The notes under the pieces were generated by a model. That model did not search any database. It was not told where the DNA came from and saw only the letters and a program-made list of their open reading frames with translations. From positions 62,001 through 126,000 of the forward strand of contig MDLF01000063.1 in the NCBI GenBank assembly GCA_001730095.1: a stretch of DNA of 64,000 bases, written 5' to 3'. This DNA is from Rhodobacteraceae bacterium (ex Bugula neritina AB1). GTDB lineage: Bacteria; Pseudomonadota; Alphaproteobacteria; Rhodobacterales; Rhodobacteraceae. The stretch's first letter is position 1, and the number at the start of each line of letters is the position of its first letter. This document shows, piece by piece, positions 1-64,000 of this stretch. Both the position numbers and the translations under genes were made by a program.

Positions 1-192
1 GCAATCAATGCCGGTATCGAAGCTGCCCGGGCAGGCAAGGCCGGACAGGGGTTTGCGTTTCTGGCGCGTGAGATCAAGGCCCTTGCGGATGAAAATGGCG
101 AATGGGCCAACCGGATCACGGATCAGATGGCGGGGCGCGACAGCTCTGCCCGGGAACGGATCATGCAAGGCAGTGCGCAGGATCAAAACTGA
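1..192 (+). CDS. Methyl-accepting chemotaxis protein, C-terminal end (partial)
   Basis: The open frame enters from the left edge and stops with TGA at 190-192. Its first residues, [12 protein letters not shown] followed by [15 protein letters not shown], match the highly conserved hairpin tip of the MCP signalling domain, which contacts CheA and CheW. Only about 40 residues follow the tip and they lack a typical long return helix. The receptor therefore ends unusually early, or belongs to a short or atypical subclass. Its sensor and membrane parts are outside the window. The last 10 bases overlap the convergent dGTPase-like gene. Confidence 0.8.
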
Positions 193-1544
193 ACTGAGCC
201 GGTGATCATCTCCCGGACTTTGACCGCATAGCGGTCTGTCATTCCAGAGACAAAATCCGCAAGTGAATGCATAGCGCTGCAGGCATCCCTGGTATCCCGA
301 AGGTCGAGATCCACTGCACGGATCAATTGTCCCCAATGCGGGAACTGCCTGCCGAAGTCAGCCTGATCCCAGCCACAGGCGGCCAGATCGCTGTAAAGCC
401 CGTGAAAATGATCCAGGATACGGTGCAGCGCCTGCCGACCAGCCACTTCCAATTCGGTCTTGCGGCGGGCCGCAAAGATGCGCTCGACCGACAGGCGCTG
501 CAGCTCCGCAAAGGCGTCTGCCTTGGATGAAACACTGATCAGATCCCCATCAAATTCACCGCTCATGATGGCATCATAGTTATCCATGAAGGCCTGTATT
601 GCTGCGCTGGTGGCCGCGCCGATGGATAGCGCCCGCAACAGCGCAACCCGCTCACCCAATGGCATCGCGGCGTCTTCTTCCCGGTTTGGCTTGCCAGTGA
701 TGTCTTCCAGCACCGCAGCCACCTCAGCGCGGTCCAGATCGCCCACCGCCCCCGCATCCTCGATATCCATAATGCGGTAGCAAATGTCGTCCGCGGCCTC
801 GACAAGGAAGGCAAGCGGATGGCGGCGATACCAGCCCGCGCTTTCACGGATCATGCCGGTGGCGGAACAAATCTCATCCAGCAGTACGGTGTCCGCCGCA
901 AAGACACCGAATTTCTTGAGACCCGCATAGGGCGCCGGTCCATCGGCGCAGACAGCATCGCGCACCTGCCGGGTGCAGGGGTATTTCAGAAAAGCACCCA
1001 GCGTTGCATAGCTGAGCCGCAGACCGCCCTCGCGCCGGGCCATTTCCAGCCGCCCAGCAATGCGCAACCCCTGGGCGTTGCCCTCGAAATGCGCGAACTC
1101 TGCCTGTCGGTCTGCTGGAACCTCGGCCGCCAGCCCCTGGCCTGAGCGGAACTGCGCTGCGAACCAGCCCCCAATGCTGTCTTCGCCAGAGTGACCAAAA
1201 GGCGGATTGCCAATGTCGTGCAGAAGACAGGCCGCCTGAACGTGGCCTGCAATACGCAGCACTTGATCCGGAGTGATCCGGCCCGCCTTCAGCAGCGCGT
1301 GCCCCACGCCGGCTCCCAGCGAACGACCGACGCTGCATGTTTCCATGCTGTGGATCATCCGATGATGCACGTGGTCATGGCTGTAGAGCGGATGCACCTG
1401 GGTCTTCTGAGCCAACCGCCGGAACGGTTCGGAAAACAGGATGCGGTCATAATCCTGCAGATAGGCCTCGCGTCCCGGCTCCTCGGCAAAATCCGGTCGG
1501 CACAGCCGCCCCGGGTTCAGCAGCCTGTTCCACTCCATCGCCAT
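183..1544 (-). CDS. dgt: dGTPase-like HD-domain protein
   Basis: A 453-residue HD-domain phosphohydrolase of the deoxyguanosinetriphosphate triphosphohydrolase-like family, which splits dNTPs into deoxynucleoside and triphosphate. The N-terminal signature ([21 protein letters not shown]-like) precedes an H..R...H pattern ([10 protein letters not shown]), then the HD pair in [15 protein letters not shown] near residue 110. These are the metal ligands of the family. The ATG at 1544 has AAGGAG eight bases upstream; a second ATG lies two codons in. It is transcribed towards the chemotaxis receptor. Substrate range (dGTP only or all dNTPs) cannot be read from the sequence. Confidence 0.9.
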
Positions 1545-1607
1545 GTGTCTGCTCCTTTGCCTGTCTGGCGGCGGTTAAACGGCAGCCCGCGGGGAAATGC
1601 AAACGCT

Positions 1608-2504
1608 TCAGCGCGGCTTGATCCCGGCAGGTTCCAGCTTGTGCTCCGGCTCCACGTGAATCACCACCTGCGCTTCCGGCAGGGCGTCCCGGAGGGCAAT
1701 TTCAATCAGGTCGCAAATGCCATGCGACGCCCGCACCGTCATGGCACCGTCCACGACCATGTGAAATTCGATAAACAGCGCCTGCCCCGCCCGGCGTGTC
1801 TTAAGGTCATGCACCTGAAGCGCCCCGGTCGCCATGCGGTGAATAATCTCCTCGATTTTCCTCCGCTCCTCTTCCGGTGCCGCCGTGTCCATCAGGCCGC
1901 CGATCGAGGAGGCAATCACCAGCCAGCCTTCCCGCAGGATATTGACGGCCACCAAAAGCGCCAGCAGCGGATCCAGGAAGGCCCAGCCGCTGGCCAATGC
2001 CAACACCAGCCCGGCCAGCACCCCGGCTGAGGTCCAGACATCGCTCATCAGATGTCGCCCGCCCGCCGCCAGGGCCGGCGACTTCAGCCGCCCGCCCGCC
2101 GCCAGCAGCACCCGTGCCCAGGCCAGGTTCAGGATCATCGCAAGCGCGTTGACCAGCAGGCCTGCTGTGCTCCAGTCTGCCGTGGCCGGGCGTCCAAAGG
2201 CGTCCACCGCCGCGTGCAGGATCACCAGCGCGGCGATCACAATCATGATGCCTTCGGCAACCGCCGAGAAATACTCTGCCTTGTGGTGGCCGTAAGGGTG
2301 GCCGTCGTCAGCCGGCCGCTGGGCATAGCGCACGGCAAACCAGGCAATCACTGCGCCGCCGATGTTCACGAAGGATTCGAGCGCATCCGACAGCAGCGCC
2401 ACCGAGCCGGTCAGCATCCAGGCCAAGGCCTTCAGGCCGGTCACCGCCAGCGCGATCAGGATCGACCCTGTCGCCAATTGAGTTGCACTGAAGCGTTGAA
2501 ACAT
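1608..2504 (-). CDS. Cation diffusion facilitator (CDF) family metal exporter
   Basis: A 298-residue inner-membrane metal/proton antiporter of the CDF family (FieF/CzcD type), expected to export Zn, Fe, Mn or similar divalent cations. The transmembrane metal-site pattern SDALESFVN lies in helix 2, and a second aspartate-bearing helix contains SDVWTSAGV. The C-terminal cytoplasmic dimerisation domain is histidine-poor. The ATG at 2504 follows GGGGAG; the longer frame from GTG at 2525 has no ribosome site. It starts just after the TauE-type permease and is probably co-transcribed with it. The metal is not assignable. Confidence 0.88.
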   Translation of the reverse strand: MFQRFSATQLATGSILIALAVTGLKALAWMLTGSVALLSDALESFVNIGGAVIAWFAVRYAQRPADDGHPYGHHKAEYFSAVAEGIMIVIAALVILHAAVDAFGRPATADWSTAGLLVNALAMILNLAWARVLLAAGGRLKSPALAAGGRHLMSDVWTSAGVLAGLVLALASGWAFLDPLLALLVAVNILREGWLVIASSIGGLMDTAAPEEERRKIEEIIHRMATGALQVHDLKTRRAGQALFIEFHMVVDGAMTVRASHGICDLIEIALRDALPEAQVVIHVEPEHKLEPAGIKPR

Positions 2505-2528
2505 GCTCTCTCCCCGCTTCTGCACTGT

Positions 2529-3296
2529 TTACATCAGCAGCCCGCGGCGCAAGAGGTTCAATCCGGCAATCAACAGCACAAAAAGTGTGGCCCTGCGGAA
2601 CAGCACCTGATCGATCCGGTCATGCAACTGGCCGCCGATCCACATGCCTGCCACTGCGGGCACAATCAGAGCCAAAGAGAATGGTGCCGTCTCAGCCCGC
2701 ATCACCCCTGAACCGACATGGGCCAACAGCAATGCCACGGCGCCAAGACCGTAGATCACTCCCTGCACGCGGATCTGCTCGGTTTTCTCTGTGCCCAATG
2801 CGGTCAGATAGGCCACGGTCGGCGGCCCCCAGACACCCGACACTCCGCCGATCAGACCGGCAATGCCGCCCACCACGGCTTCGCTGCGGCGGGTCGGGTT
2901 GGCGATCGAGAAGGTTTTTCCCATCAGCTGGATGAAGGCAAAGACCGTCACCGGCACCCCGATCACCAGCAGCAACGCCTGCTGCGGCAATACCCGCACT
3001 GACTGGGCGCTCAGCAGCAGGCACATCAGGCCGATCAGCAGAAATACCCGGAATTTACCGATTGAGGCCAGCGCCGCCTGGGGTCCCTGTCTCAGCGCCT
3101 GGATCCCATTGGTCACCAGTGTCGGCAGAATCAGCCCCGCCAGCGCCAGATCAGGTGCCAGGAACATGCTGAGGCCAGAGATAAAGATCATCGGCATTGC
3201 AAAACCAACCAGCCCTTTGACGGTGCCAGCCAGCAATGCGATGCCAAATGCCGCAGCCAGATCAGCTGGGGAAATCAGAGAAAACAATGCGCTCAT
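2529..3296 (-). CDS. Sulfite exporter TauE/SafE family membrane protein
   Basis: A 255-residue polytopic permease of the TauE/SafE (DUF81) family with about eight hydrophobic segments. The family repeat signature appears as GTVKGLVGFAMP near the N terminus and as GLIGGVSGVWGPP in the second half. Members move sulfite, sulfoacetate or other small organic anions. The substrate here is unknown and no sulfur-metabolism genes adjoin it. It is divergent from mcd with 144 bases between starts. Its 3' end lies 24 bases before the CDF exporter start. Confidence 0.85.
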   Translation of the reverse strand: MSALFSLISPADLAAAFGIALLAGTVKGLVGFAMPMIFISGLSMFLAPDLALAGLILPTLVTNGIQALRQGPQAALASIGKFRVFLLIGLMCLLLSAQSVRVLPQQALLLVIGVPVTVFAFIQLMGKTFSIANPTRRSEAVVGGIAGLIGGVSGVWGPPTVAYLTALGTEKTEQIRVQGVIYGLGAVALLLAHVGSGVMRAETAPFSLALIVPAVAGMWIGGQLHDRIDQVLFRRATLFVLLIAGLNLLRRGLLM

Positions 3297-3329
3297 GCCT
3301 CTGCTCTACCACATCCGCGTGACGCTGCA

Positions 3330-3406
3330 CTGCAAAATGAACGCGCAAGATTTGATCCAAACGTCGCGCGCATTAGTATTTTTGTTGCGCTGCGCCTGCA
3401 AAATGA
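3330..3406. promoter_or_regulatory. Direct repeat CTGCAAAATGA upstream of mcd
   Basis: The 11-mer CTGCAAAATGA occurs at 3330-3340 and again at 3396-3406, with start points 66 bases apart, in the short region between the divergent TauE-type gene and mcd. The core TGCAAA resembles the TTTGCAAA element that I recall for PccR/RamB-type short-chain acyl-CoA regulators in Rhodobacteraceae. That makes it a candidate activator site for mcd. Function is inferred only from position and similarity. Confidence 0.35.
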
Positions 3407-3440
3407 TTTACCACCGGGCGACCGAAGAAGGATCTGATTC

Positions 3441-5126
3441 ATGGCTCATGACGGACAGGACTTGCAGATGAAACCGACACTCATTCCCGACCTGCTGGCA
3501 CTGACCGGCGCTGCACTGGAACCGCTGGACCAGCTGCTTGAAGCCGCGCGCGCCTCTGTGAAGGAAATGGTCAGCAGCGATGGCCGGGTTTCCGGCAAGC
3601 TGATCGAGGAAAACCAGGTGGCGGCGCACGGGCTGTCGTGGCTTGCCACTTACGTCTACTCGCTGCGCCAGATGCAGAAATGGGCCGAGAAGCTGGATGG
3701 CGAAGGCAAGTTCGGCGAGATGGAGCAGCTGATCCATCAGATCGGCTTTGGCGAGTACCTGTGGCAGGTCTACGGCGGCATCCAGATGAACCAGGGCGAG
3801 ATCATCCGCCTGCAGGATCTGGGCCTGAGCCAAGATGCGCAGCGTTCCCTGATGGCCCCTGCAGTCATGACACTCTGCGAGCAGGGCAACAGCCAGGCCG
3901 CCCGCTCCCGTTTGGTGGAGCTGATGGAGGAGCAGGCAGGCGCCACCATGTTCGGCACTTCCGGCCTGGAAGAAGAGCTGGAGATGATCCGTGACCAGTT
4001 CCGCCGCTACGCGGTCGAGAAGGTCGAGCCCCACGCCCATGACTGGCACCTGAAAGACGAGCTGATCCCGCTGAGCGTGATCGAAGAGCTGGCAGAAATG
4101 GGTGTTTTCGGCCTGACCATCCCGGAGGAGTACGGCGGGTTCGGCCTGTCCAAGGCGTCGATGGTTGTGGTCTCCGAGGAACTGTCGCGCGGCTATATCG
4201 GCGTTGGCTCTCTGGGTACCCGTTCCGAGATTGCAGCCGAGCTGATCCTTTGCGGCGGCACCGAGGAACAGAAAGCGAATTGGCTGCCCAAGCTGTCCAG
4301 CGCCGAGATCCTGCCTACTGCCGTGTTCACCGAGCCGAACACCGGCTCCGACCTCGGCTCCCTGCGCACCCGCGCGGTGAAGGACGAGAACGGCGATTAC
4401 AAAGTCACTGGCAACAAGACCTGGATCACCCATGCAGCGCGCACGCATGTGATGACCCTGCTGGCGCGCACCGACCCCAACACCACCGATCACCGCGGGC
4501 TGTCGATGTTCCTGGCCGAAAAGACCCCGGGCACCGACGAGCATCCCTTCCCGACCGAAGGCATGACCGGCGGCGAGATCGAGGTCCTGGGCTACCGTGG
4601 CATGAAAGAATACGAACTGGGTTTCGACAACTTCCATGTGAAGGGCAGGAACCTCTTGGGCGGCGAGGAAAACAAAGGCTTCAAACAGCTGATGGAGACC
4701 TTTGAATCGGCCCGTATCCAGACCGCGGCCCGCGCCATCGGCGTGGCCCAGTCGGCGCTGGATATCGCCATGCAGTATGCGCAGGAACGCAAGCAGTTCG
4801 GCAAGTCGCTGATCAACTTCCCGCGCGTCTCCGGCAAGCTGGCGATGATGGCGGTGGAAATCATGATTGCCCGCCAGCTAACCTATTTCTCGGCCTGGGA
4901 AAAAGACCATGGCCACCGCTGCGACCTGGAAGCCGGCATGGCCAAGCTGCTGGGTGCGCGGGTCGCCTGGGCGGCCGCTGACAATGGTTTGCAGATCCAT
5001 GGCGGCAATGGTTTTGCGATGGAGTACAAGATCTCCCGCGTCCTGTGTGACGCCCGCATCCTCAACATCTTTGAAGGTGCCGCTGAAATTCAGGCTCAGG
5101 TCATTGCCCGCCGCCTGTTGGGCTGA
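3441..5126 (+). CDS. mcd: (2S)-methylsuccinyl-CoA dehydrogenase
   Basis: A 561-residue FAD acyl-CoA dehydrogenase. Residues from about 175 onward form the standard fold, with the FAD/substrate loop TAVFTEPNTGSDLGSLRTRA and the C-terminal motif QIHGGNGFAMEY. The roughly 170-residue N-terminal extension is absent from ordinary beta-oxidation enzymes and is typical of methylsuccinyl-CoA dehydrogenase, which makes mesaconyl-CoA in the ethylmalonyl-CoA pathway for acetyl-CoA assimilation. The ATG at 3441 follows AAGAAGGA by eight bases. It is monocistronic, with a strong terminator at 5162-5185. The other pathway genes (ccr, ecm, mch) are not in the window. A different acyl-CoA substrate is the main alternative. 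Confidence 0.85.
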   Translation: MAHDGQDLQMKPTLIPDLLALTGAALEPLDQLLEAARASVKEMVSSDGRVSGKLIEENQVAAHGLSWLATYVYSLRQMQKWAEKLDGEGKFGEMEQLIHQIGFGEYLWQVYGGIQMNQGEIIRLQDLGLSQDAQRSLMAPAVMTLCEQGNSQAARSRLVELMEEQAGATMFGTSGLEEELEMIRDQFRRYAVEKVEPHAHDWHLKDELIPLSVIEELAEMGVFGLTIPEEYGGFGLSKASMVVVSEELSRGYIGVGSLGTRSEIAAELILCGGTEEQKANWLPKLSSAEILPTAVFTEPNTGSDLGSLRTRAVKDENGDYKVTGNKTWITHAARTHVMTLLARTDPNTTDHRGLSMFLAEKTPGTDEHPFPTEGMTGGEIEVLGYRGMKEYELGFDNFHVKGRNLLGGEENKGFKQLMETFESARIQTAARAIGVAQSALDIAMQYAQERKQFGKSLINFPRVSGKLAMMAVEIMIARQLTYFSAWEKDHGHRCDLEAGMAKLLGARVAWAAADNGLQIHGGNGFAMEYKISRVLCDARILNIFEGAAEIQAQVIARRLLG

Positions 5127-5161
5127 TTGCGGCCTCCAATAGTGGATGAATTCAAATTCAG

Positions 5162-5185
5162 GCCCGGCGTCCGCGCCGGGCTTTT
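5162..5185 (+). terminator. Rho-independent terminator of mcd
   Basis: A perfect 8-bp stem, GCCCGGCG (5162-5169) with CGCCGGGC (5174-5181), has a 4-base loop TCCG and a TTTT run immediately after. It lies 36 bases past the mcd stop codon. Confidence 0.85.
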
Positions 5186-5419
5186 GGCTGTAACCAGCCG
5201 GCAATTGCTTTGCATGCATCCGGCACGCAACCACCGGACAAGATTTTCTGACCACCCGGACCCGCCCGAAAAGCAGCGGTCTGCCAGACAGATTTCCTCA
5301 AAAGAACCTATTGCTGGAGCCATGCAAGAACGTGAACAGCTTCCTGAAATAATGAAGGGGGGTGTGCCGCCCGCGGCTGTGGCATAGAATGTGGTGAAAA
5401 GCAGCCTCCGGAGATCCAT

Positions 5420-5812
5420 ATGCTGCGTGCAGTTTTGATTGGCTCCCTGCTGCTGTCGGGCGCCTGTAGCACAGACGAAACCCTGTCGGCCTATGGGGCT
5501 GATGGAAGGGAATGGCAATTGCGAAGCCTGGACGGCGCCGCATTCACCGCCACCGCCAGCCTGACCTTTCCGGAACCCGGCGAGGCAGCGGGAAAAGCGC
5601 CTTGCAACAGCTTTCTCGGCAAGCAAACCGCGCCCTATCCATGGTTTGAGATCAGCCAGCTTGCGGTAACACGCGCCGCCTGCCCGGAACTGGCCGCCGA
5701 AGCTGTATTTTTGAAAGCGCTGCAAGAGATGACGCTGGCTGAAGTATCAGGAGACGTGCTGATCCTTAGCAATGAGGCTGGGCGCGAGATGCTGTTCAAA
5801 GACGGCGGCTGA
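5420..5812 (+). CDS. META domain lipoprotein
   Basis: A 130-residue small lipoprotein. It begins with a short hydrophobic signal and a lipobox-like LLSGAC, with Cys16 as the likely lipidated residue. It then matches the META/HslJ fold: [11 protein letters not shown], a central [17 protein letters not shown] and a final [13 protein letters not shown] strand. Family members are envelope proteins of uncertain function (HslJ is heat-inducible and linked to novobiocin resistance). It converges on recO and overlaps its 3' end by 17 bases. It probably sits in the inner or outer membrane facing the periplasm. Confidence 0.75.
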
Positions 5813-6521
5813 GAAGATCCAGCAAACGTCCGCGCGCCTCTGGCACCGGGTGGTTGCCAAGCGCAGGCGCGAGCCTCGCTGCCAGGAAATGACCCGTGGT
5901 GCGCAGGGCCTGAACAATCTCAGCGTCCTCTGCATTCCCCTGGCCAAGCATCACCGGCGGCAGCGGCAGCAACCGGTGCACCCACTCCCCGGCAGCTTCC
6001 TGTGAAACAGCCCGGCCGGTTTTTGGAGAGACATACGCCAGTCCGAACCGGCTGCCGCTCACAGCACAGGCCGTCAGATCGAGCCCAAAACCCATGTCCT
6101 CCAAGAGCGCCAGCTCCCAGCGTAGATACGCGAGTGGCCAGAGGGTTTCATTCCCGAGCAGGTCCAGCAGCTGTTCGCTGCGCACATAGAGGTCCGCGTG
6201 CGGTTCACGTTCCGGCAGGCAGAAAGCCAAAAGCGCCGTTACAGCATTGAGCCCTGCCAGCGCCAACCGTCCGGAGAGCGCAGCAGCAGCGCGGCTGCGA
6301 AGCGGTTCGGCACGAAAGCTGCCCAGATGGTCCTCCAGCCGCGCCCGCCAGGCCACATCCAGCTGTGCACCGGGCTGCAGGACCGGCGCCATCCGGCGGC
6401 CTGCCCCTCCACGGACAACGCCGGCGTGGCGGCCGTGGCCTTCTGTAAAGACGTCAAGGATGGCTGAGCTTTCACCGTGGCGACGCACCGAAAGCAATAT
6501 GCCCTGATCACGCCACTCCAA
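5796..6521 (-). CDS. recO: DNA repair protein RecO
   Basis: A 241-residue RecO, which loads RecA on SSB-coated DNA with RecR during RecF-pathway gap repair. The N-terminal OB-fold begins [16 protein letters not shown] and the helical C-terminal part follows. I place the start at a TTG (6521) because AGGGAGG lies seven bases upstream and family proteins begin at this EWRD segment. The longer frame from 6581 has no support. No CxxC zinc knuckle is visible in the C-terminal half, as in many alphaproteobacterial RecO proteins. It is the last gene of the long minus-strand core operon. Confidence 0.9.
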
Positions 6522-6590
6522 CACCAGCCCTCCCTGTCCTGCGCTCTGCCTTATCAGAACCGATAGCCTGACAAGCTGCAAGCCGCAGGG

Positions 6591-6920
6591 TCACTCCAGA
6601 CCGGGTTCGTCCAGCAGATGGCGCCCCATCCGGTCCTCGACCTCTATCACCCATAGATCCGGATCAAATGCGCGCTGGCGGCTAATGGAGGCATCAACAT
6701 CCATTTCTGCACCGGCTGCCAGTTGGTCCCATTTACGATTACCGCTCATCAAGTCATAGGTGCGATGAAAGGCGCGGGCCTGGCCATCAAGCGAGTTGAG
6801 CTTCACCAGCACTGCGCCGGCGGTGTCGTCCCCGTGCGAGGTGACAAAAGCCGGGATGTCCTGAAACCGCAAGCGGGCCAGATAGGCATCAACCCAGAAC
6901 CGGGCAGTGAGGCGGGTCAT
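6591..6920 (-). CDS. DUF1491 family protein
   Basis: A 109-residue protein of the alphaproteobacterial DUF1491 family. It starts MTRLTARFWVDAYLARL and contains the conserved VLVKLNSLDG and DPDLWVIEVEDR segments. It is soluble and has no signal peptide. No function is established for the family. Its place between era and recO is common in Rhodobacteraceae and suggests co-expression with this operon rather than a specific role in repair. Confidence 0.8.
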   Translation of the reverse strand: MTRLTARFWVDAYLARLRFQDIPAFVTSHGDDTAGAVLVKLNSLDGQARAFHRTYDLMSGNRKWDQLAAGAEMDVDASISRQRAFDPDLWVIEVEDRMGRHLLDEPGLE

Positions 6921-7008
6921 ACTGTGCCTCTGCTGATGTCAGCGCCCAAGGCGAGTAGGGGAGCCTCCGGCGGGAGTATTTCCGGAAAGATGAAAAGGCG
7001 GGAAGGCA

Positions 7009-7914
7009 TCAATTGCCGTCTTTGAAGTCGAGGCCCATTTCCGAATAGCGTTCTGCCTCTTCCAGCCAGTTCGGGCGCACCTTGACCTGCAGGAACAAGT
7101 GCACTTTGCGGCCCAGGAATTCCTCCAGCTCGGCGCGGGCGGCCTGAGAAACAGACTTGATGGTCTCGCCGCGCTTGCCCAGAACGATCCCTTTGTGGCC
7201 GTCACGCATTACATAGATCAGCTGGTCCACGCGAGCGGAGCCGTCTTTGCGTTCTTCCCATTGCTCGGTCTCGACTGTCAGCTGGTAAGGCAGCTCCTGG
7301 TGCAGGCGCAGGGTCAGTTTCTCGCGGGTCATCTCGGCTGCGATCATCCGCATCGGCAGATCGGCGATCTGATCTTCGGGGTAGAGCCAGGGGCTTTCTG
7401 GCAGTTTGCCTGCCAACCATTGGCGCAAGTCATCAACACCGTAGCCGCGCTCTGCCGAAATCATAAACGTCTCGGCGAAATTGTAACGGCTGTTCAGATC
7501 CTGAGTGAGTCCCAGCAGCTTCTCTGATGGCACCTTGTCGATCTTGTTGATCGCCAGCGCCACGGTACGGCCTTCGCCGATTTCCTCCAGCCCTTCCAGG
7601 ATCTTTTCGACGCCTTCAGTGATGCCCCGATGCGCTTCAACCATCAGCACAACGGCATCAGCGTCCGCAGCGCCACCCCATGCGGCTGCAACCATTGCGC
7701 GGTCCAGGCGGCGGCGCGGTTTAAACAGGCCTGGAGTGTCAACAAACACCAACTGCGCATCGCCTTCCATCGCCACGCCGCGGATGCGGGCGCGGGTGGT
7801 CTGCACCTTGTGTGTCACGATCGAGACCTTTGCCCCGACCATGCGGTTCAGAAGGGTCGATTTGCCCGCATTGGGCTCTCCGATCAGGGCAATGAATCCG
7901 GCGCGTGTAGTCAT
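7009..7914 (-). CDS. era: GTPase Era
   Basis: A 301-residue ribosome-assembly GTPase that binds the 3' end of 16S rRNA during 30S maturation. Walker A is GEPNAGKSTLLN (residues 12-23), G3 is DTPGL, G4 is NKID and G5 lies near ISAERGYGV. The C-terminal KH domain carries GKRGETIKSVSQAAR. The ATG at 7914 gives the normal length. A 281-base gap separates it from rnc upstream, so an internal promoter is possible. Confidence 0.97.
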   Translation of the reverse strand: MTTRAGFIALIGEPNAGKSTLLNRMVGAKVSIVTHKVQTTRARIRGVAMEGDAQLVFVDTPGLFKPRRRLDRAMVAAAWGGAADADAVVLMVEAHRGITEGVEKILEGLEEIGEGRTVALAINKIDKVPSEKLLGLTQDLNSRYNFAETFMISAERGYGVDDLRQWLAGKLPESPWLYPEDQIADLPMRMIAAEMTREKLTLRLHQELPYQLTVETEQWEERKDGSARVDQLIYVMRDGHKGIVLGKRGETIKSVSQAARAELEEFLGRKVHLFLQVKVRPNWLEEAERYSEMGLDFKDGN

Positions 7915-8195
7915 CTGTACTGGTCCTGTTTGCAGAGCAGACCCCTACAGGATTTCACCCAAAGGGGCCAGAGGCGTTTTCATTGGGCGTCAGGCAAGGA
8001 TGCACAAGCCTGCCCTGTGTCAAGAACCTGTGGCAGATCCGGTGCGACGGTCGCGGCGCCAAGCCCTTCCGCAAGCCAGGCCACCTGGCCTGCCAGCTTC
8101 GCTTTTCGTGAAACACTGGCAGGGCGCAGAGCATTGGCATGTGATCAGGCGCCGGAAAACCGGACTGACCAGCCAGATCCGGGCGATCTGACGGA
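7915..8195. other. Gap between rnc and era with no assignable gene
   Basis: These 281 bases separate the rnc stop from the era start inside an otherwise tightly packed operon. Short open frames cross it on both strands, but none has a convincing ribosome site together with family-like sequence. A minus-strand frame ending at 7955 is mainly antisense to rnc's own frame. I see no terminator with a T run. Confidence 0.4.
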
Positions 8196-8873
8196 TCAGC
8201 TGAGCTGTTCCAGCAGTGCCTTGGCCGCGGCCTGTTCAGCCTGTCGTTTGGACCCTGCCGTCGCCTGCGCTTCGGTGCCGTCCTGTAGGCGGGCGGCAAT
8301 TGTGAAGACCGGTGCGTGGTCCGGCCCGCTGCGCGAAACCTCCACATAGGTCGGCACCTTCTGGCCGCGAGCCTGAGCCCATTCCTGCAAGGAAGTCTTG
8401 GCGTCACGCGCGTCGCTTTCGACCTGGTGGATGCGGCTGCCCCACAGGCGGATGATTACCTCTGCGGCTGCGTCAAATCCCGCATCTTTGTAGACCGCAG
8501 CGATGACCGCCTCCATCGCATCGCCAAGCAGTGCCTGTTTGCGGCGCCCGCCGGACATCATCTCCGAGCGGCCCAGCTTCAGCACGGCGCCCAGGTCAAT
8601 TTCCTTGGCAACATCAGCGCAGGCTTCTTTGCGCACCAGCGCATTGAACCGCGGCGCCAGTTGGCCCTCGGTGGCGGTCTTGTCATGCTCCAGCAGCGCA
8701 GTGGCCATCACCAGCCCCAGCACCCGGTCTCCCAGAAACTCCAGCCGCTGGTTGTCTTTGCGAGTGGCAGAAGACACAGACGCATGGGTCACGGCACGCT
8801 GCAGCAGATCGGGACGGGCGAATTTGTGCCCGATCCGCTCTTGGAATGCGTGCAGCTCCTTGGACAGTTTCAC
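8196..8873 (-). CDS. rnc: Ribonuclease III
   Basis: A 225-residue double-strand-specific endoribonuclease that processes rRNA precursors and structured mRNAs. The catalytic signature [12 protein letters not shown] lies near residue 43, and a second acidic site lies in [15 protein letters not shown]-terminal double-stranded-RNA-binding domain ends with [17 protein letters not shown]. The start is a GTG that overlaps the TGA of lepB (GTGA), with AAGGGG seven bases upstream, so translation is probably coupled to lepB. Confidence 0.97.
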
Positions 8874-9706
8874 TGGATCCCCTTGAAGAAACGGTTGCTA
8901 CGCCAGGTCCAGAAGTAGAGCATGGAGCGCCCGGCAGAGGAGAACATGATCCGGTCGGCACGGCCGATCAGGTTTTCATAAGGCACAAACCCGACACCGC
9001 CCGCGGTCTGTGGCAACCGGCTGTCCGAGGAATTGTCGCGGTTGTCGCCCATGAAGAAATAATGCCCTTCCGGCACGTGGTAGACACTGGTGTGATCGAC
9101 CCCTTGGTTGGTGATGTTGAGCACCGTATGTTCAGAGCCGCCCGGCAGGGTTTCGATCTGGCGCGATTTCTTGCAGATGGCGCCCTGGCCGACAGGAGCG
9201 TTTTCGCAGCGTGGCATTGACCCTTGCGGGCCCTGGCGCTCCATCACTTCCTCAAATGCGCCCGCATCCTGCAGCTTGACCGGTTCGCCATTGATGAACA
9301 GCACACCGTTCTTCATCTGGACCGTGTCGCCTGGCAGGCCGATCAGCCGCTTGATGAAGTCATGGCCATTCACAGGGTGACGGAACACCGCCACATCGCC
9401 ACGCTCGGGTTCACTGCCAAGCAGGCGGGTGTTGTCCCCATCCAGAAAACTGCACACATCCTTGGCGTCGATATTCACCCCGATCGCAGGCAGTCGGAGA
9501 CTGGGGCAGGAGGCATAGGAATAGCCATAAGCCACCTTGTTGACGAAAAGAAAATCCCCGATCAACAGGGTTTCCTTCATCGATCCGGAGGGAATCCAGA
9601 AGGGCTGAAAGAACAAGGTGCGAAAGACACCGGCGATCAGCAGCGCGTAGACAACGGTCTTGATCGTCTCAATGATCGAACTGCTGGTCTTTGCTTTGGC
9701 CGTCAT
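8870..9706 (-). CDS. lepB: Signal peptidase I
   Basis: A 278-residue inner-membrane serine protease (S26) that removes signal peptides from exported proteins. An N-terminal membrane helix ([16 protein letters not shown]) precedes the Ser nucleophile in [10 protein letters not shown], the Lys general base in [14 protein letters not shown], and the box [12 protein letters not shown]. The ATG at 9706 has GGAGAG upstream; the frame runs 19 codons further up without support. The four-base overlap with rnc is a common alphaproteobacterial arrangement. Confidence 0.96.
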
Positions 9707-9764
9707 CAGGCTCTCCGGTTTGGAAAAAGGGTCCGGGGCTACATGCGGGGCTGAAGGGGGCAAG

Positions 9765-10196
9765 TCAAGTTCCGGCAGGCGATTCCGCCGGGTCCGTGTC
9801 CGCTCGGCGCGCCTCGATCAGCACAAAGGCCTGTGCCCAGGGATGGTCATCGGTCAATGTTACGTGAATCACCGCCTCATGTCCGGACGGGGTCATCTGC
9901 TGCAGGCGCTCTGCCGCCCAGCCGGTCACATGCATCACTGGTTGGCCCGTCGCCAGATTGCTGACGGCCATGTCCTTCCAGGCGATCCCCATACGCAGCC
10001 CGGTGCCCAGCGCCTTGGAGCAGGCCTCCTTGGCTGCCCAGCGTTTGGCATAGGTCCCTGCCACATCGCGGCGGCGCTCCGCCTTCTCCTGCTCAGTTTT
10101 GGTGAATACCCGGTTGCGGAACCGGTCGCCGAAACGGTCCAGCGTACGCTGGATACGCTCGATATTGGCGAGATCGGTTCCGATTCCCAGGATCAT
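9765..10196 (-). CDS. acpS: Holo-[acyl-carrier-protein] synthase
   Basis: A 143-residue phosphopantetheinyl transferase that moves the 4'-phosphopantetheine arm of CoA onto acyl carrier protein. [15 protein letters not shown] carries the first metal aspartate, and [15 protein letters not shown] carries the second acidic motif. It overlaps the upstream membrane-protein gene by four bases (ATGA). Length and motifs are standard. Confidence 0.95.
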
Positions 10197-10612
10197 TCTT
10201 CCAGCCGTTTCAACCCCAGCTTGATACCATGGCCCAGGAACAGCCGGTTCACCATCAGGATAACACCCAGCAAGACAACGAAAATCCCAGCAACATAGAC
10301 CAAAGGAATAGTCTCCCGCGCTTCAGCCACCATCGGGCTGTTCCAGTAAAGCGGCAGCTGTATGATGGTGAGCACTGCAACAACCCCGGTCATTGCTGCC
10401 GCGCAAATCCATGCATCTCTGCTTGGCAAAGGCGCAGGTGCGACCTGGGCAACCCGCATGCCTTCCACAACCGAGGCCACCATCGGAGGCAGAACCGTTG
10501 CCAGACCGGCGGGCATGCCGATGCTGAATTGCGCCAGAAGCACCCCCGCCAGCAGCATCACAACAGAAGCCGCCATCCAGACGAGCCCGTAACGGATCAG
10601 ATTGACCTGCAT
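10193..10612 (-). CDS. Small integral membrane protein (ABZJ_00895-like)
   Basis: A 139-residue protein with four hydrophobic helices: near residues 8-30, 33-50 (weak), 70-90 and 103-124. The C terminus [11 protein letters not shown] is charged. It resembles the proteobacterial membrane family named ABZJ_00895, whose function is unknown. It sits between pdxJ and acpS with overlaps at both ends (TGATG and ATGA), so it is firmly embedded in the operon. A GTG one codon upstream is an alternative start. Confidence 0.65.
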
Positions 10613-11364
10613 CACCCCTGCTCCCGCGCTGCATCCATCAGACGGCGCATTTCCTGAACTGCCGGGGTCAGGCCGCGGAAGACCGCCTCGCCGATCAGGA
10701 AGTGGCCGATGTTCAGCTCTTTCACCTCTGGAAAGGCCGCAACCGGCTGCACAGTATCATATGTCAAACCATGGCCTGCATGCACCTCCAGCCCCAGAGA
10801 CGCCCCGTAGGCAGACATCTCCCGCAGGGCTTCCAATTCGCGGTCACGGTCTGCGAACCTGCCGTCCGCATGATAGTCGCAATAGGCACCGGTGTGCAGT
10901 TCGATCACCTCTGCACCAATCCGGTGCGCGGCCTCGATCTGCTTCTGGTCGGCAGCGATGAAGATCGACACCCGACAACCCGCGTCTCGCAGCGGGGCAA
11001 TGAAATGGGCCAGCCGATTTTCCTCCCGCGCCACTTCCAGCCCGCCCTCTGTGGTGCGCTCTTCGCGCTTTTCCGGCACGATGCAAACCGCGTGCGGTTT
11101 GTGGCGCAATGCGATCCGCTGCATTTCTTCGGTCGCTGCCATTTCAAAGTTCAGCGGCACGCTGAGCGCTTCCATCAGCCCATCGATATCGGCATCAGTG
11201 ATGTGACGGCGGTCTTCGCGCAGATGGGCCGTGATACCGTCGGCGCCGGCTTCCTCAGCCAGTTTCGCCGCCCGGACCGGGTCTGGATATGCGCCACCAC
11301 GAGCGTTGCGCACAGTGGCGACATGGTCGATGTTGACCCCCAGCCGCAGTTGGTTCTGTGTCAT
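10612..11364 (-). CDS. pdxJ: Pyridoxine 5'-phosphate synthase
   Basis: A 250-residue TIM-barrel enzyme that condenses 1-deoxyxylulose 5-phosphate with 3-amino-2-oxopropyl phosphate to pyridoxine phosphate, the last ring-forming step of DXP-dependent B6 synthesis. The N terminus [18 protein letters not shown] and the motifs [23 protein letters not shown] and HAGHGLTYD are characteristic. Vitamin B6 serves the PLP enzymes elsewhere in this window. It is translationally coupled to the next membrane-protein gene. Confidence 0.97.
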
Positions 11365-11469
11365 GAGATCTGTGTCATCCAGTTGTAGTCAAAGCTTCTG
11401 CTCAAAGACTAGACAGACAGCAAGCAAGAGCAAGCTTGCAAAAGAAATTGGTACAATACGGCGTGCCAA

Positions 11470-12111
11470 TCAGATGTCGGTATCGATCTCGGCGCGTTTC
11501 TTGATCGCCTCGAATTTGGCCTTGATCTTGGCTCGGCGGCGCTGCTGGTAAACCCGGATCACCGGCAGGCTGAGCATGTAGCAGACCGTAGCTGAAATCA
11601 CGCCCGGGATGATTCCACCGATCATATAAGGATAAAACACTTCGTTGTAGAACAAGTGCAGCCCTTGCCAGTCGGCCGGACGGTCCCTGAACAGGGCGAT
11701 CAGATTGTCCTTTAGGTCGCCGCCTGCGGCCAGAAACTTGCCAACCAGGGATTTGTCGACGTCCTGATCGAACTCTGTCCCCAGCAGCCAGTGGCCGGAC
11801 TGAAGGGACGCAACACCAATCGGAACATAGGTCAGCGGATTGCCAAAGAAAGTGGCGCTGAGCGCTGCCAGGATATTGCCATTCATCGTCCGGGCGATGA
11901 TGGCTGCGACAAGAAAATGCATCCCGTAGAACGGCGTGAATGTGGTGAACACCCCGGCCCAGATGCCGCGGGCGATGCGCTCAGGCGAATCCGGCAGGCG
12001 GCGCACCCGGTGCTTCACGTACAGGAAAGCCCGGCCCCAGCCGCCGCGCGGCCAGAGAAAATCCGTCAGCGCCCGAAGGGGCGGACGTCTGTCCCGGCGC
12101 CTGAATACCAA
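11470..12111 (-). CDS. DUF2062 family membrane protein
   Basis: A 213-residue protein with a basic N terminus and the DUF2062 core: a PERIARGIWAGVFTTFTPFYG motif, then hydrophobic helices LVAAIIARTM and MIGGIIPGVISATVCYMLSLP. It ends in a basic tail. The family is membrane-bound and of unknown function; in alphaproteobacteria it commonly lies between spoT and pdxJ. The start is read as TTG (12111) with AAGGA about eight bases upstream. The gene follows spoT by 54 bases. Confidence 0.75.
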   Translation of the reverse strand: MVFRRRDRRPPLRALTDFLWPRGGWGRAFLYVKHRVRRLPDSPERIARGIWAGVFTTFTPFYGMHFLVAAIIARTMNGNILAALSATFFGNPLTYVPIGVASLQSGHWLLGTEFDQDVDKSLVGKFLAAGGDLKDNLIALFRDRPADWQGLHLFYNEVFYPYMIGGIIPGVISATVCYMLSLPVIRVYQQRRRAKIKAKFEAIKKRAEIDTDI

Positions 12112-12165
12112 AGCTGTGCGTCCTTCCCAGTTTCCGGCCCAGTTTCCGGCTCAAAGCTCAACGGG

Positions 12166-14298
12166 TTACCCCGGAAAATGGCGCTCTTCCGGCTTGTCCC
12201 GGAACCGCGCCACAGCGGCAACATCGCTTTCCGCCTCAAGCGTCAGCATCAGCGAGTGCAGCTGCTCTGCATCCCGCAGCTCCACATTGATCATAAGCCG
12301 GTAAAAGTCTGGTTTCCTGTCAACAAATTCCAGGTCGGAAATATTGGCCTTTTTCTCGCCGATCAATGTGCAAATGCGACCCAAAACCCCGGCATCGTTG
12401 CCAATTGTCAGCTCCAGCGTGGTGCCATAGGCCGCCGGATGGGTTCCCCCGTGCCATTGCACGTCCATCCAGCGCTCTGGCTGATCCTCAAATTCGCTCA
12501 GCCGGTCGCAATCCGCCGCATGCACCACCACACCGCGGCCGCGGTAGGTTATGCCGATGATGCGCTCTCCGGGCAGAGGCTGGCAACAGGCCGCGCGCTC
12601 AAAGCTCTGCCCCGGTTCAAGGCCGATAACAGCGCGACGCGGCGAAATCTCTTCGCCATCGCCCGCAGTCAATTCCGGGTAGACCGACTGTACAACATCA
12701 TGGGCCGTGATTTCGGCCGCACCCAGGCGCGCCAAAAGCTCAGCCACATCGCTTGCCCGCAACGCACGCGCAGCGGTTTCCAGCGCCTTGTCTGTCGCCT
12801 TCTTGCCCACATGCTCAAAAGCCGAACGTGCCAGCTCATGCCCCAGTTTCACAAACCGCGCCCGATCCGCCTCACGCAGGGAGCGCCGGATGGCCGTGCG
12901 GGCTTTACCGGTGGTGGCGATCTCCAGCCAGCTCAGCTGTGGTGTCTGGCCTTCTGCCGTAATCACATCCACCGACTGCCCATTGCGCAGCCGCGTCCAC
13001 AGCGGCACCCGAATGCCGTCCACCTTGGCGCCGACACAGGAGCTGCCGATACGGGTGTGAATGGCATAGGCAAAATCGATCGGTGTCGCGCCCTTGGGCA
13101 ACTTGATCACATCCCCTTTGGGCGTGAAGCAGAACACCTGGTCTGAATACATCTCAAGCTTCACAGCTTCGAGGAACTCGTCGTGATCATCCTCGGCGTC
13201 AAACTGCTCGGTCAGCGAAGCGATCCACTTGGCAGGGTCCACTGCAAAGGGGTTTTCGGTGCGTACCCCGTCCCTGTAGGACCAATGCGCTGCCACCCCG
13301 GTTTCGGCCACATCATGCATCTGGCGGGTGCGAATTTGCACCTCCACCCGCTTCCCGTCACGGCCCGACACGGTGGTATGAATCGAACGGTAGCCGTTGG
13401 ATTTCGGCTGGCTGATGTAGTCCTTGAACCGGCCTGGCACCGCCCGCCATCGCTGATGGATGGCGCCCAGCGCACGGTAGGCGTCCTCTTCCGATGTGGT
13501 GATCACCCGGAACCCATAGATATCGGACAACCGCGAGAACCCCTGATCCTTCTCCTGCATCTTGCGCCAGATTGAATAGGGCTTCTTGGCGCGACCAAAG
13601 ACTTCGGCCTCGATATCCGCCTTTTCCAGCTCCAGCCGCATGTCGCCGGTGATCCGGTGGATCACATCGCCAGTTTCCCGCTGCAGCGTCACAAAACGGC
13701 GGATGATCGATTGACGCCCTTCCGGGTTCAGCACGCGGAAGGCCAGATCCTCCAGCTCTTCGCGCATCCATTGCATCCCCATGCGGCCAGCCAGCGGCGC
13801 ATAGATATCCATGGTCTCGCGTGCTTTCTGGGCCTGCTTTTCCGGGCGCATCGCCTTGATGGTGCGCATATTGTGCAGACGGTCGGCAAGCTTGACCAGA
13901 ATCACCCGCAGGTCCTTGGACATCGCCATGAACAGTTTGCGAAAGTTCTCGGCCTGCTTGGTTTCGCGGCTGGACAGCTGCAGATTGGTCAGCTTGGTGA
14001 CGCCATCCACCAGCATCGCCACTTCATCGCCGAAGCGGCGGGCGACTTCTTCGTAGTTGGCTTTGGTGTCTTCTATCGTGTCATGCAGCAATGCGGTGAT
14101 GATCGTTGCGTCATCCAGGCGCTGCTCAGTCAGGATAGCGGCCACGGCCACCGGATGCGTAAAATACGGCTCGCCCGAGTGCCGGAACTGCCCGTCATGC
14201 ATCTGCTCGCCAAAGTCATACGCTTCGGCGACCCTATCCGCATTTGTCTTGGGATTGTAGTTGCGGACCAGAGCAATCAGGTCATCAGGGGAAATCAT
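12166..14298 (-). CDS. spoT: Bifunctional (p)ppGpp synthetase/hydrolase RelA/SpoT
   Basis: A 710-residue long RelA/SpoT homologue controlling the stringent response. The N-terminal HD hydrolase is intact (HPVAVAAIL and LLHDTIEDT), and the synthetase region has YRSIHTTVSG and EVQIRTRQMHDVAE. A TGS domain (PKGATPIDFAYAIHT) near residue 400, a zinc/helical region with CCQPLPGE, and a C-terminal ACT domain near 635-705 complete it. Alphaproteobacteria usually carry just one such enzyme, often called Rsh. It is preceded by rpoZ in the same operon. Confidence 0.96.
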   Translation of the reverse strand: MISPDDLIALVRNYNPKTNADRVAEAYDFGEQMHDGQFRHSGEPYFTHPVAVAAILTEQRLDDATIITALLHDTIEDTKANYEEVARRFGDEVAMLVDGVTKLTNLQLSSRETKQAENFRKLFMAMSKDLRVILVKLADRLHNMRTIKAMRPEKQAQKARETMDIYAPLAGRMGMQWMREELEDLAFRVLNPEGRQSIIRRFVTLQRETGDVIHRITGDMRLELEKADIEAEVFGRAKKPYSIWRKMQEKDQGFSRLSDIYGFRVITTSEEDAYRALGAIHQRWRAVPGRFKDYISQPKSNGYRSIHTTVSGRDGKRVEVQIRTRQMHDVAETGVAAHWSYRDGVRTENPFAVDPAKWIASLTEQFDAEDDHDEFLEAVKLEMYSDQVFCFTPKGDVIKLPKGATPIDFAYAIHTRIGSSCVGAKVDGIRVPLWTRLRNGQSVDVITAEGQTPQLSWLEIATTGKARTAIRRSLREADRARFVKLGHELARSAFEHVGKKATDKALETAARALRASDVAELLARLGAAEITAHDVVQSVYPELTAGDGEEISPRRAVIGLEPGQSFERAACCQPLPGERIIGITYRGRGVVVHAADCDRLSEFEDQPERWMDVQWHGGTHPAAYGTTLELTIGNDAGVLGRICTLIGEKKANISDLEFVDRKPDFYRLMINVELRDAEQLHSLMLTLEAESDVAAVARFRDKPEERHFPG

Positions 14299-14334
14299 GT
14301 CCGGTCCGCAGCCTCAAATTCGAAAGCGTACGCC

Positions 14335-14688
14335 TCAGCCCTGGCCCTGGGCCTCCATCAGCGCGCGCAGCAGTTTCTCTTCCGACATATCGTCATCGGC
14401 AGGCTTGTCGTTATCCGCGCCCATCAGAAGAGCCATAGAATCTTCTTCTGGCTCGTCAACCTCGATCTGGGTCTGATTGCTCTCAATCAGGCGTTCGCGC
14501 AGATCATCGGCAGTCTGGGTCTCGTCGGCGATTTCGCGCAGGGAGACAACCGGATTTTTGTCGTTGTCGCGCTCGACGGTAATCGGGGCACCAGCCGAAA
14601 TCTCGCGGGCACGGTGCGCGGCCAGCATCACCAGCTCAAAGCGATTGGGCACTTTATCTACGCAATCTTCAACCGTCACGCGGGCCAT
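14335..14688 (-). CDS. rpoZ: RNA polymerase omega subunit
   Basis: A 117-residue omega subunit that assists beta' folding and RNA polymerase assembly. It starts [31 protein letters not shown], which is highly typical. The C-terminal third is acidic and probably disordered. Pairing with spoT immediately downstream (36 bases) is conserved and fits the link between polymerase and ppGpp. Confidence 0.96.
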
Positions 14689-14781
14689 CAGCGACTCTCC
14701 ATTTCATTCCTGGTCCAGAAGGCAGACATTTACGCCCATATCTTTCCCTTGACAAGGGCGGAAAACACCGCATTCCGCGGG

Positions 14782-15351
14782 TCAGAGCGGGGTAACCGCT
14801 GCTATGTCCTGTTCCGGCAGCTGTGCCAGCATCTCGGTTACGGATTTCTGCAGAACCGGGTGGCACCAGCGCGGCGCGATATCGGCCAGCGGCACCAGAA
14901 CAAAGGCGCGATCCTGGATGCGCGGATGCGGCAGGATCAGCTGGCCCGGCGCCTCTTGCATTTGCTGTTCCAACGGCAATCCCTGCCAGCGGGCATACCC
15001 CGCCGCATCCGGCAGCACCGCGCCGCCGAAATCCACCAAATCCAAGTCCAGCGTCCGCATGCCCCAGCGCTGCGCCCGCACCCTGGCAAACTGCGCCTCA
15101 ATGTCATGCAGGCGCGCCAGCAGATCACTGGCAGACAGTGCAGTTTCCACTGAAACCGCTGCGTTCACATAATCCGGCCCGGCACCAGCAGGGAAACAGG
15201 GGGTCTGAAAGAAGCGGGACACACTGCGCAGGGCGATATCCTCTGACTGCAGCGCCCCGATTGCCTTTGCCAAGGTGATCTGAGGCGCATCAGCGTCAGC
15301 GGGCAGGTTGCCGCCAAGTGCAATCAGCGCCGATTTACAGTTTACGGCCAT
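14782..15351 (-). CDS. folK: 6-hydroxymethyl-7,8-dihydropterin pyrophosphokinase
   Basis: A 189-residue HPPK of folate synthesis that transfers pyrophosphate from ATP to 6-hydroxymethyl-dihydropterin. Signature segments are ALGGNLPADA at the N terminus, the metal-site motif RWGMRTLDLDLVDFGG near 100, and LPHPRIQDRAFVLVPLADIAP. Its start lies close to a strong promoter-like element facing the divergent NYN gene. It is the first gene of the minus-strand core operon; folP and folB are not nearby. Confidence 0.94.
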   Translation of the reverse strand: MAVNCKSALIALGGNLPADADAPQITLAKAIGALQSEDIALRSVSRFFQTPCFPAGAGPDYVNAAVSVETALSASDLLARLHDIEAQFARVRAQRWGMRTLDLDLVDFGGAVLPDAAGYARWQGLPLEQQMQEAPGQLILPHPRIQDRAFVLVPLADIAPRWCHPVLQKSVTEMLAQLPEQDIAAVTPL

Positions 15352-15353
15352 CT

Positions 15354-15381
15354 TTGACCCTATTCAAACGGACAGTATACT
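15354..15381 (+). promoter_or_regulatory. Sigma-70 type promoter for the NYN-domain gene
   Basis: TTGACC (15354-15359) and TATACT (15376-15381) are separated by 16 bases, close to consensus, and lie about 106 bases upstream of the NYN start at 15488. The AGTATACT core is palindromic, so it may also serve the divergent folK operon with a weaker -35 element. Confidence 0.5.
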
Positions 15382-15487
15382 TGCGGCACATGACAAATAA
15401 CTTACATTAAGTCTACCCGTTTCGCCGATTTCAAGCATTCACTCACGGAACCCCCGGCCGAGGCGGAGATACCGGAAGGAAAATTTG

Positions 15488-16057
15488 ATGTTTTACAAGG
15501 ACGAACGGCTCGCGCTGTTCATAGACGGGTCAAACCTCTACGCTGCTGCCAAGGCGCTGGGGTTTGATATCGACTATAAGCTATTGCGGCAGGAATTCAT
15601 GCGCCGCGGCAAGCTTCTGCGGGCTTTTTATTACACCGCCCTGTTGGAGAATGACGAATATTCGCCGATCCGGCCGCTTGTCGACTGGCTGCACTATAAC
15701 GGGTTCACCATGGTCACCAAACCGGCCAAGGAATACACCGACAGCATGGGCCGCCGCAAAGTCAAAGGCAACATGGACATTGAGCTTACTGTCGATGCCA
15801 TGGAGCTGGCGCCGCGGGTGGACCATATTGTGCTGTTCTCAGGTGATGGGGACTTCCGCCCGCTCATTGCCAGTCTGCAGCGCCAGGGTGTGCGGGTTTC
15901 GGTGGTCTCGACCATCCGCAGCCAGCCGCCGATGATTTCTGACGACCTGCGCCGCCAGGCTGACAATTTCATCGAACTGGAAGAGCTGCGCGACGTGATC
16001 GGCCGGCCGCCGCGCGAGCAAAGCGAACCGCGTTCCGCCACCGCCGCACACGGCTGA
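15488..16057 (+). CDS. NYN domain protein (LabA/DUF88 type)
   Basis: A 189-residue protein of the LabA/DUF88 branch of the PIN-like NYN fold, which includes metal-dependent ribonucleases. The predicted active-site aspartates are in LFIDGSNLY, KGNMDIELTVD and LFSGDGDF. The C-terminal 25 residues are basic and probably disordered. The ATG at 15488 has GGAAGGA seven bases upstream; the TTG just before it is rejected. It is divergent from folK and followed by a large hairpin. RNase activity is inferred from the family. Confidence 0.85.
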   Translation: MFYKDERLALFIDGSNLYAAAKALGFDIDYKLLRQEFMRRGKLLRAFYYTALLENDEYSPIRPLVDWLHYNGFTMVTKPAKEYTDSMGRRKVKGNMDIELTVDAMELAPRVDHIVLFSGDGDFRPLIASLQRQGVRVSVVSTIRSQPPMISDDLRRQADNFIELEELRDVIGRPPREQSEPRSATAAHG

Positions 16058-16078
16058 GCCGGGACCGCAGGGAAAGAA

Positions 16079-16115
16079 CCGGAACAGCCACCTGATGGGG
16101 CGGTGACTGTTCCGG
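16079..16115 (+). terminator. Strong hairpin after the NYN gene (no T run)
   Basis: A 14-position stem with one C/A mismatch joins 16079-16092 to 16102-16115 around a 9-base loop. The outer nine pairs are CCGGAACAG with CTGTTCCGG. It lies 22 bases past the NYN stop and is not followed by T residues. It may be an attenuating or RNA-stabilising structure rather than a classical terminator. Confidence 0.5.
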
Positions 16116-16287
16116 AACGAATGGCTGCCCGCCTCCCTCACAGGTCGGCATGCCTGGATTGTCGCACGCCTATTATTGAGCACGCGGCACTCCACTGCAT
16201 CCCTGCGCGTTGCTGCCATGCCCGGGCTTATCCGGTACTGGACCTTGCCGTCTGAAGTGCTTACCTCTGGCGCGCAAGGAGACGCAT

Positions 16288-17238
16288 ATGACCAAGCCAG
16301 CCCTGACCCTCTACCTTGCCGCACCGCGCGGCTTCTGCGCAGGCGTGGACCGCGCCATCAAGATCGTCGAAATGGCGATCGGAAAATGGGGGGCGCCGGT
16401 CTATGTGCGCCATGAAATCGTGCACAATAAATTCGTGGTCGATTCCCTGCGCGAAAAAGGTGCCGTATTTGTCGAAGAGCTGAACGAGTGCCCCGATGAT
16501 CGACCAGTCATCTTTTCTGCTCACGGCGTGCCGAAGTCAGTGCCTGCAGCGGCCCAAGCACGGGAGATGGTCTATGTGGACGCCACCTGCCCGCTTGTCT
16601 CCAAGGTGCATATCGAAGCACAACGCCACGCCGAAGCCGGCTTGCAAATGATCATGATCGGCCACAAGGGGCACCCTGAAACCATCGGCACAATGGGCCA
16701 GCTGCCCGATGGCGAAGTGCTGCTGGTGGAAACCGCCGCCGACGTGGCCACAGTAGAAGTGCGCGACCCCGAACGCCTCGCCTATGTCACCCAGACCACA
16801 TTGTCAGTCGATGACACCAAAGGCATCGTTGCAGCACTCGAAGACCGCTTCCCCAATATCATCGGCCCGCACAAGGAAGACATCTGTTATGCCACCACCA
16901 ACCGCCAAGAGGCGGTGAAATCGGTGGCTCCTAAGGCCGACGCGCTTTTGGTGGTCGGCGCGCCGAACTCCTCAAACTCTCGCCGTCTTGTCGAGGTCGG
17001 GGCCAAGAACGGCTGCGACTACGCCCAGCTGGTTCAGCGGGCAGATAACATCGACTGGCGTGCGCTGGACGGCATCCGCTCCGTTGCCATCACCGCCGGT
17101 GCCTCAGCCCCAGAACTGCTGGTCAACGAGGTGATCGACGCCTTCCGCGAACGCTATGAGGTGACAGTCGAAGTGGTTGAAACCGCCGTGGAAACGGTTG
17201 AATTCAAGGTCCCCCGCGTATTGCGTCAGCCGGCGTAA
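16288..17238 (+). CDS. ispH: 4-hydroxy-3-methylbut-2-enyl diphosphate reductase
   Basis: A 316-residue [4Fe-4S] enzyme that makes IPP and DMAPP from HMBPP in the last step of the MEP isoprenoid pathway. The three cluster cysteines are in [23 protein letters not shown] and [11 protein letters not shown]. Substrate residues appear in [10 protein letters not shown] and [10 protein letters not shown]. The ATG at 16288 has AAGGAGA just upstream; in-frame codons back to 16210 lack a ribosome site. The pathway also feeds quinone and carotenoid synthesis. Confidence 0.97.
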
Positions 17239-17299
17239 CTGGCGGCCTGCTGAAAACAATCCAGGTTACGGAATTTGCGCCTGATGCGAACTATTCGCG

Positions 17300-17524
17300 T
17301 TAAGTATTCAGTCCCGGCATCTGGTGGATGAGGTCCGGAATGAAACGATCTGGCTCTAACGTCCAGATACTGCAGATATACTCATAAGGCGTCAGTCCGA
17401 TGGCTGTCTTCAAACGACGTGCAAAGCTGCAGGCGTCCAAAAAGTCCGCGAGGTGCCTTCGAAACTGCTTGTGGTTTACCTGGTGATACCGTTTGACCGT
17501 GGCGTCCTTGATCGTGTGGGTCAT
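17300..17524 (-). pseudogene. IS481-family transposase, C-terminal remnant
   Basis: A 74-codon fragment. Its sequence MTHTIKDATVKRYHQ, ADFLDACSFARRLKTAIG, LTPYEYIC and PDLIHQMPGLNT matches the end of the integrase core of the IS481 transposase group common in Rhodobacterales. Nothing recognisable of the DDE core precedes it. The fragment is thus a truncated leftover, not a functional element. The same C-terminal sequence occurs in the decayed copy at about 36.4 kb. The following 17525-17767 holds no recognisable gene. Confidence 0.75.
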
Positions 17525-17767
17525 GCTCTCAAAAGCCGCTGGGTTCAGAACGGAATATATGACTTAATCACCCGCACACGAAGCGGCGTTGTTCTCCCCT
17601 CTGTCATTGGAACCTCCTCTGTCGACTGAGAGAGCCCCAATCGTCAGGCAGGTTTGGCCACGCACAAAATCGATCCGCTCAGATCAGCGCGCAACACCAG
17701 AAACAAACGCCATTACCGCACCAGCGGATTCGTCCAAGTCCCGCGGGTCAGTCATATACCCAACCCC

Positions 17768-18538
17768 TCACCCCTTCCCGTTTTCATGCTCCAGCCGCTG
17801 CTTTGCGATCTCGGCGTTGCGCTCTGCGCGCTGGTGGTCGGTGAGCGCCTGTTTCACATAGTCCAGATGCGCCTCGACCGCGGCACGGGCTTGTTGCGGG
17901 TCGCGGGCCTGCAGGGCAGCATTGATGGCGCGGTGCTGCTCCAAGAGCGCCTCATAGGTGGTGTGCTGCTGGAACATGATCCGGCGGTTGTAGAACACGC
18001 CTTCGCGCAGCAGATCAAACATCGATCGCATCATATGCAGCATGACGACGTTGTGGCTGGCATCCATGATGGCGGAGTGGAACTGGGCATCAAGCTTGGC
18101 CGCTTCCTCGGACTCGGCGGGATTGCCGGCCGCTTCCATCTTGTCAAGGATCGCCTGGATCACCTTCAGATCATAGTCAGAGCCGAACCGAGCCGCGCGC
18201 TCCGCAGCGAGCCCTTCCATGTCGCGGCGAAAGGAGAGGTAGTCGAACACGGCCTCGTCATGGGTGGCGAACAATTGGATCAAGGCGGGGGAGAAGGCAG
18301 AGCCCAGAACATCGGCCACAAATACACCGGAGCCTGCCTTGGAGGCCAGCAAGCCGCGCGCCTGCAGCTCGCCGATGGCATCGCGCAACGACGGGCGCGA
18401 GACGCCGAGCCGCTCGGCCAGTTCCCGTTCGGCAGGCAGCCGTTCACCGGGCGATAGTATCCCGCGCAGGATCAGCTGCTCGATCTGCTTGACGACAGAG
18501 GCAGAGAGTTTTTCGGGTTGAACTTTGTGGAAAGGCAT
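17768..18538 (-). CDS. FadR/GntR-family transcriptional regulator (FCD domain)
   Basis: A 256-residue repressor-type protein. The winged-helix DNA-binding domain occupies about residues 10-75 (PGERLPAERELAERLGVSRPSLRDAI). The all-helical FCD ligand domain follows, with DAQFH, HRAINAAL and AVEAHLDYV, which supply metal and effector ligands in the family. Members sense organic acids such as lactate, pyruvate or glycolate. It is divergent from an aminotransferase gene and candidate operators lie between them, so autoregulation and control of that gene are likely. The effector is unknown. Confidence 0.88.
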   Translation of the reverse strand: MPFHKVQPEKLSASVVKQIEQLILRGILSPGERLPAERELAERLGVSRPSLRDAIGELQARGLLASKAGSGVFVADVLGSAFSPALIQLFATHDEAVFDYLSFRRDMEGLAAERAARFGSDYDLKVIQAILDKMEAAGNPAESEEAAKLDAQFHSAIMDASHNVVMLHMMRSMFDLLREGVFYNRRIMFQQHTTYEALLEQHRAINAALQARDPQQARAAVEAHLDYVKQALTDHQRAERNAEIAKQRLEHENGKG

Positions 18539-18556
18539 CTGGTCGCTCTGGCAGAT

Positions 18557-18575
18557 TGGTCAATTTATATGACCA
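18557..18575. promoter_or_regulatory. Candidate GntR operator
   Basis: A perfect inverted repeat, TGGTCA-N7-TGACCA, lies 18 bases upstream of the GntR-family gene, in the divergent region shared with the aminotransferase. TGGTC/GACCA arms are typical of FadR-type GntR operators. A weaker related repeat, GTCA-N6-TGAC, lies at 18630-18643. An everted GACCA-N7-TGGTC lies at 18668-18684, next to the aminotransferase ribosome site. Confidence 0.6.
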
Positions 18576-18695
18576 CGCCAGTCGGCCAGCTGCAAGGTTT
18601 CGCGGCTTCACGATGGCTGCAATATTAGGTCAGCATTATTGACTTTTCTTAAGGCCCGTTTACCGTGGACCAGTCACTTTGGTCAGGAGGAAGCC

Positions 18696-19901
18696 ATGCA
18701 TCTGGAACAGATTTTTGCCACCCGCAACAGCCGGATGAAGGCGTCCGAAATCCGTGAGCTGCTGAAGCTGCTGGATCAGCCGGACATCATTTCCTTTGCC
18801 GGCGGCATCCCGGACCCGGCGCTGTTCCCGGCAGATGAATTCGCCAAAGCGTTCAAGGCTGCGCTGACGCCCGAGCGGCAAGCACAGGCGCTGCAGTATT
18901 CCGTCAGCGAAGGCTATCTGCCACTGCGCCAGTGGATTGTGCAGGAGATGGCAAAGATCGGCATTGTTTGCGATTCAGATAATGTGCTGATTACTTCGGG
19001 CTCGCAGCAGGCGCTGGATTATCTGGGCAAGCTGTTCCTGTCGCCGGGGGATACCGCGCTGGTCGGCTGGCCGACCTACTTGGGTGCACTGGCTGCCTTC
19101 AATGCTTATGAGCCACGCTATGATCAGCTGTCTTTGAATGGCAACAGGACAACAGAAAGTTACACAGAAGGTGCGGCAGAAACCGGCGCGGTGAAATTTG
19201 CCTATCTGTCGCCTGACTTTGCCAATCCAACAGGAGAGACGCTGGACCGGGAGGGGCGTCTGAGGCTTTTGGCACTGGCCGCGGAACTGGATTGCGCCGT
19301 CATCGAAGATGCGGCGTATCAGTCGCTGCGCTATGATGGTGAACCGGTGCTGCCGGTTCTGGCTCTGGAGCTGCAGCAGAAGGGCTCTATCGAGGATTGC
19401 CGGACCGTCTATTGCGGCTCCTTCAGCAAGACGTTGTCACCGGGTTTGAGGCTGGGATGGGCGGTGGCCGCCAAACCGGTGATCTCGCAGATGGTGCTGC
19501 TGAAGCAGGCGGCTGATTTGCACACTTCAACCATCAACCAGATGGCAGTGCATGGCGTTGCGGAGGGCTGTTTCGACAAGCATGTCGAACAGTTGCGCGC
19601 GGTCTATCAGCGCCGCCGCGATGTGATGCTGGCGGCACTGAAAGATCACATGCCTAAAGATGTGAGCTGGACCCGGCCAGAGGGTGGAATGTTTGTCTGG
19701 ATTACCCTGCCCAAAGGCATGGACGGCGCGAAGGTGCTGGCCCGGTCACTGGAGACCGAGAGAGTGGCCTTTGTTCCTGGCCAGGCGTTTTTCGCCGATG
19801 GCAGCGGCGGGAATACAATCCGGCTGAGCTTCTCCAATTCCGACCATACGGCAATTGAGGAAGGAATTGCCCGGCTGGGGCGGCTGTTAGGGTCAATCTA
19901 G
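18696..19901 (+). CDS. PLP-dependent aminotransferase (2-aminoadipate/LysN-like)
   Basis: A 401-residue class I/II fold aminotransferase. Conserved parts are ISFAGGIPDPALFP at the N terminus, ITSGSQQALDYLGKLF, the PLP-stacking region SPDFANPTGE, and the Schiff-base lysine in GSFSKTLSPGLRLGW. It resembles 2-aminoadipate and branched-chain/aromatic transaminases of the MocR-derived subgroup. The amino donor cannot be read. The ATG at 18696 follows CAGGAGG by five bases; the longer frame from 18639 is rejected. It is divergently placed with a GntR regulator that probably controls it. Confidence 0.85.
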   Translation: MHLEQIFATRNSRMKASEIRELLKLLDQPDIISFAGGIPDPALFPADEFAKAFKAALTPERQAQALQYSVSEGYLPLRQWIVQEMAKIGIVCDSDNVLITSGSQQALDYLGKLFLSPGDTALVGWPTYLGALAAFNAYEPRYDQLSLNGNRTTESYTEGAAETGAVKFAYLSPDFANPTGETLDREGRLRLLALAAELDCAVIEDAAYQSLRYDGEPVLPVLALELQQKGSIEDCRTVYCGSFSKTLSPGLRLGWAVAAKPVISQMVLLKQAADLHTSTINQMAVHGVAEGCFDKHVEQLRAVYQRRRDVMLAALKDHMPKDVSWTRPEGGMFVWITLPKGMDGAKVLARSLETERVAFVPGQAFFADGSGGNTIRLSFSNSDHTAIEEGIARLGRLLGSI

Positions 19902-20215
19902 GCGTTCACGTGCATAAACCGTGCCGTTGGTGCCAGGAAATGAGGGTCGCAGAGGCTAGCGCGGGGGCAATTGTGTCGCCCCATGGGGGCGGGTCGGCCC
20001 GGTCTGGCCTGTGACCGGGTGGGACAGGACAGCAAAGTGACCCTGCGCAGTCGGCGTTCACGCACGGCTAAGCAGAACACCGCCGGAAACCGTAGGTTAT
20101 CCACAAGATATAGTGGAGATTGTGGCGAATTCGTCCCGATTTGGGGGTGCGCAGCGTTGACTCAACGGATAGGAACCGCTGAACTTTCTCGATACGGAAT
20201 CATGAAGGGGCAGCT
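19902..20215 (+). promoter_or_regulatory. Upstream region of smc
   Basis: These 314 bases hold no gene. They contain a perfect DnaA box, a possible promoter TTGACT-N17-TGAACT just before the smc start, and two GANTC sites (GACTC at 20159-20163, GAATC at 20197-20201) that CcrM would methylate in alphaproteobacteria. This arrangement fits cell-cycle-linked expression of smc but is inferred from motifs only. Confidence 0.4.
20097..20105 (+). promoter_or_regulatory. DnaA box upstream of smc
   Basis: TTATCCACA is an exact match to the consensus DnaA-binding 9-mer. It is part of a TCCAC-N8-GTGGA inverted repeat and lies about 110 bases before the smc start. No other box is visible nearby, so it is a possible regulatory site rather than an origin. 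Confidence 0.45.
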
Positions 20216-23200
20216 TTGCGGTTTTCCAAGCTCAGGCTGAACGGCTTCAAAAGCTTTGTTGATCCTACCGAACTGATCATTGCCGATGGGCTGACAGGGG
20301 TTGTGGGTCCAAACGGTTGCGGCAAATCCAATCTTCTGGAGGCATTGCGCTGGGTGATGGGGGAAACCCGCGCCAAGGCGATGCGCGGCGGCGGCATGGA
20401 AGATGTGATCTTTGCCGGCACCTCCTCGCGACCGGCACGCAATTTTGCCGAAGTCAGCCTGAATATCGACAATTCGGAGCGGCTGGCGCCCTCGGGCTTC
20501 AATGAGGCGGATACGCTGGAGATTGTACGCCGCATCACCCGCGATGTTGGCAGCGCCTACAAATCCAACGGTAAAGACGTGCGGGCGCGCGATGTGCAGA
20601 TGCTGTTTGCGGATGCCTCGACCGGGGCCCATTCGCCAGCGTTGGTGCGACAGGGGCAGATCGCTGAGCTGATCAACGCCAAGCCCAAGGCGCGGCGGCG
20701 TATCTTGGAAGAGGCCGCAGGGATTTCCGGCCTCTATCAGCGCCGTCACGAGGCGGAGCTGAAGCTGAAGAACACCGAGGCCAACCTGCTGCGCGTTGAT
20801 GACGTGATAGAGCAGCTGGCGGCGCAGCTGGCTCAGCTGGCGAAACAGGCACGGCAGGCGCAGCGTTACCGCGAGATCGGTGAAAACCTGCGGCTGGCCG
20901 AAGGTATGCTGCTCTATCGCCGCTGGCGCGAAGCGGATGAGGCGCGGCTGGCCTCCGAGGATGAGCTGCGTGTACGGGTCGAGCAGGCTGCCAAGGCGGA
21001 GGCGCTGGTGCGCGCGGCGGCGGCGCAGCGCGGCACATTTGAGGAAAAACTGCCGCCCCTGCGTGAGGAGGAAGCCATTGCGGCAGCCATCTTGCAGCGG
21101 CTGGTGGTGCAGCGTGACTCGCTGGGTGATCAGGAGGCACAGGCGCGCCAGACCATCGAACGTCTCAGCAACCGAATTGCGCAGCTGGGCAATGACATTG
21201 AGCGTGAGACCGGCCTGAACAAGGACGCAGGCGAAACCATCGAGCGGCTGGAGTGGGAGCAGCGTGAGCTGTCCAAGGCAGGCGATGGCCATGACGGAAA
21301 GCTGACAGAGGCTGCAGAACTTGCACGCGATGCAGGTTCGATCCTGCAGGCACGCGAGGATCATTTGGCGCAAGTGACTGAGGATGTGGCCCGTCTCGCT
21401 GCCCGTCACCAGTCAGCGCGGCGTGCGGTTGAGGACTGTCAGCGTGCGCTGGGGCGCTCTGAGGACGAGGCAGGAAAAGCGCGCGCTGCACAGGGCGAGT
21501 CGCAGCAAGCACTGGGGCTGGCAGCGGAGAAATTCGAAGCTGCAGTGGTGGCTGAGGAAGAGGCGCGCGAGGCCTCGGAAATGGCTGAGGAAGCGCTGGA
21601 AGCAGCTGATGAGACCCGCACCGAAACCCAGGCCCGCGAGGCAGAGGCGCGTTCGCAGCGGTCTGAGGCAGAGGGCGAACTGGGCGCGTTGCGCGCTGAA
21701 GCGACGGCGCTGGCCAAGCTGGTGGAGCGCGACACCGCCGAAGGCGGCCAGGTTCTGGATGAGCTGACGGTGGCTCCGGGGTATGAAAAGGCCCTGGGAG
21801 CGGCGCTGGCCGATGACCTGCGCGCGCCGCTGGCGGATGCGGACGGGCCAACCGGTTGGGTTGCTCTGTCTGGATATGACAGTGATGCGCCACTGCCAGA
21901 TGGTGTGCAGCCGCTGGCACTGTTCGTCTCCGGCCCCGATGCCTTGTCGCGCAGGGTGGCGCAAATCGGCCTGGTGGATGGCGATGCGGCCGCAGGCCTT
22001 CAGGCCCAGCTGCGCCCAGGCCAACGGCTGGTGACGATCGAAGGCGATTTGTGGCGCTGGGACGGCTACCGCGCCTGGGCCGAAGATGCGCCAAGTGCCG
22101 CAGCGCTGCGACTGGAACAGCTGAACAAGCTGGAGGCGCTGAAACAGGAAATGGAGCGCGTCAGCGCCACGGCAGACGGTGCCCGTGCGGCACATGAAAT
22201 GCTGCTGCAAAAGCTGGAAGAGGTGACGCTGGCCGACCAGAACGCGCGGCAGGCGCGCCGGGTGGCAGACCAGCGGGTGGCGGATGCTGCCCGGGCGTTG
22301 AGCCGCGCCGAGGCTGACCGCAACCTGGCCGAGGGCAAGCTGGAGACGCTCGGCATTGCCGTGTCACGCCATGAGGAAGACGCGCTGAACGCGCGCTTGC
22401 AGCTGAAAGAGGCTGAAAAGGCGCTGGGGGATCTTGGCGATCTGGACCAGGCCCGCACTTCTGTGGAAGACATCAAACAGTCGGTGGAGGCAGCGCGGAT
22501 CACCATGCTGACGCATCGCTCCAGCCATGACGAACTGCGCCGCGAAGGCGAGGCGCGCACCAAGCGCGCACAGGAGGTGACCAAGGAACTGTCCGGCTGG
22601 CGCCATCGTCTGGAAAGCGCAGAGGCGCGGATCGAGGAATTGGCCGAGCGCCGCGAGACCTCGCAGGAGGAACTGGAGGAGGCTGGTGCGGTTCCGGCGG
22701 AGATCGCCGAAAAACGCGAAGAGCTGAATGAGGCAATCGCTGAGGCGGAAAGCCGCAAATCAGCCGCAACCGAGACGCTGATTGCGGCTGAGGCGGAACT
22801 GCGCGAAGCGGTCCACAAGGAGCGCGAATGCGAGCGGCTGGCCTCTGAGGCGCGCGAGGCAAGGGCGCGGTCCGAGGCACGCAGCGATGCCGCCAAGGAT
22901 GCGGTGACCCAGGCGGCAGGCCGGATCATCGAGGCGCAGCAGATTACCCCGCAAGCACTGCTGGAGAAGCTGGGCGTGTCGCCGGATGAAATGCCTGCCT
23001 CGGACGATCTGGAACACGACGTGGACCGCTACAAGCGGCAGCGTGATGCCCTGGGCGCCGTGAACCTGCGCGCCGAAGAAGACGCCCGCGGGGTGCAGAA
23101 CGAGCATGATACGCTGGTGGCTGAGAAGCTTGATCTGGAAGGCGCGGTAAAGACCCTGCGCGACGGGATTGCCAGCCTCAACCGCGAAGGCAGAGAGCGG

Positions 23201-23671
23201 CTGCTGACGGCGTTCGAACAGGTGAACAGCAGCTTTGCCATGCTGTTTACCCATCTGTTCGGCGGCGGCGAGGCCAATCTGGTGATGGTCGAAAGCGATG
23301 ACCCGCTGGACGCAGGGCTTGAGATCATGTGCCAGCCGCCGGGCAAGAAGCTGTCGACGCTGTCGCTGCTCTCAGGCGGCGAGCAGACCCTGACCGCAAT
23401 GGCGCTGATCTTTGCGGTGTTCCTGTCGAACCCGGCGCCGATATGCGTGCTGGACGAGGTCGACGCCCCCCTGGATGATGCCAATGTGACCCGATTCTGC
23501 GATCTGCTGGACGAGATGTGCCGTCAGACCGATACCCGCTTCCTGATCATCACTCACCATGCGGTGACGATGGCGCGTATGGACCGGCTGTTTGGCGTCA
23601 CCATGCAGGAAAAAGGCGTCAGCCAGCTGGTTTCGGTTGACCTCAAGAAGGCAGAGGCGATGGTGGCGTGA
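20216..23671 (+). CDS. smc: Chromosome segregation ATPase SMC
   Basis: A 1151-residue condensin subunit. The N-terminal ABC half begins RFSKLRLNGFKSFVD, with Walker A GPNGCGKSN at residues 31-39. Two long coiled coils flank a hinge around residues 500-600. The C-terminal half holds the signature LSLLSGGEQTLTAMAL, Walker B CVLDEVDAPLDDAN and the H-loop ITHHAVTMARMD. It works with ScpA and ScpB, which are not in the window, to compact and separate chromosomes. The start is TTG with AAGGGG upstream; no in-frame ATG precedes the conserved N terminus. Confidence 0.97.
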   Translation: MRFSKLRLNGFKSFVDPTELIIADGLTGVVGPNGCGKSNLLEALRWVMGETRAKAMRGGGMEDVIFAGTSSRPARNFAEVSLNIDNSERLAPSGFNEADTLEIVRRITRDVGSAYKSNGKDVRARDVQMLFADASTGAHSPALVRQGQIAELINAKPKARRRILEEAAGISGLYQRRHEAELKLKNTEANLLRVDDVIEQLAAQLAQLAKQARQAQRYREIGENLRLAEGMLLYRRWREADEARLASEDELRVRVEQAAKAEALVRAAAAQRGTFEEKLPPLREEEAIAAAILQRLVVQRDSLGDQEAQARQTIERLSNRIAQLGNDIERETGLNKDAGETIERLEWEQRELSKAGDGHDGKLTEAAELARDAGSILQAREDHLAQVTEDVARLAARHQSARRAVEDCQRALGRSEDEAGKARAAQGESQQALGLAAEKFEAAVVAEEEAREASEMAEEALEAADETRTETQAREAEARSQRSEAEGELGALRAEATALAKLVERDTAEGGQVLDELTVAPGYEKALGAALADDLRAPLADADGPTGWVALSGYDSDAPLPDGVQPLALFVSGPDALSRRVAQIGLVDGDAAAGLQAQLRPGQRLVTIEGDLWRWDGYRAWAEDAPSAAALRLEQLNKLEALKQEMERVSATADGARAAHEMLLQKLEEVTLADQNARQARRVADQRVADAARALSRAEADRNLAEGKLETLGIAVSRHEEDALNARLQLKEAEKALGDLGDLDQARTSVEDIKQSVEAARITMLTHRSSHDELRREGEARTKRAQEVTKELSGWRHRLESAEARIEELAERRETSQEELEEAGAVPAEIAEKREELNEAIAEAESRKSAATETLIAAEAELREAVHKERECERLASEAREARARSEARSDAAKDAVTQAAGRIIEAQQITPQALLEKLGVSPDEMPASDDLEHDVDRYKRQRDALGAVNLRAEEDARGVQNEHDTLVAEKLDLEGAVKTLRDGIASLNREGRERLLTAFEQVNSSFAMLFTHLFGGGEANLVMVESDDPLDAGLEIMCQPPGKKLSTLSLLSGGEQTLTAMALIFAVFLSNPAPICVLDEVDAPLDDANVTRFCDLLDEMCRQTDTRFLIITHHAVTMARMDRLFGVTMQEKGVSQLVSVDLKKAEAMVA

Positions 23672-23736
23672 GCTCCGGCTCAGAGGGGATCTGAGCCGTG
23701 GCCTGTTTGCAAAGACTAAGTTTTGTGGAGTGACAG

Positions 23737-24204
23737 ATGAAATTTCAGAAAGCAATTGCCGTAGCTGCGGTGCTGATACTGCCGACGGCCGCGATGGCGC
23801 AGAATGTGGTGGCCAAGACTGGCGAAAGCGTCGCCAACTTCTTCAAAGACGAAGGTGCCAATGTCGAAGTGACCACTGACAGCGTCGGCGATCCGAACCT
23901 GAAGGTCGAATACTACGGCAACGATTTCTCAGTTTACTATTACGGCTGTGAAGACAATACCAACTGTGATGCGATCCAGTTCTTCTCCGGCTACCAGACC
24001 GATGGAAGCGTGCGGCTGTCCAAGATCAACGAATGGAATACCAACAACCGCTTTGCCCGTGCCTATGTATCCGAAGAAGGCTCTGCCCGGATCGAAATGG
24101 ACGTGCTGCTGGGGAACAGCGGCATGACGTCGGATGACTTCGCTCTGGCTGTCGGCAAGTGGAACCGGGCGATGCAGGACTTCGAGGAATTCATCGACTG
24201 GTAA
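23737..24204 (+). CDS. Secreted YbjN-domain protein
   Basis: A 155-residue exported protein with a signal peptide (MKFQKAIAVAAVLILPTAAMAQ, cleavage expected after AMA). The mature part resembles YbjN-type domains: a DPNLKVEYYGNDFSVYYYGC strand pair, DAIQFFSGYQTDG, NEWNTNNRFARAYV and the acidic C terminus. Two cysteines in GCEDNTNC may form a short disulfide loop. The family is thought to act as a chaperone-like binder of type III effectors or stress proteins, but periplasmic versions are uncharacterised. It follows smc by 65 bases. Confidence 0.7.
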   Translation: MKFQKAIAVAAVLILPTAAMAQNVVAKTGESVANFFKDEGANVEVTTDSVGDPNLKVEYYGNDFSVYYYGCEDNTNCDAIQFFSGYQTDGSVRLSKINEWNTNNRFARAYVSEEGSARIEMDVLLGNSGMTSDDFALAVGKWNRAMQDFEEFIDW

Positions 24205-24210
24205 CTGCGC

Positions 24211-24230
24211 CTGTCACCTGATCGTGACAG
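24211..24230 (+). terminator. Small hairpin after the YbjN gene
   Basis: A perfect 7-bp stem, CTGTCAC with GTGACAG, with a 6-base loop lies 7 bases after the stop codon and has no T run. It may be a weak terminator or an mRNA 3' stabiliser. Confidence 0.35.
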
Positions 24231-24262
24231 CGCGCTGCAGCAGCAACCGCTAAGGTAGGGGC

Positions 24263-24619
24263 ATGAGATGGATCATGCCTCTTTTCCTTTGTTTTGCAGC
24301 GGCCGGTGCCGCGGCAGAAAATTGGCAGCTGCGCCCAGGGGATACGCCGTTTGCACAGGCGGAGCTGCAGGCGCTTCCGGGGCAATCTTTCCAGTTTTTT
24401 GACGGCGGCGAGTCGCAGTACGGGCGCAACGGCGCCTACGCCTATACATATTCAGCTGAGAACGGCGGCGGCACCGCCTGGGGCACTTACCGGATTGCCC
24501 GCGACGGCAGTATCTGCGTGGATTTCACCAATGGCTTCAACCGCTGCGACCTGTATGTGCGCAACGGTGCCCGGGTGATCCTGGTCACCCAGAAAGGAGA
24601 GCGGTTTCCTGTCCGCTAA
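24263..24619 (+). CDS. Small secreted hypothetical protein
   Basis: A 118-residue protein with a signal peptide (MRWIMPLFLCFAAAGAAAE) and a mature region of about 100 residues. It is rich in Gly and Tyr and contains DGGESQYGRNGAYAYTY, GTAWGTYRIARDG and CVDFTNGFNRCDLYV. The two cysteines are spaced to form a disulfide. I do not recognise a named family, though its WGTYRI..DG..C pattern is shared by small periplasmic proteins of Rhodobacteraceae. It overlaps the convergent lytic transglycosylase gene by four bases. Confidence 0.6.
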   Translation: MRWIMPLFLCFAAAGAAAENWQLRPGDTPFAQAELQALPGQSFQFFDGGESQYGRNGAYAYTYSAENGGGTAWGTYRIARDGSICVDFTNGFNRCDLYVRNGARVILVTQKGERFPVR

Positions 24620-25785
24620 AGCTTCTTGAGCAGTGCCGGCGTAGGCCAGGCATCGGCAGGCAGGCCGAGCCGTTTTTGCTCTTTTTGCACAGCGACGCGG
24701 GTGCGGGCGCCGAGAATGCCGTCAATGTTGCCTACATTATGGCCGCGGGCCTGCAGTTTCTGCTGTAGCTGTTTCATTTGCGCGCTGGTCAGGCCGCTGT
24801 CAGGAGCACCTGCATCATAGACATCTGCCCCTTGCAGCCGATTGGCAAAATACGCAGCCGTCAGCACATAGGTGAAGCTTTGATTCCACTCAAAGTAGAC
24901 GTCAAAATTCGGGTAGGCGAGAAAGGCCGGGCCCTTGTGGCCCTGCGGCAGCAGCAAAGAGGCGCGCATGGTGCCTTCGGGCAGGCTGCCATCCCGCGCC
25001 GCAACGCCCAGCTTACGCCATTGTGCCACGGATTTCTTTTGGGCCGTACCGCTGAGCGACAAGTCCAGGTCTTCGGGGATGGTGACTTCCTGCAGCCAAG
25101 GCTGACCTGCCTGCCAGCCAAGGTGAGACAGCATCCGTGCCCCTGACATCAGCGCATCGGGGGCAGAAGTCTTGAGGCTGACCTTGCCGTCGCCATCCGC
25201 ATCGACACCATGCTCCAGAATGTCGCCGGGCAGCATCTGCACCATACCGATTTCACCCGCCCAGGCACCGGTGGTGCGTTTGGGGTCGAAATTGCCCTGT
25301 TTGAACAACTCCAATGCCGAGAACACTTGCGGCCGGAACAGGTCGGGGCGGCGACAGTCATGGGCCAGCGTGACCAGCGCATCGCGGGTATTGAAATCGC
25401 CCTGATAGCCGCCGTAGTCAGTCTCAAACGCCCAGAATGCCAGCAGCACGCCGCGGTTGATGCCATAAGTGCTTTCGATGCGCTGGAAGGTGGCATCGTG
25501 TTTCTGTGCCATCTGGCGGCCGTGCTTCAGACGGTTCTGCGAGATCAAGTGGCGGGAAAAATCGATGAAGGGTTTTTGAAACACACCCTGGCCACGGTCG
25601 GCTTTGAGCACCCGGTCATCCTGTCGGGCACCGGCAAAGAAGGCGTTGACCGTAGCAGTGTCATAGCCGGCCTGGACCGCCTCGTCTTTCATCTGATTCA
25701 CAAAATTCTGAAATCCGCCGCCGCATTGGGCACGTGCCGCCGCGGGCAGCAGAGCCGCTACGAGGACAAAGGGCAATAGGCGCAT
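24616..25785 (-). CDS. Lytic murein transglycosylase (MltB family) with peptidoglycan-binding domain
   Basis: A 389-residue periplasmic enzyme that cleaves the MurNAc-GlcNAc bond of peptidoglycan. A signal peptide (MRLLPFVLVAALLPAAARAQ) is followed by the SLT_2 catalytic domain. The catalytic Glu lies in LLAFWAFETDYGGYQGDFNT, and the family motif AGEIGMVQMLPGDILEHGVDADGDG follows. The last 60 residues form a PG_binding_1 domain (MKQLQQKLQARGHNVGNIDG). No lipobox is evident, so it is soluble rather than an outer-membrane lipoprotein. The start is set at the signal peptide Met. Confidence 0.9.
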   Translation of the reverse strand: MRLLPFVLVAALLPAAARAQCGGGFQNFVNQMKDEAVQAGYDTATVNAFFAGARQDDRVLKADRGQGVFQKPFIDFSRHLISQNRLKHGRQMAQKHDATFQRIESTYGINRGVLLAFWAFETDYGGYQGDFNTRDALVTLAHDCRRPDLFRPQVFSALELFKQGNFDPKRTTGAWAGEIGMVQMLPGDILEHGVDADGDGKVSLKTSAPDALMSGARMLSHLGWQAGQPWLQEVTIPEDLDLSLSGTAQKKSVAQWRKLGVAARDGSLPEGTMRASLLLPQGHKGPAFLAYPNFDVYFEWNQSFTYVLTAAYFANRLQGADVYDAGAPDSGLTSAQMKQLQQKLQARGHNVGNIDGILGARTRVAVQKEQKRLGLPADAWPTPALLKKL

Positions 25786-25831
25786 AGTTCTGGCGTTCCT
25801 TGGTCTTACCGCTCCCATAGGGGCTTATGTG

Positions 25832-26743
25832 CTAGAAAATTACAGCAATAGCAACCGTCAGGGCCAGTGCAAGCCCCCAAGCCTGCCAAAGAACCGTAAC
25901 GGAACGGGTGATGGTTCCGGCGCTGGCGCTTTTGCTGCCGGTGTCATGAACCCAAGGGAAGTCGCGCATCTGCCCGTCATAAGAACGCGGCCCCGCAAGC
26001 GATGTGTCCAGCGCCCGCGCCATTGCGGCTTCGGGCCAGCCGGCATTGGGAGAACGGTGCTTGCGGGCATCTTTTGCAATGGCGCGCCAGCGGTGCAGCT
26101 GGCCACTGGCAAGGGCGATCAGCAGCCCGGTCAGCCGGGCGGGGATCAGGTTCAGCAGGTCATCCAGCCGGGCGGCGGCCCAGCCGAAGTCCTGATAGCG
26201 CTCATTACGGTAGCCGATCATGCTGTCCGCCGTGTTGACCATCTTGTAAACGATCAGCCCAGGCAGCCCGGCAACCAAAAACCAGAAGGCCGGTGCAATG
26301 ACGCCGTCGGACAGGTTTTCAGAGCCGCTCTCGATGGCAGAGCGGGCGGCCTGAGGGGCTGTCATACCGGCGGTGTCACGGCTGACGATCATTGCCACTG
26401 CCTTGCGGCCGTCTTCCAGGCCGCTGCGCAGGCCATGGGCAACGGCGGCGACATGGTCTGTCAGCGACCGCTGGGCGATCAGAATGGCAGCAACCAGAAT
26501 TTCAAACAAAGTGCCTGGCGCGGCCAGCAATTTGCCCGCAATGATGCCGCACAGAACCAGAGCTGCGGCGGCCAGCGCCCCCTTGATGCGCCGTCCAGAG
26601 CCGGAGTTGAGCTTGCGGTCCAGAAAATCAACGACCTTGCCCATCAGCACGGCGGGATGCATCAAGCGCGACCACAGCCAGTCCGGTTCTCCAAAAACAG
26701 CATCCAGAAGCAGCGCAACTGTCAGCATTGCGGCAGTGGTCAC
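25832..26743 (-). CDS. cobD: Adenosylcobinamide-phosphate synthase
   Basis: A 303-residue membrane enzyme (CobD/CbiB) that attaches the aminopropanol-phosphate arm to adenosylcobyric acid in B12 synthesis. Conserved segments are [60 protein letters not shown] and [14 protein letters not shown]. The GTG start at 26743 overlaps the TGA of cobC (GTGA), which decides it. With cobC it forms a small B12 operon. Note that enteric cobD names a different gene. Confidence 0.93.
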
Positions 26744-27702
26744 AGGGCGGCCTCCAGCCGGTCCCAACCATCAGCGGGCGGCAGGCCCAGACGCAAAAAG
26801 GTGCGGGAATAGGGGAAGATGCGGCTCCAGATATGGCTACGGGCCAGATTTCGCTGCCAGGTGGCGGCATCGTCCACTTCGTAAAGCCGGAACAGACCGG
26901 TGCCGCCCGCCAGCTCGGCACCTTTTGCAAGCATCAGCTTGTCCAGGCGGGTGGCATCCTGATGCAGACGGTTGCGGGAGGCTTCTGCCCAGGTGTGATC
27001 CTGCAAAGCCCGCGCGCCGGTGCGCAGAGCCGGGCCGGACACCGCCCAAGGACCTTGCCAGGTGGACAGCTGAGCGATCAGGTTGGGGTCGCCAATGGCA
27101 AAACCCAGCCGCAGGCCGGCCAGCCCCCAGAATTTTCCAAAACTTTTCAGCATCACGACACCGGGGCGGGCCGCCATGTGGATCAGGCTTTGGTCCGGGC
27201 AGATGTCGCAAAAGCTTTCGTCGATGATGGTCAGGGGCGCAGAGAGCTTACCCTCTTCCCACAGGCGGCCATCCGGATTGTTCGGGTGCACCGCAACCTT
27301 GGCTTCGGCGGGGCCGTGCACCCTGACGATCCAGCCGCGGGCTTCGAAGGCGGCGGCGTGTTCGTTGTAAGTTGGCTTTGAGATCTGTACCCAGCGGGGA
27401 TCTGCCAGTGCAGGAATAGCGGCAATCAGGGCGGAGGCGCCGGGCGCGGCCAGAACGGCGGCCTCCTCTGGAATTTTCCAAAAGGCGCGTGCGGCCCGTT
27501 CCAGATCTTCCAGCGCGTCCGCATCCGGCAGGGCACCCCAGTCACTGGCGTCAAAGTCCGGTAACGGATAGGGCTGGGGGTTGATGCCGGTGGACAGGTC
27601 GATCCAGCCGCTGCGGGTGCCGCCGAACTCGGCCATGGCTGCGCTCAGGTTGCCGCCATGATCGCGGGGCTGGGGTGCAGGGTCGTGAGAGAGGTCATGC
27701 AT
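26740..27702 (-). CDS. cobC: Threonine-phosphate decarboxylase (cobalamin synthesis)
   Basis: A 320-residue PLP-dependent decarboxylase that makes (R)-1-amino-2-propanol phosphate from L-threonine phosphate, the arm used by CobD. It starts [19 protein letters not shown] and contains [16 protein letters not shown] and the PLP lysine in [19 protein letters not shown]. Phosphate-binding residues are in [10 protein letters not shown]. The start is set by the conserved DHGGNL region; the open frame continues 91 codons upstream without support. I see no cobalamin riboswitch consensus in the 115-base upstream gap. Confidence 0.9.
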
Positions 27703-27817
27703 CGCGGTCACCACCGGTGAGAGTTCGCTCCGGACTGCGCCGGACGCCATCTGAGGCAAGGCGCGTATTACCCTATGCTGAGCGGTGCGTGAACTCCCTA
27801 TTTTTGGGGGGATGCCA

Positions 27818-28792
27818 TTAGCCTCGCCGGTGCGGTTCCCGCCAGTTGATATCCGGATTGATGGGGGTGATCCGGTGCGGGTTGATGGTGACATGACTGT
27901 AGTAATAGTGGCGTACGATGTGCTGCATACCCACGGTTTCCGCCACGCCCGGCCATTGGTAAAGCTCGCGCACATAAGCCCAGAGGTTCGGGTATTCTAC
28001 CAGCCGTTTCCGGTTGCACTTGAAATGCACATGATAGACCGGATCAAAACGCAACAGCGTGGTGAACAGCCGCCAGTCGGCCTCAGTGATGCGTGCTCCC
28101 AACAGGTAGCGGTGCTGCGACAGCAGATCCTCCAGCCAGTCCAGGCTTGCAAACAGCGGCTCTACTGCTGCGTCATAGGCCTCTTGCGTGGTGGCAAAGC
28201 CGCATTTGTAAACGCCATTGTTAACAGTGCTGTAGATGCGGGCATTCACGGCCTCGATCGGCTCGCGCAATTCTTCGGGCCAGTAGTCGTCCGTATTGCC
28301 GGTGATCCCGTCAAAGGCCGAATTGAACATGCGGATGATCTCGGAACTTTCGTTGGAAACGATGGTGTTCTGCTGTGTGTCCCACAGCACCGGTACCGTC
28401 ACCCTGCCAGTATAACTGGCATCGGCGCGGGTATAGATCTGATGCATGCGGCTACTGCCGAACAGCGCATCCCCAGTAGCGCCGTGATCATCTGTCTCGA
28501 AGGTCCAGCCTTCCTCCATCATGTCCGGGTGCACCGTGGAGACGGAGATATGCGGCTCCAGCCCCTTCAGCTTGTGGAAGATCAGGGTGCGGTGGGCCCA
28601 GGGGCAGGCCCGCGAGACATATAGGTGATATCGCCCGCTTTCAGCCGCGAAACTGCCAGAGCCGCCGGGGCCGGTACTGCCATCGGCGGTGATCCAGTTT
28701 CGGAACTGCGATTCGCTGCGTTTGAAGGCCCCGCCAGTGGATTTGGTATCATACCACTTGTCGTGCCACTTGCCGTCGATCAAAAGGCCCAT
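27818..28792 (-). CDS. Glutathionyl-hydroquinone reductase-like GST (Xi class)
   Basis: A 324-residue protein of the YqjG/ECM4 family of glutathione transferases, which reduce glutathionyl-hydroquinones. The catalytic cysteine is Cys63 in SRACPWAHRTLI. The thioredoxin-like part continues with VPVLWDTQQNTIVSNESSEIIRMFN, and the helical C-terminal domain with HRYLLGARITEADWRLFTTLLRFDPVYH. The start MGLLIDGKWHDKWYDT is typical. The frame extends upstream, but the gene is expected to begin here. It is monocistronic and cytoplasmic. Confidence 0.9.
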   Translation of the reverse strand: MGLLIDGKWHDKWYDTKSTGGAFKRSESQFRNWITADGSTGPGGSGSFAAESGRYHLYVSRACPWAHRTLIFHKLKGLEPHISVSTVHPDMMEEGWTFETDDHGATGDALFGSSRMHQIYTRADASYTGRVTVPVLWDTQQNTIVSNESSEIIRMFNSAFDGITGNTDDYWPEELREPIEAVNARIYSTVNNGVYKCGFATTQEAYDAAVEPLFASLDWLEDLLSQHRYLLGARITEADWRLFTTLLRFDPVYHVHFKCNRKRLVEYPNLWAYVRELYQWPGVAETVGMQHIVRHYYYSHVTINPHRITPINPDINWREPHRRG

Positions 28793-29006
28793 TGCCGGTG
28801 CTCCCGCTGCTGTGTTGAAATGAGCATAAGCAGGCCACCCCTCCGCGCCTATGCACTGATGCGCGCAGGGCTTCTGCGCCATTGCACAGCAGTAACAAAA
28901 TTGCGCGCCCGTCAAATTTCCAAAAATGTTCACTTGATTTTATCCATTTGTGACGCACCGTTGAAAGAAGGACTGAGGAACGTCACGCATTTGGAAGGCC
29001 GCTGAT

Positions 29007-29375
29007 ATGAATACTTATGTACCCAAAGCCGTGCAGGAAGCGCTTGATACTGCCCGCCTGCAGGGGATGCGGCGCAAAAGCCGTTTGCGGGTGATGGCGG
29101 ACAATGAGCTGTATCCGGTGCTGCGCCTGTGGAAGACCGGGTTCTCGGTCGAAACGGATACTGCGCCGATGCTGCGCGGGCTGGTCGATATCTATGATGG
29201 CGCCCGCCATGTCTCGCAATGCCTGATCGTCGCCGGTGAGGAAGAGGGCGGCGAGATGTGCTATGAATTCAAACGCGCGACGCCTGCTGCCGACAGGGCG
29301 CCGCTGGATTTCTACAAGTCCCCGGATTCACCTGCTGGGCTGATCCCCTTTGATCAGTCGCAGGGCAAGATCTGA
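29007..29375 (+). CDS. Hypothetical protein, 122 residues
   Basis: A soluble protein without a signal peptide. The N-terminal helix (PKAVQEALDTARLQGMRRKSRLRVMAD) is basic. A strand-rich middle follows (YPVLRLWKTGFSVETDTAPMLRGLVDIYDG, CLIVAGEEEGGEMCYEFKR). The layout, especially RGLVDIYDGARHVSQCLI, resembles small conserved proteins of Rhodobacteraceae with no assigned function. It is followed by the convergent L,D-transpeptidase gene. I can support coding by codon use and conserved-looking sequence only. Confidence 0.65.
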   Translation: MNTYVPKAVQEALDTARLQGMRRKSRLRVMADNELYPVLRLWKTGFSVETDTAPMLRGLVDIYDGARHVSQCLIVAGEEEGGEMCYEFKRATPAADRAPLDFYKSPDSPAGLIPFDQSQGKI

Positions 29376-29392
29376 AGCAGGGTCAGACAGGC

Positions 29393-29923
29393 TTAGGGGC
29401 GGATTTCCACTTCCGTCCCGAGCTGCGTCAGACGCCAGAGCGTTTCCATCTGTTCATTGCTGACAGCGATGCAGCCGGCGGTCCAATCGCCTGGCAGGGT
29501 GATCAAATTGCCCACTGAATTCGGCTGGCCATGAATGAAGATATCACCACCGGGACTGACACCTGCAGCCCGGGCCTGCGCCATGTCTGCAGGCTGTGGA
29601 TAGTTGATGCCCAGCGACAGATGATAAGCGCTGTTCGGATTGCGCCGGTCGATCTGAAAGACCCCTTCTGGCGTTTTGCCGTCCCCTTCCTGAAACTTGT
29701 CCCCGCTGGGGTCAAACCCCAGTGCTATAGGAAATTCCAGCACGGTTTCGCCGCCGCGGCTGGCCGTCAGCCGCCGTGCGGATTTCTCGATCAGAATACG
29801 GTCGATCTGCTCCACTGCAGCGGCCTGTGGCGGCGGCAACGGGTGTGGGGCAAAGGCCTGCCAAGCCATCCAGACGGCACCGGTCAGAATAACCAGCACC
29901 AAAAGGCGCAGCAGGCGCTTCAT
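29393..29923 (-). CDS. L,D-transpeptidase (YkuD domain) protein
   Basis: A 176-residue membrane-anchored or exported protein. After an N-terminal hydrophobic segment (LLRLLVLVILTGAVWMAWQAF) comes a YkuD domain with the catalytic motif FIHGQPNS...DWTAGCIAVSNEQM, where Cys is the nucleophile. Such enzymes form 3-3 crosslinks in peptidoglycan or attach lipoproteins to it. It begins one base after the stop of the upstream PatB-like gene and is probably co-transcribed with it. Confidence 0.9.
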   Translation of the reverse strand: MKRLLRLLVLVILTGAVWMAWQAFAPHPLPPPQAAAVEQIDRILIEKSARRLTASRGGETVLEFPIALGFDPSGDKFQEGDGKTPEGVFQIDRRNPNSAYHLSLGINYPQPADMAQARAAGVSPGGDIFIHGQPNSVGNLITLPGDWTAGCIAVSNEQMETLWRLTQLGTEVEIRP

Positions 29924-29924
29924 T

Positions 29925-31097
29925 TTATTGCAGGTCCGAGAAAGCTGCCGTCAGGCGGCGGCAGGCTTCTTCCACGCGCGACCGCTGGGTTGCCAGATTG
30001 AAGCGTTCCATAAACACGCCGCCAGCGCCGAAACCGTCGCCGGGCGAGGTCGCGATCTTGGCCTCTTCGCGCAGGCGCTTGACGAATTCTTCGCGGCTCA
30101 TGCCGGTGCCAGAGAAATCTACCCAGGCCAGGTAGGTAGAGGCCAACGGCAATGACTTCAGGCCGGGCAATGCGTTTACGGTCTCATCAAACAGTTTTCT
30201 GTTGCCTTCCAGATGCGCAATCTGTGCATCTACCCATTCCGCGCCTTCGGGCGAATAGGCTGCAGTGATCATCGCCACGCCAAGAGAACTCGGGTCATAG
30301 TCCAGCGTGTTGAGACGGTTGCGCATCTTTGCCCGCAAGTCCGGGTCGGCGATGATCATGTTGCCAGTGCGCTGGCCTGCGATGTTGAAGGTTTTGGAGG
30401 CGGCGGTCAGGGTGATGGTCCAGGCACGCGCGTCAGGGGCAGCCGCGTCCATCGGGACAAAGGTGTGGCCCGGGTAGACCAGATCGTGGTGGATTTCGTC
30501 TGATACCAGGATCAGCCCGTTGCGCTTGGCAAAATCGGCCACCGCGCGCAGTTCTTCCGGCGTCCAGACCCGGCCCGAAGGGTTCTGGGGCGAGCACCAC
30601 AGCAGCAGTTTCTCAGACCCGTCCAGCCGCGACTGGGCGTCATCCAAATCGACGATATAGTCATCGCCCTCTCGCACCAGCGGGCATTCCACCACCTTGC
30701 GACCGGCCTTGTTCACCTTGTAGGCGAACTCATGGTACACAGGCGAGAAGATAACCGCGCCATCGCCGGGGGCGCTCAACACATCAAGGCAAAGCGCAAT
30801 CGCGTTGCCCAGGCCCTGGGTGGTCAGGATCCAGTCGGTCTCGATCTCCCAGTTATGCCGGGTCTTCATCCACCACTGCACCGCCTGCAGATATTCCGGG
30901 TGCTGCCAGGAGTAGCCAAAGACGCCATGTTCTGCGGCCTTTTTGACGGCTTCTATGACACAAGGCGCGGTTTCATAGTCCGAATCTGCTGTCCACATCG
31001 CCAGGCCGTCGTCGGAGGAGACGCCGAACAGCTGCTCCATCTTGTCCCATTTAGAGCTGTGGGTGCCGCAGCGGTCTGTGGGTTTGTCAAAATTCAT
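29925..31097 (-). CDS. MalY/PatB-type aminotransferase-fold C-S lyase
   Basis: A 390-residue PLP enzyme resembling PatB/MalY cystathionine beta-lyases. Features are the N-terminal RCGTHSSKWDKMEQLFG, MWTADSDYETAP, FGYSWQHPEYLQAV, CSPQNPSGRVW and the PLP lysine in TLTAASKTFNIAGQRTG. Expected reaction: beta-elimination of cystathionine or cysteine conjugates to pyruvate, ammonia and a thiol. The ATG at 31097 is preceded by GGGAGTTC; the open frame extends 180 codons upstream but that part is antisense to def. Confidence 0.85.
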   Translation of the reverse strand: MNFDKPTDRCGTHSSKWDKMEQLFGVSSDDGLAMWTADSDYETAPCVIEAVKKAAEHGVFGYSWQHPEYLQAVQWWMKTRHNWEIETDWILTTQGLGNAIALCLDVLSAPGDGAVIFSPVYHEFAYKVNKAGRKVVECPLVREGDDYIVDLDDAQSRLDGSEKLLLWCSPQNPSGRVWTPEELRAVADFAKRNGLILVSDEIHHDLVYPGHTFVPMDAAAPDARAWTITLTAASKTFNIAGQRTGNMIIADPDLRAKMRNRLNTLDYDPSSLGVAMITAAYSPEGAEWVDAQIAHLEGNRKLFDETVNALPGLKSLPLASTYLAWVDFSGTGMSREEFVKRLREEAKIATSPGDGFGAGGVFMERFNLATQRSRVEEACRRLTAAFSDLQ

Positions 31098-31187
31098 GTG
31101 GTGAACTCCCATATGGTCGCAAGCGAAGCTAATCGCTGCAGCGCGGGGCGCAAGGGGGGCGTTGCGATACCTCTGCTGATCGCATAA

Positions 31188-31715
31188 ATGAAAGCCATGA
31201 AAAGACCGATCCTGATCCATCCCGACCCCCGCCTGAAAAAGGTCTGCGTGCCTGTGCCGGACCTGAGCGATGATTTGCGCGTGCTGGCGGATGACATGCT
31301 GGAAACCATGTATGCCGCTCCCGGTATTGGCCTGGCAGCGCCTCAAATCGGTATCTTGCAGCGGCTGATCGTGCTGGATTGCGTCAAGGAAGACGACGAT
31401 GAACCGCGTCCGCTGGTGATGTTCAATCCTGAGATCATTTCCTCTTCGGGTGAAACCAATGTCTATGAGGAAGGCTGCCTGTCGATCCCGGACCAATATG
31501 CAGAAGTGACCCGGCCCAAGGTGGTTGAGGTCGAATGGATGGACCGTGACGGCAAAGCACAGCGCGAAACCTTTGATGGGCTGTGGGCGACTTGCGTGCA
31601 GCATGAGATCGACCATTTGAACGGCAAGCTGTTCATTGATCATCTGAAGCCGCTGAAGCGTCAGATGATCACCCGCAAAATGCAGAAGCTAAAGCGCGAA
31701 CGCGCCCGCGCCTGA
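31188..31715 (+). CDS. def: Peptide deformylase (active)
   Basis: A 175-residue metalloenzyme that removes the formyl group from nascent peptides. All three motifs are intact: GIGLAAPQIG (46-55), EGCLSIP with metal ligand Cys97, and QHEIDHLNG with His139, Glu140 and His143. A second ATG three codons in (31197) is an alternative start. It leads a def-def-fmt cluster, matching formylation with deformylation. Confidence 0.96.
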   Translation: MKAMKRPILIHPDPRLKKVCVPVPDLSDDLRVLADDMLETMYAAPGIGLAAPQIGILQRLIVLDCVKEDDDEPRPLVMFNPEIISSSGETNVYEEGCLSIPDQYAEVTRPKVVEVEWMDRDGKAQRETFDGLWATCVQHEIDHLNGKLFIDHLKPLKRQMITRKMQKLKRERARA

Positions 31716-31728
31716 GGGAATACCAGAC

Positions 31729-32226
31729 ATGACTGTCCGCACCTGCCTGCCCTGGCCTGACAAGCGCCTGCGTTCCAAGGCCGAAGAAGTGACTGAAATC
31801 ACAGACGAGATCCGCGAAATCTGGAAGGACATGGTAGATACCATGGATGCGATGCCGGGTGTCGGCCTGGCGGGCAACCAGATCGGCGTGATGCTGCGAC
31901 TGGCGGTGGTGGATGGCTCCTCTGAACGCGGCAGGGCGGTGAAGCTGGCGAATCCTGAAATCCTGCATTCCTCGATTGAACTGCGTGAACACGACGAGGC
32001 CAGCCCAAACCTGCCCGGGGTGTCTGCCAAAATCAAACGCCCGCGTGCAGTGACTGTCCGTTTCCTGAACGAGCAGGGCATGGTGGATCGCAAGGACTTT
32101 GTCGGGATAGAGGCGACCTCGGTGCAGCATCAGATCGATCATCTGAACGGCAAACTGTACTTTGATCACCTCAGCAAGGTGAAGCGCGACATGCTGATCC
32201 GCAAGGCAAAAAAGCTGAACGGCTGA
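31729..32226 (+). CDS. Peptide deformylase paralogue lacking catalytic residues
   Basis: A 165-residue protein clearly homologous to Def, lying 13 bases downstream of it. The first motif is present as GVGLAGNQIG (44-53). The second, normally EGCLS, reads EASPNLPGV, so the cysteine metal ligand is gone (Ser92/Pro93). The third reads HQIDH (134-138), with the catalytic Glu replaced by Gln135. Hydrolytic activity is therefore unlikely. It may bind ribosomes or formyl-peptides, or pair with the active enzyme. Length and frame are intact, so it is not a simple pseudogene. Confidence 0.85.
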   Translation: MTVRTCLPWPDKRLRSKAEEVTEITDEIREIWKDMVDTMDAMPGVGLAGNQIGVMLRLAVVDGSSERGRAVKLANPEILHSSIELREHDEASPNLPGVSAKIKRPRAVTVRFLNEQGMVDRKDFVGIEATSVQHQIDHLNGKLYFDHLSKVKRDMLIRKAKKLNG

Positions 32227-32358
32227 TCCCCATTTCCGGATCACCTGCGATCCGGTTCGCGTCCACCCCCGCCCCCAGGGCGCGCGCGAACCTGTGCTGA
32301 CACAGACAAACACCGCCAATCTTGCGGTATGGCAATGGGGCTGGGACGGGGAACTGCG

Positions 32359-33264
32359 ATGCGCATTATCTTTATGGGAACGCCAGACTTCTCAGTGCCG
32401 GTGCTGGACGCGCTGGTCGCGGCCGGGCACGAGATTGCCGCCGTTTACAGCCAGCCTCCCCGGCCTGCAGGCCGCGGCAAGAAAGACCGCCCGACACCCG
32501 TCCACGCTCGCGCCGCGGCCTTGGGGCTGGAGGTGCGCCATCCGGTCTCGCTGAAAGGCGACGCTGAGCAGCAGGACTTTGCCGCGCTCAATGCGGATGT
32601 TGCCGTGGTTGTTGCCTATGGGCTGATCCTGCCGCAACCGGTGCTGGATGCGCCCGCGCAGGGCTGTCTGAACATTCACGCCAGCCTCCTGCCGCGCTGG
32701 CGTGGCGCGGCGCCGATTCACCGGGCAGTCATGGCAGGGGATGCAAAGACCGGCATCTGCATCATGCAGATGGAGGCGGGGCTGGACACGGGCCCGGTAC
32801 TGCTGCGTGATGCCACTGCTATAGGAGCGGAAGAAACCACCGCGCAGCTGCATGACCGTCTGTCAGAAATGGGCGCGGGCCTGATCGTCGAAGCACTGAC
32901 CCATCTGCCGGATCTGGTGCCAGAGGTTCAGCCGAACGAAGGCGTCATCTATGCCGAAAAAATCGACAAGGCAGAGGCGCAGATTGATTGGACCTGGCCC
33001 GCCGCAGACGTGGACCGAAAAATCCGCGGCCTGTCCCCCTTCCCCGGCGCCTGGTGCGAAATTGAGGGCCAGCGGGTGAAATTGCTGTTGTCGAAACTCG
33101 CTGAGGGCCAGGGCGCACCCGGAGAAGTTCTGGATGATGCTTTGACCGTGGCTTGCGGTGCGGGCGCAGTGCAGCTGTTGCGCTTGCAACGGGCGGGCAA
33201 AAGCGCGCAGGATCCGGATGTATTCCTGCGTGGCTTCCCGGTTCAGAAGGGCAGCCGCCTGTAA
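32359..33264 (+). CDS. fmt: Methionyl-tRNA formyltransferase
   Basis: A 301-residue enzyme that formylates initiator Met-tRNA using 10-formyl-THF. The N-terminal [19 protein letters not shown], the catalytic region [24 protein letters not shown] and the C-terminal OB-like domain are all present. The ATG at 32359 is the conserved start; codons back to 32329 are not needed. It is the third gene of the def cluster. Confidence 0.97.
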
Positions 33265-33276
33265 CTGGAGGGCCTG

Positions 33277-33513
33277 ATGCCAATCCTAGCTCTGATCGTC
33301 ATCGGTGCCGCCGCCGGTTTCCTGGCAACCCGGCTGATGAAGCTGGAAACCGATATCATCACCACGGTCTGCATTGGCATGGCCGGGGCGCTGGTTGGCG
33401 GCCTGGTGCTACGGGCACTGCTGGCAGTGATGGGGTTGATGGCGGGTTTCATTGGCGCAGTGCTGGGCGCCCTTGCACTGATATGGCTTTGGCAACGCTA
33501 TGGCAGAAGGTGA
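33277..33513 (+). CDS. YeaQ/GlsB-like small membrane protein
   Basis: A 78-residue protein made almost entirely of three hydrophobic helices, with small-residue motifs GAAAGFLATRLM and GMAGALVGGLVLRALL and a final IWLWQRYGRR. It resembles the transglycosylase-associated/YeaQ stress membrane family. The function is unknown. A GGAGGG ribosome site lies five bases before the ATG, and the gene follows fmt by 12 bases, so it is likely co-transcribed. Confidence 0.7.
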   Translation: MPILALIVIGAAAGFLATRLMKLETDIITTVCIGMAGALVGGLVLRALLAVMGLMAGFIGAVLGALALIWLWQRYGRR

Positions 33514-33600
33514 CTCCTGATAGATCATTCTGTCGAATAGTTAGCACGTTCTCAACCACGCCAAAAATGGCGGATGCCGAGGCAGAGCGCGCTATTTAAG

Positions 33601-33996
33601 ATGACACAGAATAGCGGCCGGGCAGGTTCGCCGAACGTGGTCGTCGTGACCTCCATGAAGGACGAGGGCCCTTACATTCTCGACTGGATTAGCCACTATA
33701 AGTCGATTGGCGTCAGTGATTTCGTTGTTTTTACGAACGATTGCTCGGATCCGACCGACCACATCCTGCGCTGCCTTCACCGCATGGGGGTGATTGAGCA
33801 CCGTTTCAGCCGTGTGATGCGCCGGGGCCCGCAAAAAAGCGCGCTGATGTGGGCAGAGTCCGAGCCCAAGGTCGCTGCAGCCGATTGGGTCATGGTGGTG
33901 GATGTCGATGAGTACCTGCTTGTCAACTCGGGCGATGGTTTGCTCACCGGGCCGGGCGTTTCTTCAAACTGTGAAGGCAACCGCATACCCGCATGA
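33601..33996 (+). pseudogene. Truncated family-2 glycosyltransferase (N-terminal fragment)
   Basis: About 131 codons encode the start of a Glyco_tranf_2_4-type enzyme: VVVVTSMKDEGPYILDWISHYKSIG, then FTNDCSDPTDHILRCLHRMG, ending shortly after the metal motif VVDVDEYLLVNSGDG. Complete members are about 300 residues or longer. Here the frame stops at 33996 with unrelated residues, and the next gene begins nine bases away on the other strand. The 3' part has been lost, so it is probably non-functional. An upstream in-frame ATG at 33574 is possible. Confidence 0.75.
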
Positions 33997-34004
33997 AGCC
34001 CGTC

Positions 34005-34628
34005 TTAGCTGCGCGGCGGGCGGCTTTTGTAGACCGGAAGGTGCCAGCCGAACAGGATCGACCCCGCGCGCAGGCTCCAGCAGACGCCGGCGCAGGCTAT
34101 CAGCGAAAGCCCTAGTTCCAGCCCCAGCCAGATGCCCAGAACTGCTGTCATTGCGCCTGCCATCGCGCAGGAGATGTAAAGTTCGCCCTGTTTCAGGACC
34201 AACGGCACTTCGTTGCAGACCACATCACGCATCAGCCCGCCCATGGTGCCAGTGGCCATGCCCATCAGCACGGTGATCACCGGCGGGCTGTCCAGTGCGA
34301 CAGCGGTGCCGGTGCCTGCAGAAACTGCGATGGCCAGCGCGAAACTGTCGAGCCAGACAACCCAGCGCAGGCGGCTTTCCAGCAGATGTGCAGTAAAAAA
34401 TACTGCCACCGAAGCCAGGGCAGCCAACAGGATGTAGTTGGAATTGGCAATCCAGAACACCGGATTGCGGTCCAAAAGCAAGTCGCGCAGGGTGCCACCG
34501 CCGAGCGCAGTCAGGCAGGCGACAAAGGCAAAGCCGACGATGTCCAGCTGCGCCCGACTGGCCACCAGCGCGCCGGAAAGGGAAAAGACCAGCACCGAAG
34601 CATAGTCCAGCAGTGCCAGAAAGGTCAT
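34005..34628 (-). CDS. TRIC-family cation channel protein (UPF0126)
   Basis: A 207-residue membrane protein with about seven helices and two internal repeats carrying the family motif: GGGTLRDLLLDRNPVFW near residue 45 and GGLMRDVVCNEVPL near 130. Bacterial TRIC homologues form trimeric potassium-type cation channels. The ATG at 34628 gives the typical MTFLALLDYASVLVFSLSGAL start; the longer frame lies in the rnhA end. It lies 16 bases after rnhA. Confidence 0.88.
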   Translation of the reverse strand: MTFLALLDYASVLVFSLSGALVASRAQLDIVGFAFVACLTALGGGTLRDLLLDRNPVFWIANSNYILLAALASVAVFFTAHLLESRLRWVVWLDSFALAIAVSAGTGTAVALDSPPVITVLMGMATGTMGGLMRDVVCNEVPLVLKQGELYISCAMAGAMTAVLGIWLGLELGLSLIACAGVCWSLRAGSILFGWHLPVYKSRPPRS

Positions 34629-34644
34629 CTGCACCCCTCGTGCA

Positions 34645-35109
34645 TCAAGCGCTTTTCTTTTTCTTGAAAGGCGCCATGCCGGCCCGGGCCAGCTCATCCG
34701 CGCGTTCGTTTTCCGGGTGGCCTGCGTGCCCCTTGACCCATTCCCAGGTCACCTTGTGGCGGGCCTGCGCTGCGTCCAGTTGCTGCCACAGCTCAACGTT
34801 CTTCACCGGTTTCTTGCTGGAGGTTTTCCAACCGTTCCTCTTCCACCCGAAGATCCAGCCAGTGACGCCATTTTTCACATAGGCAGAATCGGTGACCACA
34901 GTTATCGTCGATGGCCGCGCCAGGCTTTCCAGCGCGTTGATTGCGGCCAGGAGCTCCATTCGGTTGTTGGTGGTCTCCGCTTCGCCTCCCTGCAGTTCTT
35001 TTTCTTTGACGATGGTGTCACCGTCCATGGCGCGCAGCAGTACGCCCCAGCCGCCGGGGCCGGGGTTTCCAGAACAGGCGCCGTCGGTATAAGCAAATAA
35101 ATCAGGCAT
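34645..35109 (-). CDS. rnhA: Ribonuclease HI
   Basis: A 154-residue enzyme that cuts RNA in RNA-DNA hybrids. The catalytic DEDD residues lie in [44 protein letters not shown] and the late [12 protein letters not shown]. Its start overlaps the end of the upstream methyltransferase gene by eight bases, indicating co-translation. Confidence 0.96.
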
Positions 35110-35701
35110 GCGCCGTCAGTACTACGAAGTCTTCGCCGGTGCCAGCCAGACCTTTGACATGGCCGTGGCGGCAGCCAAGAATTGTAAAACCAGCGGCTTT
35201 GAGTTTTCCCTGCAGCTCTTCTTCGCTGTAGTAGGCGTAGAACCGGCCCAGATCATCACGGCCTTCGCCCTGGCCCAGTTTCATCGACAGGCAGAAAGCT
35301 CCGCCGGGCTGCAGGGCCCGGTGCACAGAGGACAAGTGGATAGCAAGCTCCGCCCGCGGAACATGCAGCAGGCTGAAATAGGCCCAGATGCCGTCGAACA
35401 CCGCCTCTGCATCCAAGGCCTCGAATCCGGCGGTAATGACTTCAATCCCGTAAGCCGCCCGGGCAGCTTCAGCCATTTCCGGCGAAGCATCAAGCGCGGC
35501 CACGCGAAAGCCTGCATCCCGGAGCCGCGCGGCCCAGTGACCAGGACCGCAGCCAAGGTCTAGAACGGTGCCATCTTTCGGAAGGCGGAACGTGAAGGCG
35601 TGGAAATCTGCTTCCTCTCCACTGTCCTTGCTGCTGGTGACCAGCTCAGCGTAGTCTGCCGCACGGTCATTGTAGACGCTGATGGTTCTGTCGTCACTCA
35701 T
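35102..35701 (-). CDS. Class I SAM-dependent methyltransferase
   Basis: A 199-residue methyltransferase with the SAM-binding motif [17 protein letters not shown] near residue 45, the acidic loop [15 protein letters not shown], and [13 protein letters not shown] as motif post-II. The substrate is not identifiable; small-molecule methylation is most likely. The start [21 protein letters not shown] at 35701 fits the fold; the open frame runs 31 codons further. The LysE-type gene upstream ends at 35725. Confidence 0.85.
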
Positions 35702-35724
35702 CTGGCGGCCTCCGGATAATTTGG

Positions 35725-36339
35725 TCAGGCGCGCTCCATTGCTAGCCGGGCGGCGAGGCCAGCAAAGACGGCAGCAAATCCGCGGTTCAGCCACGTCAGT
35801 ACACGCTCACTGCTCAGAAGATAGCTGCGGGCCTGGGCGGCGAACAGCCCATAGAGCACAAAGATGGCAAAGGTCAGAGCCATGAAAACCAGCCCCAGTA
35901 CTGACATTTCCAGTGTGGAACTGGATGGATTGCCGCTCAAAAAAGGCGGCAGAAGCGCCAGGAAAAAGACGGACAGTTTAGGATTCAGGATATTGATCAG
36001 GGCGCCGCGCCAGGCGATTTTCCAGCCGGGCTGGCTGGTGCGTTTGGACGTCACCGCCAGCGCGCCGCCGCTGCGCAGCGCCTGCCAGGCAAGGTAAAGA
36101 AGGTAGGCAACACCCGCGGCCTTGACGATCTGAAACAGCAGCGCCGAGCTGTGCAGCACAGCAGCCAACCCGAGCGTTGCGGCAGCAAGGTGCGGCACGA
36201 TACCGATTGTACAGCCAAGGGCCGCCCATATTGAGGCCCGCCTGCCTTGGCCAAGACCCAGCGCGAGAGTGTAGATAACACCCGTACCAGGCGCGAGGAC
36301 AACGATAAAAGCAGTGATCAAAAATTGAAATGTGATCAT
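35725..36339 (-). CDS. LysE/RhtB family amino-acid exporter
   Basis: A 204-residue inner-membrane exporter with six hydrophobic segments and the family signature FIVVLAPGTGVIYTLALGLGQGRRASIWAALGCTIG at the N terminus. Family members excrete amino acids or derivatives such as homoserine, threonine or leucine. The substrate cannot be read. Downstream genes follow closely (methyltransferase, rnhA, TRIC), suggesting a four-gene operon. Directly upstream lies the decayed IS481 copy. Confidence 0.88.
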   Translation of the reverse strand: MITFQFLITAFIVVLAPGTGVIYTLALGLGQGRRASIWAALGCTIGIVPHLAAATLGLAAVLHSSALLFQIVKAAGVAYLLYLAWQALRSGGALAVTSKRTSQPGWKIAWRGALINILNPKLSVFFLALLPPFLSGNPSSSTLEMSVLGLVFMALTFAIFVLYGLFAAQARSYLLSSERVLTWLNRGFAAVFAGLAARLAMERA

Positions 36340-36371
36340 GGTAACGGCTCCAGAAAATCACCCGGGACCGA

Positions 36372-37090
36372 CGCCTAGGCGCTAATCCCGGCATCCGGTG
36401 GATAGGGTCAGGATGGAACGATCTGGCTCTGATGTCCAGTTTCTGCAGATGTATTCGTAGGGCGTCAGTCCGATGGCTGTCGTCAAGCGTCAAGCAAAGC
36501 TGTAGGCGTCCAGAAAGTCCGCGACGTGTATTCGAAGCTGCGCGTGGCTTGTGCAGCGAGACCGTTTGGCCGTGGCGTCCTTGATCGTGCAGTTCATCCT
36601 TTTAACCCGACCGCTGGTCCATGGGTGGTTCGGTAAGGTCGGGGGATGTTCAATCCTATTGCCGTGACGGATCAGGTTGAACCGCATCAGCTGAGAAAAG
36701 TTTGTGTTCCGGTTGCGCGGTTGCTCTGCGAACAGGATGGCGTAATCCGTCAGGATCTAGCTAGGCACGGCTTCAGGGAGGTCGTCAAGAAACCCCCAGG
36801 TCGTCTTGCGATTGGCTTTCTCTACCAGCTGGGCAACGGCTAACTTTCTGGTACGCTCGATAGCCACAAAGACATGCTGTTTCCTCTCTTCAGTCCTGAC
36901 CTCAACAATGTCGAAGGGGTAAGACGCCAATCGAGGAGCACTTGAACTGCTACCGTTTCGGCTTCCTCTTCTTTGCTGAAATTGGTTGAGCACGACTTCC
37001 GAGGCTCGGCTTTGCGATCTCTGTATTGTGGCTCTGACGGCGAGCCTGGTCGTGGTGGTGCCGTGACGAATTTTCCCAGAATTCTTCTTT
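36372..37090 (-). pseudogene. IS481-family transposase, decayed copy
   Basis: Read on the minus strand, pieces in several frames line up as one transposase. First comes HGTTTTRLAVRAT (about 37040-37075), then a shortened middle, then PFDIVEVRTEERKQHVFVAIERT (36850-36925). After a stop near 36757, AEQPRNRNT, MRFNLIRHG, LPNHPWTSGRVKRMN and IKDATAKR lead to a TGA near 36490, then LTPYEYIC, ending PIHRMPGL. At least two stops and one frameshift break the frame, and the helix-turn-helix region is mostly deleted. The same family left the scrap at 17.3 kb. The copy is not functional. Confidence 0.8.
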
Positions 37091-37235
37091 CCATTCCAAC
37101 AAATGGATCACACCATCAAACCATGGGATCAAACAGCAAGCTTTGAAGATCCGTGTAGCCTGGTCCGATTGCGGCAAAGCTGACGTACATACTCGCCGCA
37201 GCATTCTGCAATTTGGACTCAAAGCGCCCACTTCC

Positions 37236-37268
37236 AAACAAAAAACCCGGCCACTCGGACCGGGTTCT
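37236..37268 (-). terminator. Rho-independent terminator of the F0 operon
   Basis: On the minus strand AACCCGG and CCGGGTT form a 7-bp stem with a 9-base loop, followed by TTTTTTGTTTGG. It lies about 30 bases past the atpF stop codon (plus-strand stem positions 37244-37250 and 37260-37266). Confidence 0.9.
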
Positions 37269-37294
37269 TTTAACTTGTCTGTGTCAGCCAATGC

Positions 37295-37852
37295 TTAGTG
37301 CAGCTTGGCGTCCACATCCGCGATGGCGGCGTCGATCAGCTTGTTGGCCTCAGCGGCGGTCATCTGCTTCGCGATCACCTGATCCGCAGCTGCAACAGCA
37401 ATGGAGATCGCCTGGTCGCGAACTTCCTTCACAGCCGAAGCTTCTGCCGAAGCGATCTGCTCCTCAGCAGCCGCCAGACGGCGGGCGATGGAGGTTTGCA
37501 GATCAGCCTTGGCCTGTTCAGCTGCACGGGCAGCCTCGTCACGGGCAGCAGCCACGATCTGATCAGCCTGAGCCTGAACTTCCTGCTGCTTGCGCTCGTA
37601 GGACGCCAGAACGGTCTGGGCCTCTTCACGCAGAGCACGGGCTTCGTCCAGTTCCTTCTGGATGCCGTCGGCACGGTTGTCGAGCTGGCCAGCCAGCAGC
37701 GACGGCACCTTGGCGAACAAAAGAATGCCGATGAACAGAATGAACGCCAGCGCAACAACCAGATTGGTGTTGGACAGGTCCATGCCGCCGCCGACTGCGA
37801 ATGCAGGTGAAGCCGCGCCAAGTGTCAGGGCAAGAGCGAGAATATTGCGCAT
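37295..37852 (-). CDS. atpF: ATP synthase F0 subunit b
   Basis: A 185-residue peripheral-stalk subunit. The N terminus resembles a signal peptide (MRNILALALTLGAASPAFA), followed by a membrane helix (LVVALAFILFIGILLFAKV) and a long Ala/Glu-rich amphipathic helix that reaches the F1 head. This is the b form of the b/b' pair found in alphaproteobacteria and phototrophs. It is the last gene of the F0 operon, and its ATG at 37852 lies four bases after the atpX stop. Confidence 0.93.
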   Translation of the reverse strand: MRNILALALTLGAASPAFAVGGGMDLSNTNLVVALAFILFIGILLFAKVPSLLAGQLDNRADGIQKELDEARALREEAQTVLASYERKQQEVQAQADQIVAAARDEAARAAEQAKADLQTSIARRLAAAEEQIASAEASAVKEVRDQAISIAVAAADQVIAKQMTAAEANKLIDAAIADVDAKLH

Positions 37853-37856
37853 GTCC

Positions 37857-38384
37857 TTATCCTTTCGTCCGCTCGGCAACTGCCGAAGCAATTGCGTCTG
37901 CATCTGCGGTTCCGCCCAGTGCAGTCACCAACGCATCTGCGGTATCGGTGGCCACAGCCTTCACGCTTTCCAGCGCGCCGGCTTTGATCTCGGCGATTGC
38001 TTTTTCGGATTCAGCCGCCTTGGCAGAGATCTGTTCGTCTGCTTTGGCAATTGCCTCATCCAGCCCGGCCTGAATTTCTGCACGGGTTTCGGCAGCGATC
38101 CGCTGCGCTTCCGCACGGGCATCCGCCAGAGCTTTGTTATATGCGTTTTCGGCCTCGACAGCCTTGGCTTTCAAGTCTTCAGCCGCTGCCAGGTCGTTGG
38201 TGATGGTCCCCTGACGCTCGGCCAGCACGCTCGCAATGCGGGGCAGCGCGATGCGCGACAGGATGAGGTAGATCACAACCAGCGCGACCACGAGCCAGAA
38301 GATCTGGTTCCCGAAGGTCGAGAAGTCCAGCTGCGGCATTGCGGAACCGCCGCCGTGTGCTGCCTCTTGCGTATTTGATGCCAT
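37857..38384 (-). CDS. atpX: ATP synthase F0 subunit b'
   Basis: A 175-residue second peripheral-stalk subunit (b'). A membrane helix ([24 protein letters not shown]) near residues 30-52 is followed by a long heptad-rich helix containing [24 protein letters not shown]. Dimerisation is with subunit b encoded immediately downstream. Also called atpG or atpF2 in other genomes. Confidence 0.92.
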
Positions 38385-38467
38385 GTCGTCCTCCCAGGAA
38401 CTTGCCGTTACACCGGGCAGTGCAGGTTCTGCACTGCCCGGCCGTAAGGAAATAGGTTCCTAAGGTC

Positions 38468-38704
38468 TTAGACGGCGAACATCAGCAGCAGAGCGACCAG
38501 GAACGAGAAGATGCCCAGTGCTTCTGCAAACGCGATGCCGATGAACAGGGTTGCGGTCTGGCCGGCAGCTGCCGACGGGTTGCGCAGAGCGCCTGCCAGG
38601 AAGTTGCCAGCCACGTGGCCCACACCGATTGCGGCTGCGCCGGAACCGATTGCTGCCAGACCTGCGCCGACGAACTGACCGAGTTGTGCGATATCGCCTT
38701 CCAT
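38468..38704 (-). CDS. atpE: ATP synthase F0 subunit c
   Basis: A 78-residue hairpin of two membrane helices forming the rotor ring. It contains the helix-1 glycine motif [17 protein letters not shown], the loop residues RNPSA, and the ion-binding glutamate in [11 protein letters not shown]. No sodium-type Gln/Ser signature is evident, so proton coupling is expected. The 87-base gaps on either side may hold ribosome-site structures that allow high translation. Confidence 0.96.
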
Positions 38705-38791
38705 GATTTCTCTCCTTACGATGGAATGTGGTGATTTCTAGTTTGGGCAGGGCCTTGTGGGCGCCGCCCGGTAAGCTTTCAGATCCTGGCC

Positions 38792-39592
38792 TTAGTGGCT
38801 CGGGTGCAGTGCGTCCTTCAGGTACACGCAGGTCAGGATGGTGAAGACGTAGGCCTGGATGAAGGCCACCAGAACTTCGAGTGCGTAAACCGCGGTGATG
38901 GCAAAGATCGGCAGGAAGCTGAACATGCCCAGCGCTGCGGCAAAGCCTGCGAACACTTTCAGAACCGCGTGGCCAGCCATCACGTTGCCAGCCAGACGAA
39001 TGCTGTGGCTGACCGGGCGCACAAAGTAGGAAATCAGTTCGATGATGGCCAGGATCGGGCGGAGCGCCAGCGGCGCGCTCGACACCCAGAACAGGCCCAG
39101 GAAGCCAACGCCGTTCTTTACGAAACCAACGATGGTCACAGTGAAGAAGACCAGCGCCGCCAGAACCGCAGTCACAGCGATATGCGAGGTGGTGGTGAAG
39201 GAGCCGGGGATCAGGCCCAGGAAGTTGGCCATCACGATGAACATGAATAGGGTCATGATATAGGGGAAGAACTTGACGCCGTCCTTGCCGGCAACGTCTT
39301 CAACCATCTTGTAGATGAAGCCATAAGCCAGTTCCGCAACCGATTGGGCGCGGCCCGGCACGATGGCACGGCGCGAAGACCCCAGAACCAGCAGTGCAAA
39401 CACAGCGGCAACCGCCAGGGCCATCCACAGGGTCACATTGGTCGGAGTGTACCAGGAGATGTGATCGCCGAACAGCGCGCTCACCTGGAACTGGTCCATC
39501 GGATGGATCGCCAGCTTTGCTTCCGCCGGAGCGAAAATCAGACCCGACACAACTACCAGTGCCAGAGCTGCGTAAAAGAAAATTTTGCCCAT
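38792..39592 (-). CDS. atpB: ATP synthase F0 subunit a
   Basis: A 266-residue stator channel subunit with five or six membrane helices. The essential arginine is in [18 protein letters not shown], and later conserved residues are in [26 protein letters not shown]. The N terminus up to [13 protein letters not shown] looks like a cleavable or extra membrane segment ([25 protein letters not shown]), longer than in some relatives. AGGAG lies about ten bases before the ATG. Confidence 0.95.
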
Positions 39593-39632
39593 CGGTCCGC
39601 TTCTCCTGTCGCCAGAGCCTGATCCCGTCGGA

Positions 39633-39977
39633 TCAGCCCCGGTCTTGCGTATTTTTTTCGGCCTCTTCGGCCAGTTTCTGTTCCTGGATCTCTTGCGCGG
39701 TGCGAAGCATCGTCTTCACTCCAGCCGCCAGGCCCAGCATTACAAACAGCACCATGAAGATAGGCAGGGTTCCAAACAGATGGTCCAGCCCGTATCCGAT
39801 GCCAAAGCCGATCCCGAGACCAGCCACCAATTCAATCACCATCCGCCAGGCCTGATTGGCCAGGGAATAATGCTCATCCACGCGCGGCTTGGGCTCTTGG
39901 GCCTTACGCGCCGCTGCCAATTTCTCCTCCAGCTGCGCCATGCGCTGCTTTTGGTCGTCATCGGTCACGGGCGCCAT
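39633..39977 (-). CDS. atpI: ATP synthase protein I
   Basis: A 114-residue membrane protein of the AtpI family, thought to help assemble the c-ring. A charged cytoplasmic N terminus ([25 protein letters not shown]) precedes two helices ([23 protein letters not shown] and [20 protein letters not shown]). The start is set at MAPVTDDD (39977). It is the first gene of the F0 operon, whose promoter should lie in the A/T-rich stretch 39980-40080. Confidence 0.85.
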
Positions 39978-40189
39978 CCTCACGCGAATTTCTATGCAGG
40001 GTGCTAAGGCCAAGGGGCTTAGGAGTCAATTACAAGGATTGAAGATTTAAATGCGGCCTAAGACACTGTTATTAAAAATAATAAAATCCAGCCCCGAGAG
40101 CCCCGCCGCTCTACCGCAGCCGCTGTCGACGCAAAACGGGTCCGGAATCCATATTCAACCAAAAGGTTGATTTTGTCCGGAGGGCGTTT

Positions 40190-41068
40190 TTACCACCGCC
40201 AACGGACGATCCGCCCGTCGATCAGCAAAAGCCCCAGAAGGATCGCAGCCATGCCCCACAGATGCTCGCTCAGCAGCGGCTCTTTCAGCACATAGGTTCC
40301 CAGCAACAACGCTGAGACCGGCGCAATCAGGGTCGGCATAGTGATATTGGTCGGCCCCACTTTGGGCAACACCCAGAAAAAGGCGATGAAAGCAGCAGAG
40401 GTTAGCACAAATCCGATCACGAACAGGGACGCCCAGGTCTCCATCCGCGTGACATGCGGCAGCCCCTCGCTCCAGATGGCCAGCGGGGCAATCGCAACTG
40501 TAGCGCCGGTCAGTGCGATGGCCACCAGCACCACCGGATCCATATCCCGAAAGCTGCGCGCGAAATTGACAGAAAACGCATAGCACAGCGGCGCACAAAG
40601 GGTAATCAGCACTGCCCAGACTTCCGAGGATTGGCCGCCTTGCAGCAGCGGCAGCGACAACAGAACAATGCCCAGGAAACCGCAGATCACCCCCAGAGAT
40701 TTCAGAGCCGAGGCCCGCTCACCGCTGGGCCAGAAATGCGAAACCACCACTGCCAGAGCCGGCGTGGTTGCGTTGACAATCCCCGCCACGCCACTGGCGA
40801 TATGCTGCTGGCCCAGCCCATAAAAGGCAAACGGCCCTGCATAGCTGAGCACCCCGAAGCCAAACAGCGCCAGCCAGCGTCCGGGCCGGCCAGGCACCTT
40901 TTTGCGCGCCGCCAGCACATAGACCCAGCAGCCCAGCGCACCGAAACCGACCCGTCCCATGGACACCGACAACGGCCCCAGCTCACGCAGCAGGATGGCG
41001 TTGAACATGAACGACATGCCCCAGCCGATGCCGAGAACGAAAATCACCGCCCAATAGCGCAAAGCCAT
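40190..41068 (-). CDS. DMT superfamily transporter (EamA)
   Basis: A 292-residue permease with ten hydrophobic helices in two EamA repeats. It begins MALRYWAVIFVLGIGWGMSFMFNAILLREL and includes GVAGIVNATTPALAVVVS and PTLIAPVSALLLGTYVLKEP. Such proteins export or import small metabolites; the substrate is unknown. The start MALRY is conserved, and the longer frame upstream overlaps the divergent regulator. It is divergent from an ArsR-type gene 89 bases away. Confidence 0.88.
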   Translation of the reverse strand: MALRYWAVIFVLGIGWGMSFMFNAILLRELGPLSVSMGRVGFGALGCWVYVLAARKKVPGRPGRWLALFGFGVLSYAGPFAFYGLGQQHIASGVAGIVNATTPALAVVVSHFWPSGERASALKSLGVICGFLGIVLLSLPLLQGGQSSEVWAVLITLCAPLCYAFSVNFARSFRDMDPVVLVAIALTGATVAIAPLAIWSEGLPHVTRMETWASLFVIGFVLTSAAFIAFFWVLPKVGPTNITMPTLIAPVSALLLGTYVLKEPLLSEHLWGMAAILLGLLLIDGRIVRWRW

Positions 41069-41157
41069 ATCCACCGCCCTCCAGCATGCCGCACGCTGAT
41101 CCATCGCATGTTTTGCAGGATTGTCGACCCGGTTCTTGCCCTTTAGGACTGTCAGGC

Positions 41158-41493
41158 ATGAGCGATCCACTCGACACCGTCTTTGCAGCGCTGGCTGACC
41201 CGACTCGCCGGGCAATCCTCACCATGCTCCTGGAGGATGACATGGCAGTCACAGATGTGGCGGAGCCTTTCGAGATGTCGCTCGCCGCCATCTCCAAACA
41301 TCTGACCATCCTGACCCGCGCCGGACTAATCGCGCAGGAAAAACGCGGCCGGGTGAAATGGTGCAAGCTGCAGCCCGACGCAATGCAGGCTGCCTCTGTT
41401 TGGATGCAAGGGTTCGGTCAGTTCGAACCGGTCAATCTTGATGCCTTCGAGCGCTTTCTGGAAGCGGAACTGGCAGACCGGGACGGCGGCTAG
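41158..41493 (+). CDS. ArsR-type winged-helix regulator
   Basis: A 111-residue helix-turn-helix protein (LDTVFAALADPTRRAILTMLLE, AVTDVAEPFEMSLAAISKHLTILTRAGLI). It lacks the cysteine metal site of ArsR/SmtB sensors (the only Cys is in KWCKLQ), placing it in the metal-independent group often paired with SRPBCC proteins or exporters. The ATG follows a weak AGGACTG site. It is divergent from the DMT transporter and may regulate it. Confidence 0.85.
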   Translation: MSDPLDTVFAALADPTRRAILTMLLEDDMAVTDVAEPFEMSLAAISKHLTILTRAGLIAQEKRGRVKWCKLQPDAMQAASVWMQGFGQFEPVNLDAFERFLEAELADRDGG

Positions 41494-41501
41494 CAAGGGG
41501 C

Positions 41502-41927
41502 TTAGCGCACCACAAAAACCGACGCTTTCGAATGTCTCACGAGATACCCGGCATGTGACGAGAAGATATGATCCATCAGCCGTGGCGCGTGGCTTCCCGC
41601 CACCACAAGATCAGCGCCGATTTCCTCGACAGTTCGGGCAAGAATGGAATCCACCTCTGCCGCCACGTCGTTTGAACGCACTGAAATCCCCTCGACTTTC
41701 ACCCCCTCCGAACGCTCGGCAATCTTCTCCTCAACCCGCCGTGCCAGCATGACAACTGCTTCCGCTGCGGTCTCGCCGTCCAGCGTTTCGCCGGTATGGC
41801 CGCCCGTCACATTGACCAGCGTCAGCCGCGCGCCCTCTATACTGGCCAATTCCATTGCCACATTCATCGCCTTTGGCACTGGATCCGGCAGGCGCAGATC
41901 AATCGGCACCATAATATGCTTGAACAT
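41502..41927 (-). CDS. Universal stress protein (UspA family)
   Basis: A 141-residue USP-fold protein starting MFKHIMVPIDLRLPDPVPKAMNVA, with the ATP-binding signature GSHAPRLMDHIFSSHAGYLVRHSKASVFVVR. The glycine pattern is G-2X-(n)-type but diverges from the classic G2XG9XGS. The family responds to starvation and respiratory stress. It converges on the ArsR-type gene with an eight-base gap. Confidence 0.9.
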   Translation of the reverse strand: MFKHIMVPIDLRLPDPVPKAMNVAMELASIEGARLTLVNVTGGHTGETLDGETAAEAVVMLARRVEEKIAERSEGVKVEGISVRSNDVAAEVDSILARTVEEIGADLVVAGSHAPRLMDHIFSSHAGYLVRHSKASVFVVR

Positions 41928-42017
41928 TTCACGCTCCTTACTACCTGGGGCGCATTTCCTGCCCTGCACGGTAGCAGCCCAATACCAGTCTGCCTTGATG
42001 TCCATCAAGGCGAACGA

Positions 42018-42929
42018 TCAGGCTCCGGCCCGCTGCGTCTTGGCAGCCCCTTCCAGCAGCATCACCAAGGCGATCACAGACATCGCCACACCGATCAGCA
42101 CAAGACCCGGTGGCGCGGTGTGGCCCAGCGCAATCTCCCACAGGATCACCCAGCTTGGCGTCAGATAGGTATAGGCCATCACCTTGGCAGAAGGCAGCCG
42201 CAGGGTTGCGTACTGCAGCAGCACAAAAGTTGCGGAACTGGCGCAGACGGCAAGGTAGAACAGGCCGGTCCACACGATCCAAGGCAACGAAAGCCAGCTG
42301 GTCGCCATGATGTCACCCCAGCCAAAAACCAGCAAAACAGCCGCACCGGCAATCAGCATGCCAAAGGTGAACGGCAGCGCTGGTTCTCCCCGGTTCAGCC
42401 TGCGCACCAGCGGCGTGTAGACGGCGTGCAGAACACACCCCCAGAAATAGATGATTTCGCCTTTGCCGATCTCAAAGGTCATCAGAACATCGAAATCACC
42501 GCGCACGATCACCCAAACCGCACCGGCCGCACCGATGGACAGGGCCAGCGCCATCCATCCTGACGTGATCTGCCGCAGCAAAAGCCAGCCAAAGACAGCA
42601 CTCATCACCGGAACCAGGGTAAAGACCGCTGCCGCGCTAACCGGTGCAGCAGACTGCAGCCCGTAAAACATCAAAACAAAGTAAGCCGCGAACAAACCAC
42701 CCAGAACGGCAAAACGCCAGGGCGCCTTGTAATCCTCGCGGCGAATGCCCCGTGTGGCCAGCACCGCCAAGCCGATGATGGCCGCGGCAATCAGGAACCG
42801 CGCAGCATTCAGGGCAGCCGGAGCGATTTCATTCGCCACCATCCCCCCCAGCGAGAACGAGCCGGCAACCAGAGCCGAAAAGGCCAGCATTGCCAGATGC
42901 CCGCGCAGCGCTTCGCTCACAACTGCCAT
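42018..42929 (-). CDS. DMT superfamily transporter (EamA)
   Basis: A 303-residue permease with ten hydrophobic helices and two EamA repeats (LNAARFLIAAAIIGLAVLATRG; PSAKVMAYTYLTPSWVILWEIALGH). Its 5' end overlaps the LysR gene stop by 13 bases, so it is co-transcribed and probably governed by that regulator. It is not closely similar to the other DMT gene at 40.2 kb. The substrate is unknown. Confidence 0.87.
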   Translation of the reverse strand: MAVVSEALRGHLAMLAFSALVAGSFSLGGMVANEIAPAALNAARFLIAAAIIGLAVLATRGIRREDYKAPWRFAVLGGLFAAYFVLMFYGLQSAAPVSAAAVFTLVPVMSAVFGWLLLRQITSGWMALALSIGAAGAVWVIVRGDFDVLMTFEIGKGEIIYFWGCVLHAVYTPLVRRLNRGEPALPFTFGMLIAGAAVLLVFGWGDIMATSWLSLPWIVWTGLFYLAVCASSATFVLLQYATLRLPSAKVMAYTYLTPSWVILWEIALGHTAPPGLVLIGVAMSVIALVMLLEGAAKTQRAGA

Positions 42930-43795
42930 ACCTTGGCCTGTTCCTTCAGGAACTTCAGGAAGGTCTGCACCTTGGTGGTGCGGTGCAGGTCTACATGGGT
43001 CACCAGCCACAGCGTGCCTTCCCAGTCTTCCTTTGGCGCCATCATTTCCACCAGGTTCGGATTCTGCCGCGCCTCCCAGGCCGCCATAAAGCCGATACCA
43101 GCGCCGCTGTGCACCGCATTCTGCATGGTGAACCCGTTGGAGCAACGGAACGAGATCGCCTCTGTCGGCGCATTGGCCCGCAGCCAGCGCGAAAACGGGG
43201 CGCGGCTGTTTTCATCGTCATTGCCAATGAAGCGGTGGTTCGCCATATCCTCCACGCCCTGCAGCACACCGTATTTTTCGGCATAGGCCTTGGAGGCATA
43301 AAGCCCCACCTGCTGCTTGATGAAGGGCTGCACCACATTGTCCGGCTGATCCGGCGCATTACCGGCCCGCACGGCCACATGCGCTTCGCCGTATTCCAGC
43401 CGGAACAGCCGATCGCCGGTCAGGTAGCGGATGATCAGCCCGGGATGCATGTCCTGAAATTCTTTCAACGCCGGCACCAGCATTGGCGCAAAAGAAGCGA
43501 GCGAGGTAATCACCAGTTCCCCGGAAACGTCTTCGCCCTGCCCCTTCAACCGCCCCACGAGCTGGCTGAACTGGTCATCAGTCGCCTGCGCCACCCGCAA
43601 CAGATCCTGACCGGCCTCCGTCGGCGTATAACCGCGTGCGTGGCGCTGAAACAGCTTCACTCCAAGACGCGTCTCGATCGCATCGATATGCCGTATAACC
43701 GTTGCATGGTGCACGCCAAGCACCTCGGCGGCTCCGCTGACCGTGCCCATACGGGCCACCTGATAGGCGGTGCGCACCTCGTCCCAATTCTCCAT
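42917..43795 (-). CDS. LysR-family transcriptional regulator
   Basis: A 292-residue regulator. The helix-turn-helix occupies residues 3-62 (WDEVRTAYQVARMGTVSGAAEVLGVHHATVIRHIDAIETRLGVKLFQR), and a periplasmic-binding-like effector domain follows from about 90. The ATG at 43795 has GGAGG six bases upstream. Unusually for the family it is upstream of, and in the same direction as, its probable target, a DMT exporter. The effector is unknown. Confidence 0.9.
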   Translation of the reverse strand: MENWDEVRTAYQVARMGTVSGAAEVLGVHHATVIRHIDAIETRLGVKLFQRHARGYTPTEAGQDLLRVAQATDDQFSQLVGRLKGQGEDVSGELVITSLASFAPMLVPALKEFQDMHPGLIIRYLTGDRLFRLEYGEAHVAVRAGNAPDQPDNVVQPFIKQQVGLYASKAYAEKYGVLQGVEDMANHRFIGNDDENSRAPFSRWLRANAPTEAISFRCSNGFTMQNAVHSGAGIGFMAAWEARQNPNLVEMMAPKEDWEGTLWLVTHVDLHRTTKVQTFLKFLKEQAKVWQL

Positions 43796-44247
43796 GACTG
43801 CCTCCTTGACTCGCATGCCGCATCTGCGCGATTTCGCACACCACCCACCAAAATGGCAGTGCTGCGTTCAAAAATGCAATAGCCCAGATCTCTATCAGCA
43901 ACAAGGACAGGACCTTCACCAAGGCATATGCCATCCTCCACATCACCTCTTTCGCCCGCCGCCTTTGGCCCGGCGACCCGCGGCCTCTCTGCACAGGTCA
44001 TATCCCGTCTTGAGACAGCACAGGTGATCCGCCATGATCTCGCCGCCCTACTGACTCTTCAGGACAAGGTCAGGATTGGCGGCAATTTCACCCTAGCCGA
44101 TCAGCGCATTGACAGGCAAAACCAGCGACCCGCACGCAGCAGCATGCTGCGGCACAGGCAGCAAAGAACGGCCAACAGCTTTCTGTTTGCAACCCCCGCC
44201 GCCGTTTAGGCGGCTGCGGTAGGGACATTAGAGGGGAAAGAGAGTGG
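43796..44247. other. 452-base gap between LysR and the deacylase gene
   Basis: No gene can be firmly assigned. A plus-strand frame at 43928-44209 encodes 93 residues (SAQVISRLETAQVIRHDLAALL in the middle) but has a cramped AAGG ribosome site and no family resemblance. Its stop codon falls inside a GC-rich hairpin, GCCGCC-gttta-GGCGGC. The region also holds the lysR promoter, which should lie just above 43800. Confidence 0.4.
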
Positions 44248-44775
44248 CTAAACCCAGTGCACTTCAACGCCGATCTTCTCAAAAAACGCCATGACGTCTG
44301 CGCGCGTCATCGAGACCGTGCGGTCATTGACCAGCGGATGCATAAAGATCACATCCGCGTCCTGCGCGGCAGCATCCATATAGAATGTCACGCCTTTCTC
44401 TGCGCCAGTGATCATCGCCAGCGGGCTGACCGCACCGGGGCGAATGCCAAGGTTCTCCAGCAGCCGATCCGCTGAGCCGAAAGACAGGTTGCCGATGCCC
44501 AGCTCAGCACCCAGGCCCTTGAGGTCGATCTCCCGGTCCTGCTCCAGCGTGACCAGATAGTTCCGCTTCTTCTTGTCCCGCAGGTACAGGTTTTTCAGCC
44601 GCAGCGCGTTTTCGCCCGGCACCATGAACTGACCCTCGACATTTTTGGCGTCCTCAACGGTGCGCAGCGGCACATGGGTGTGTAGGACATAGGGAATACC
44701 CCAGTCGTCCAACTGCGCCAACAGCGCGTCAGAGGAGACAGGCAGGCTGTCCTGATAAGCAGAAGAGGCGTCCAT
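44248..44775 (-). CDS. Prolyl-tRNA deacylase-like protein (YbaK/ProX domain)
   Basis: A 175-residue YbaK/ProRS-associated editing domain that hydrolyses mischarged alanyl- or prolyl-tRNA. Features are PYVLHTHVPLRTVEDAKNVEG, KNLYLRDKKKRNYLVTLEQDREIDLKGL, the substrate loop SFGSADRLLENLGIRPGAVSPLA and the C-terminal VNDRTVSMTRADVMAFFE. The conserved lysine typical of ProX lies in RLKNLYLRDKKKRNYLV. The start is set at MDASSAY. It lies downstream of the EF-G-like gene on the same strand. Confidence 0.88.
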   Translation of the reverse strand: MDASSAYQDSLPVSSDALLAQLDDWGIPYVLHTHVPLRTVEDAKNVEGQFMVPGENALRLKNLYLRDKKKRNYLVTLEQDREIDLKGLGAELGIGNLSFGSADRLLENLGIRPGAVSPLAMITGAEKGVTFYMDAAAQDADVIFMHPLVNDRTVSMTRADVMAFFEKIGVEVHWV

Positions 44776-44885
44776 GATCTTGCTCCGCAAACCGTTGTCT
44801 GAATTGCCAAGCAGATCGCGCGGAACCGCAGGGAAATGCAAGGGGTCCAGCGCCCCTTGCAGGTTGTTTTGCGCCACACCGGGCC

Positions 44886-46793
44886 TCAGGCCTCAGCGAA
44901 ATCAGCGCGGCGGGCTTCTTCATAATGGTCAAAACCGGTGCTGAACCAGCCAGTGCCGCGGGTATGGCTGGCCAGCGTGTTGCACAGCTCATCCTGCGCC
45001 GCCATCGGCAACAGGGTCTCGAACACATCCCAGCCCGCGACACCGTCTTCGGCTTCAAACCCCAGGATCTGCCCTTTCATGCCGCTGACCACCGGCACCA
45101 GCCCACCAGTGAACACCGAGGGCACATGGATCTGCACCCGCATGATCGGCTGCAGCAGCGTGGCGCCGGCCTCTGCCATGGCCTCCTTCACCGCGTTCTT
45201 GCCGGCTGTGCGAAATGCATAGTCGGAACTGTCGACTGAATGGTGCTTGCCATCCTTCAGCGTCACGCAGACATCCACCACCGGATGGCCGTTCAAGCCC
45301 TGCGCCAGCGCCTCGCGCGCGCCCGCCTCGACCGATGGGATATAGTTCTTCGGCACCGCGCCGCCCTTCACAGTTTCCTCAAACACAAAGCCACTGCCGC
45401 GCGGCAAGGGTTTCACCTCAACCACCACATCCGCAAACTGCCCGGCGCCGCCGGACTGCTTGCGGTGGCGGTGATGGATCTGCACCGGCTTGTTGATGGT
45501 CTCGCGCAAGGCGGGCGGCACCATCTCCTCTGTGACCTCGACCCCGAACTCTGCTTTCAGTGTGTGCTTGATGCGGCGCATATGCAGCGGCCCTTGCAGG
45601 CTCAGCAGCGCATGGCCGCTGGCCTCATCCTGGCCAACTTCCAACGCCGGGTCGATTTCCGCCAGCCGCTCCAAAGCGCCCGACAGCCGCGCGTCGTCAC
45701 GCTCATGCATTGGGGTGATCACCCGCCGAAAGGTTGAGGGCCGCGGCTGCGCCCAGTCTGGCAAGGGCGCAGCACCGTCCGTCCCATAAGCAAATCCCAG
45801 GTTCAGATGGTCGGACTTGACGGCCTGCCCCATGTCCCCTGCCCCAAATGCGCCCTGCGCTGCCGCACCAATTGCCGTGAACGACCCCAGCGACGCGCCG
45901 CCAACCGCTGCGCCGTTGCCGACACCCGTGTCCATGGCCCGCACCATGATGGTCTTGCCCAGATGCTTGACCAGATCCGCCATGCAGCCGACCGCAATCA
46001 CCTTGCCATCCTGCGAAAGGCGCTCCAATGCAACTCCCACATCCGGCGCCTCATGGCGCAGCGATTTCATCAGCCGCAGGATGCCGTTCTTGTGCTCTGC
46101 AGATCCCATCAACGCCGGTATCAGGTCATTGTGCTGCAAGACCTTAGTGGCCACCTCATAGACCTCCTCGGCCATCACCTTCTGATCCTCGATCAGCTCC
46201 TCCAGCAATGCATCGTCAAAATCTGCCAATGCCTCCAGCAACTCGGTGCGCGCCTCCTGTTCACGGGTATACATCGCCACCGGCAGCTCTATCAGCGCCG
46301 AAGGCTTGCCCTCCTGATACTGCCAGGCACGCTCCGAAATCAGATCCACAGCACCCACAACCTGGCCCTTCTCGCGGATCGGCACCTGCCGCAGAATGAT
46401 GTTGTGGTTGCAATAGGCCTGAAGTGCCGCGACGATTTCCGCCACCCGGTCGGCTGCCTGGTCCATACGGTTGACAAAAATAAAGGCGGGGATGCCCGCC
46501 TCTTCCAGTTTGCGCAAATATGGCGCACTAAGCACCGCAGCCTCGGCATCAGCTGGGACGCATAGCACTGCCGCATCGCTGGCTGCCAATGCAGGGCCCG
46601 CCTGTGAAAGATTGTCGGCCCCGCCTGCAATGTCGACTGCGGCCCAGTCCTCGCCCATGAATGAAAAAGGCTGCAAAGCGGCGACACCTGCAACCTCCTG
46701 CCGTTTGCCTGCGGCATCGTCCAGATTGGCCAGCGCCGAAGCCAGCGTTGATTTGCCGGACTGCGACGGTCCCAGAATAGTGAAAACGCGCAT
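44886..46793 (-). CDS. EF-G-like GTPase, divergent
   Basis: A 635-residue elongation factor G paralogue. Walker A is GPSQSGKST (8-16), G3 is DIAGG and G4 is NRMD rather than NKxD. The domain II, III and IV regions (KQSGGAGQFADVVVEVKPLPRGSGFVFEE) and C-terminal domain V are recognisable. It is about 60 residues shorter than true EF-G and the switch I region is hard to find. The canonical fusA is therefore elsewhere, and this copy probably has a specialised ribosomal or regulatory role. GGGAGGA lies ten bases before the ATG. Confidence 0.85.
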   Translation of the reverse strand: MRVFTILGPSQSGKSTLASALANLDDAAGKRQEVAGVAALQPFSFMGEDWAAVDIAGGADNLSQAGPALAASDAAVLCVPADAEAAVLSAPYLRKLEEAGIPAFIFVNRMDQAADRVAEIVAALQAYCNHNIILRQVPIREKGQVVGAVDLISERAWQYQEGKPSALIELPVAMYTREQEARTELLEALADFDDALLEELIEDQKVMAEEVYEVATKVLQHNDLIPALMGSAEHKNGILRLMKSLRHEAPDVGVALERLSQDGKVIAVGCMADLVKHLGKTIMVRAMDTGVGNGAAVGGASLGSFTAIGAAAQGAFGAGDMGQAVKSDHLNLGFAYGTDGAAPLPDWAQPRPSTFRRVITPMHERDDARLSGALERLAEIDPALEVGQDEASGHALLSLQGPLHMRRIKHTLKAEFGVEVTEEMVPPALRETINKPVQIHHRHRKQSGGAGQFADVVVEVKPLPRGSGFVFEETVKGGAVPKNYIPSVEAGAREALAQGLNGHPVVDVCVTLKDGKHHSVDSSDYAFRTAGKNAVKEAMAEAGATLLQPIMRVQIHVPSVFTGGLVPVVSGMKGQILGFEAEDGVAGWDVFETLLPMAAQDELCNTLASHTRGTGWFSTGFDHYEEARRADFAEA

Positions 46794-47066
46794 GTTCTCA
46801 GATCCTCCCTTAGCTGATGCGAATGCCCGCCAAGGACCGCAGCCGCCAAGGGCGTGCAGCTTGCCTGCGCCAAAGATCTGCCTCGATGCTTTTCTGAGCG
46901 CCCCGTACCCTTGAGTGCAGTACGAGGCCATTTTTAATGTTGGCCAAGCGCCCCGCCCCGTGTCAAGCGCACAGAGGACGTAGCGGCGGTGCCCCACACA
47001 TACTATTTGACGCAAAGCCCGCCATTTTCCCCTGAACGAACACCTTCCCTAAGGTAAGCTTGCATC

Positions 47067-47594
47067 ATGAAAATCACCCGCAACACGCCCGAGCAATTGA
47101 TCCTGTCCGACACGCCCTGGCTGTTTGGAATCATGCTGGTTCTCTTCATCCTCGCCTTTGTGGGCGCCGGTTTCGGCCTTGCCAGCGCCGGCGGCGAAAA
47201 CATTTTCTTCGGCCTCTTCTTTGCCCTCATGGGCGGTGGAATGGGCTTTGCCGGCTTATGCATTTTCGTGCGCCGGGTACAGGTGATCCTGGACCGGCCC
47301 GGCGGCAGCATTGTGATCCGCCGCCAGTCCATATTCGGCTACAGCAAGGTGGAACACCGCCTGGCCGACCTGTCCCACGCCGAAGTGGAAAGCACCACCA
47401 GCCGCAGCTCAGGCCGCACACGCATGCTTTACCGCCCCGTCCTGATCCTGGACAGCGGTATGAGCGCCGGCCGCCACCCGGTGGTCGAGGCCTATACCAA
47501 CGGCCGCGGCCCGCAGCGGCTGAGTGATGCGATCAACGCATGGCTCCCGGCCGAAAGCCCGGCAAAGGTTGACTCGGGCGGTCATTCCGCGTAA
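47067..47594 (+). CDS. Hypothetical membrane protein, 175 residues
   Basis: Two transmembrane helices in the first third (LFGIMLVLFILAFVGAGFGLASAGG and IFFGLFFALMGGGMGFAGLCIFV) are followed by a cytoplasmic strand-rich domain. That domain contains VQVILDRPGGSIVIRRQSIFGYSKVEHRLADL, resembling small PH-like membrane domains. No family is recognised with confidence. It stands alone between the EF-G-like gene and a hairpin-rich region before ffh. Confidence 0.65.
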   Translation: MKITRNTPEQLILSDTPWLFGIMLVLFILAFVGAGFGLASAGGENIFFGLFFALMGGGMGFAGLCIFVRRVQVILDRPGGSIVIRRQSIFGYSKVEHRLADLSHAEVESTTSRSSGRTRMLYRPVLILDSGMSAGRHPVVEAYTNGRGPQRLSDAINAWLPAESPAKVDSGGHSA

Positions 47595-47609
47595 CGCCTG
47601 CCTGAACAT

Positions 47610-47650
47610 CCGGAAGCACTGAGTCTTCCGGTCCCTGCCCGTGCCAGGGA
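47610..47650. repeat. Two adjacent hairpins before ffh
   Basis: CCGGAAG (47610-47616) pairs with CTTCCGG (47625-47631). Directly after it, TCCCTG (47632-47637) pairs with CAGGGA (47645-47650). Both are perfect and abut without spacer, 16 bases past the membrane-protein stop. Confidence 0.6.
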
Positions 47651-47676
47651 TCGCCCCCCACCAGCGTGTTACGCCC

Positions 47677-47707
47677 GTGGGGGCAAACTCGTTTGGTTTG
47701 CCCCCAC
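47677..47707. repeat. 12-bp perfect hairpin before ffh
   Basis: GTGGGGGCAAAC (47677-47688) pairs perfectly with GTTTGCCCCCAC (47696-47707) around a 7-base loop. A further imperfect stem, GGGGACAT with ATGTTCCC, follows at about 47725-47756. No T run follows, so a classical terminator is unlikely; it may be part of an ffh leader. Confidence 0.6.
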
Positions 47708-47804
47708 GACTGACACCGGATCTCGGGGACATTTGCGCATGGACCGCATGTTCCCTACATACGGGGGCGCCATATAACGTAACCGGCATCAGGAGGCCGC
47801 AGGC

Positions 47805-49328
47805 ATGTTTGAAAATCTATCCGAACGCCTTTCCGGCGTCTTTGACCGGCTTACCAAGCAAGGCGCCCTGAACGAGGAAGACGTCAAATCCGCCCTGCGC
47901 GAAGTCCGTGTTGCGCTTCTGGAAGCCGACGTCTCGCTGCCGGTTGCCCGCGACTTCGTCAAGAAAGTGCAGGAACAAGCCACCGGCCAGGCCGTCACCA
48001 AATCGGTGACCCCGGGTCAGCAGGTGGTGAAAATCGTTCATGACGCATTGGTCGACGTGCTGCGTGGCGATGAGGACCCCGGCAAGCTCAAGGTCGACAA
48101 CCCGCCCGCACCCGTGCTGATGGTCGGCCTGCAAGGCTCCGGTAAGACCACCACCACCGGCAAGCTGGCGAAACGGCTGAAAGAGAAAGAGGGCAAGAAG
48201 GTCCTGATGGCCTCGCTCGACATCTACCGCCCGGCGGCGATGGATCAGCTGGCCGTACTTGGCACCCAGATCGGCGTCGACACCCTGCCCATCGTGCCGG
48301 GCCAGAAACCGGTCGACATCGCCAAACGCGCCAAGCAGCAGGCAACGCTCGGTGGCTATGATGTCTATATGCTGGATACCGCCGGCCGCCTGCACATCGA
48401 CGAGACCCTCATGCAGGAGGTCGAGGACGTCCGCAACGTGGTCTCCCCCCGCGAGACCCTGCTGGTCGTCGACGGCCTGACCGGCCAGGTTGCTGTTGAA
48501 GTCGCAGAAGAATTTGACGCCAAGATCGGCATCTCCGGCGTGGTGCTCACTCGGATGGACGGCGACGGCCGTGGCGGTGCCGCGCTGTCGATGCGCGCTG
48601 TCACCGGCAAGCCGATCCGCTTTGTCGGCCTGGGCGAGAAGATGGACGCGCTGGAGACCTTCGAGGCCGACCGGATCGCCGGCCGCATCCTCGGCATGGG
48701 CGACATCGTGGCGCTGGTCGAAAAGGCCCAGGAAACCATCGAGGCCGAACAGGCCGAGAAGATGATGAAGCGCATGATGAAAGGTCAGTTCAACATGAAC
48801 GACCTGAAGATGCAGCTTGAACAGATGCTCCAGATGGGCGGCATGGAGGGCATGATGCAGATGATGCCCGGCATGGGCAAAATGGCCAAGCAGGTGCAGG
48901 ACGCCGGCATGGACGACAAGGTGTTGAAACGCCAGATCGCCATGATCCAGTCGATGACCAAGAAAGAGCGTGCCAACCCCGCCCTGCTGCAGGCCTCCCG
49001 CAAGAAACGCATCGCGGCCGGTTCCGGTATGGAAGTCAGCGACCTCAACAAGCTTCTGAAGATGCATCGGCAGATGGCCGATATGATGAAGAAAATGGGC
49101 AAGATGGGCAAAGGCAAGATGCTGAAACAGGCCATGAAAGGCATGTTCGGCAAAGGTGGTGGCATGCCCGGCATGGAGGGCATGGACCCCAGCCAGATGG
49201 ACCCCAAAGCGCTGGAAGCCGCGGCCAAAGCCATGGGCGGCAAAGGCGGCCTGCCCGGCGGACTTCCGGGTCTCGGCGGCGGCATGGGCCTGCCCGCAGG
49301 CCTCAGCGGTTTTGGTAAGAAGAAGTAA
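47805..49328 (+). CDS. ffh: Signal recognition particle protein Ffh
   Basis: A 507-residue SRP54 GTPase that targets ribosomes making membrane proteins. The NG domain carries P-loop GLQGSGKTTTTGKLAKRL (near 107), DTAGRLHID and the TRMDGDGRGG element. The methionine-rich M domain binds SRP RNA and signal sequences. The last 50 residues form a Gly/Met/Pro-rich tail (GKGGLPGGLPGLGGG). AGGAGG lies about eight bases before the ATG. The SRP RNA gene is not seen here. Confidence 0.97.
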   Translation: MFENLSERLSGVFDRLTKQGALNEEDVKSALREVRVALLEADVSLPVARDFVKKVQEQATGQAVTKSVTPGQQVVKIVHDALVDVLRGDEDPGKLKVDNPPAPVLMVGLQGSGKTTTTGKLAKRLKEKEGKKVLMASLDIYRPAAMDQLAVLGTQIGVDTLPIVPGQKPVDIAKRAKQQATLGGYDVYMLDTAGRLHIDETLMQEVEDVRNVVSPRETLLVVDGLTGQVAVEVAEEFDAKIGISGVVLTRMDGDGRGGAALSMRAVTGKPIRFVGLGEKMDALETFEADRIAGRILGMGDIVALVEKAQETIEAEQAEKMMKRMMKGQFNMNDLKMQLEQMLQMGGMEGMMQMMPGMGKMAKQVQDAGMDDKVLKRQIAMIQSMTKKERANPALLQASRKKRIAAGSGMEVSDLNKLLKMHRQMADMMKKMGKMGKGKMLKQAMKGMFGKGGGMPGMEGMDPSQMDPKALEAAAKAMGGKGGLPGGLPGLGGGMGLPAGLSGFGKKK

Positions 49329-49329
49329 C

Positions 49330-49869
49330 GTGACCGTCGCGCCCACCATAACCACTGCGCGTCTGACGCTGCGCCACCACGTGATGGCGGACTTCGCGCC
49401 GCTTCACGCTGTGCTGTGCAGCGAGCGCGCGCACTATATGGGCGGGCCGTTTTCGCTGAAAGACAGCTGGCAAACGATTGCGGCAGAGACGGGCAGCTGG
49501 TCCCTTTTGGGTCACGGCAGCTGGGCCGTTGAGCGCACGGAAGACGGTGCATTGGTCGGCCAGGTGGGCATCAACAAGCCGGCCCATTACCCCGAAGCGG
49601 AAATCGGCTGGATGCTGTGCAGCGGCTTCGAAGGCAACGGATACGTGACTGAAGCAGCAGCGGCAGCGCTTTTGTGGGCCTGGACCAGTATGGGCGCCAG
49701 CAGCCTGGTCAGCTACGTCACGCCGGGCAACAGCCGTTCAGCCGCGGTTGCCGAACGGCTCGGCGCCAAAGTTGACCGCGCGGCGCCGCTGCCTCTGGGT
49801 GAAACCCCGGACGACACCATTGTCTACCGCCATTATGCGCCGGACAGTGACGGCGGGATGGAGGCTTAA
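49330..49869 (+). CDS. GNAT family N-acetyltransferase (RimJ/RimL-like)
   Basis: A 179-residue acetyltransferase starting at a GTG one base after the ffh stop (ITTARLTLRHHVMADFAPLHAVL). The acetyl-CoA-binding segment is EAEIGWMLCSGFEGNGYVTEAAAAALLWAW, and NSRSAAVAERLGAKVDR is conserved at the C terminus. Members acetylate ribosomal proteins or small molecules. The substrate is unknown. Tight spacing implies co-transcription with ffh and the next GNAT gene. Confidence 0.85.
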   Translation: MTVAPTITTARLTLRHHVMADFAPLHAVLCSERAHYMGGPFSLKDSWQTIAAETGSWSLLGHGSWAVERTEDGALVGQVGINKPAHYPEAEIGWMLCSGFEGNGYVTEAAAAALLWAWTSMGASSLVSYVTPGNSRSAAVAERLGAKVDRAAPLPLGETPDDTIVYRHYAPDSDGGMEA

Positions 49870-50024
49870 GCATGAGCTTTCATCAAATTGACCCGATATT
49901 GGCCGTTCCAGCGGCTGCAGACGCGCTCCGTTTAACCGAAAATTACACCCTCCGCCCAATACTCCATCATTGGATGGGTGAAATTCATGCCGGGCGGTGC
50001 GCCGCCCGAGCAAAGGGGTGTAAC

Positions 50025-50591
50025 ATGAACAACGAGCGAAAGCCGTATCCACGGCTTGTTTCTGAAAGGCTCTTGCTGGTGTCTCCGGCTGATCCGGAGT
50101 TTGACGCCAATGCGGCTTTTCTGAATCCGGGCGCGCCGCGTTTCATCGACGCGGCGGAAGATCCTGATTCTCTGTGGTGGTCGATTGCCACCATCATCGG
50201 CCATTGGCATCTGCACGGTTACGGTCTCTTTGCCGTGGTTGAACGCGGTACTGGCACGGCTGTTGGCCTTGTCGGCCCCTGGTTCCCTAAAGGCTGGCCG
50301 GAGCCGGAACTGTCCTGGCACCTGATGGAACCGGGACGCGGCAAGGGCTATGCCAGCGAAGCTGCGCAATGCGTGCTGGACTGGCTGTTCTCCGATGCAG
50401 GCTGGGAAACGATCGTTTCCTATGTTCCCGAAGAAAACGACGCCTCCATCGCTCTGGCCCGCCGGGTCGGCGCGCGACCGGAACGCCCCGTCTCCTTCCG
50501 CCTGCAGCCAGCGCCCAATATCCGTGCCTGGCGCCACATGCCGCCACCGCGCGTCTCCGGACCGCAGGCTGCACAGGGGTTCCTGCACTGA
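50025..50591 (+). CDS. GNAT family N-acetyltransferase, second
   Basis: A 188-residue acetyltransferase-fold protein: RLVSERLLLVSPADPEFD at the N terminus, ELSWHLMEPGRGKGYASEAAQCVLDWLF as the acetyl-CoA-binding region, and NDASIALARRVGARPERP near the end. I place the start at the ATG at 50025, with AAGGGG eight bases upstream; an in-frame ATG at 49872 would add 51 residues that lack the fold. It probably arose by duplication relative to the preceding GNAT gene, though the two are divergent. Confidence 0.8.
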   Translation: MNNERKPYPRLVSERLLLVSPADPEFDANAAFLNPGAPRFIDAAEDPDSLWWSIATIIGHWHLHGYGLFAVVERGTGTAVGLVGPWFPKGWPEPELSWHLMEPGRGKGYASEAAQCVLDWLFSDAGWETIVSYVPEENDASIALARRVGARPERPVSFRLQPAPNIRAWRHMPPPRVSGPQAAQGFLH

Positions 50592-50652
50592 TGTGCCGTC
50601 GCGGGATCATATCCCGGCCAAGTCGCGCCCTTCTGCCGGAAGGAGCGCGCTG

Positions 50653-51066
50653 ATGCCGTTTGACATCCCGGTGACGGAAACCTCCCGCATGGCCGACGGC
50701 CAGCAGCCCGCAGCCTGGCCCGAACAAAGGATCGCCTGGATCATCCGGCCCTGCACCGCAGGCAGGGGGAATGCCCTGGAGGCTTCGCGCGCCGCACGCG
50801 GACATTTTTATTCAAATCCGGGCTGGACGGCTGCTCGCAGCTATATCGACCTCAAGAAACTTGATGCGTTTCGCCCTGATGCCGAAAAAGATCACGAGGC
50901 AGCCGCAATCGACGGCAATAATGCGGTCTCCTGCCACCCGTCGCCTGACCTGCGCTGCACGCCCGCTACGCTGCGCGGCGGCGCTGCACAGATGGTGCAC
51001 GCGCGCTGCACGCATGACACCCCCTTGATGACACCCCGGCCTGCTGCATTGCGGAGAACCCGATGA
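50653..51066 (+). CDS. Hypothetical protein overlapping chorismate mutase start
   Basis: A possible 137-residue gene. It has a GGAAGGAG site about eight bases before its ATG and ends in a four-base ATGA overlap with the chorismate mutase start, both signs of real coupling. The first half looks protein-like (GHFYSNPGWTAARSYIDLKKLDAFRPDAEKD). The second half is Cys/His/Arg-rich and unlike any family I know, so it may be a decayed or spurious frame. Confidence 0.4.
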   Translation: MPFDIPVTETSRMADGQQPAAWPEQRIAWIIRPCTAGRGNALEASRAARGHFYSNPGWTAARSYIDLKKLDAFRPDAEKDHEAAAIDGNNAVSCHPSPDLRCTPATLRGGAAQMVHARCTHDTPLMTPRPAALRRTR

Positions 51067-51371
51067 CAACAGATACACATGACCCCGTTGCCCGCGCAGC
51101 CGAACTGCTCAAGGGCCACCGCGAAAGCATCGACCGCCTGGATGCGATCCTCGTCTACACATTGGGCGAGCGTTTCAAGCACACCCAGGCCGTTGGCCAC
51201 CTCAAGGCCGAACACGACCTTCCCCCGTCCGATCCGACCCGCGAAGCGGCACAGATTGCACGGCTTGAAGACCTGGCGGATCAGGCCGATCTGGATCCTG
51301 AATTCGCCAAGGCATTTTTGAACTTCATCATCGGTGAAGTCATCCGCCACCACAAAAAACACCAAGAATAA
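51063..51371 (+). CDS. Chorismate mutase (AroQ type)
   Basis: A 102-residue all-helical chorismate mutase converting chorismate to prephenate for Phe/Tyr synthesis. Motifs are HRESIDRLDAILVYTLGERFKHTQAVGHLKAEHDLPPSDPTREAAQIARLEDLADQADLDPEFAKAFLNFIIGEVIRHH, matching AroQ active-site Arg and Lys positions in order. GGAGA lies six bases before the ATG. It precedes rpsP by 60 bases. Confidence 0.92.
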   Translation: MTTDTHDPVARAAELLKGHRESIDRLDAILVYTLGERFKHTQAVGHLKAEHDLPPSDPTREAAQIARLEDLADQADLDPEFAKAFLNFIIGEVIRHHKKHQE

Positions 51372-51389
51372 CAACGACAACAGGAACAA

Positions 51390-51405
51390 CCGGGGCATAC
51401 CCCGG
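51390..51405 (+). promoter_or_regulatory. Hairpin in the rpsP leader
   Basis: CCGGGG-cata-CCCCGG is a perfect 6-bp stem with a 4-base loop between the chorismate mutase stop and the rpsP ribosome site (AAGGAGAT). It has no T run. It may be a processing or attenuation element. Confidence 0.4.
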
Positions 51406-51431
51406 AAAACGCCATCAAAGGAGATGTACCC

Positions 51432-51800
51432 ATGGCAATGAAAATTCGTTTGGCCCGCGGCGGCTCGAAAAAACGTCCCTTCTACCGCATCGTGGCTGCT
51501 GACAGCCGCATGCCGCGCGACGGCCGCTTCATCGAGAAGCTGGGCACCTACAACCCGCTGCTGCCGAAAGATTCGGAAGAGCGCGTGAAAATGGACATGG
51601 AGCGCGTGCAGCACTGGCTGGACCAGGGCGCGCAGCCGACCGACCGTATCGCCCGCATGCTGGAAGCCGCAGGCGTCCGTGCCAAGGCCGAGCGCAGCAA
51701 CCCGAAAAAAGGCACCCCGGGCAAGAAAGCCCAGGAACGCGCAGAAGAGAAAGCTGCAAAGGCTGCTGAAGCCGCCGAAGCAGCTGCAGACGCGGAATAA
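51432..51800 (+). CDS. rpsP: 30S ribosomal protein S16
   Basis: A 122-residue S16: [45 protein letters not shown] is nearly invariant. The C-terminal 40 residues form an alphaproteobacterial Lys/Ala/Glu-rich extension. AAGGAG is placed six to seven bases before the ATG. It opens the classical rpsP-rimM-trmD-rplS group, here interrupted by other genes. Confidence 0.97.
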
Positions 51801-51804
51801 TTCC

Positions 51805-52443
51805 GTGGAGCTGCGGGGTGCTTTTCCCGAAGAGTTCCGCAGCCAGCTTAATCTGCTGATGCGGCTCCGGCGCGACGTGCGCCGGTTCCGCAGCGATCCG
51901 GTGGAAGAGGCAGTGCTGATGCGCTGCCTCTCTGCCTTTCACTTCGCCCCTTCCGTGGGCCTGAGCGAACCCTGGCGCGTTCTGCGGGTGCAAAGCGACA
52001 CCGCCCGAGCCGCCGCCCTGAAGAATTTCGAAGCTGCCAATGCGGAAGCGCTTGCAGGATACTCTGGCGATCGCGCCGAAATGTATGCCGGGCTCAAGCT
52101 TTCCGGCATGCGCGACGCCCCGGTGCAGCTGGCAGTCTACTGTGACGACGAGACTGCACAGGGCCATGGCCTTGGCGCCGCAACCATGCCGGAGATGCGC
52201 CGCTATTCGGTGGTCACCGCCATCACCCTGTTCTGGCTTGCTTTGCGGGCCGAAGGGCTGGGCCTGGGCTGGGTTTCGGTGCTGGACCCGGAGCAGCTGA
52301 ATCGCGACCTGAACGCGCCTGAAGGCTGGCAGCTGATCGGTTACTTCTGCATCGGCTATCCGGAACGGCTGTCGGAGATCCCCGAACTGGAACAAACCGG
52401 CTGGGAAAGCCGGATGGCGGATCTGCCGCTTGAAACCCGCTGA
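51805..52443 (+). CDS. bluB: 5,6-dimethylbenzimidazole synthase BluB
   Basis: A 212-residue nitroreductase-fold enzyme that cannibalises FMN to make the lower ligand of vitamin B12. Diagnostic segments are RLRRDVRRFRSDPVEEAVLMRCL, FAPSVGLSEPWRVLRV, ATMPEMRRYSVVTAITLFWLALRAEGLGLGWVSVLDPEQL and WQLIGYFCIGYPE. The GTG start at 51805 lies four bases after the rpsP stop and has no clear ribosome site, so translation may depend on coupling to rpsP. It links functionally with cobC and cobD at 26-27 kb. Confidence 0.9.
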   Translation: MELRGAFPEEFRSQLNLLMRLRRDVRRFRSDPVEEAVLMRCLSAFHFAPSVGLSEPWRVLRVQSDTARAAALKNFEAANAEALAGYSGDRAEMYAGLKLSGMRDAPVQLAVYCDDETAQGHGLGAATMPEMRRYSVVTAITLFWLALRAEGLGLGWVSVLDPEQLNRDLNAPEGWQLIGYFCIGYPERLSEIPELEQTGWESRMADLPLETR

Positions 52444-52451
52444 GGCCGTCG

Positions 52452-52592
52452 ATGGGACGGTTGATAAGGCTTGTGTTTTTTGTTGCAGTGGCCTTTACCG
52501 CAGGCATCCTCTTTGAACGAAACCACCAAGGCGAACTCTGCGAACAATCCGGCGGCCAATGGCTGCGCGCGGGGTTCTGTGCAAAGGACTGA
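52452..52592 (+). CDS. Small membrane-anchored protein, 46 residues
   Basis: A short gene packed between bluB (8 bases away) and rimM (4 bases away), with GAGG six bases before its ATG. Residues 1-20 form a single hydrophobic helix ([20 protein letters not shown]). The short tail contains two cysteines 13 residues apart (GELC and GFCAKD), suggesting a disulfide on the periplasmic side. No function is known to me. Compact packing and codon use support a real gene. Confidence 0.65.
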
Positions 52593-52596
52593 CACC

Positions 52597-53100
52597 ATGA
52601 GCAATCTGATCTGCGTAGGCGCTATTGCCGGGTCCTTTGGGGTGCGCGGCGAAGTGCGGCTCAAGAGTTTCTGCGCCGTTCCGGAAGAGATTGAGGACTA
52701 CTCGCCGCTCAGCAATGAGGACGGCAGCCAGAGCTATTCCCTGACCATTACCCGTTCGATCAAGAACGGCTTTGCGGCGCTGCTGGGTGGCGTCGAAACC
52801 AAGGAAGACGCCGATGCCCTTAAGGGCCTGCGCCTGTTTGCCCGCCGCGACCAGCTGCCGCAGCTGCCGGACGACGAGTACTACCACACGGACCTGATGG
52901 AGCTGGAGGTCTACGACACCGGTGGTACGCTGCTGGGCACGGTAAAGTCGGTGCAGAACCACGGCGCCTCTGACTTGCTGGAAATCCACGGCCCTGGGTT
53001 GCAATCCACAGTGCTGCTGCCGTTTACCCTGGAGGCAGTGCCGACCGTGGACCTGAGCCAGGGCCGCATCATCGCCGACCCGCCCGACGGGCTATTCTAG
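52597..53100 (+). CDS. rimM: Ribosome maturation factor RimM
   Basis: A 167-residue 16S rRNA-processing factor that binds S19 and matures the 30S head. N-terminal RimM domain: [22 protein letters not shown]-terminal PRC-barrel part: [36 protein letters not shown] and [28 protein letters not shown]. The ATG at 52597 follows AAAGGA by eight bases. In most bacteria trmD follows directly; here a reversed phosphotransferase gene intervenes. Confidence 0.95.
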
Positions 53101-53115
53101 CAGGGTAAACACGTC

Positions 53116-54159
53116 TCAGTCAGGCTCTTGCTCCAAAAACTGGTTGAGCACCTGCACGAGAAGCTCGCGCTGCCTTTGGCCTTTGTCTCCTTCGGCAAGG
53201 CCAGACGCCGAGTATCTGATCCAAGACTCCCAAAGCCGCAGGGCAAAGCAGAATTGAAACAACGGTTCACGGGTAAGCTGCCGTCCATACCCTGCTTCGA
53301 ACGCATCCCAATCCGCCTTCGAAACCCCGCCAAACCCGGCATATCTACTCGAAGCTGCCAAATGGTCCAGGCCATTTGCGAGCCACAGATTGGCGATATC
53401 GTGTTCGGCAATTGGGAAACGCTGACTGGAGAAATCAACGAAGGAAACCAGTTCTTCTGATATCAGGATATTCCGGAAATGAAGATCACCGTGAACAAAG
53501 CCAGGCTGAAACCTAACACCTCTAGCACGCCTTCCGGCACGATGGAGGTAAGCACAAAGTCCCAGAAACCGCTTCGGTTTCAAAATTGTCAATTCTCCGC
53601 CCCGAACTGAACTAGCGATCCTTGATACTTTTTCCAGCTGCCGCTTCGGCCAGAAGTCCTGTTCTTCCGCGGTAGAGCAACAGTGCAATGCAGCAATGGC
53701 AGCTCCGATCCGCGTCAACAGCTGACTGCGGTTGCCAAGCCCAAACCCAGCCAGATTCAAAGCCTGAAAAGCTGTCTCACCAGGAGCGAGTTCCATTAGC
53801 ATGAATTTGCGCTGGGAATCATGCCAAAGGACTTGTGGAACTGAAGCACCTGCTGTTCGTTTCAGGGTCTCAGCTGCAATTTGATGACGTTTTAAATTTA
53901 CCTGATACTGACCAAGATAGCTCTCCGAAAAGTCGGCGCGCAAAACGAACTCCCTGCCGTCCAGCAAGGAAACCCGCAAGACACAGCATTGCCCCTCTCT
54001 TTTGCGGTTAACTTGCATCCTTCTAAATTTTGCACCAGCAGCCGGGAAACCAAGGTCCGAAGCAATGCCGGGCCACAAGGCTTCAGTCCGGCGCTGCGCA
54101 ACCTCAAACCCGCTCTGTTGCTCATTGTGATCAGACAGAAATGTGCGGTTCGACTTCAT
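53116..54159 (-). CDS. APH-fold phosphotransferase
   Basis: A 347-residue kinase-like protein of the aminoglycoside phosphotransferase/choline kinase superfamily. The catalytic loop is VHGDLHFRNILI and the metal-binding segment is FVDFSSQRFPIAEHDIANL, with a substrate-side helix RLWESWIRYSASGLAEG near the C terminus. It lies antisense between rimM and trmD, is richer in A/T than its neighbours and uses codons such as AAA and TTT more freely. This looks like an insertion into a core operon. The substrate is unknown. Confidence 0.8.
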   Translation of the reverse strand: MKSNRTFLSDHNEQQSGFEVAQRRTEALWPGIASDLGFPAAGAKFRRMQVNRKREGQCCVLRVSLLDGREFVLRADFSESYLGQYQVNLKRHQIAAETLKRTAGASVPQVLWHDSQRKFMLMELAPGETAFQALNLAGFGLGNRSQLLTRIGAAIAALHCCSTAEEQDFWPKRQLEKVSRIASSVRGGELTILKPKRFLGLCAYLHRAGRRARGVRFQPGFVHGDLHFRNILISEELVSFVDFSSQRFPIAEHDIANLWLANGLDHLAASSRYAGFGGVSKADWDAFEAGYGRQLTREPLFQFCFALRLWESWIRYSASGLAEGDKGQRQRELLVQVLNQFLEQEPD

Positions 54160-54215
54160 CCAAACACCAAAGCTTTCTATTGCGTGAAATTCTGACTGAT
54201 CTAAACAGCATCATT

Positions 54216-55016
54216 ATGACAGCACCAAGCAAATCTCATGGCCGCAAGGCTATCCGACCGTCTCTGAAGCCGCGCGAGCTGATGACCCCGACGCCGGATC
54301 TGGCCGGTGTGTGGAAGGCCAAGATCATCACGCTGTTCCCCGATGCCTTCCCGGGTGTGCTGGGTGAAAGCCTGACTGGCAAGGCGCTGCAGGAGGGATT
54401 GTGGCAGCTGGAAACAACAGATCTGCGCGCGTTCGGTGTTGGCAAGCACCGGAATGTCGATGACACGCCCGCCGGCGGCGGGGCCGGCATGGTGCTGCGC
54501 GCCGACGTGCTTGGCGATGCGATTGAGCACACAATGGCGGGCATCCGCGGCAACTGGCCCCTGATCTACCTGTCCCCTCGCGGCCGCCGGATGGATCAGC
54601 AGATGATGCAGGGGCTTGCGCAATGCGACGGCATCACCCTGCTGTGCGGTCGCTTCGAGGGCGTCGACGAACGGGTGTTGGAACACTATGGCATTCAAGA
54701 GGTCTCGCTCGGGGATTTCGTGATGACCGGCGGTGAGCTGGCAGCACAGGCCTTGATCGATGCCACAGTGCGGCTGATCCCCGGCGTGCTGGGCAATCAG
54801 GCCTCAACCGAAGAGGAAAGCTTTTCCTCGGGCCTATTAGAGCATCCGCAGTACACCCGCCCGGCCGAATGGAAAGGCCGGGAAATCCCGGAGGTGCTGA
54901 TGTCGGGCCACCACGGCAAAATAGCTGAGTGGCGGCAACAGGTGAGCGAAGAGATCACGAAGGCCCGTCGCCCCGATCTGTGGGACGCCTACAGCTGCGC
55001 CAAAGAGCGCAAGTAA
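54216..55016 (+). CDS. trmD: tRNA (guanine-N1)-methyltransferase TrmD
   Basis: A 266-residue SPOUT-class enzyme that methylates G37 of tRNAs to prevent frameshifting. The body begins KAKIITLFPDAFPGVLGESLTGKAL, and the knotted SAM site contains LIYLSPRGRRMDQQM, LLCGRFEGVDERVLEHYG and SLGDFVMTGGELAAQALIDATVRLIPGVLG. The ATG at 54216 lacks a good ribosome site, and a second ATG at 54282 is possible. The upstream insertion may have removed its native leader. Confidence 0.93.
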   Translation: MTAPSKSHGRKAIRPSLKPRELMTPTPDLAGVWKAKIITLFPDAFPGVLGESLTGKALQEGLWQLETTDLRAFGVGKHRNVDDTPAGGGAGMVLRADVLGDAIEHTMAGIRGNWPLIYLSPRGRRMDQQMMQGLAQCDGITLLCGRFEGVDERVLEHYGIQEVSLGDFVMTGGELAAQALIDATVRLIPGVLGNQASTEEESFSSGLLEHPQYTRPAEWKGREIPEVLMSGHHGKIAEWRQQVSEEITKARRPDLWDAYSCAKERK

Positions 55017-55136
55017 CCCTCTTTTCCGGGGTAAGTGATGCGCCAGCACCGCATTTCCCCTTCGAGAAGCCGTTGCCGCATTGGCAAAGCCGTGTTTAAC
55101 TCCTCCTGCATAAATTAACTGACAGGAGTGAACAGG

Positions 55137-55472
55137 GTGGCTGGGAAATTTGAACTCTATGAGGATAAAGCGGGTGAATTCCGCTTCCGCCTAAAAGCGG
55201 GCAATGGCGAGAATATCCTTGCCAGCGAAGGCTACAAGCAGAAGGCCAGCGCAGAAAACGGCATCGCGTCTGTCAAGAAAAACGCAGAGGATGACGGCCG
55301 GTATGAGCGCAAGGAAACCTCGGCCGGCAAGCATATGTTCAACCTGAAAGCCGCCAATGGCCAAGTCATCGGCACCTCGCAGAGCTATGCCAGCGCTTCG
55401 GGCCGCGACAATGGCATTGAATCCGTCAAGAAGAACGCGCCCGACGCTGCAGTGGACGATCAAACGTCTTGA
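55137..55472 (+). CDS. YegP-family protein (DUF1508, two repeats)
   Basis: A 111-residue protein of two YegP repeats: KFELYEDKAGEFRFRLKAGNGENILASEGYKQKASAENGIASVKKNA and YERKETSAGKHMFNLKAANGQVIGTSQSYASASGRDNGIESVKKNA. The family is widespread and uncharacterised. The start is GTG 55137, with AGGAG eight bases upstream; the earlier GTG at 55128 has no room for a ribosome site. It faces the large coiled-coil gene tail to tail across a 81-base hairpin region. Confidence 0.88.
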   Translation: MAGKFELYEDKAGEFRFRLKAGNGENILASEGYKQKASAENGIASVKKNAEDDGRYERKETSAGKHMFNLKAANGQVIGTSQSYASASGRDNGIESVKKNAPDAAVDDQTS

Positions 55473-55484
55473 ACCGCGTTCACA

Positions 55485-55520
55485 AGGCAAGGCCGGTTCA
55501 GGCGGCCTTGCCTGAACCGG
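55485..55520. repeat. Interlocked hairpins between yegP and the coiled-coil gene
   Basis: Two perfect 11-bp stems share sequence and cannot form together. AGGCAAGGCCG (55485-55495) pairs with CGGCCTTGCCT (55503-55513). CCGGTTCAGGC (55493-55503) pairs with GCCTGAACCGG (55510-55520). The element lies between convergent genes and has no T run. It could switch transcript ends or be a palindromic element. Confidence 0.6.
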
Positions 55521-55553
55521 CGCTTGTATCTGTCGGCAAATGTGCGGCTACGA

Positions 55554-57629
55554 TCAGGGGATCTTGTTGTTCTTCCGCACTGTCAAATCCGCGCCTTTCT
55601 TGAATGTCACATCACCGACACTCTGGTTGCGCTCGGTTTCCCAGCCCATATCGCTGTCTTTGAGCCTGTCGTCCGGGAAATGGGTTTTGAGCTTCCAATC
55701 GCCGCTGGTTGAAGACCGGGTCAGCACCACCCGGTAGTGCGTTACCATCTTGACGCCGTCGCCGCCCGCCTTCTCGACCATCTTTACATTCAGGGCTTTG
55801 AACGTCTGATCCAGGGTCTTCGTGCCATTCTCGAACTCGCTAAGCGCCTTTTTGATGTCGACAAGATCCACCGCGTCCCCGTCGCGCTTGAATGCATAGC
55901 CCCACCCCGGCGCCGAGGCCGGTTTGCCCAGTTTTAGTGTCAGGTCTTTGAATTCCTGATCCACATTGCTGGCATCGGATTCATTGCCAACCGTCCAATG
56001 CGTGAAATCCTTGAATTTGGCCGCGATCTGCATTGCCCTGTCAAAGGCCTCTTTTTCAAGCACCGGGGTCGCCCACATAGACGTGTTGCCGCCGCTGAAT
56101 TGCTTTCGGCTGAACACGTTCTTCACCTTTTCCAGCGTTTCATTCTTGCTGTCGATGACCCGCTTTCCGTCTTCTTCGGTATAGGTGATTTGGACCTTGT
56201 TCCATTCCTCGGTGACTTTGGCCGTGCCGGCCACATTGCCTGGCTGGTCTGGTGTCACACCTTTCTTGGAGGAGGCCCGCATTGCCTGCCGTTCCATGCC
56301 AGTCTGCGCCCCATGGCGGCCGGTGCCATGACCTTCGCCGCCCTCTTCCTTCTGCAGCCGTTCTTCCTGCCACTGCTGTGCCTCAGCCTGCTTGCCTATC
56401 AGTTCCGCGATCTGGCTGCGGGCCTGATCCACCGGCACACTGTCCAGCATTTCGTCCAATGCGGTAATGCGGGATTTGATATTGCCCAGTGCGGTGACAA
56501 ATGCCTTTTCCTTTTCCAGCTTTTCAGCCTTCATCTCCTCAACATTCCTCAGCAACTGCTCCCGCGACTGATCCAGAACCTGCTTGGCCTTCTCCAGCCG
56601 GTCGGCGCTGGCATCGACCTGCTGCTTCTTCTTGTCTATGTCTTTGGCTTTGGTCAGCCCTGACAATGTGTCTTGCAAGCCCTTCAGCACCTCGGCTTCG
56701 CGGGTCACCGCCGCCTCCAGTTTGCCCAGCCGCGCAGTCTCTTCCTTGATCCGGCTGGCCAGCACTTTTGCCGCGTTGCCTGAGTCTGATTTTGCAAACT
56801 CCTGACTGCGCTTTTCCGCGTCCTGCTCGTCCGACGCCAATGCCGCCTTCACATACCCGATCATTTCCTTGTCGAGCACTTCCATCCGGGCATAGGCCTG
56901 CGTCCATTCACCTTTCTCGAAATGTTCTGCCACGGCGCCGAAATGCTGGCGCAATGCCTTGCGCTCATCATCCATGATCTTGCCCTTGACCTTATCGAAC
57001 CGGGCGGTCGTGGCCTTCAGCCGGGTCTTGGCATTGGTTTCCTCCTTAGAGGCATCCTTGCCGCCGCCGATCAGCTTGATCAGTTCCTCCATCCGGGTGT
57101 TGAGGGCGATCAGGGTCTTTGCTGCCGCTGCCTGATCGGTGTCTTTCTGCTCTTCAATCCGCCCAAACAGGGTGCGCAGTTCCTTACGCTCATCATCAGT
57201 GATCCGGCCTTTGATCTTGTCAAACCGGCCTTCGACGGCCTGAAGCCGTTTCAAAAAGCGCTTGTCCGGATCTTTCTCGCCGCCAGCGTCAAGGTCTATG
57301 GCCACTAGATCGTAATCGAACTGGGTGCCTTTCATCAGCGGCTTCAGCTTCTTTTCGGGCATCCTGCCCTTCACCAGGCTGAGCTTCAGAGTACCATCCT
57401 TGACAGAACACTGGCCCACTGCCTGCTGCTTGGCCTTGGTCTTCAGCTCCTTCAGCAAAGGCGCCGTCACTTCGCCGACGATCAGGATGGACTGGGCTGC
57501 GCCGTTCAGCGTGACTTCGTCGTAGAAGTAAAAATCGCTCGGGGTGTCATCCAGCTTTTTGAGCTCTTTCTTCAGCTCGGCCTTGTAGCTCTGCTCACTG
57601 TTGAAAACATCGATCTTCTTAAATGGCAT
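55554..57629 (-). CDS. Large coiled-coil protein with internal repeats and unknown C-terminal domain
   Basis: A 691-residue soluble protein with no signal peptide. Residues 1-110 form an alpha/beta region (DFYFYDEVTLNGAAQSILIVGE). Residues 135-158 and 210-233 are near-copies (RFDKIKGRITDDERKELR versus RFDKVKGKIMDDERKALR). Residues 283-430 form long helices and a coiled coil (KEETARLGKLEAAV). A Gly/His/Gln linker follows at 430-460, then a C-terminal domain (470-691) with NVFSRKQFSGGNTSMWATPV and VTHYRVVLTRSSTSGDWKLKTHFPDD. The end recalls nuclease-type polymorphic toxin tips, but this is only suggestive and no immunity gene follows. GGGAGG precedes the ATG. Confidence 0.6.
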   Translation of the reverse strand: MPFKKIDVFNSEQSYKAELKKELKKLDDTPSDFYFYDEVTLNGAAQSILIVGEVTAPLLKELKTKAKQQAVGQCSVKDGTLKLSLVKGRMPEKKLKPLMKGTQFDYDLVAIDLDAGGEKDPDKRFLKRLQAVEGRFDKIKGRITDDERKELRTLFGRIEEQKDTDQAAAAKTLIALNTRMEELIKLIGGGKDASKEETNAKTRLKATTARFDKVKGKIMDDERKALRQHFGAVAEHFEKGEWTQAYARMEVLDKEMIGYVKAALASDEQDAEKRSQEFAKSDSGNAAKVLASRIKEETARLGKLEAAVTREAEVLKGLQDTLSGLTKAKDIDKKKQQVDASADRLEKAKQVLDQSREQLLRNVEEMKAEKLEKEKAFVTALGNIKSRITALDEMLDSVPVDQARSQIAELIGKQAEAQQWQEERLQKEEGGEGHGTGRHGAQTGMERQAMRASSKKGVTPDQPGNVAGTAKVTEEWNKVQITYTEEDGKRVIDSKNETLEKVKNVFSRKQFSGGNTSMWATPVLEKEAFDRAMQIAAKFKDFTHWTVGNESDASNVDQEFKDLTLKLGKPASAPGWGYAFKRDGDAVDLVDIKKALSEFENGTKTLDQTFKALNVKMVEKAGGDGVKMVTHYRVVLTRSSTSGDWKLKTHFPDDRLKDSDMGWETERNQSVGDVTFKKGADLTVRKNNKIP

Positions 57630-57967
57630 TCTGGCTCCCTCCCCGTTCTGAGGCATACGAAATTGACTGCCTGTCTTTTCACGAGGTAAATTTCTGAAAT
57701 CTAACGGTAGCCGCAGATGCGCGGCCAATCAAAACAAAAGACCGGCGGCAATACGCCAGGCCAGCAGAATTCCCTTGAAACATTGATGCAACAGGCCTAA
57801 AAGCCGCTCGTCTGGCGCCGGGAATCGGCTCCGGGCCGCTGGCTGTTGGATCATGCACCTGAAACCTTCTTCGGTTCACTCAAGGGATCCATCCTCCGGC
57901 AACAAGGAACAGACGGTGTGATCTCTGGCGGGCGCAGACGCGGACCCGGTGAAGACCAGGAGCTCTC
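57630..57967. other. Upstream region of rplS and the coiled-coil gene
   Basis: About 340 bases lie between the divergent coiled-coil gene and the rplS leader. I see promoter-like A/T stretches but no gene and no clear hairpin terminator. The rplS transcript probably starts here, because insertions upstream separate it from trmD. Confidence 0.4.
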
Positions 57968-58009
57968 ATGACGGCACAAACCTCTGTGGAAAAACCACAG
58001 GCAAATTAG
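57968..58009 (+). CDS. Short leader peptide before rplS (13 codons)
   Basis: An ATG with AGGAG seven bases upstream opens a 13-codon frame, [13 protein letters not shown], ending with TAG. The stop codon overlaps the rplS ribosome site (TTAGGAGAG), and the rplS ATG is 10 bases later. A hairpin (CTGTGG-aaaaa-CCACAG, 57984-58000) lies inside the frame. Ribosomes translating the leader would open the hairpin, so it may regulate L19 translation. It could also be fortuitous. Confidence 0.45.
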
Positions 58010-58019
58010 GAGAGTTGCG

Positions 58020-58394
58020 ATGGACCTGATCGCACAGCTGGAGGCGGAACAGATCGCCGCCCTGGGGAAAGAGATCCCCGACTTCAAAGCCGGTGACACC
58101 ATCCGTGTCGGCTACAAGGTGACCGAAGGTTCGCGTTCGCGCGTCCAGAACTACGAAGGCGTCTGCATCAGCCGTAAAAACGGTTCGGGCATTGCCGGTT
58201 CGTTCACCGTCCGCAAGATTTCGTTCGGCGAAGGCGTGGAGCGTGTGTTCCCGCTGTTCTCGACAAACATCGACAGCATCACCGTTGTGCGCCGCGGCCG
58301 CGTCCGCCGCGCCAAGCTGTACTACCTGCGCTCGCGTCGCGGCAAATCGGCCCGTATCGCTGAAGACGCACACTACAAGCCCAAAAAAGCCTGA
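58020..58394 (+). CDS. rplS: 50S ribosomal protein L19
   Basis: A 124-residue L19 at the 30S-50S interface: [35 protein letters not shown] and [42 protein letters not shown]. The start [15 protein letters not shown] follows AGGAGAG. It forms a pair with rpmE 11 bases downstream. Confidence 0.97.
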
Positions 58395-58405
58395 GGAGCG
58401 GTATC

Positions 58406-58627
58406 ATGAAAAAAGACACCCATCCCGATTACCACTTCATCGACGTCAAGATGACCGACGGCACCATCTTCAAGATGCGCTCCACCTGGGGCTCCGAGGG
58501 TGACCAGCTGGCTCTGGACATTGACCCGACTGTGCACCCGGCATGGACCGGCGGCACCTCGCGCCTGCTGGATGCCGGCGGCCGCGTGTCGAAGTTCAAG
58601 AAGAAATACGAAGGCCTGGGCTTCTAA
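58406..58627 (+). CDS. rpmE: 50S ribosomal protein L31
   Basis: A 73-residue L31 ([29 protein letters not shown], ending [12 protein letters not shown]). The four-cysteine zinc site of the Zn-binding form is absent, so it is the zinc-independent type that is typical here. A good terminator follows at 58657. Confidence 0.95.
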
Positions 58628-58656
58628 GCCGCCTGACGCATTTCGGCAAAATCCCG

Positions 58657-58695
58657 AAGGCTGCCCAGGACGGGCAGCCTTCTTTCTTTTTCTTC
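58657..58695 (+). terminator. Rho-independent terminator after rpmE
   Basis: AAGGCTGCCC (58657-58666) pairs perfectly with GGGCAGCCTT (58672-58681) around a 5-base loop, followed by a pyrimidine tract TCTTTCTTTTTCTTC. It lies 30 bases past the rpmE stop. Confidence 0.9.
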
Positions 58696-58737
58696 TGACG
58701 CTGGGCAGCTGCCCGTGCGGGAAAGACAGTTCTCCTC

Positions 58738-60798
58738 GTGAAACAAGCCCTGACAGACGCGCTGCAAGAACGCGGTTATGAAACCCTCACCCAAGTGCAG
58801 GAGGCCGTGACGCAACCGGACGTGAACGGCCGCGACCTGCTGGTTTCTGCGCAGACCGGATCGGGCAAGACTGTCGGTTTCGGCCTGGCGCTGGCCCAGG
58901 ACCTGCTCGGCGAGGATGAAACTTTCGGCGACGCAGCGGCGCCGCTGGCGCTGATCATCGCTCCGACACGCGAACTGGCGCTGCAGGTAAAACACGAGCT
59001 GAGCTGGCTGTACCGCGGGGCCGGGGCAGTGATTGCCTCCTGCGTTGGCGGCATGGACATGCGCGACGAGCGCCGGACACTGGCTCGCGGCGCCCATATC
59101 GTGGCGGCGACTCCGGGGCGGCTGCGCGACCACATTGCACGCGGCTCCATCGATCTCAGCCAAGTTCGCGGCGTCGTCCTGGATGAGGCCGACGAGATGC
59201 TGGACCTGGGCTTTCGGGAGGATCTGGAATTCATTCTGGGCGAAGCCCCCGAAGACCGCCGCACCCTTCTGTTCTCCGCCACTGTGCCGCCAGCGATTGC
59301 CAGCATGGCCGAGACGTTTCAGCAGGATGCCTTGCGGATCAAGACCGCAGGTGAAACCAAGCAGCACGCGGATATCGAATATCGGTTGATGAGCGTGGCG
59401 CAAGCCGATGCGGAAAACGCGATCATCAATGCGCTGCGCTACTACGAGGCGCCCAGCTCCATCGTATTTGCCAACACCCGCGCCGCCGTGAACCGTCTGG
59501 CAGCGCGGCTGACCAACCGCGGGCTGCCGGTGGTGACCCTGTCGGGCGAGCTGTCCCAGACCGAACGCAGCCACGCGCTGCAGGCGATGCGTGATGGGCG
59601 TGCACGGGTCTGCGTAGCCACCGATGTGGCGGCGCGCGGCATCGACTTGCCAGGCCTGGAACTGGTGATCCACGCAGAACTGCCCTCGAACCATGAAACC
59701 CTGCTGCACCGTTCTGGCCGCACCGGTCGGGCCGGCCGCAAGGGTGTCAGCGCGCTGATCGCAACGCCCAAGACCCGCAGCAAGGCGCTGCGCCTTTTGA
59801 AATGGGCCAAGCTGACGGCCGAGCATTGCGAAGCCCCCTCTGCTGATGACGTGCTGGCTCGCGACGAAGAGCGCATGCTGGCTGATCCGGTCTGGCAGGA
59901 GCCCGTTGCCGAGAGCGAACAGGCAGGTGTTCAGACATTGCTGGACACGTTCACTCCCGAGCAGATCGCCGCCACCTATCTGCGCCTGTTCCGCAGCCGC
60001 CACTCGGCCCCTGAGGAGCTGCGTCCGGCGGATGCCCCGGAACCACGCAAGGAGCGCAAGGAACGCAAAGCCTTTGGCCCCTCGGTCTGGTTTTCGCTGT
60101 CTGGCGGCCGCGACGCCGGTGCCGATCCACGCAAGGTGCTGCCAATGCTGTGCAAGGCGGGCAATATTGACCGCGACGCCATCGGGGCGATCCGCGTGCA
60201 AGACAATGAAACTTTTGCAGAGATCAGCGCAGATGCCGTTGATGGCTTCCTGAAATCACTGGACGGTAAAACCGAGCTGGAGCCCGGTGCCGTGCTAACG
60301 CAATTGGCGGAAGCCCCGCAGCTGGCCCCGGCCCCGCGCCGCGGGCCCGGTGGGCCGAAAGGCGGATTCAAAGGCGACCGCAAGCCGCACCGCAGCAAGG
60401 ATGACGGCCCAAAGCCTTACCGGTCCAAAGAGGATAGCCCGAAGCCCTATCGCGCCAAAAGCGACCGCTTTGACGACAGCCGCCCACCGCGCAAGGAGTG
60501 GAAGGACAAGCCGCAGCGGGACGAACGCCCCAAGCCGCGCAGTGAGGAGCGTCCTCGCAAGCCTGATCCAGCGGTGATCGCCAAGCCCAGAGGCGCCTCA
60601 AACCCGTCCAAACGGATGGTCAAACCCGGCGCGCCTGCGGACAAGCCGTTCAAGTCCAAAGGCCCCAAGCCGCCTGCCGGCAAACCGACCAGCAAGAAGA
60701 ACAAGGCACGTGCAACAACTGGCTTCTCAGCGAAGGGTGGCAAAGGCGGCGACCTCCGCCCGAAACGCAAACCAGCGGGTCCTTCCAAACACAGGTAA
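58738..60798 (+). CDS. DEAD-box RNA helicase (DeaD/CsdA-like)
   Basis: A 686-residue RNA helicase. RecA-like core motifs in order: AQTGSGKT, PTRELALQV, TPGRLRDH, DEADEMLDLGF, LFSATVPPAI, VATDVAARGIDLPGL and HRSGRTGRAG. A DbpA/CsdA RNA-binding domain follows (GPSVWFSLSGGRDAGADPRKVLPMLCKAGNID). The last 160 residues are a Lys/Pro/Arg-rich disordered tail. It probably unwinds structured RNA during ribosome assembly or cold growth. The start is a GTG with a weak ribosome site. Confidence 0.93.
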   Translation: MKQALTDALQERGYETLTQVQEAVTQPDVNGRDLLVSAQTGSGKTVGFGLALAQDLLGEDETFGDAAAPLALIIAPTRELALQVKHELSWLYRGAGAVIASCVGGMDMRDERRTLARGAHIVAATPGRLRDHIARGSIDLSQVRGVVLDEADEMLDLGFREDLEFILGEAPEDRRTLLFSATVPPAIASMAETFQQDALRIKTAGETKQHADIEYRLMSVAQADAENAIINALRYYEAPSSIVFANTRAAVNRLAARLTNRGLPVVTLSGELSQTERSHALQAMRDGRARVCVATDVAARGIDLPGLELVIHAELPSNHETLLHRSGRTGRAGRKGVSALIATPKTRSKALRLLKWAKLTAEHCEAPSADDVLARDEERMLADPVWQEPVAESEQAGVQTLLDTFTPEQIAATYLRLFRSRHSAPEELRPADAPEPRKERKERKAFGPSVWFSLSGGRDAGADPRKVLPMLCKAGNIDRDAIGAIRVQDNETFAEISADAVDGFLKSLDGKTELEPGAVLTQLAEAPQLAPAPRRGPGGPKGGFKGDRKPHRSKDDGPKPYRSKEDSPKPYRAKSDRFDDSRPPRKEWKDKPQRDERPKPRSEERPRKPDPAVIAKPRGASNPSKRMVKPGAPADKPFKSKGPKPPAGKPTSKKNKARATTGFSAKGGKGGDLRPKRKPAGPSKHR

Positions 60799-60909
60799 GA
60801 CACTAAGTTTACCAGCCTGCGCACGCCACTTTTCTTAGCCGGAACCAGAGCCTATACAGGGGTTCAAAGCGAAAGACGTGCGCACAAGCACGAAAAAAGG
60901 GACCGGTAC

Positions 60910-61719
60910 ATGGCGCATATCATTGTCGTCGGCAACGAGAAGGGCGGCGCAGGCAAATCCACTGTCTCCATGCATGTCGCAACCACCCTGGCCCGGCTGG
61001 GCCACAAGGTGGCGGCGCTGGATTTGGACCTGAGGCAGCGTTCGATGGGGCGTTACCTGGAGAACCGCAAGGATTTCTGCGCCAAGTCCGGACTGGATCT
61101 GCCTATGGTTGGCATGCACGAACTGCCGGAGATCGACCCGGCCAGCCTGCAGCCGGGCGAGAACATCTATGACCACCGGCTGTCGGCAGCTGTGGCAGCG
61201 CTGGAGCCTGGCCACGATTTTATCCTGATCGACTGCCCCGGATCGCACACACGTCTCAGCCAAGTGGCGCATTCGCTGGCTGATACGCTGATCACACCGC
61301 TGAATGACAGCTTTGTCGATTTCGATCTGCTGGCGCATGTGGACCACAAAGGTGAAAGCATCACCGGGCCGTCGGTCTATTCAGAAATGGTCTGGAATGC
61401 CCGCCAGCTGCGGGCACAGGCGGGCCTTAAGCCGATTGATTGGATCGTGATCCGCAATCGCGTCGGTACCCAGCGCATGGTCAACAAGGAAAAGATGGAA
61501 CGCGCCATCAAAATGCTGTCCAAACGTATCGGTTTCCGGGTTGCTCCGGGATTTTCCGAGCGGGTGATTTTCCGTGAATTGTTTCCCCGAGGCCTGACGC
61601 TGCTGGATCTCAAGGACATTGGCGTCAAGCAGTTGAACATTTCCAATGTCGCCGCGCGGCAGGAACTGCGCGACATGATGAAAGAACTGAACCTGCCCGG
61701 GGTCGAGATCAGCATCTGA
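60910..61719 (+). CDS. mipZ: MipZ-like division-site ATPase
   Basis: A 269-residue ParA/MinD-family ATPase that forms a gradient over the chromosome and blocks FtsZ assembly away from midcell. Deviant Walker A: VVGNEKGGAGKSTVSMH. Walker B: FILIDCPGSHTRLSQVAHSLADTLITPLNDSFVDFDLL. The segment DLDLRQRSMGRYLENR and C-terminal RVIFRELFPRGLTLLDL match MipZ. It stands alone without ParB, as usual for MipZ. Confidence 0.92.
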   Translation: MAHIIVVGNEKGGAGKSTVSMHVATTLARLGHKVAALDLDLRQRSMGRYLENRKDFCAKSGLDLPMVGMHELPEIDPASLQPGENIYDHRLSAAVAALEPGHDFILIDCPGSHTRLSQVAHSLADTLITPLNDSFVDFDLLAHVDHKGESITGPSVYSEMVWNARQLRAQAGLKPIDWIVIRNRVGTQRMVNKEKMERAIKMLSKRIGFRVAPGFSERVIFRELFPRGLTLLDLKDIGVKQLNISNVAARQELRDMMKELNLPGVEISI

Positions 61720-61745
61720 TCCCGCCCCTTAGCCAAGCAGCGGTC

Positions 61746-62969
61746 TCAGCCGCAACTGCCGCGGTAGATGGTGTATAGCTCGATCGGATCGGCGACACCG
61801 CGCAGCATATAGCGGCCGAGCGACACCAGATCATGCTCGGTGCCCCTGGCGGCCTTCATCACCTCTTCGGACATGATGATGTTCTGTCCGACCGAACGGT
61901 GCATCCCTGCAATCCGGGCAGTCTGGTTCACGGTCTGGCCAATCACGGTAAAGTCCAACCGGTTTTGGGCACCAATATTGCCATAGAGAATATCGCCGGC
62001 ATGCAAGGCGAGGGTAAATCCGGCCGTAGGCAGCCCTTCAGCCTCGCGTTCGGCGTTGAACGCACGAATTTTGCCGCAGAGCTCATTCGCGGCAGCAAGG
62101 GCCGCATGGGCATCTTCCTCGATGCTGCCAAGGTTGAACATGGTCAGCATGCCATCGCCCATGAATTTGAGGATATTGCCGCCATGGGCCTGAATCGTTG
62201 CAACAGCCAGACCAAAGTATCCATTGAGCATATCGATCAGATTTCCGCTTGGCAGCCGTTCAGCCAGCTCGGTGAAGCCTTTTAGGTCGAACAGGCAGAT
62301 CACAGCATCAATTTCTTGTGAAGATCCCCGCCGGATTTCACCTGACAGCACCCGGCGGCCCGCGTCGCGTCCCAGGTAAATCTGCAGGAGATCACTGGCA
62401 ATCTGCCGGTTGGACGACGACTTTAGCGCCAGCCCCAGATGCGGCAGCGTGGTGCGGATCAGATCCAGTTCGCGACTGGAGAAGCCACCTGTGCGGTCGG
62501 TTGTCCAGGAAACCAGGATACCTTCACCTGGACGGGTCGGATCCGTCGGTTTTTCCTCCAGCGAATGGAACCGCAGCCCGGCAGTGAAATAGTCGGTCGC
62601 ACCGGCCTCATAGAGTTCATACAGGATCGGAAACTCGAACGGCGGGCCGCCTTCCAGTTGCACACGAATATCCGGCAAGCCCTGCTCCAGCATCCGGAAG
62701 AAAGGGCTGTTCAGCCATTCCTCCCCCGGGACATCCTGATACTCATAATGCTGACTGGTGATGCTCTCGCCACGGGTCCAGCGGATGCCGATACCACCGA
62801 ACTCCGGATGATACGCACGCTGAGCCAGGTGAAAACGCATCAATGGCACACCGGCTTCGGTCAGTCGCCGGCAATAGCCATCCAGCAACTGCTGCTGGCT
62901 GCTGCCTTGCAGGCCTTGTTCCATAAGCCAGGCAATCAGCGGTCCGGAATTGACATCAATCTGCATCAT
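61746..62969 (-). CDS. Class III adenylate/guanylate cyclase
   Basis: A 407-residue protein. The first 190 residues form an uncharacterised N-terminal region (LDGYCRRLTEAGVPLMRFHLAQRAYHPEFGG) seen upstream of alphaproteobacterial cyclases. The CHD cyclase domain follows: metal aspartates in LFDLKGFTEL and KFMGDGMLTMFN, and substrate/transition-state residues in GQTVNQTARI and a C-terminal ELYTIYRG. All catalytic features look present. A GGTG site precedes the start, and an adjacent Met makes the first residue uncertain by one. Confidence 0.85.
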   Translation of the reverse strand: MMQIDVNSGPLIAWLMEQGLQGSSQQQLLDGYCRRLTEAGVPLMRFHLAQRAYHPEFGGIGIRWTRGESITSQHYEYQDVPGEEWLNSPFFRMLEQGLPDIRVQLEGGPPFEFPILYELYEAGATDYFTAGLRFHSLEEKPTDPTRPGEGILVSWTTDRTGGFSSRELDLIRTTLPHLGLALKSSSNRQIASDLLQIYLGRDAGRRVLSGEIRRGSSQEIDAVICLFDLKGFTELAERLPSGNLIDMLNGYFGLAVATIQAHGGNILKFMGDGMLTMFNLGSIEEDAHAALAAANELCGKIRAFNAEREAEGLPTAGFTLALHAGDILYGNIGAQNRLDFTVIGQTVNQTARIAGMHRSVGQNIIMSEEVMKAARGTEHDLVSLGRYMLRGVADPIELYTIYRGSCG

Positions 62970-63020
62970 GTATTCACCTTTTGTCCCGCTGCCTTATCTG
63001 GGTATTCCACCCTTGGATGT

Positions 63021-63461
63021 CTATGGGTCGATCTCTGCTAAATTGCGCAGCATACAGCGCAAAATTGCAACCTCGCCAGAGCTGAAGCGAGCACACATCT
63101 TTGCGTCAAACGCCAGCGCATGTTCCCGCAGGTCTTTGTATGCTGCTTCTCCCGCTGCAGTGAGTGCAAGATGTTCGGCACGGCGGTCGTTTTCATCGCG
63201 TGTGCGGGTCACAAAACGCTTTTCAGACAGCTTGGCCACCGCCCGGCTGATCTTGGTCTTGTGGATCTTGGCCCGGTTGCCGATCTCCTTGGCTGTCATC
63301 TGACCATAGTTGCCCAGATGGAACAGCACCCGCCATTCGGTGCGTAGCATCCCGTAGCGGTTCTTGTAATGCGTCTGGAACCCCAGCGAACTTTCCTCCG
63401 CTGCACGGTTCAGCAGGTAGGGCAGAAAATCCTGCAAGGCAAAATCATCTTTTTCGTTCAT
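63021..63461 (-). CDS. MarR-family transcriptional regulator (HmgR-like)
   Basis: A 146-residue winged-helix regulator: MLRTEWRVLFHLGNYGQMTAKEIGNRAKIHKTKISRAVAKLSEKRFVTRTRDENDRRAEHLALTAAGEAAY. It is divergent from hmgA with 71 bases between starts and a candidate operator between them, so it probably represses homogentisate degradation and itself. The start MNEKDDFALQDFLPYLL is set by family length; the longer frame lies in the divergent promoter. Confidence 0.85.
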   Translation of the reverse strand: MNEKDDFALQDFLPYLLNRAAEESSLGFQTHYKNRYGMLRTEWRVLFHLGNYGQMTAKEIGNRAKIHKTKISRAVAKLSEKRFVTRTRDENDRRAEHLALTAAGEAAYKDLREHALAFDAKMCARFSSGEVAILRCMLRNLAEIDP

Positions 63462-63480
63462 TTTCGTCCCCTCTCCCTTG

Positions 63481-63500
63481 TTGGTTACAAAAACAACTAA
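63481..63500. promoter_or_regulatory. Candidate MarR operator
   Basis: TTGGTT-N8-AACTAA forms a 20-base imperfect inverted repeat (one mismatch) between the MarR-family gene and hmgA. Overlapping GTTG-N10-CAAC at 63480-63497 strengthens the symmetry. MarR sites of this class often have TTAGTT/AACTAA arms. It lies 20 bases upstream of the hmgA ribosome site. Confidence 0.55.
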
Positions 63501-63532
63501 TATCCCGCAAGCAGCAAGAGGAGAAACACGCG

Positions 63533-64000
63533 ATGAATCGGCCCGCCGATCCACATGATATGATCCAGGCGCCCTCGATCACGGGGCTGCACGAGGGCTA
63601 TATGCCCGGGTTTGCAAACGACTTTGAGACTGAGGCTTTGCCCGGGGCGCTGCCGCAGGGCATGAACAGCCCGCAGAAATGCACCTATGGCCTTTACGGC
63701 GAACAGCTGAGCGGCACCGCCTTCACTGCGGACCAGCCAGAGCGAACCTGGTGCTACCGCATCCGCCCGTCGGTCAAACATTCGCACCGTTATGAGAAAA
63801 TCGACCTGCCGCATTGGAAGTCGGCGCCCTGCGTCGATCCGGATGTGATCTCTCTGGGCCAGTACCGCTGGGATCCGGTACCGCATTCGGAAAAGGGGCT
63901 GACCTGGCTCACCGGTATGCGCACGATGACCACTGCCGGCGATGTAAACACCCAGGTCGGCATGGCCAGCCATATCTATCTGGTAACCGAGTCGATGGTG
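63533..64000 (+). CDS. hmgA: Homogentisate 1,2-dioxygenase (partial)
   Basis: The first 156 codons of the ring-cleaving enzyme of tyrosine/phenylalanine degradation. YMPGFANDFETEALPGALPQGMNSPQK and GLYGEQLSGTAFTADQPERTWCYRIRPSVKHS are unmistakable, and SAPCVDPDVISLGQYRWDPVP continues the fold. The iron-binding histidines lie beyond the window. GAGGAG lies nine bases before the ATG. The next genes are probably hmgB/hmgC, outside the window. Confidence 0.95.
   Translation, partial: MNRPADPHDMIQAPSITGLHEGYMPGFANDFETEALPGALPQGMNSPQKCTYGLYGEQLSGTAFTADQPERTWCYRIRPSVKHSHRYEKIDLPHWKSAPCVDPDVISLGQYRWDPVPHSEKGLTWLTGMRTMTTAGDVNTQVGMASHIYLVTESMV

What the first reader, a model, noticed from the sequence alone, without database searches (positions are those of the whole stretch)
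55137..57629. Possible new two-component unit: YegP protein facing a 691-residue coiled-coil protein
The coiled-coil protein has an internal duplication, a long helical middle, a Gly/His/Gln-rich linker and a C-terminal domain I cannot assign. The last part, with WKLKTHFPDD, recalls strands of nuclease-type toxin tips. It sits convergent to a two-repeat YegP protein inside a translation operon, where unrelated genes are unusual. Modular N-terminal carrier plus variable C terminus is the layout of polymorphic effectors, though no immunity gene is on the same strand.
Basis: partly seen in the sequence, partly recalled or inferred. Interest (0 to 1): 0.7.

Follow-up and report, generated by a model that had tools for sequence, protein, structure and literature searches.

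The report
Likely injected toxin with swapped tails
A marine bacterium carries a gene, unrelated to its YegP neighbour, whose front part resembles a shared tag found on many proteins in bacteria with a particular injection machine (type VI secretion) and whose tail has been exchanged between strains, so it is probably one of a family of injected toxins.

Summary
The gene is real (55554-57629, minus, 691 aa; intact in six genus genomes). It is not a unit with YegP: in 21 genus genomes the yegP-rplS slot holds this gene (6), a remnant (3), other ORFs (6) or about 350 bp (6), and homologues in two other genera lack YegP. A stronger reading replaces it. (1) The C-terminal domain (about residues 428-691) is an exchanged cassette: G017 and G012 share 91-100% of the DNA for residues 1-400 and 94-99% of yegP, but 61-79% inside it (dS 0.05-0.15 against 1.45). 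(2) The N-terminal domain matches, weakly in the window family (hhalign P 3e-5), strongly in the Qingshengfaniella homologue, a 115-residue domain without Pfam or NCBIfam name. It occurs on diverse proteins in 15 of 177 Rhodobacteraceae genomes; 14 have a T6SS with two or more TssB-like hits, nine with a copy about 1.4-1.8 kb from tssB. Several carriers end in toxin-like domains with a small downstream gene. (3) The C-terminus tentatively resembles RNase A-like CDI toxins; standard tests were negative. Best reading: a polymorphic T6SS cargo effector with a family-specific carrier domain. Secretion and toxicity are untested, no immunity gene is evident beside it, no structure could be predicted.

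The parts
55554..57629 (-). 691-aa protein (CDS with stop), the subject of the finding
   Evidence: orthologues without internal stops in five other genus genomes
57273..57587 (-). N-terminal T6SS-linked carrier domain, residues 15-119
   Evidence: hhalign P 3.3e-5 over 99 columns against the domain collected from other proteins; 200 column shuffles reach at most 24.8 against 32.8. By hmmsearch alone only E 0.07 for this protein
57150..57248 (-). helical repeat 1 (core), residues 128-160
56925..57023 (-). helical repeat 2 (core), residues 203-235
56355..56912 (-). long helical (coiled-coil-like) middle, about residues 240-425
   Evidence: sequence by eye; no curated family reached its cut-off; no coiled-coil program was run
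55557..56342 (-). C-terminal domain, about residues 430-691, putative nuclease toxin
   Evidence: conserved in three genera; block resemblance to PF18431, strongest in the two distant homologues
56298..56330 (-). HGTGRHGAQTG motif, residues 434-444; H439 placed opposite catalytic H175 of the Yersinia kristensenii CdiA toxin
55674..55697 (-). WKLKTHFP, residues 645-652; T649 and F651 (Y in the two other genera) placed opposite T276 and Y278
55470..56360 (.). exchanged cassette: C-terminal domain plus about 80 bp of 3' intergenic DNA (boundaries to within about 100 bp)
   Evidence: 100-bp identity scan and dS by region
55473..58019 (.). variable slot between yegP and rplS
   Evidence: 21 genus genomes compared
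55137..55472 (+). YegP (two DUF1508 repeats), constant neighbour, not part of the system

Best explanation
The gene encodes a polymorphic cargo effector of a type VI secretion system. Its N-terminal domain (residues 15-119) belongs to a domain family that marks many otherwise unrelated proteins in Rhodobacteraceae with the T6SS that has a second, TssCL-type sheath gene. By analogy with RIX it would load the protein onto the secretion machinery (inferred). The helical middle would be a spacer or loading segment (inferred). The C-terminal domain, exchanged as a cassette between strains (shown), would be the toxin, most likely a metal-independent ribonuclease of the RNase A-like/BECR kind acting after injection (tentative). 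No immunity gene is evident beside the gene in three lineages, so the target is either eukaryotic or the immunity gene lies elsewhere (open). The slot between yegP and rplS is only the landing place of this copy.
For: (a) Cassette swap: G017 and G012 differ by dS 0.13, 0.05 and 0.15 in residues 1-125, 126-290 and 291-425 but 1.45 in 426-691; G007/G011 show the same contrast (0.19-0.37 against 1.41); yegP on the far side stays at 94-99% in G017/G012. (b) N-domain: residues 1-150 of the Qingshengfaniella homologue find the 282-aa protein of two T6SS clusters at E 6e-7 and 9e-7 among 876 ORFs; a 27-copy profile without that homologue finds it at E 7e-28 among 884 ORFs (the copies had been recruited with a seed that included it). 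The window family, not used as seed, matches that profile by hhalign at P 3.3e-5; the other four segments of the protein score 7.7-13.5 against it, the reversed profile 11.0, and four random halves of the profile give P 9e-6 to 4.5e-4. (c) The domain is found at E <= 1e-8 in 15 of 177 family genomes, and at up to ten places in one genome (E <= 2.3e-4). 14 of those 15 are among the 45 of 198 with TssB, each with two or three TssB hits. In nine of them a copy lies about 1.4-1.8 kb from tssB. (d) Other carriers have different C-termini: an Endonuclea_NS_2 nuclease with a 130-aa ORF overlapping its stop codon, HExxH proteins, and others followed by an ORF of 135-148 aa. (e) All three genera with the gene have this T6SS (Fisher p 0.011 against TssB in 45 of 198). 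(f) PF18431-like blocks in the C terminus.
Against: Secretion and toxicity are untested. The N-domain match of the window family itself is weak (hmmsearch E 0.07-2 over seven proteins) and rests on profile comparison plus its strong match in one homologue. No immunity gene is evident. The gene is not in a T6SS cluster. T6SS is present in 20 of 21 genus genomes whether or not the gene is, so within the genus presence carries little information. Only three genera carry the gene. The RNase A-like reading failed the ordinary tests: no Pfam hit at cut-off, no PDB hit, hhalign P 0.025-0.22 local and 0.49 global. One N-domain genome, G047, has no TssB hit. Six genomes with two or more TssB hits (G042, G103, G598, G662, G667, G671) are not among the matches; whether they were in its sample is not shown. 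Many carriers share one helical C-terminus and need not be toxins.
Confidence: 0.62

Rival explanations
1. The N-terminal domain marks T6SS structural or accessory proteins rather than cargo, and this protein is an accessory factor with an enzymatic tail that stays in the cell.
For: Many carriers are helical proteins of about 420-640 aa with a shared type of C-terminus, several beside tssB, which looks like a machine part or adaptor rather than a toxin.
Against: Other carriers end in an Endonuclea_NS_2 nuclease or an HExxH domain with a small gene downstream. The window protein's C terminus is swapped between strains, which I would not expect of a machine part. RIX itself occurs on both effectors and secreted adaptors (PMC10435454, passages read).
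Confidence: 0.15
2. An intracellular defence or abortive-infection protein whose C-terminal nuclease is triggered by phage and diversified by phage pressure.
For: No secretion signal visible by eye (no signal-peptide program was run), no evident immunity gene, patchy and decaying distribution, variable neighbourhood slot.
Against: No PADLOC family beyond weak matches on the helical region (best E 0.0044). No relatives found in phages or viral contigs. The N-domain is linked to T6SS genomes instead.
Confidence: 0.1
3. YegP plus the coiled-coil protein form a two-component unit.
For: They are convergent neighbours in six genomes.
Against: YegP is present in all 15 genus genomes that lack the intact gene (in six of them only part of it lay in the fetched stretch), sits next to an MscS-like gene or other ORFs in six, is not co-exchanged, and is not seen beside the homologues in two other genera.
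Confidence: 0.02
4. The C-terminal domain is a toxin but of an unrelated, new catalytic fold, not RNase A-like (a variant of the best explanation, not exclusive of it).
For: Profile comparison with nine PF18431 members is not significant (P 0.025 local, 0.49 global); the domain is about twice as long as PF18431; F stands at the tyrosine position in Leisingera; the block score of the window protein itself (18.4) is exceeded by four of 317 other ORFs and by one of 1500 shuffles.
Against: The two divergent homologues score 29.3 and 28.6, above all 1500 shuffles each (max 21.2 and 19.5) and above all 317 other ORFs. The local hhalign matches fall in the expected register.
Confidence: 0.4

Closest known systems
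RIX-domain polymorphic T6SS effectors (Vibrionaceae; PMC10435454, abstract and passages read)
   Same: N-terminal domain shared by cargo with different C-terminal toxic domains; genes unlinked to the T6SS cluster; family-restricted; nearly all host genomes have a T6SS; some carriers are adaptors.
   Different: RIX is an arginine-rich stretch of about 55 residues in Vibrionaceae and Moritellaceae; here the domain is about 115 residues, by eye an alternation of strands and helices, in Rhodobacteraceae, and often has a copy beside tssB. Secretion is shown for RIX, not here.
CdiA-CT of Yersinia kristensenii, bacterial RNase A-like toxins (PF18431, PDB 5e3e; PMC9086364, passages read)
   Same: GH..RH motif, a serine/aromatic block followed by a helix-like stretch, a VVL..R strand-like stretch, and T.[FY]P at the end; H175 and T276/Y278 have counterparts H439 and T649/F651.
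   Different: Domain about twice as long with two inserts; arginine spacing +8 or +12 instead of +11; no significant profile match; no evident CdiI-like partner.
TssCL-bearing roseobacter T6SS (PMC9515649, passages read)
   Same: The window genome and both other carrier genera have tssB plus a long second ORF with TssB-like hits, as described for TssCL.
   Different: That paper searched Leisingera sp. ANG-M7 for effectors by similarity to known ones; the passages read do not mention this domain.
YegP / DUF1508
   Same: Neighbour in the window, two repeats.
   Different: Constant neighbour only; no functional link supported.

Membership tests
Polymorphic T6SS cargo effector with N-terminal marker domain | N-terminal domain shared with proteins that carry other C-termini | tested here: met
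   Strong for the Qingshengfaniella homologue (E 6e-7 single sequence, 7e-28 profile), profile-level only for the window family (P 3.3e-5); other C-termini
Polymorphic T6SS cargo effector with N-terminal marker domain | C-terminal domain exchanged independently of the N-terminus | tested here: met
Polymorphic T6SS cargo effector with N-terminal marker domain | Host genomes carry a T6SS | tested here: met
   all six genus carriers are among the 20 of 21 TssB-positive; G114 and G585 too; family base rate 45 of 198
Polymorphic T6SS cargo effector with N-terminal marker domain | T6SS-dependent secretion | not testable with these tools
   needs a secretion assay
Polymorphic T6SS cargo effector with N-terminal marker domain | Linked immunity gene (for antibacterial effectors) | tested here: not met
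   81 bp without an ORF between the gene and yegP in the window; no same-strand gene annotated next downstream in Qingshengfaniella; in G585 only a 128-aa open frame on the same strand, partly antisense to the next gene, that looks non-coding
RNase A-like toxin (PF18431) | Score above the curated cut-off | tested here: not met
   no PF18431 hit; own genome not found by the family search
RNase A-like toxin (PF18431) | Catalytic H, R, T, Y pattern | tested here: inconclusive
   H, T and aromatic in place, arginine spacing differs
RNase A-like toxin (PF18431) | RNase A-like fold | not testable with these tools
RIX effector | Arginine-rich N-terminal motif of about 55 residues, Vibrionaceae or Moritellaceae | not tested
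   no RIX profile was run; host family and domain length differ from the paper's description
YegP two-component unit | Conserved co-occurrence and adjacency | tested here: not met

The most novel reading that the evidence does not exclude
A previously unnamed N-terminal domain, specific to Rhodobacteraceae with the TssCL-type T6SS, is the loading signal of a large arsenal of polymorphic effectors (ten places in one genome), and the window gene is an unlinked member without immunity whose tail is a divergent RNase A-like toxin, perhaps aimed at eukaryotic neighbours of these bacteria.
Probability: 0.4. Interest if true: 0.8.

Novelty: new variant of a known kind. Interest (0 to 1): 0.64.

Why it matters
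The passages of PMC9515649 that I read say that no function is described for the T6SS of the squid-gland symbionts or of reference roseobacters, and its effector search worked by similarity to known effectors. A family-specific N-terminal marker domain gives a direct handle for listing their effectors from sequence, as RIX did for vibrios; PMC10435454 itself speculates that other families have such domains. If right, 15 genera in a sample of 177 already offer testable toxin and immunity candidates.

Tried and rejected
YegP unit: rejected. Known families for the whole protein: Pfam, NCBIfam, PHROGs and PADLOC gave nothing over a curated cut-off, only weak matches, mostly on the helical part. 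PDB by sequence with the C-terminal profile: nothing. Relatives in phages and viral contigs: none; plasmids: only Q. alkalisoli. A search of 398 phylum genomes with the C-terminal profile gave six genomes at E <= 0.1, of which only the own genome is real; the ORFs read at the five others carry nothing like the family. A motif pattern in viral contigs gave seven matches; none lies in a protein resembling the family. PF18431 by hhalign: not significant. An Rhs C-terminal toxin-like domain with a KHGP motif (L078) scores next to our distant homologues in the block test but gave no meaningful hhalign match. The 402-aa gene beside the TssCL-type ORF of G007 looked similar by eye but reaches only E 11; a search of 198 family genomes with it found nothing, the own genome included. 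In a first pass 28 ORFs of the G007 T6SS region did not match the window family (P 0.029 or worse); the overlap filter had dropped the 282-aa gene from that list, and it was found later.

Rows dropped: the PF18431 alignment uses 9 of the 16 loci tried (7 failed a motif filter; L029, L030 and L076-L080 were not tried). In one search, 6 of the 323 'other' ORFs proved to be PF18431 members, leaving 317. In one search, G074 and G627 (E 0.034 and 0.0029) were dropped because their sequences do not look like the domain; G113 (E 0.0435) is not in the 15 but reaches E 1e-11 with the richer profile. The N-domain profile uses the 28 domains at E < 1e-8 of the fetched loci (27 without the Qingshengfaniella one).

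Structure: structure prediction answered busy in each request and again, accepted one job, reported it failed, and said that it is switched off; not tried again. So no fold search was run.
Full report
What is there. The ORF at 55554-57629 (minus) is a real gene of 691 aa, single copy in its genome, between yegP (55137-55472, two DUF1508 repeats) and rplS. The window belongs to a Leisingera-group genome: contigs of three other genomes of its genus have the same lengths and matches as records named Leisingera. The internal duplication is confirmed. Pfam, NCBIfam, PHROGs and PADLOC name nothing in it convincingly.

Distribution. Full-length orthologues of 80-89% identity occur in five other genus genomes. 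Distant full-length homologues occur in Qingshengfaniella alkalisoli on a 449-kb plasmid (25% identity) and in G585 (47%). In a sample of 394 family genomes three carry it. None in phages. No YegP is seen beside either distant homologue.

The YegP link fails. At the yegP-rplS slot of all 21 genus genomes the intact gene is in six (G000, G005, G007, G011, G012, G017). A short N-terminal remnant is left in three (G013, G015, and weakly, E 0.008, G018). Another ORF occupies the slot in six: MscS-like in G002, G003, G014 and G016 (apparently broken in frame in G016), lipoprotein-like in G019 and G020, all named by eye. Six hold about 350 bp (G001, G004, G006, G008, G009, G010). YegP is found in all 15 genomes without the intact gene; in six of them only part of it lay inside the fetched stretch. 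For the six with the gene, the stretch ended inside the gene, and yegP is seen in the alignment.

The C-terminus is a swapped cassette. Pairwise dS by region puts G017 and G012 at 0.13, 0.05 and 0.15 for residues 1-125, 126-290 and 291-425, but 1.45 for 426-691. G011 and G012 have dS 0.26 there, and G017 and G007 0.24. Two C-terminal types exist: type 1 in G000, G007, G017; type 2 in G005, G011, G012. The 100-bp scan of G017 against G012 shows 91-100% in the twelve windows from 56427 to 57527, 84% in the window at 56327, 61-79% in the eight windows from 55527 to 56227 and at 55443, and 94-99% in the three windows inside yegP. The tract thus covers the C-terminal domain and the short 3' intergenic stretch, starting just before the HGTGRHGAQTG motif. 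dN/dS stays at 0.04-0.22 in this region, so both types are under constraint.

The N-terminus is a T6SS-linked domain. T6SS sheath gene tssB (PF05591) is in 20 of 21 genus genomes, in both distant carriers and in 45 of 198 family genomes; three of three carrier genera against that base rate gives p 0.011, a small sample. In the T6SS region of G000 and G007 a 282-aa protein proved homologous to the N-terminus of the Qingshengfaniella homologue (phmmer E 6e-7 and 9e-7 among 876 ORFs). A profile of these three (A7) finds the domain in 18 of 177 family genomes at E <= 0.1 and in 15 at E <= 1e-8, with ten places in G650, in open frames of 136-1931 aa, mostly near the N-terminus. Fourteen of the 15 are TssB-positive, each with two or three TssB hits, the extra ones usually in a long ORF that fits the TssCL fusion described in PMC9515649 (passages read); G047 is TssB-negative. 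Six genomes with two or more TssB hits (G042, G103, G598, G662, G667, G671) are not among the matches, and I cannot tell whether they were sampled there. In nine genomes a copy lies about 1.4-1.8 kb from tssB; in G109 14.8 kb. With 27 copies as profile, leaving out the Qingshengfaniella protein (which had been in the recruiting seed), that protein is found at E 7e-28 and the six window-type proteins rank next among 884 ORFs with E 0.07-0.43, G585 at E 2. Profile against profile, residues 15-119 align over 99 columns with P 3.3e-5, score 32.8, against at most 24.8 in 200 column shuffles, 11.0 for the reversed profile and 7.7-13.5 for the other four segments of the protein; four random halves gave P 9e-6 to 4.5e-4. 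The domain has no Pfam match at E <= 10 in the two proteins tried, and none of six carriers has an NCBIfam match above cut-off.

Other carriers look like toxins. Of ten further carriers read, one (L142) ends in Endonuclea_NS_2 (E 2.6e-13) with a 130-aa ORF overlapping its stop codon. Four (L136-L139, 1844-1927 aa) share a C-terminus with an HEVGH or HEVAH motif and a downstream gene of 231-235 aa, the one tested (L136) being CpXC-like (E 2e-18). Two (L141, L144) share another C-terminus and a downstream ORF of 145-148 aa. L143 has a 135-aa ORF starting three bases after its stop codon. L140 shows no convincing partner. L145 belongs to the common helical class of about 420-640 aa, which may be an adaptor or machine part, and has an 814-aa ORF downstream. 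So the domain is not proof of a toxin by itself, and the immunity role of the small genes is inferred from position.

The C-terminal activity is the weakest step. The conserved residues recall the RNase A-like CDI toxin of Yersinia kristensenii, whose active site is H175, R186, T276, Y278 (PMC9086364, passages read): H439, an arginine at +8 or +12 instead of +11, T649 and F651 (Y in the two other genera). Profile comparison is not significant (P 0.11, 0.22, 0.025; 0.49 in global mode; 0.2 and 0.053 for the two halves) though the local matches are in register. A four-block chain score taken from PF18431 gives 29.3 and 28.6 for the two divergent homologues, above 1500 shuffles each and above all 317 other ORFs, but 18.4 for the window protein, which one of 1500 shuffles and four of the 317 ORFs exceed. 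The test was set up after the resemblance was seen, so this is a lead. The fold could not be predicted.

Mechanism proposed. Shown: modular protein, exchanged C-terminal cassette, N-domain related to that of other proteins of T6SS-bearing genomes. Inferred: the N-domain loads the protein onto the TssCL-type T6SS, the C-terminus acts as a nuclease in the target. Open: the target and the missing immunity gene. RIX effectors, the closest analogy, are likewise unlinked, family-specific and polymorphic (PMC10435454, abstract and passages read).

Print status. Searches for T6SS effectors in this family, for TssCL and for marker domains returned no listing whose title or abstract start names such a domain in Rhodobacteraceae; only open-access papers are held, most were seen as listings only, and subscription papers were not searched.

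Noticed in passing
L086:8175-13244 (G007) and the matching ORFs in L089-L105: Giant T6SS ORFs of about 1060-1740 aa with a TssB-like start; in G007 a long Asp/Glu-rich repeat region and a C-terminal sheath-like part follow. This fits the TssCL fusion described in PMC9515649.
   Followed up: partly
L088:17814-18671 (G000) and counterparts in G005, G011, G585, G113, G671, G604, G667, G046: A voltage-gated-channel-like membrane protein is encoded directly beside the TssCL-type ORF in many of these T6SS clusters; named by eye, no family search run.
   Followed up: no
L086:14177-15382 (G007), L091 (G012), L094 (G017) versus L093:10733-11977 (G005), L095:7774-9018 (G002) and L088:16818-17768 (G000): The gene slot near the TssCL-type ORF holds different proteins in genomes of one genus: a 402-aa protein in three, a 415-aa one in two, a 317-aa one in the window genome, none seen in G011.
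   Followed up: partly
L078:2374-3273 (G871): An Rhs protein ends in a toxin-like domain without Pfam name (H...KHGP, SSSQF, GRGY, FTAFP) recalling both PF18431 and the window protein's C terminus; a possible intermediate.
   Followed up: partly
G650, among others loci L115, L128, L133: One genome has ten places with the N-terminal domain, suggesting a large effector set.
   Followed up: no
window 55473-58019 and L041-L061: The yegP-rplS intergenic slot is a turnover site in this genus (MscS-like gene, lipoprotein-like ORFs, the present gene, or nearly empty).
   Followed up: yes
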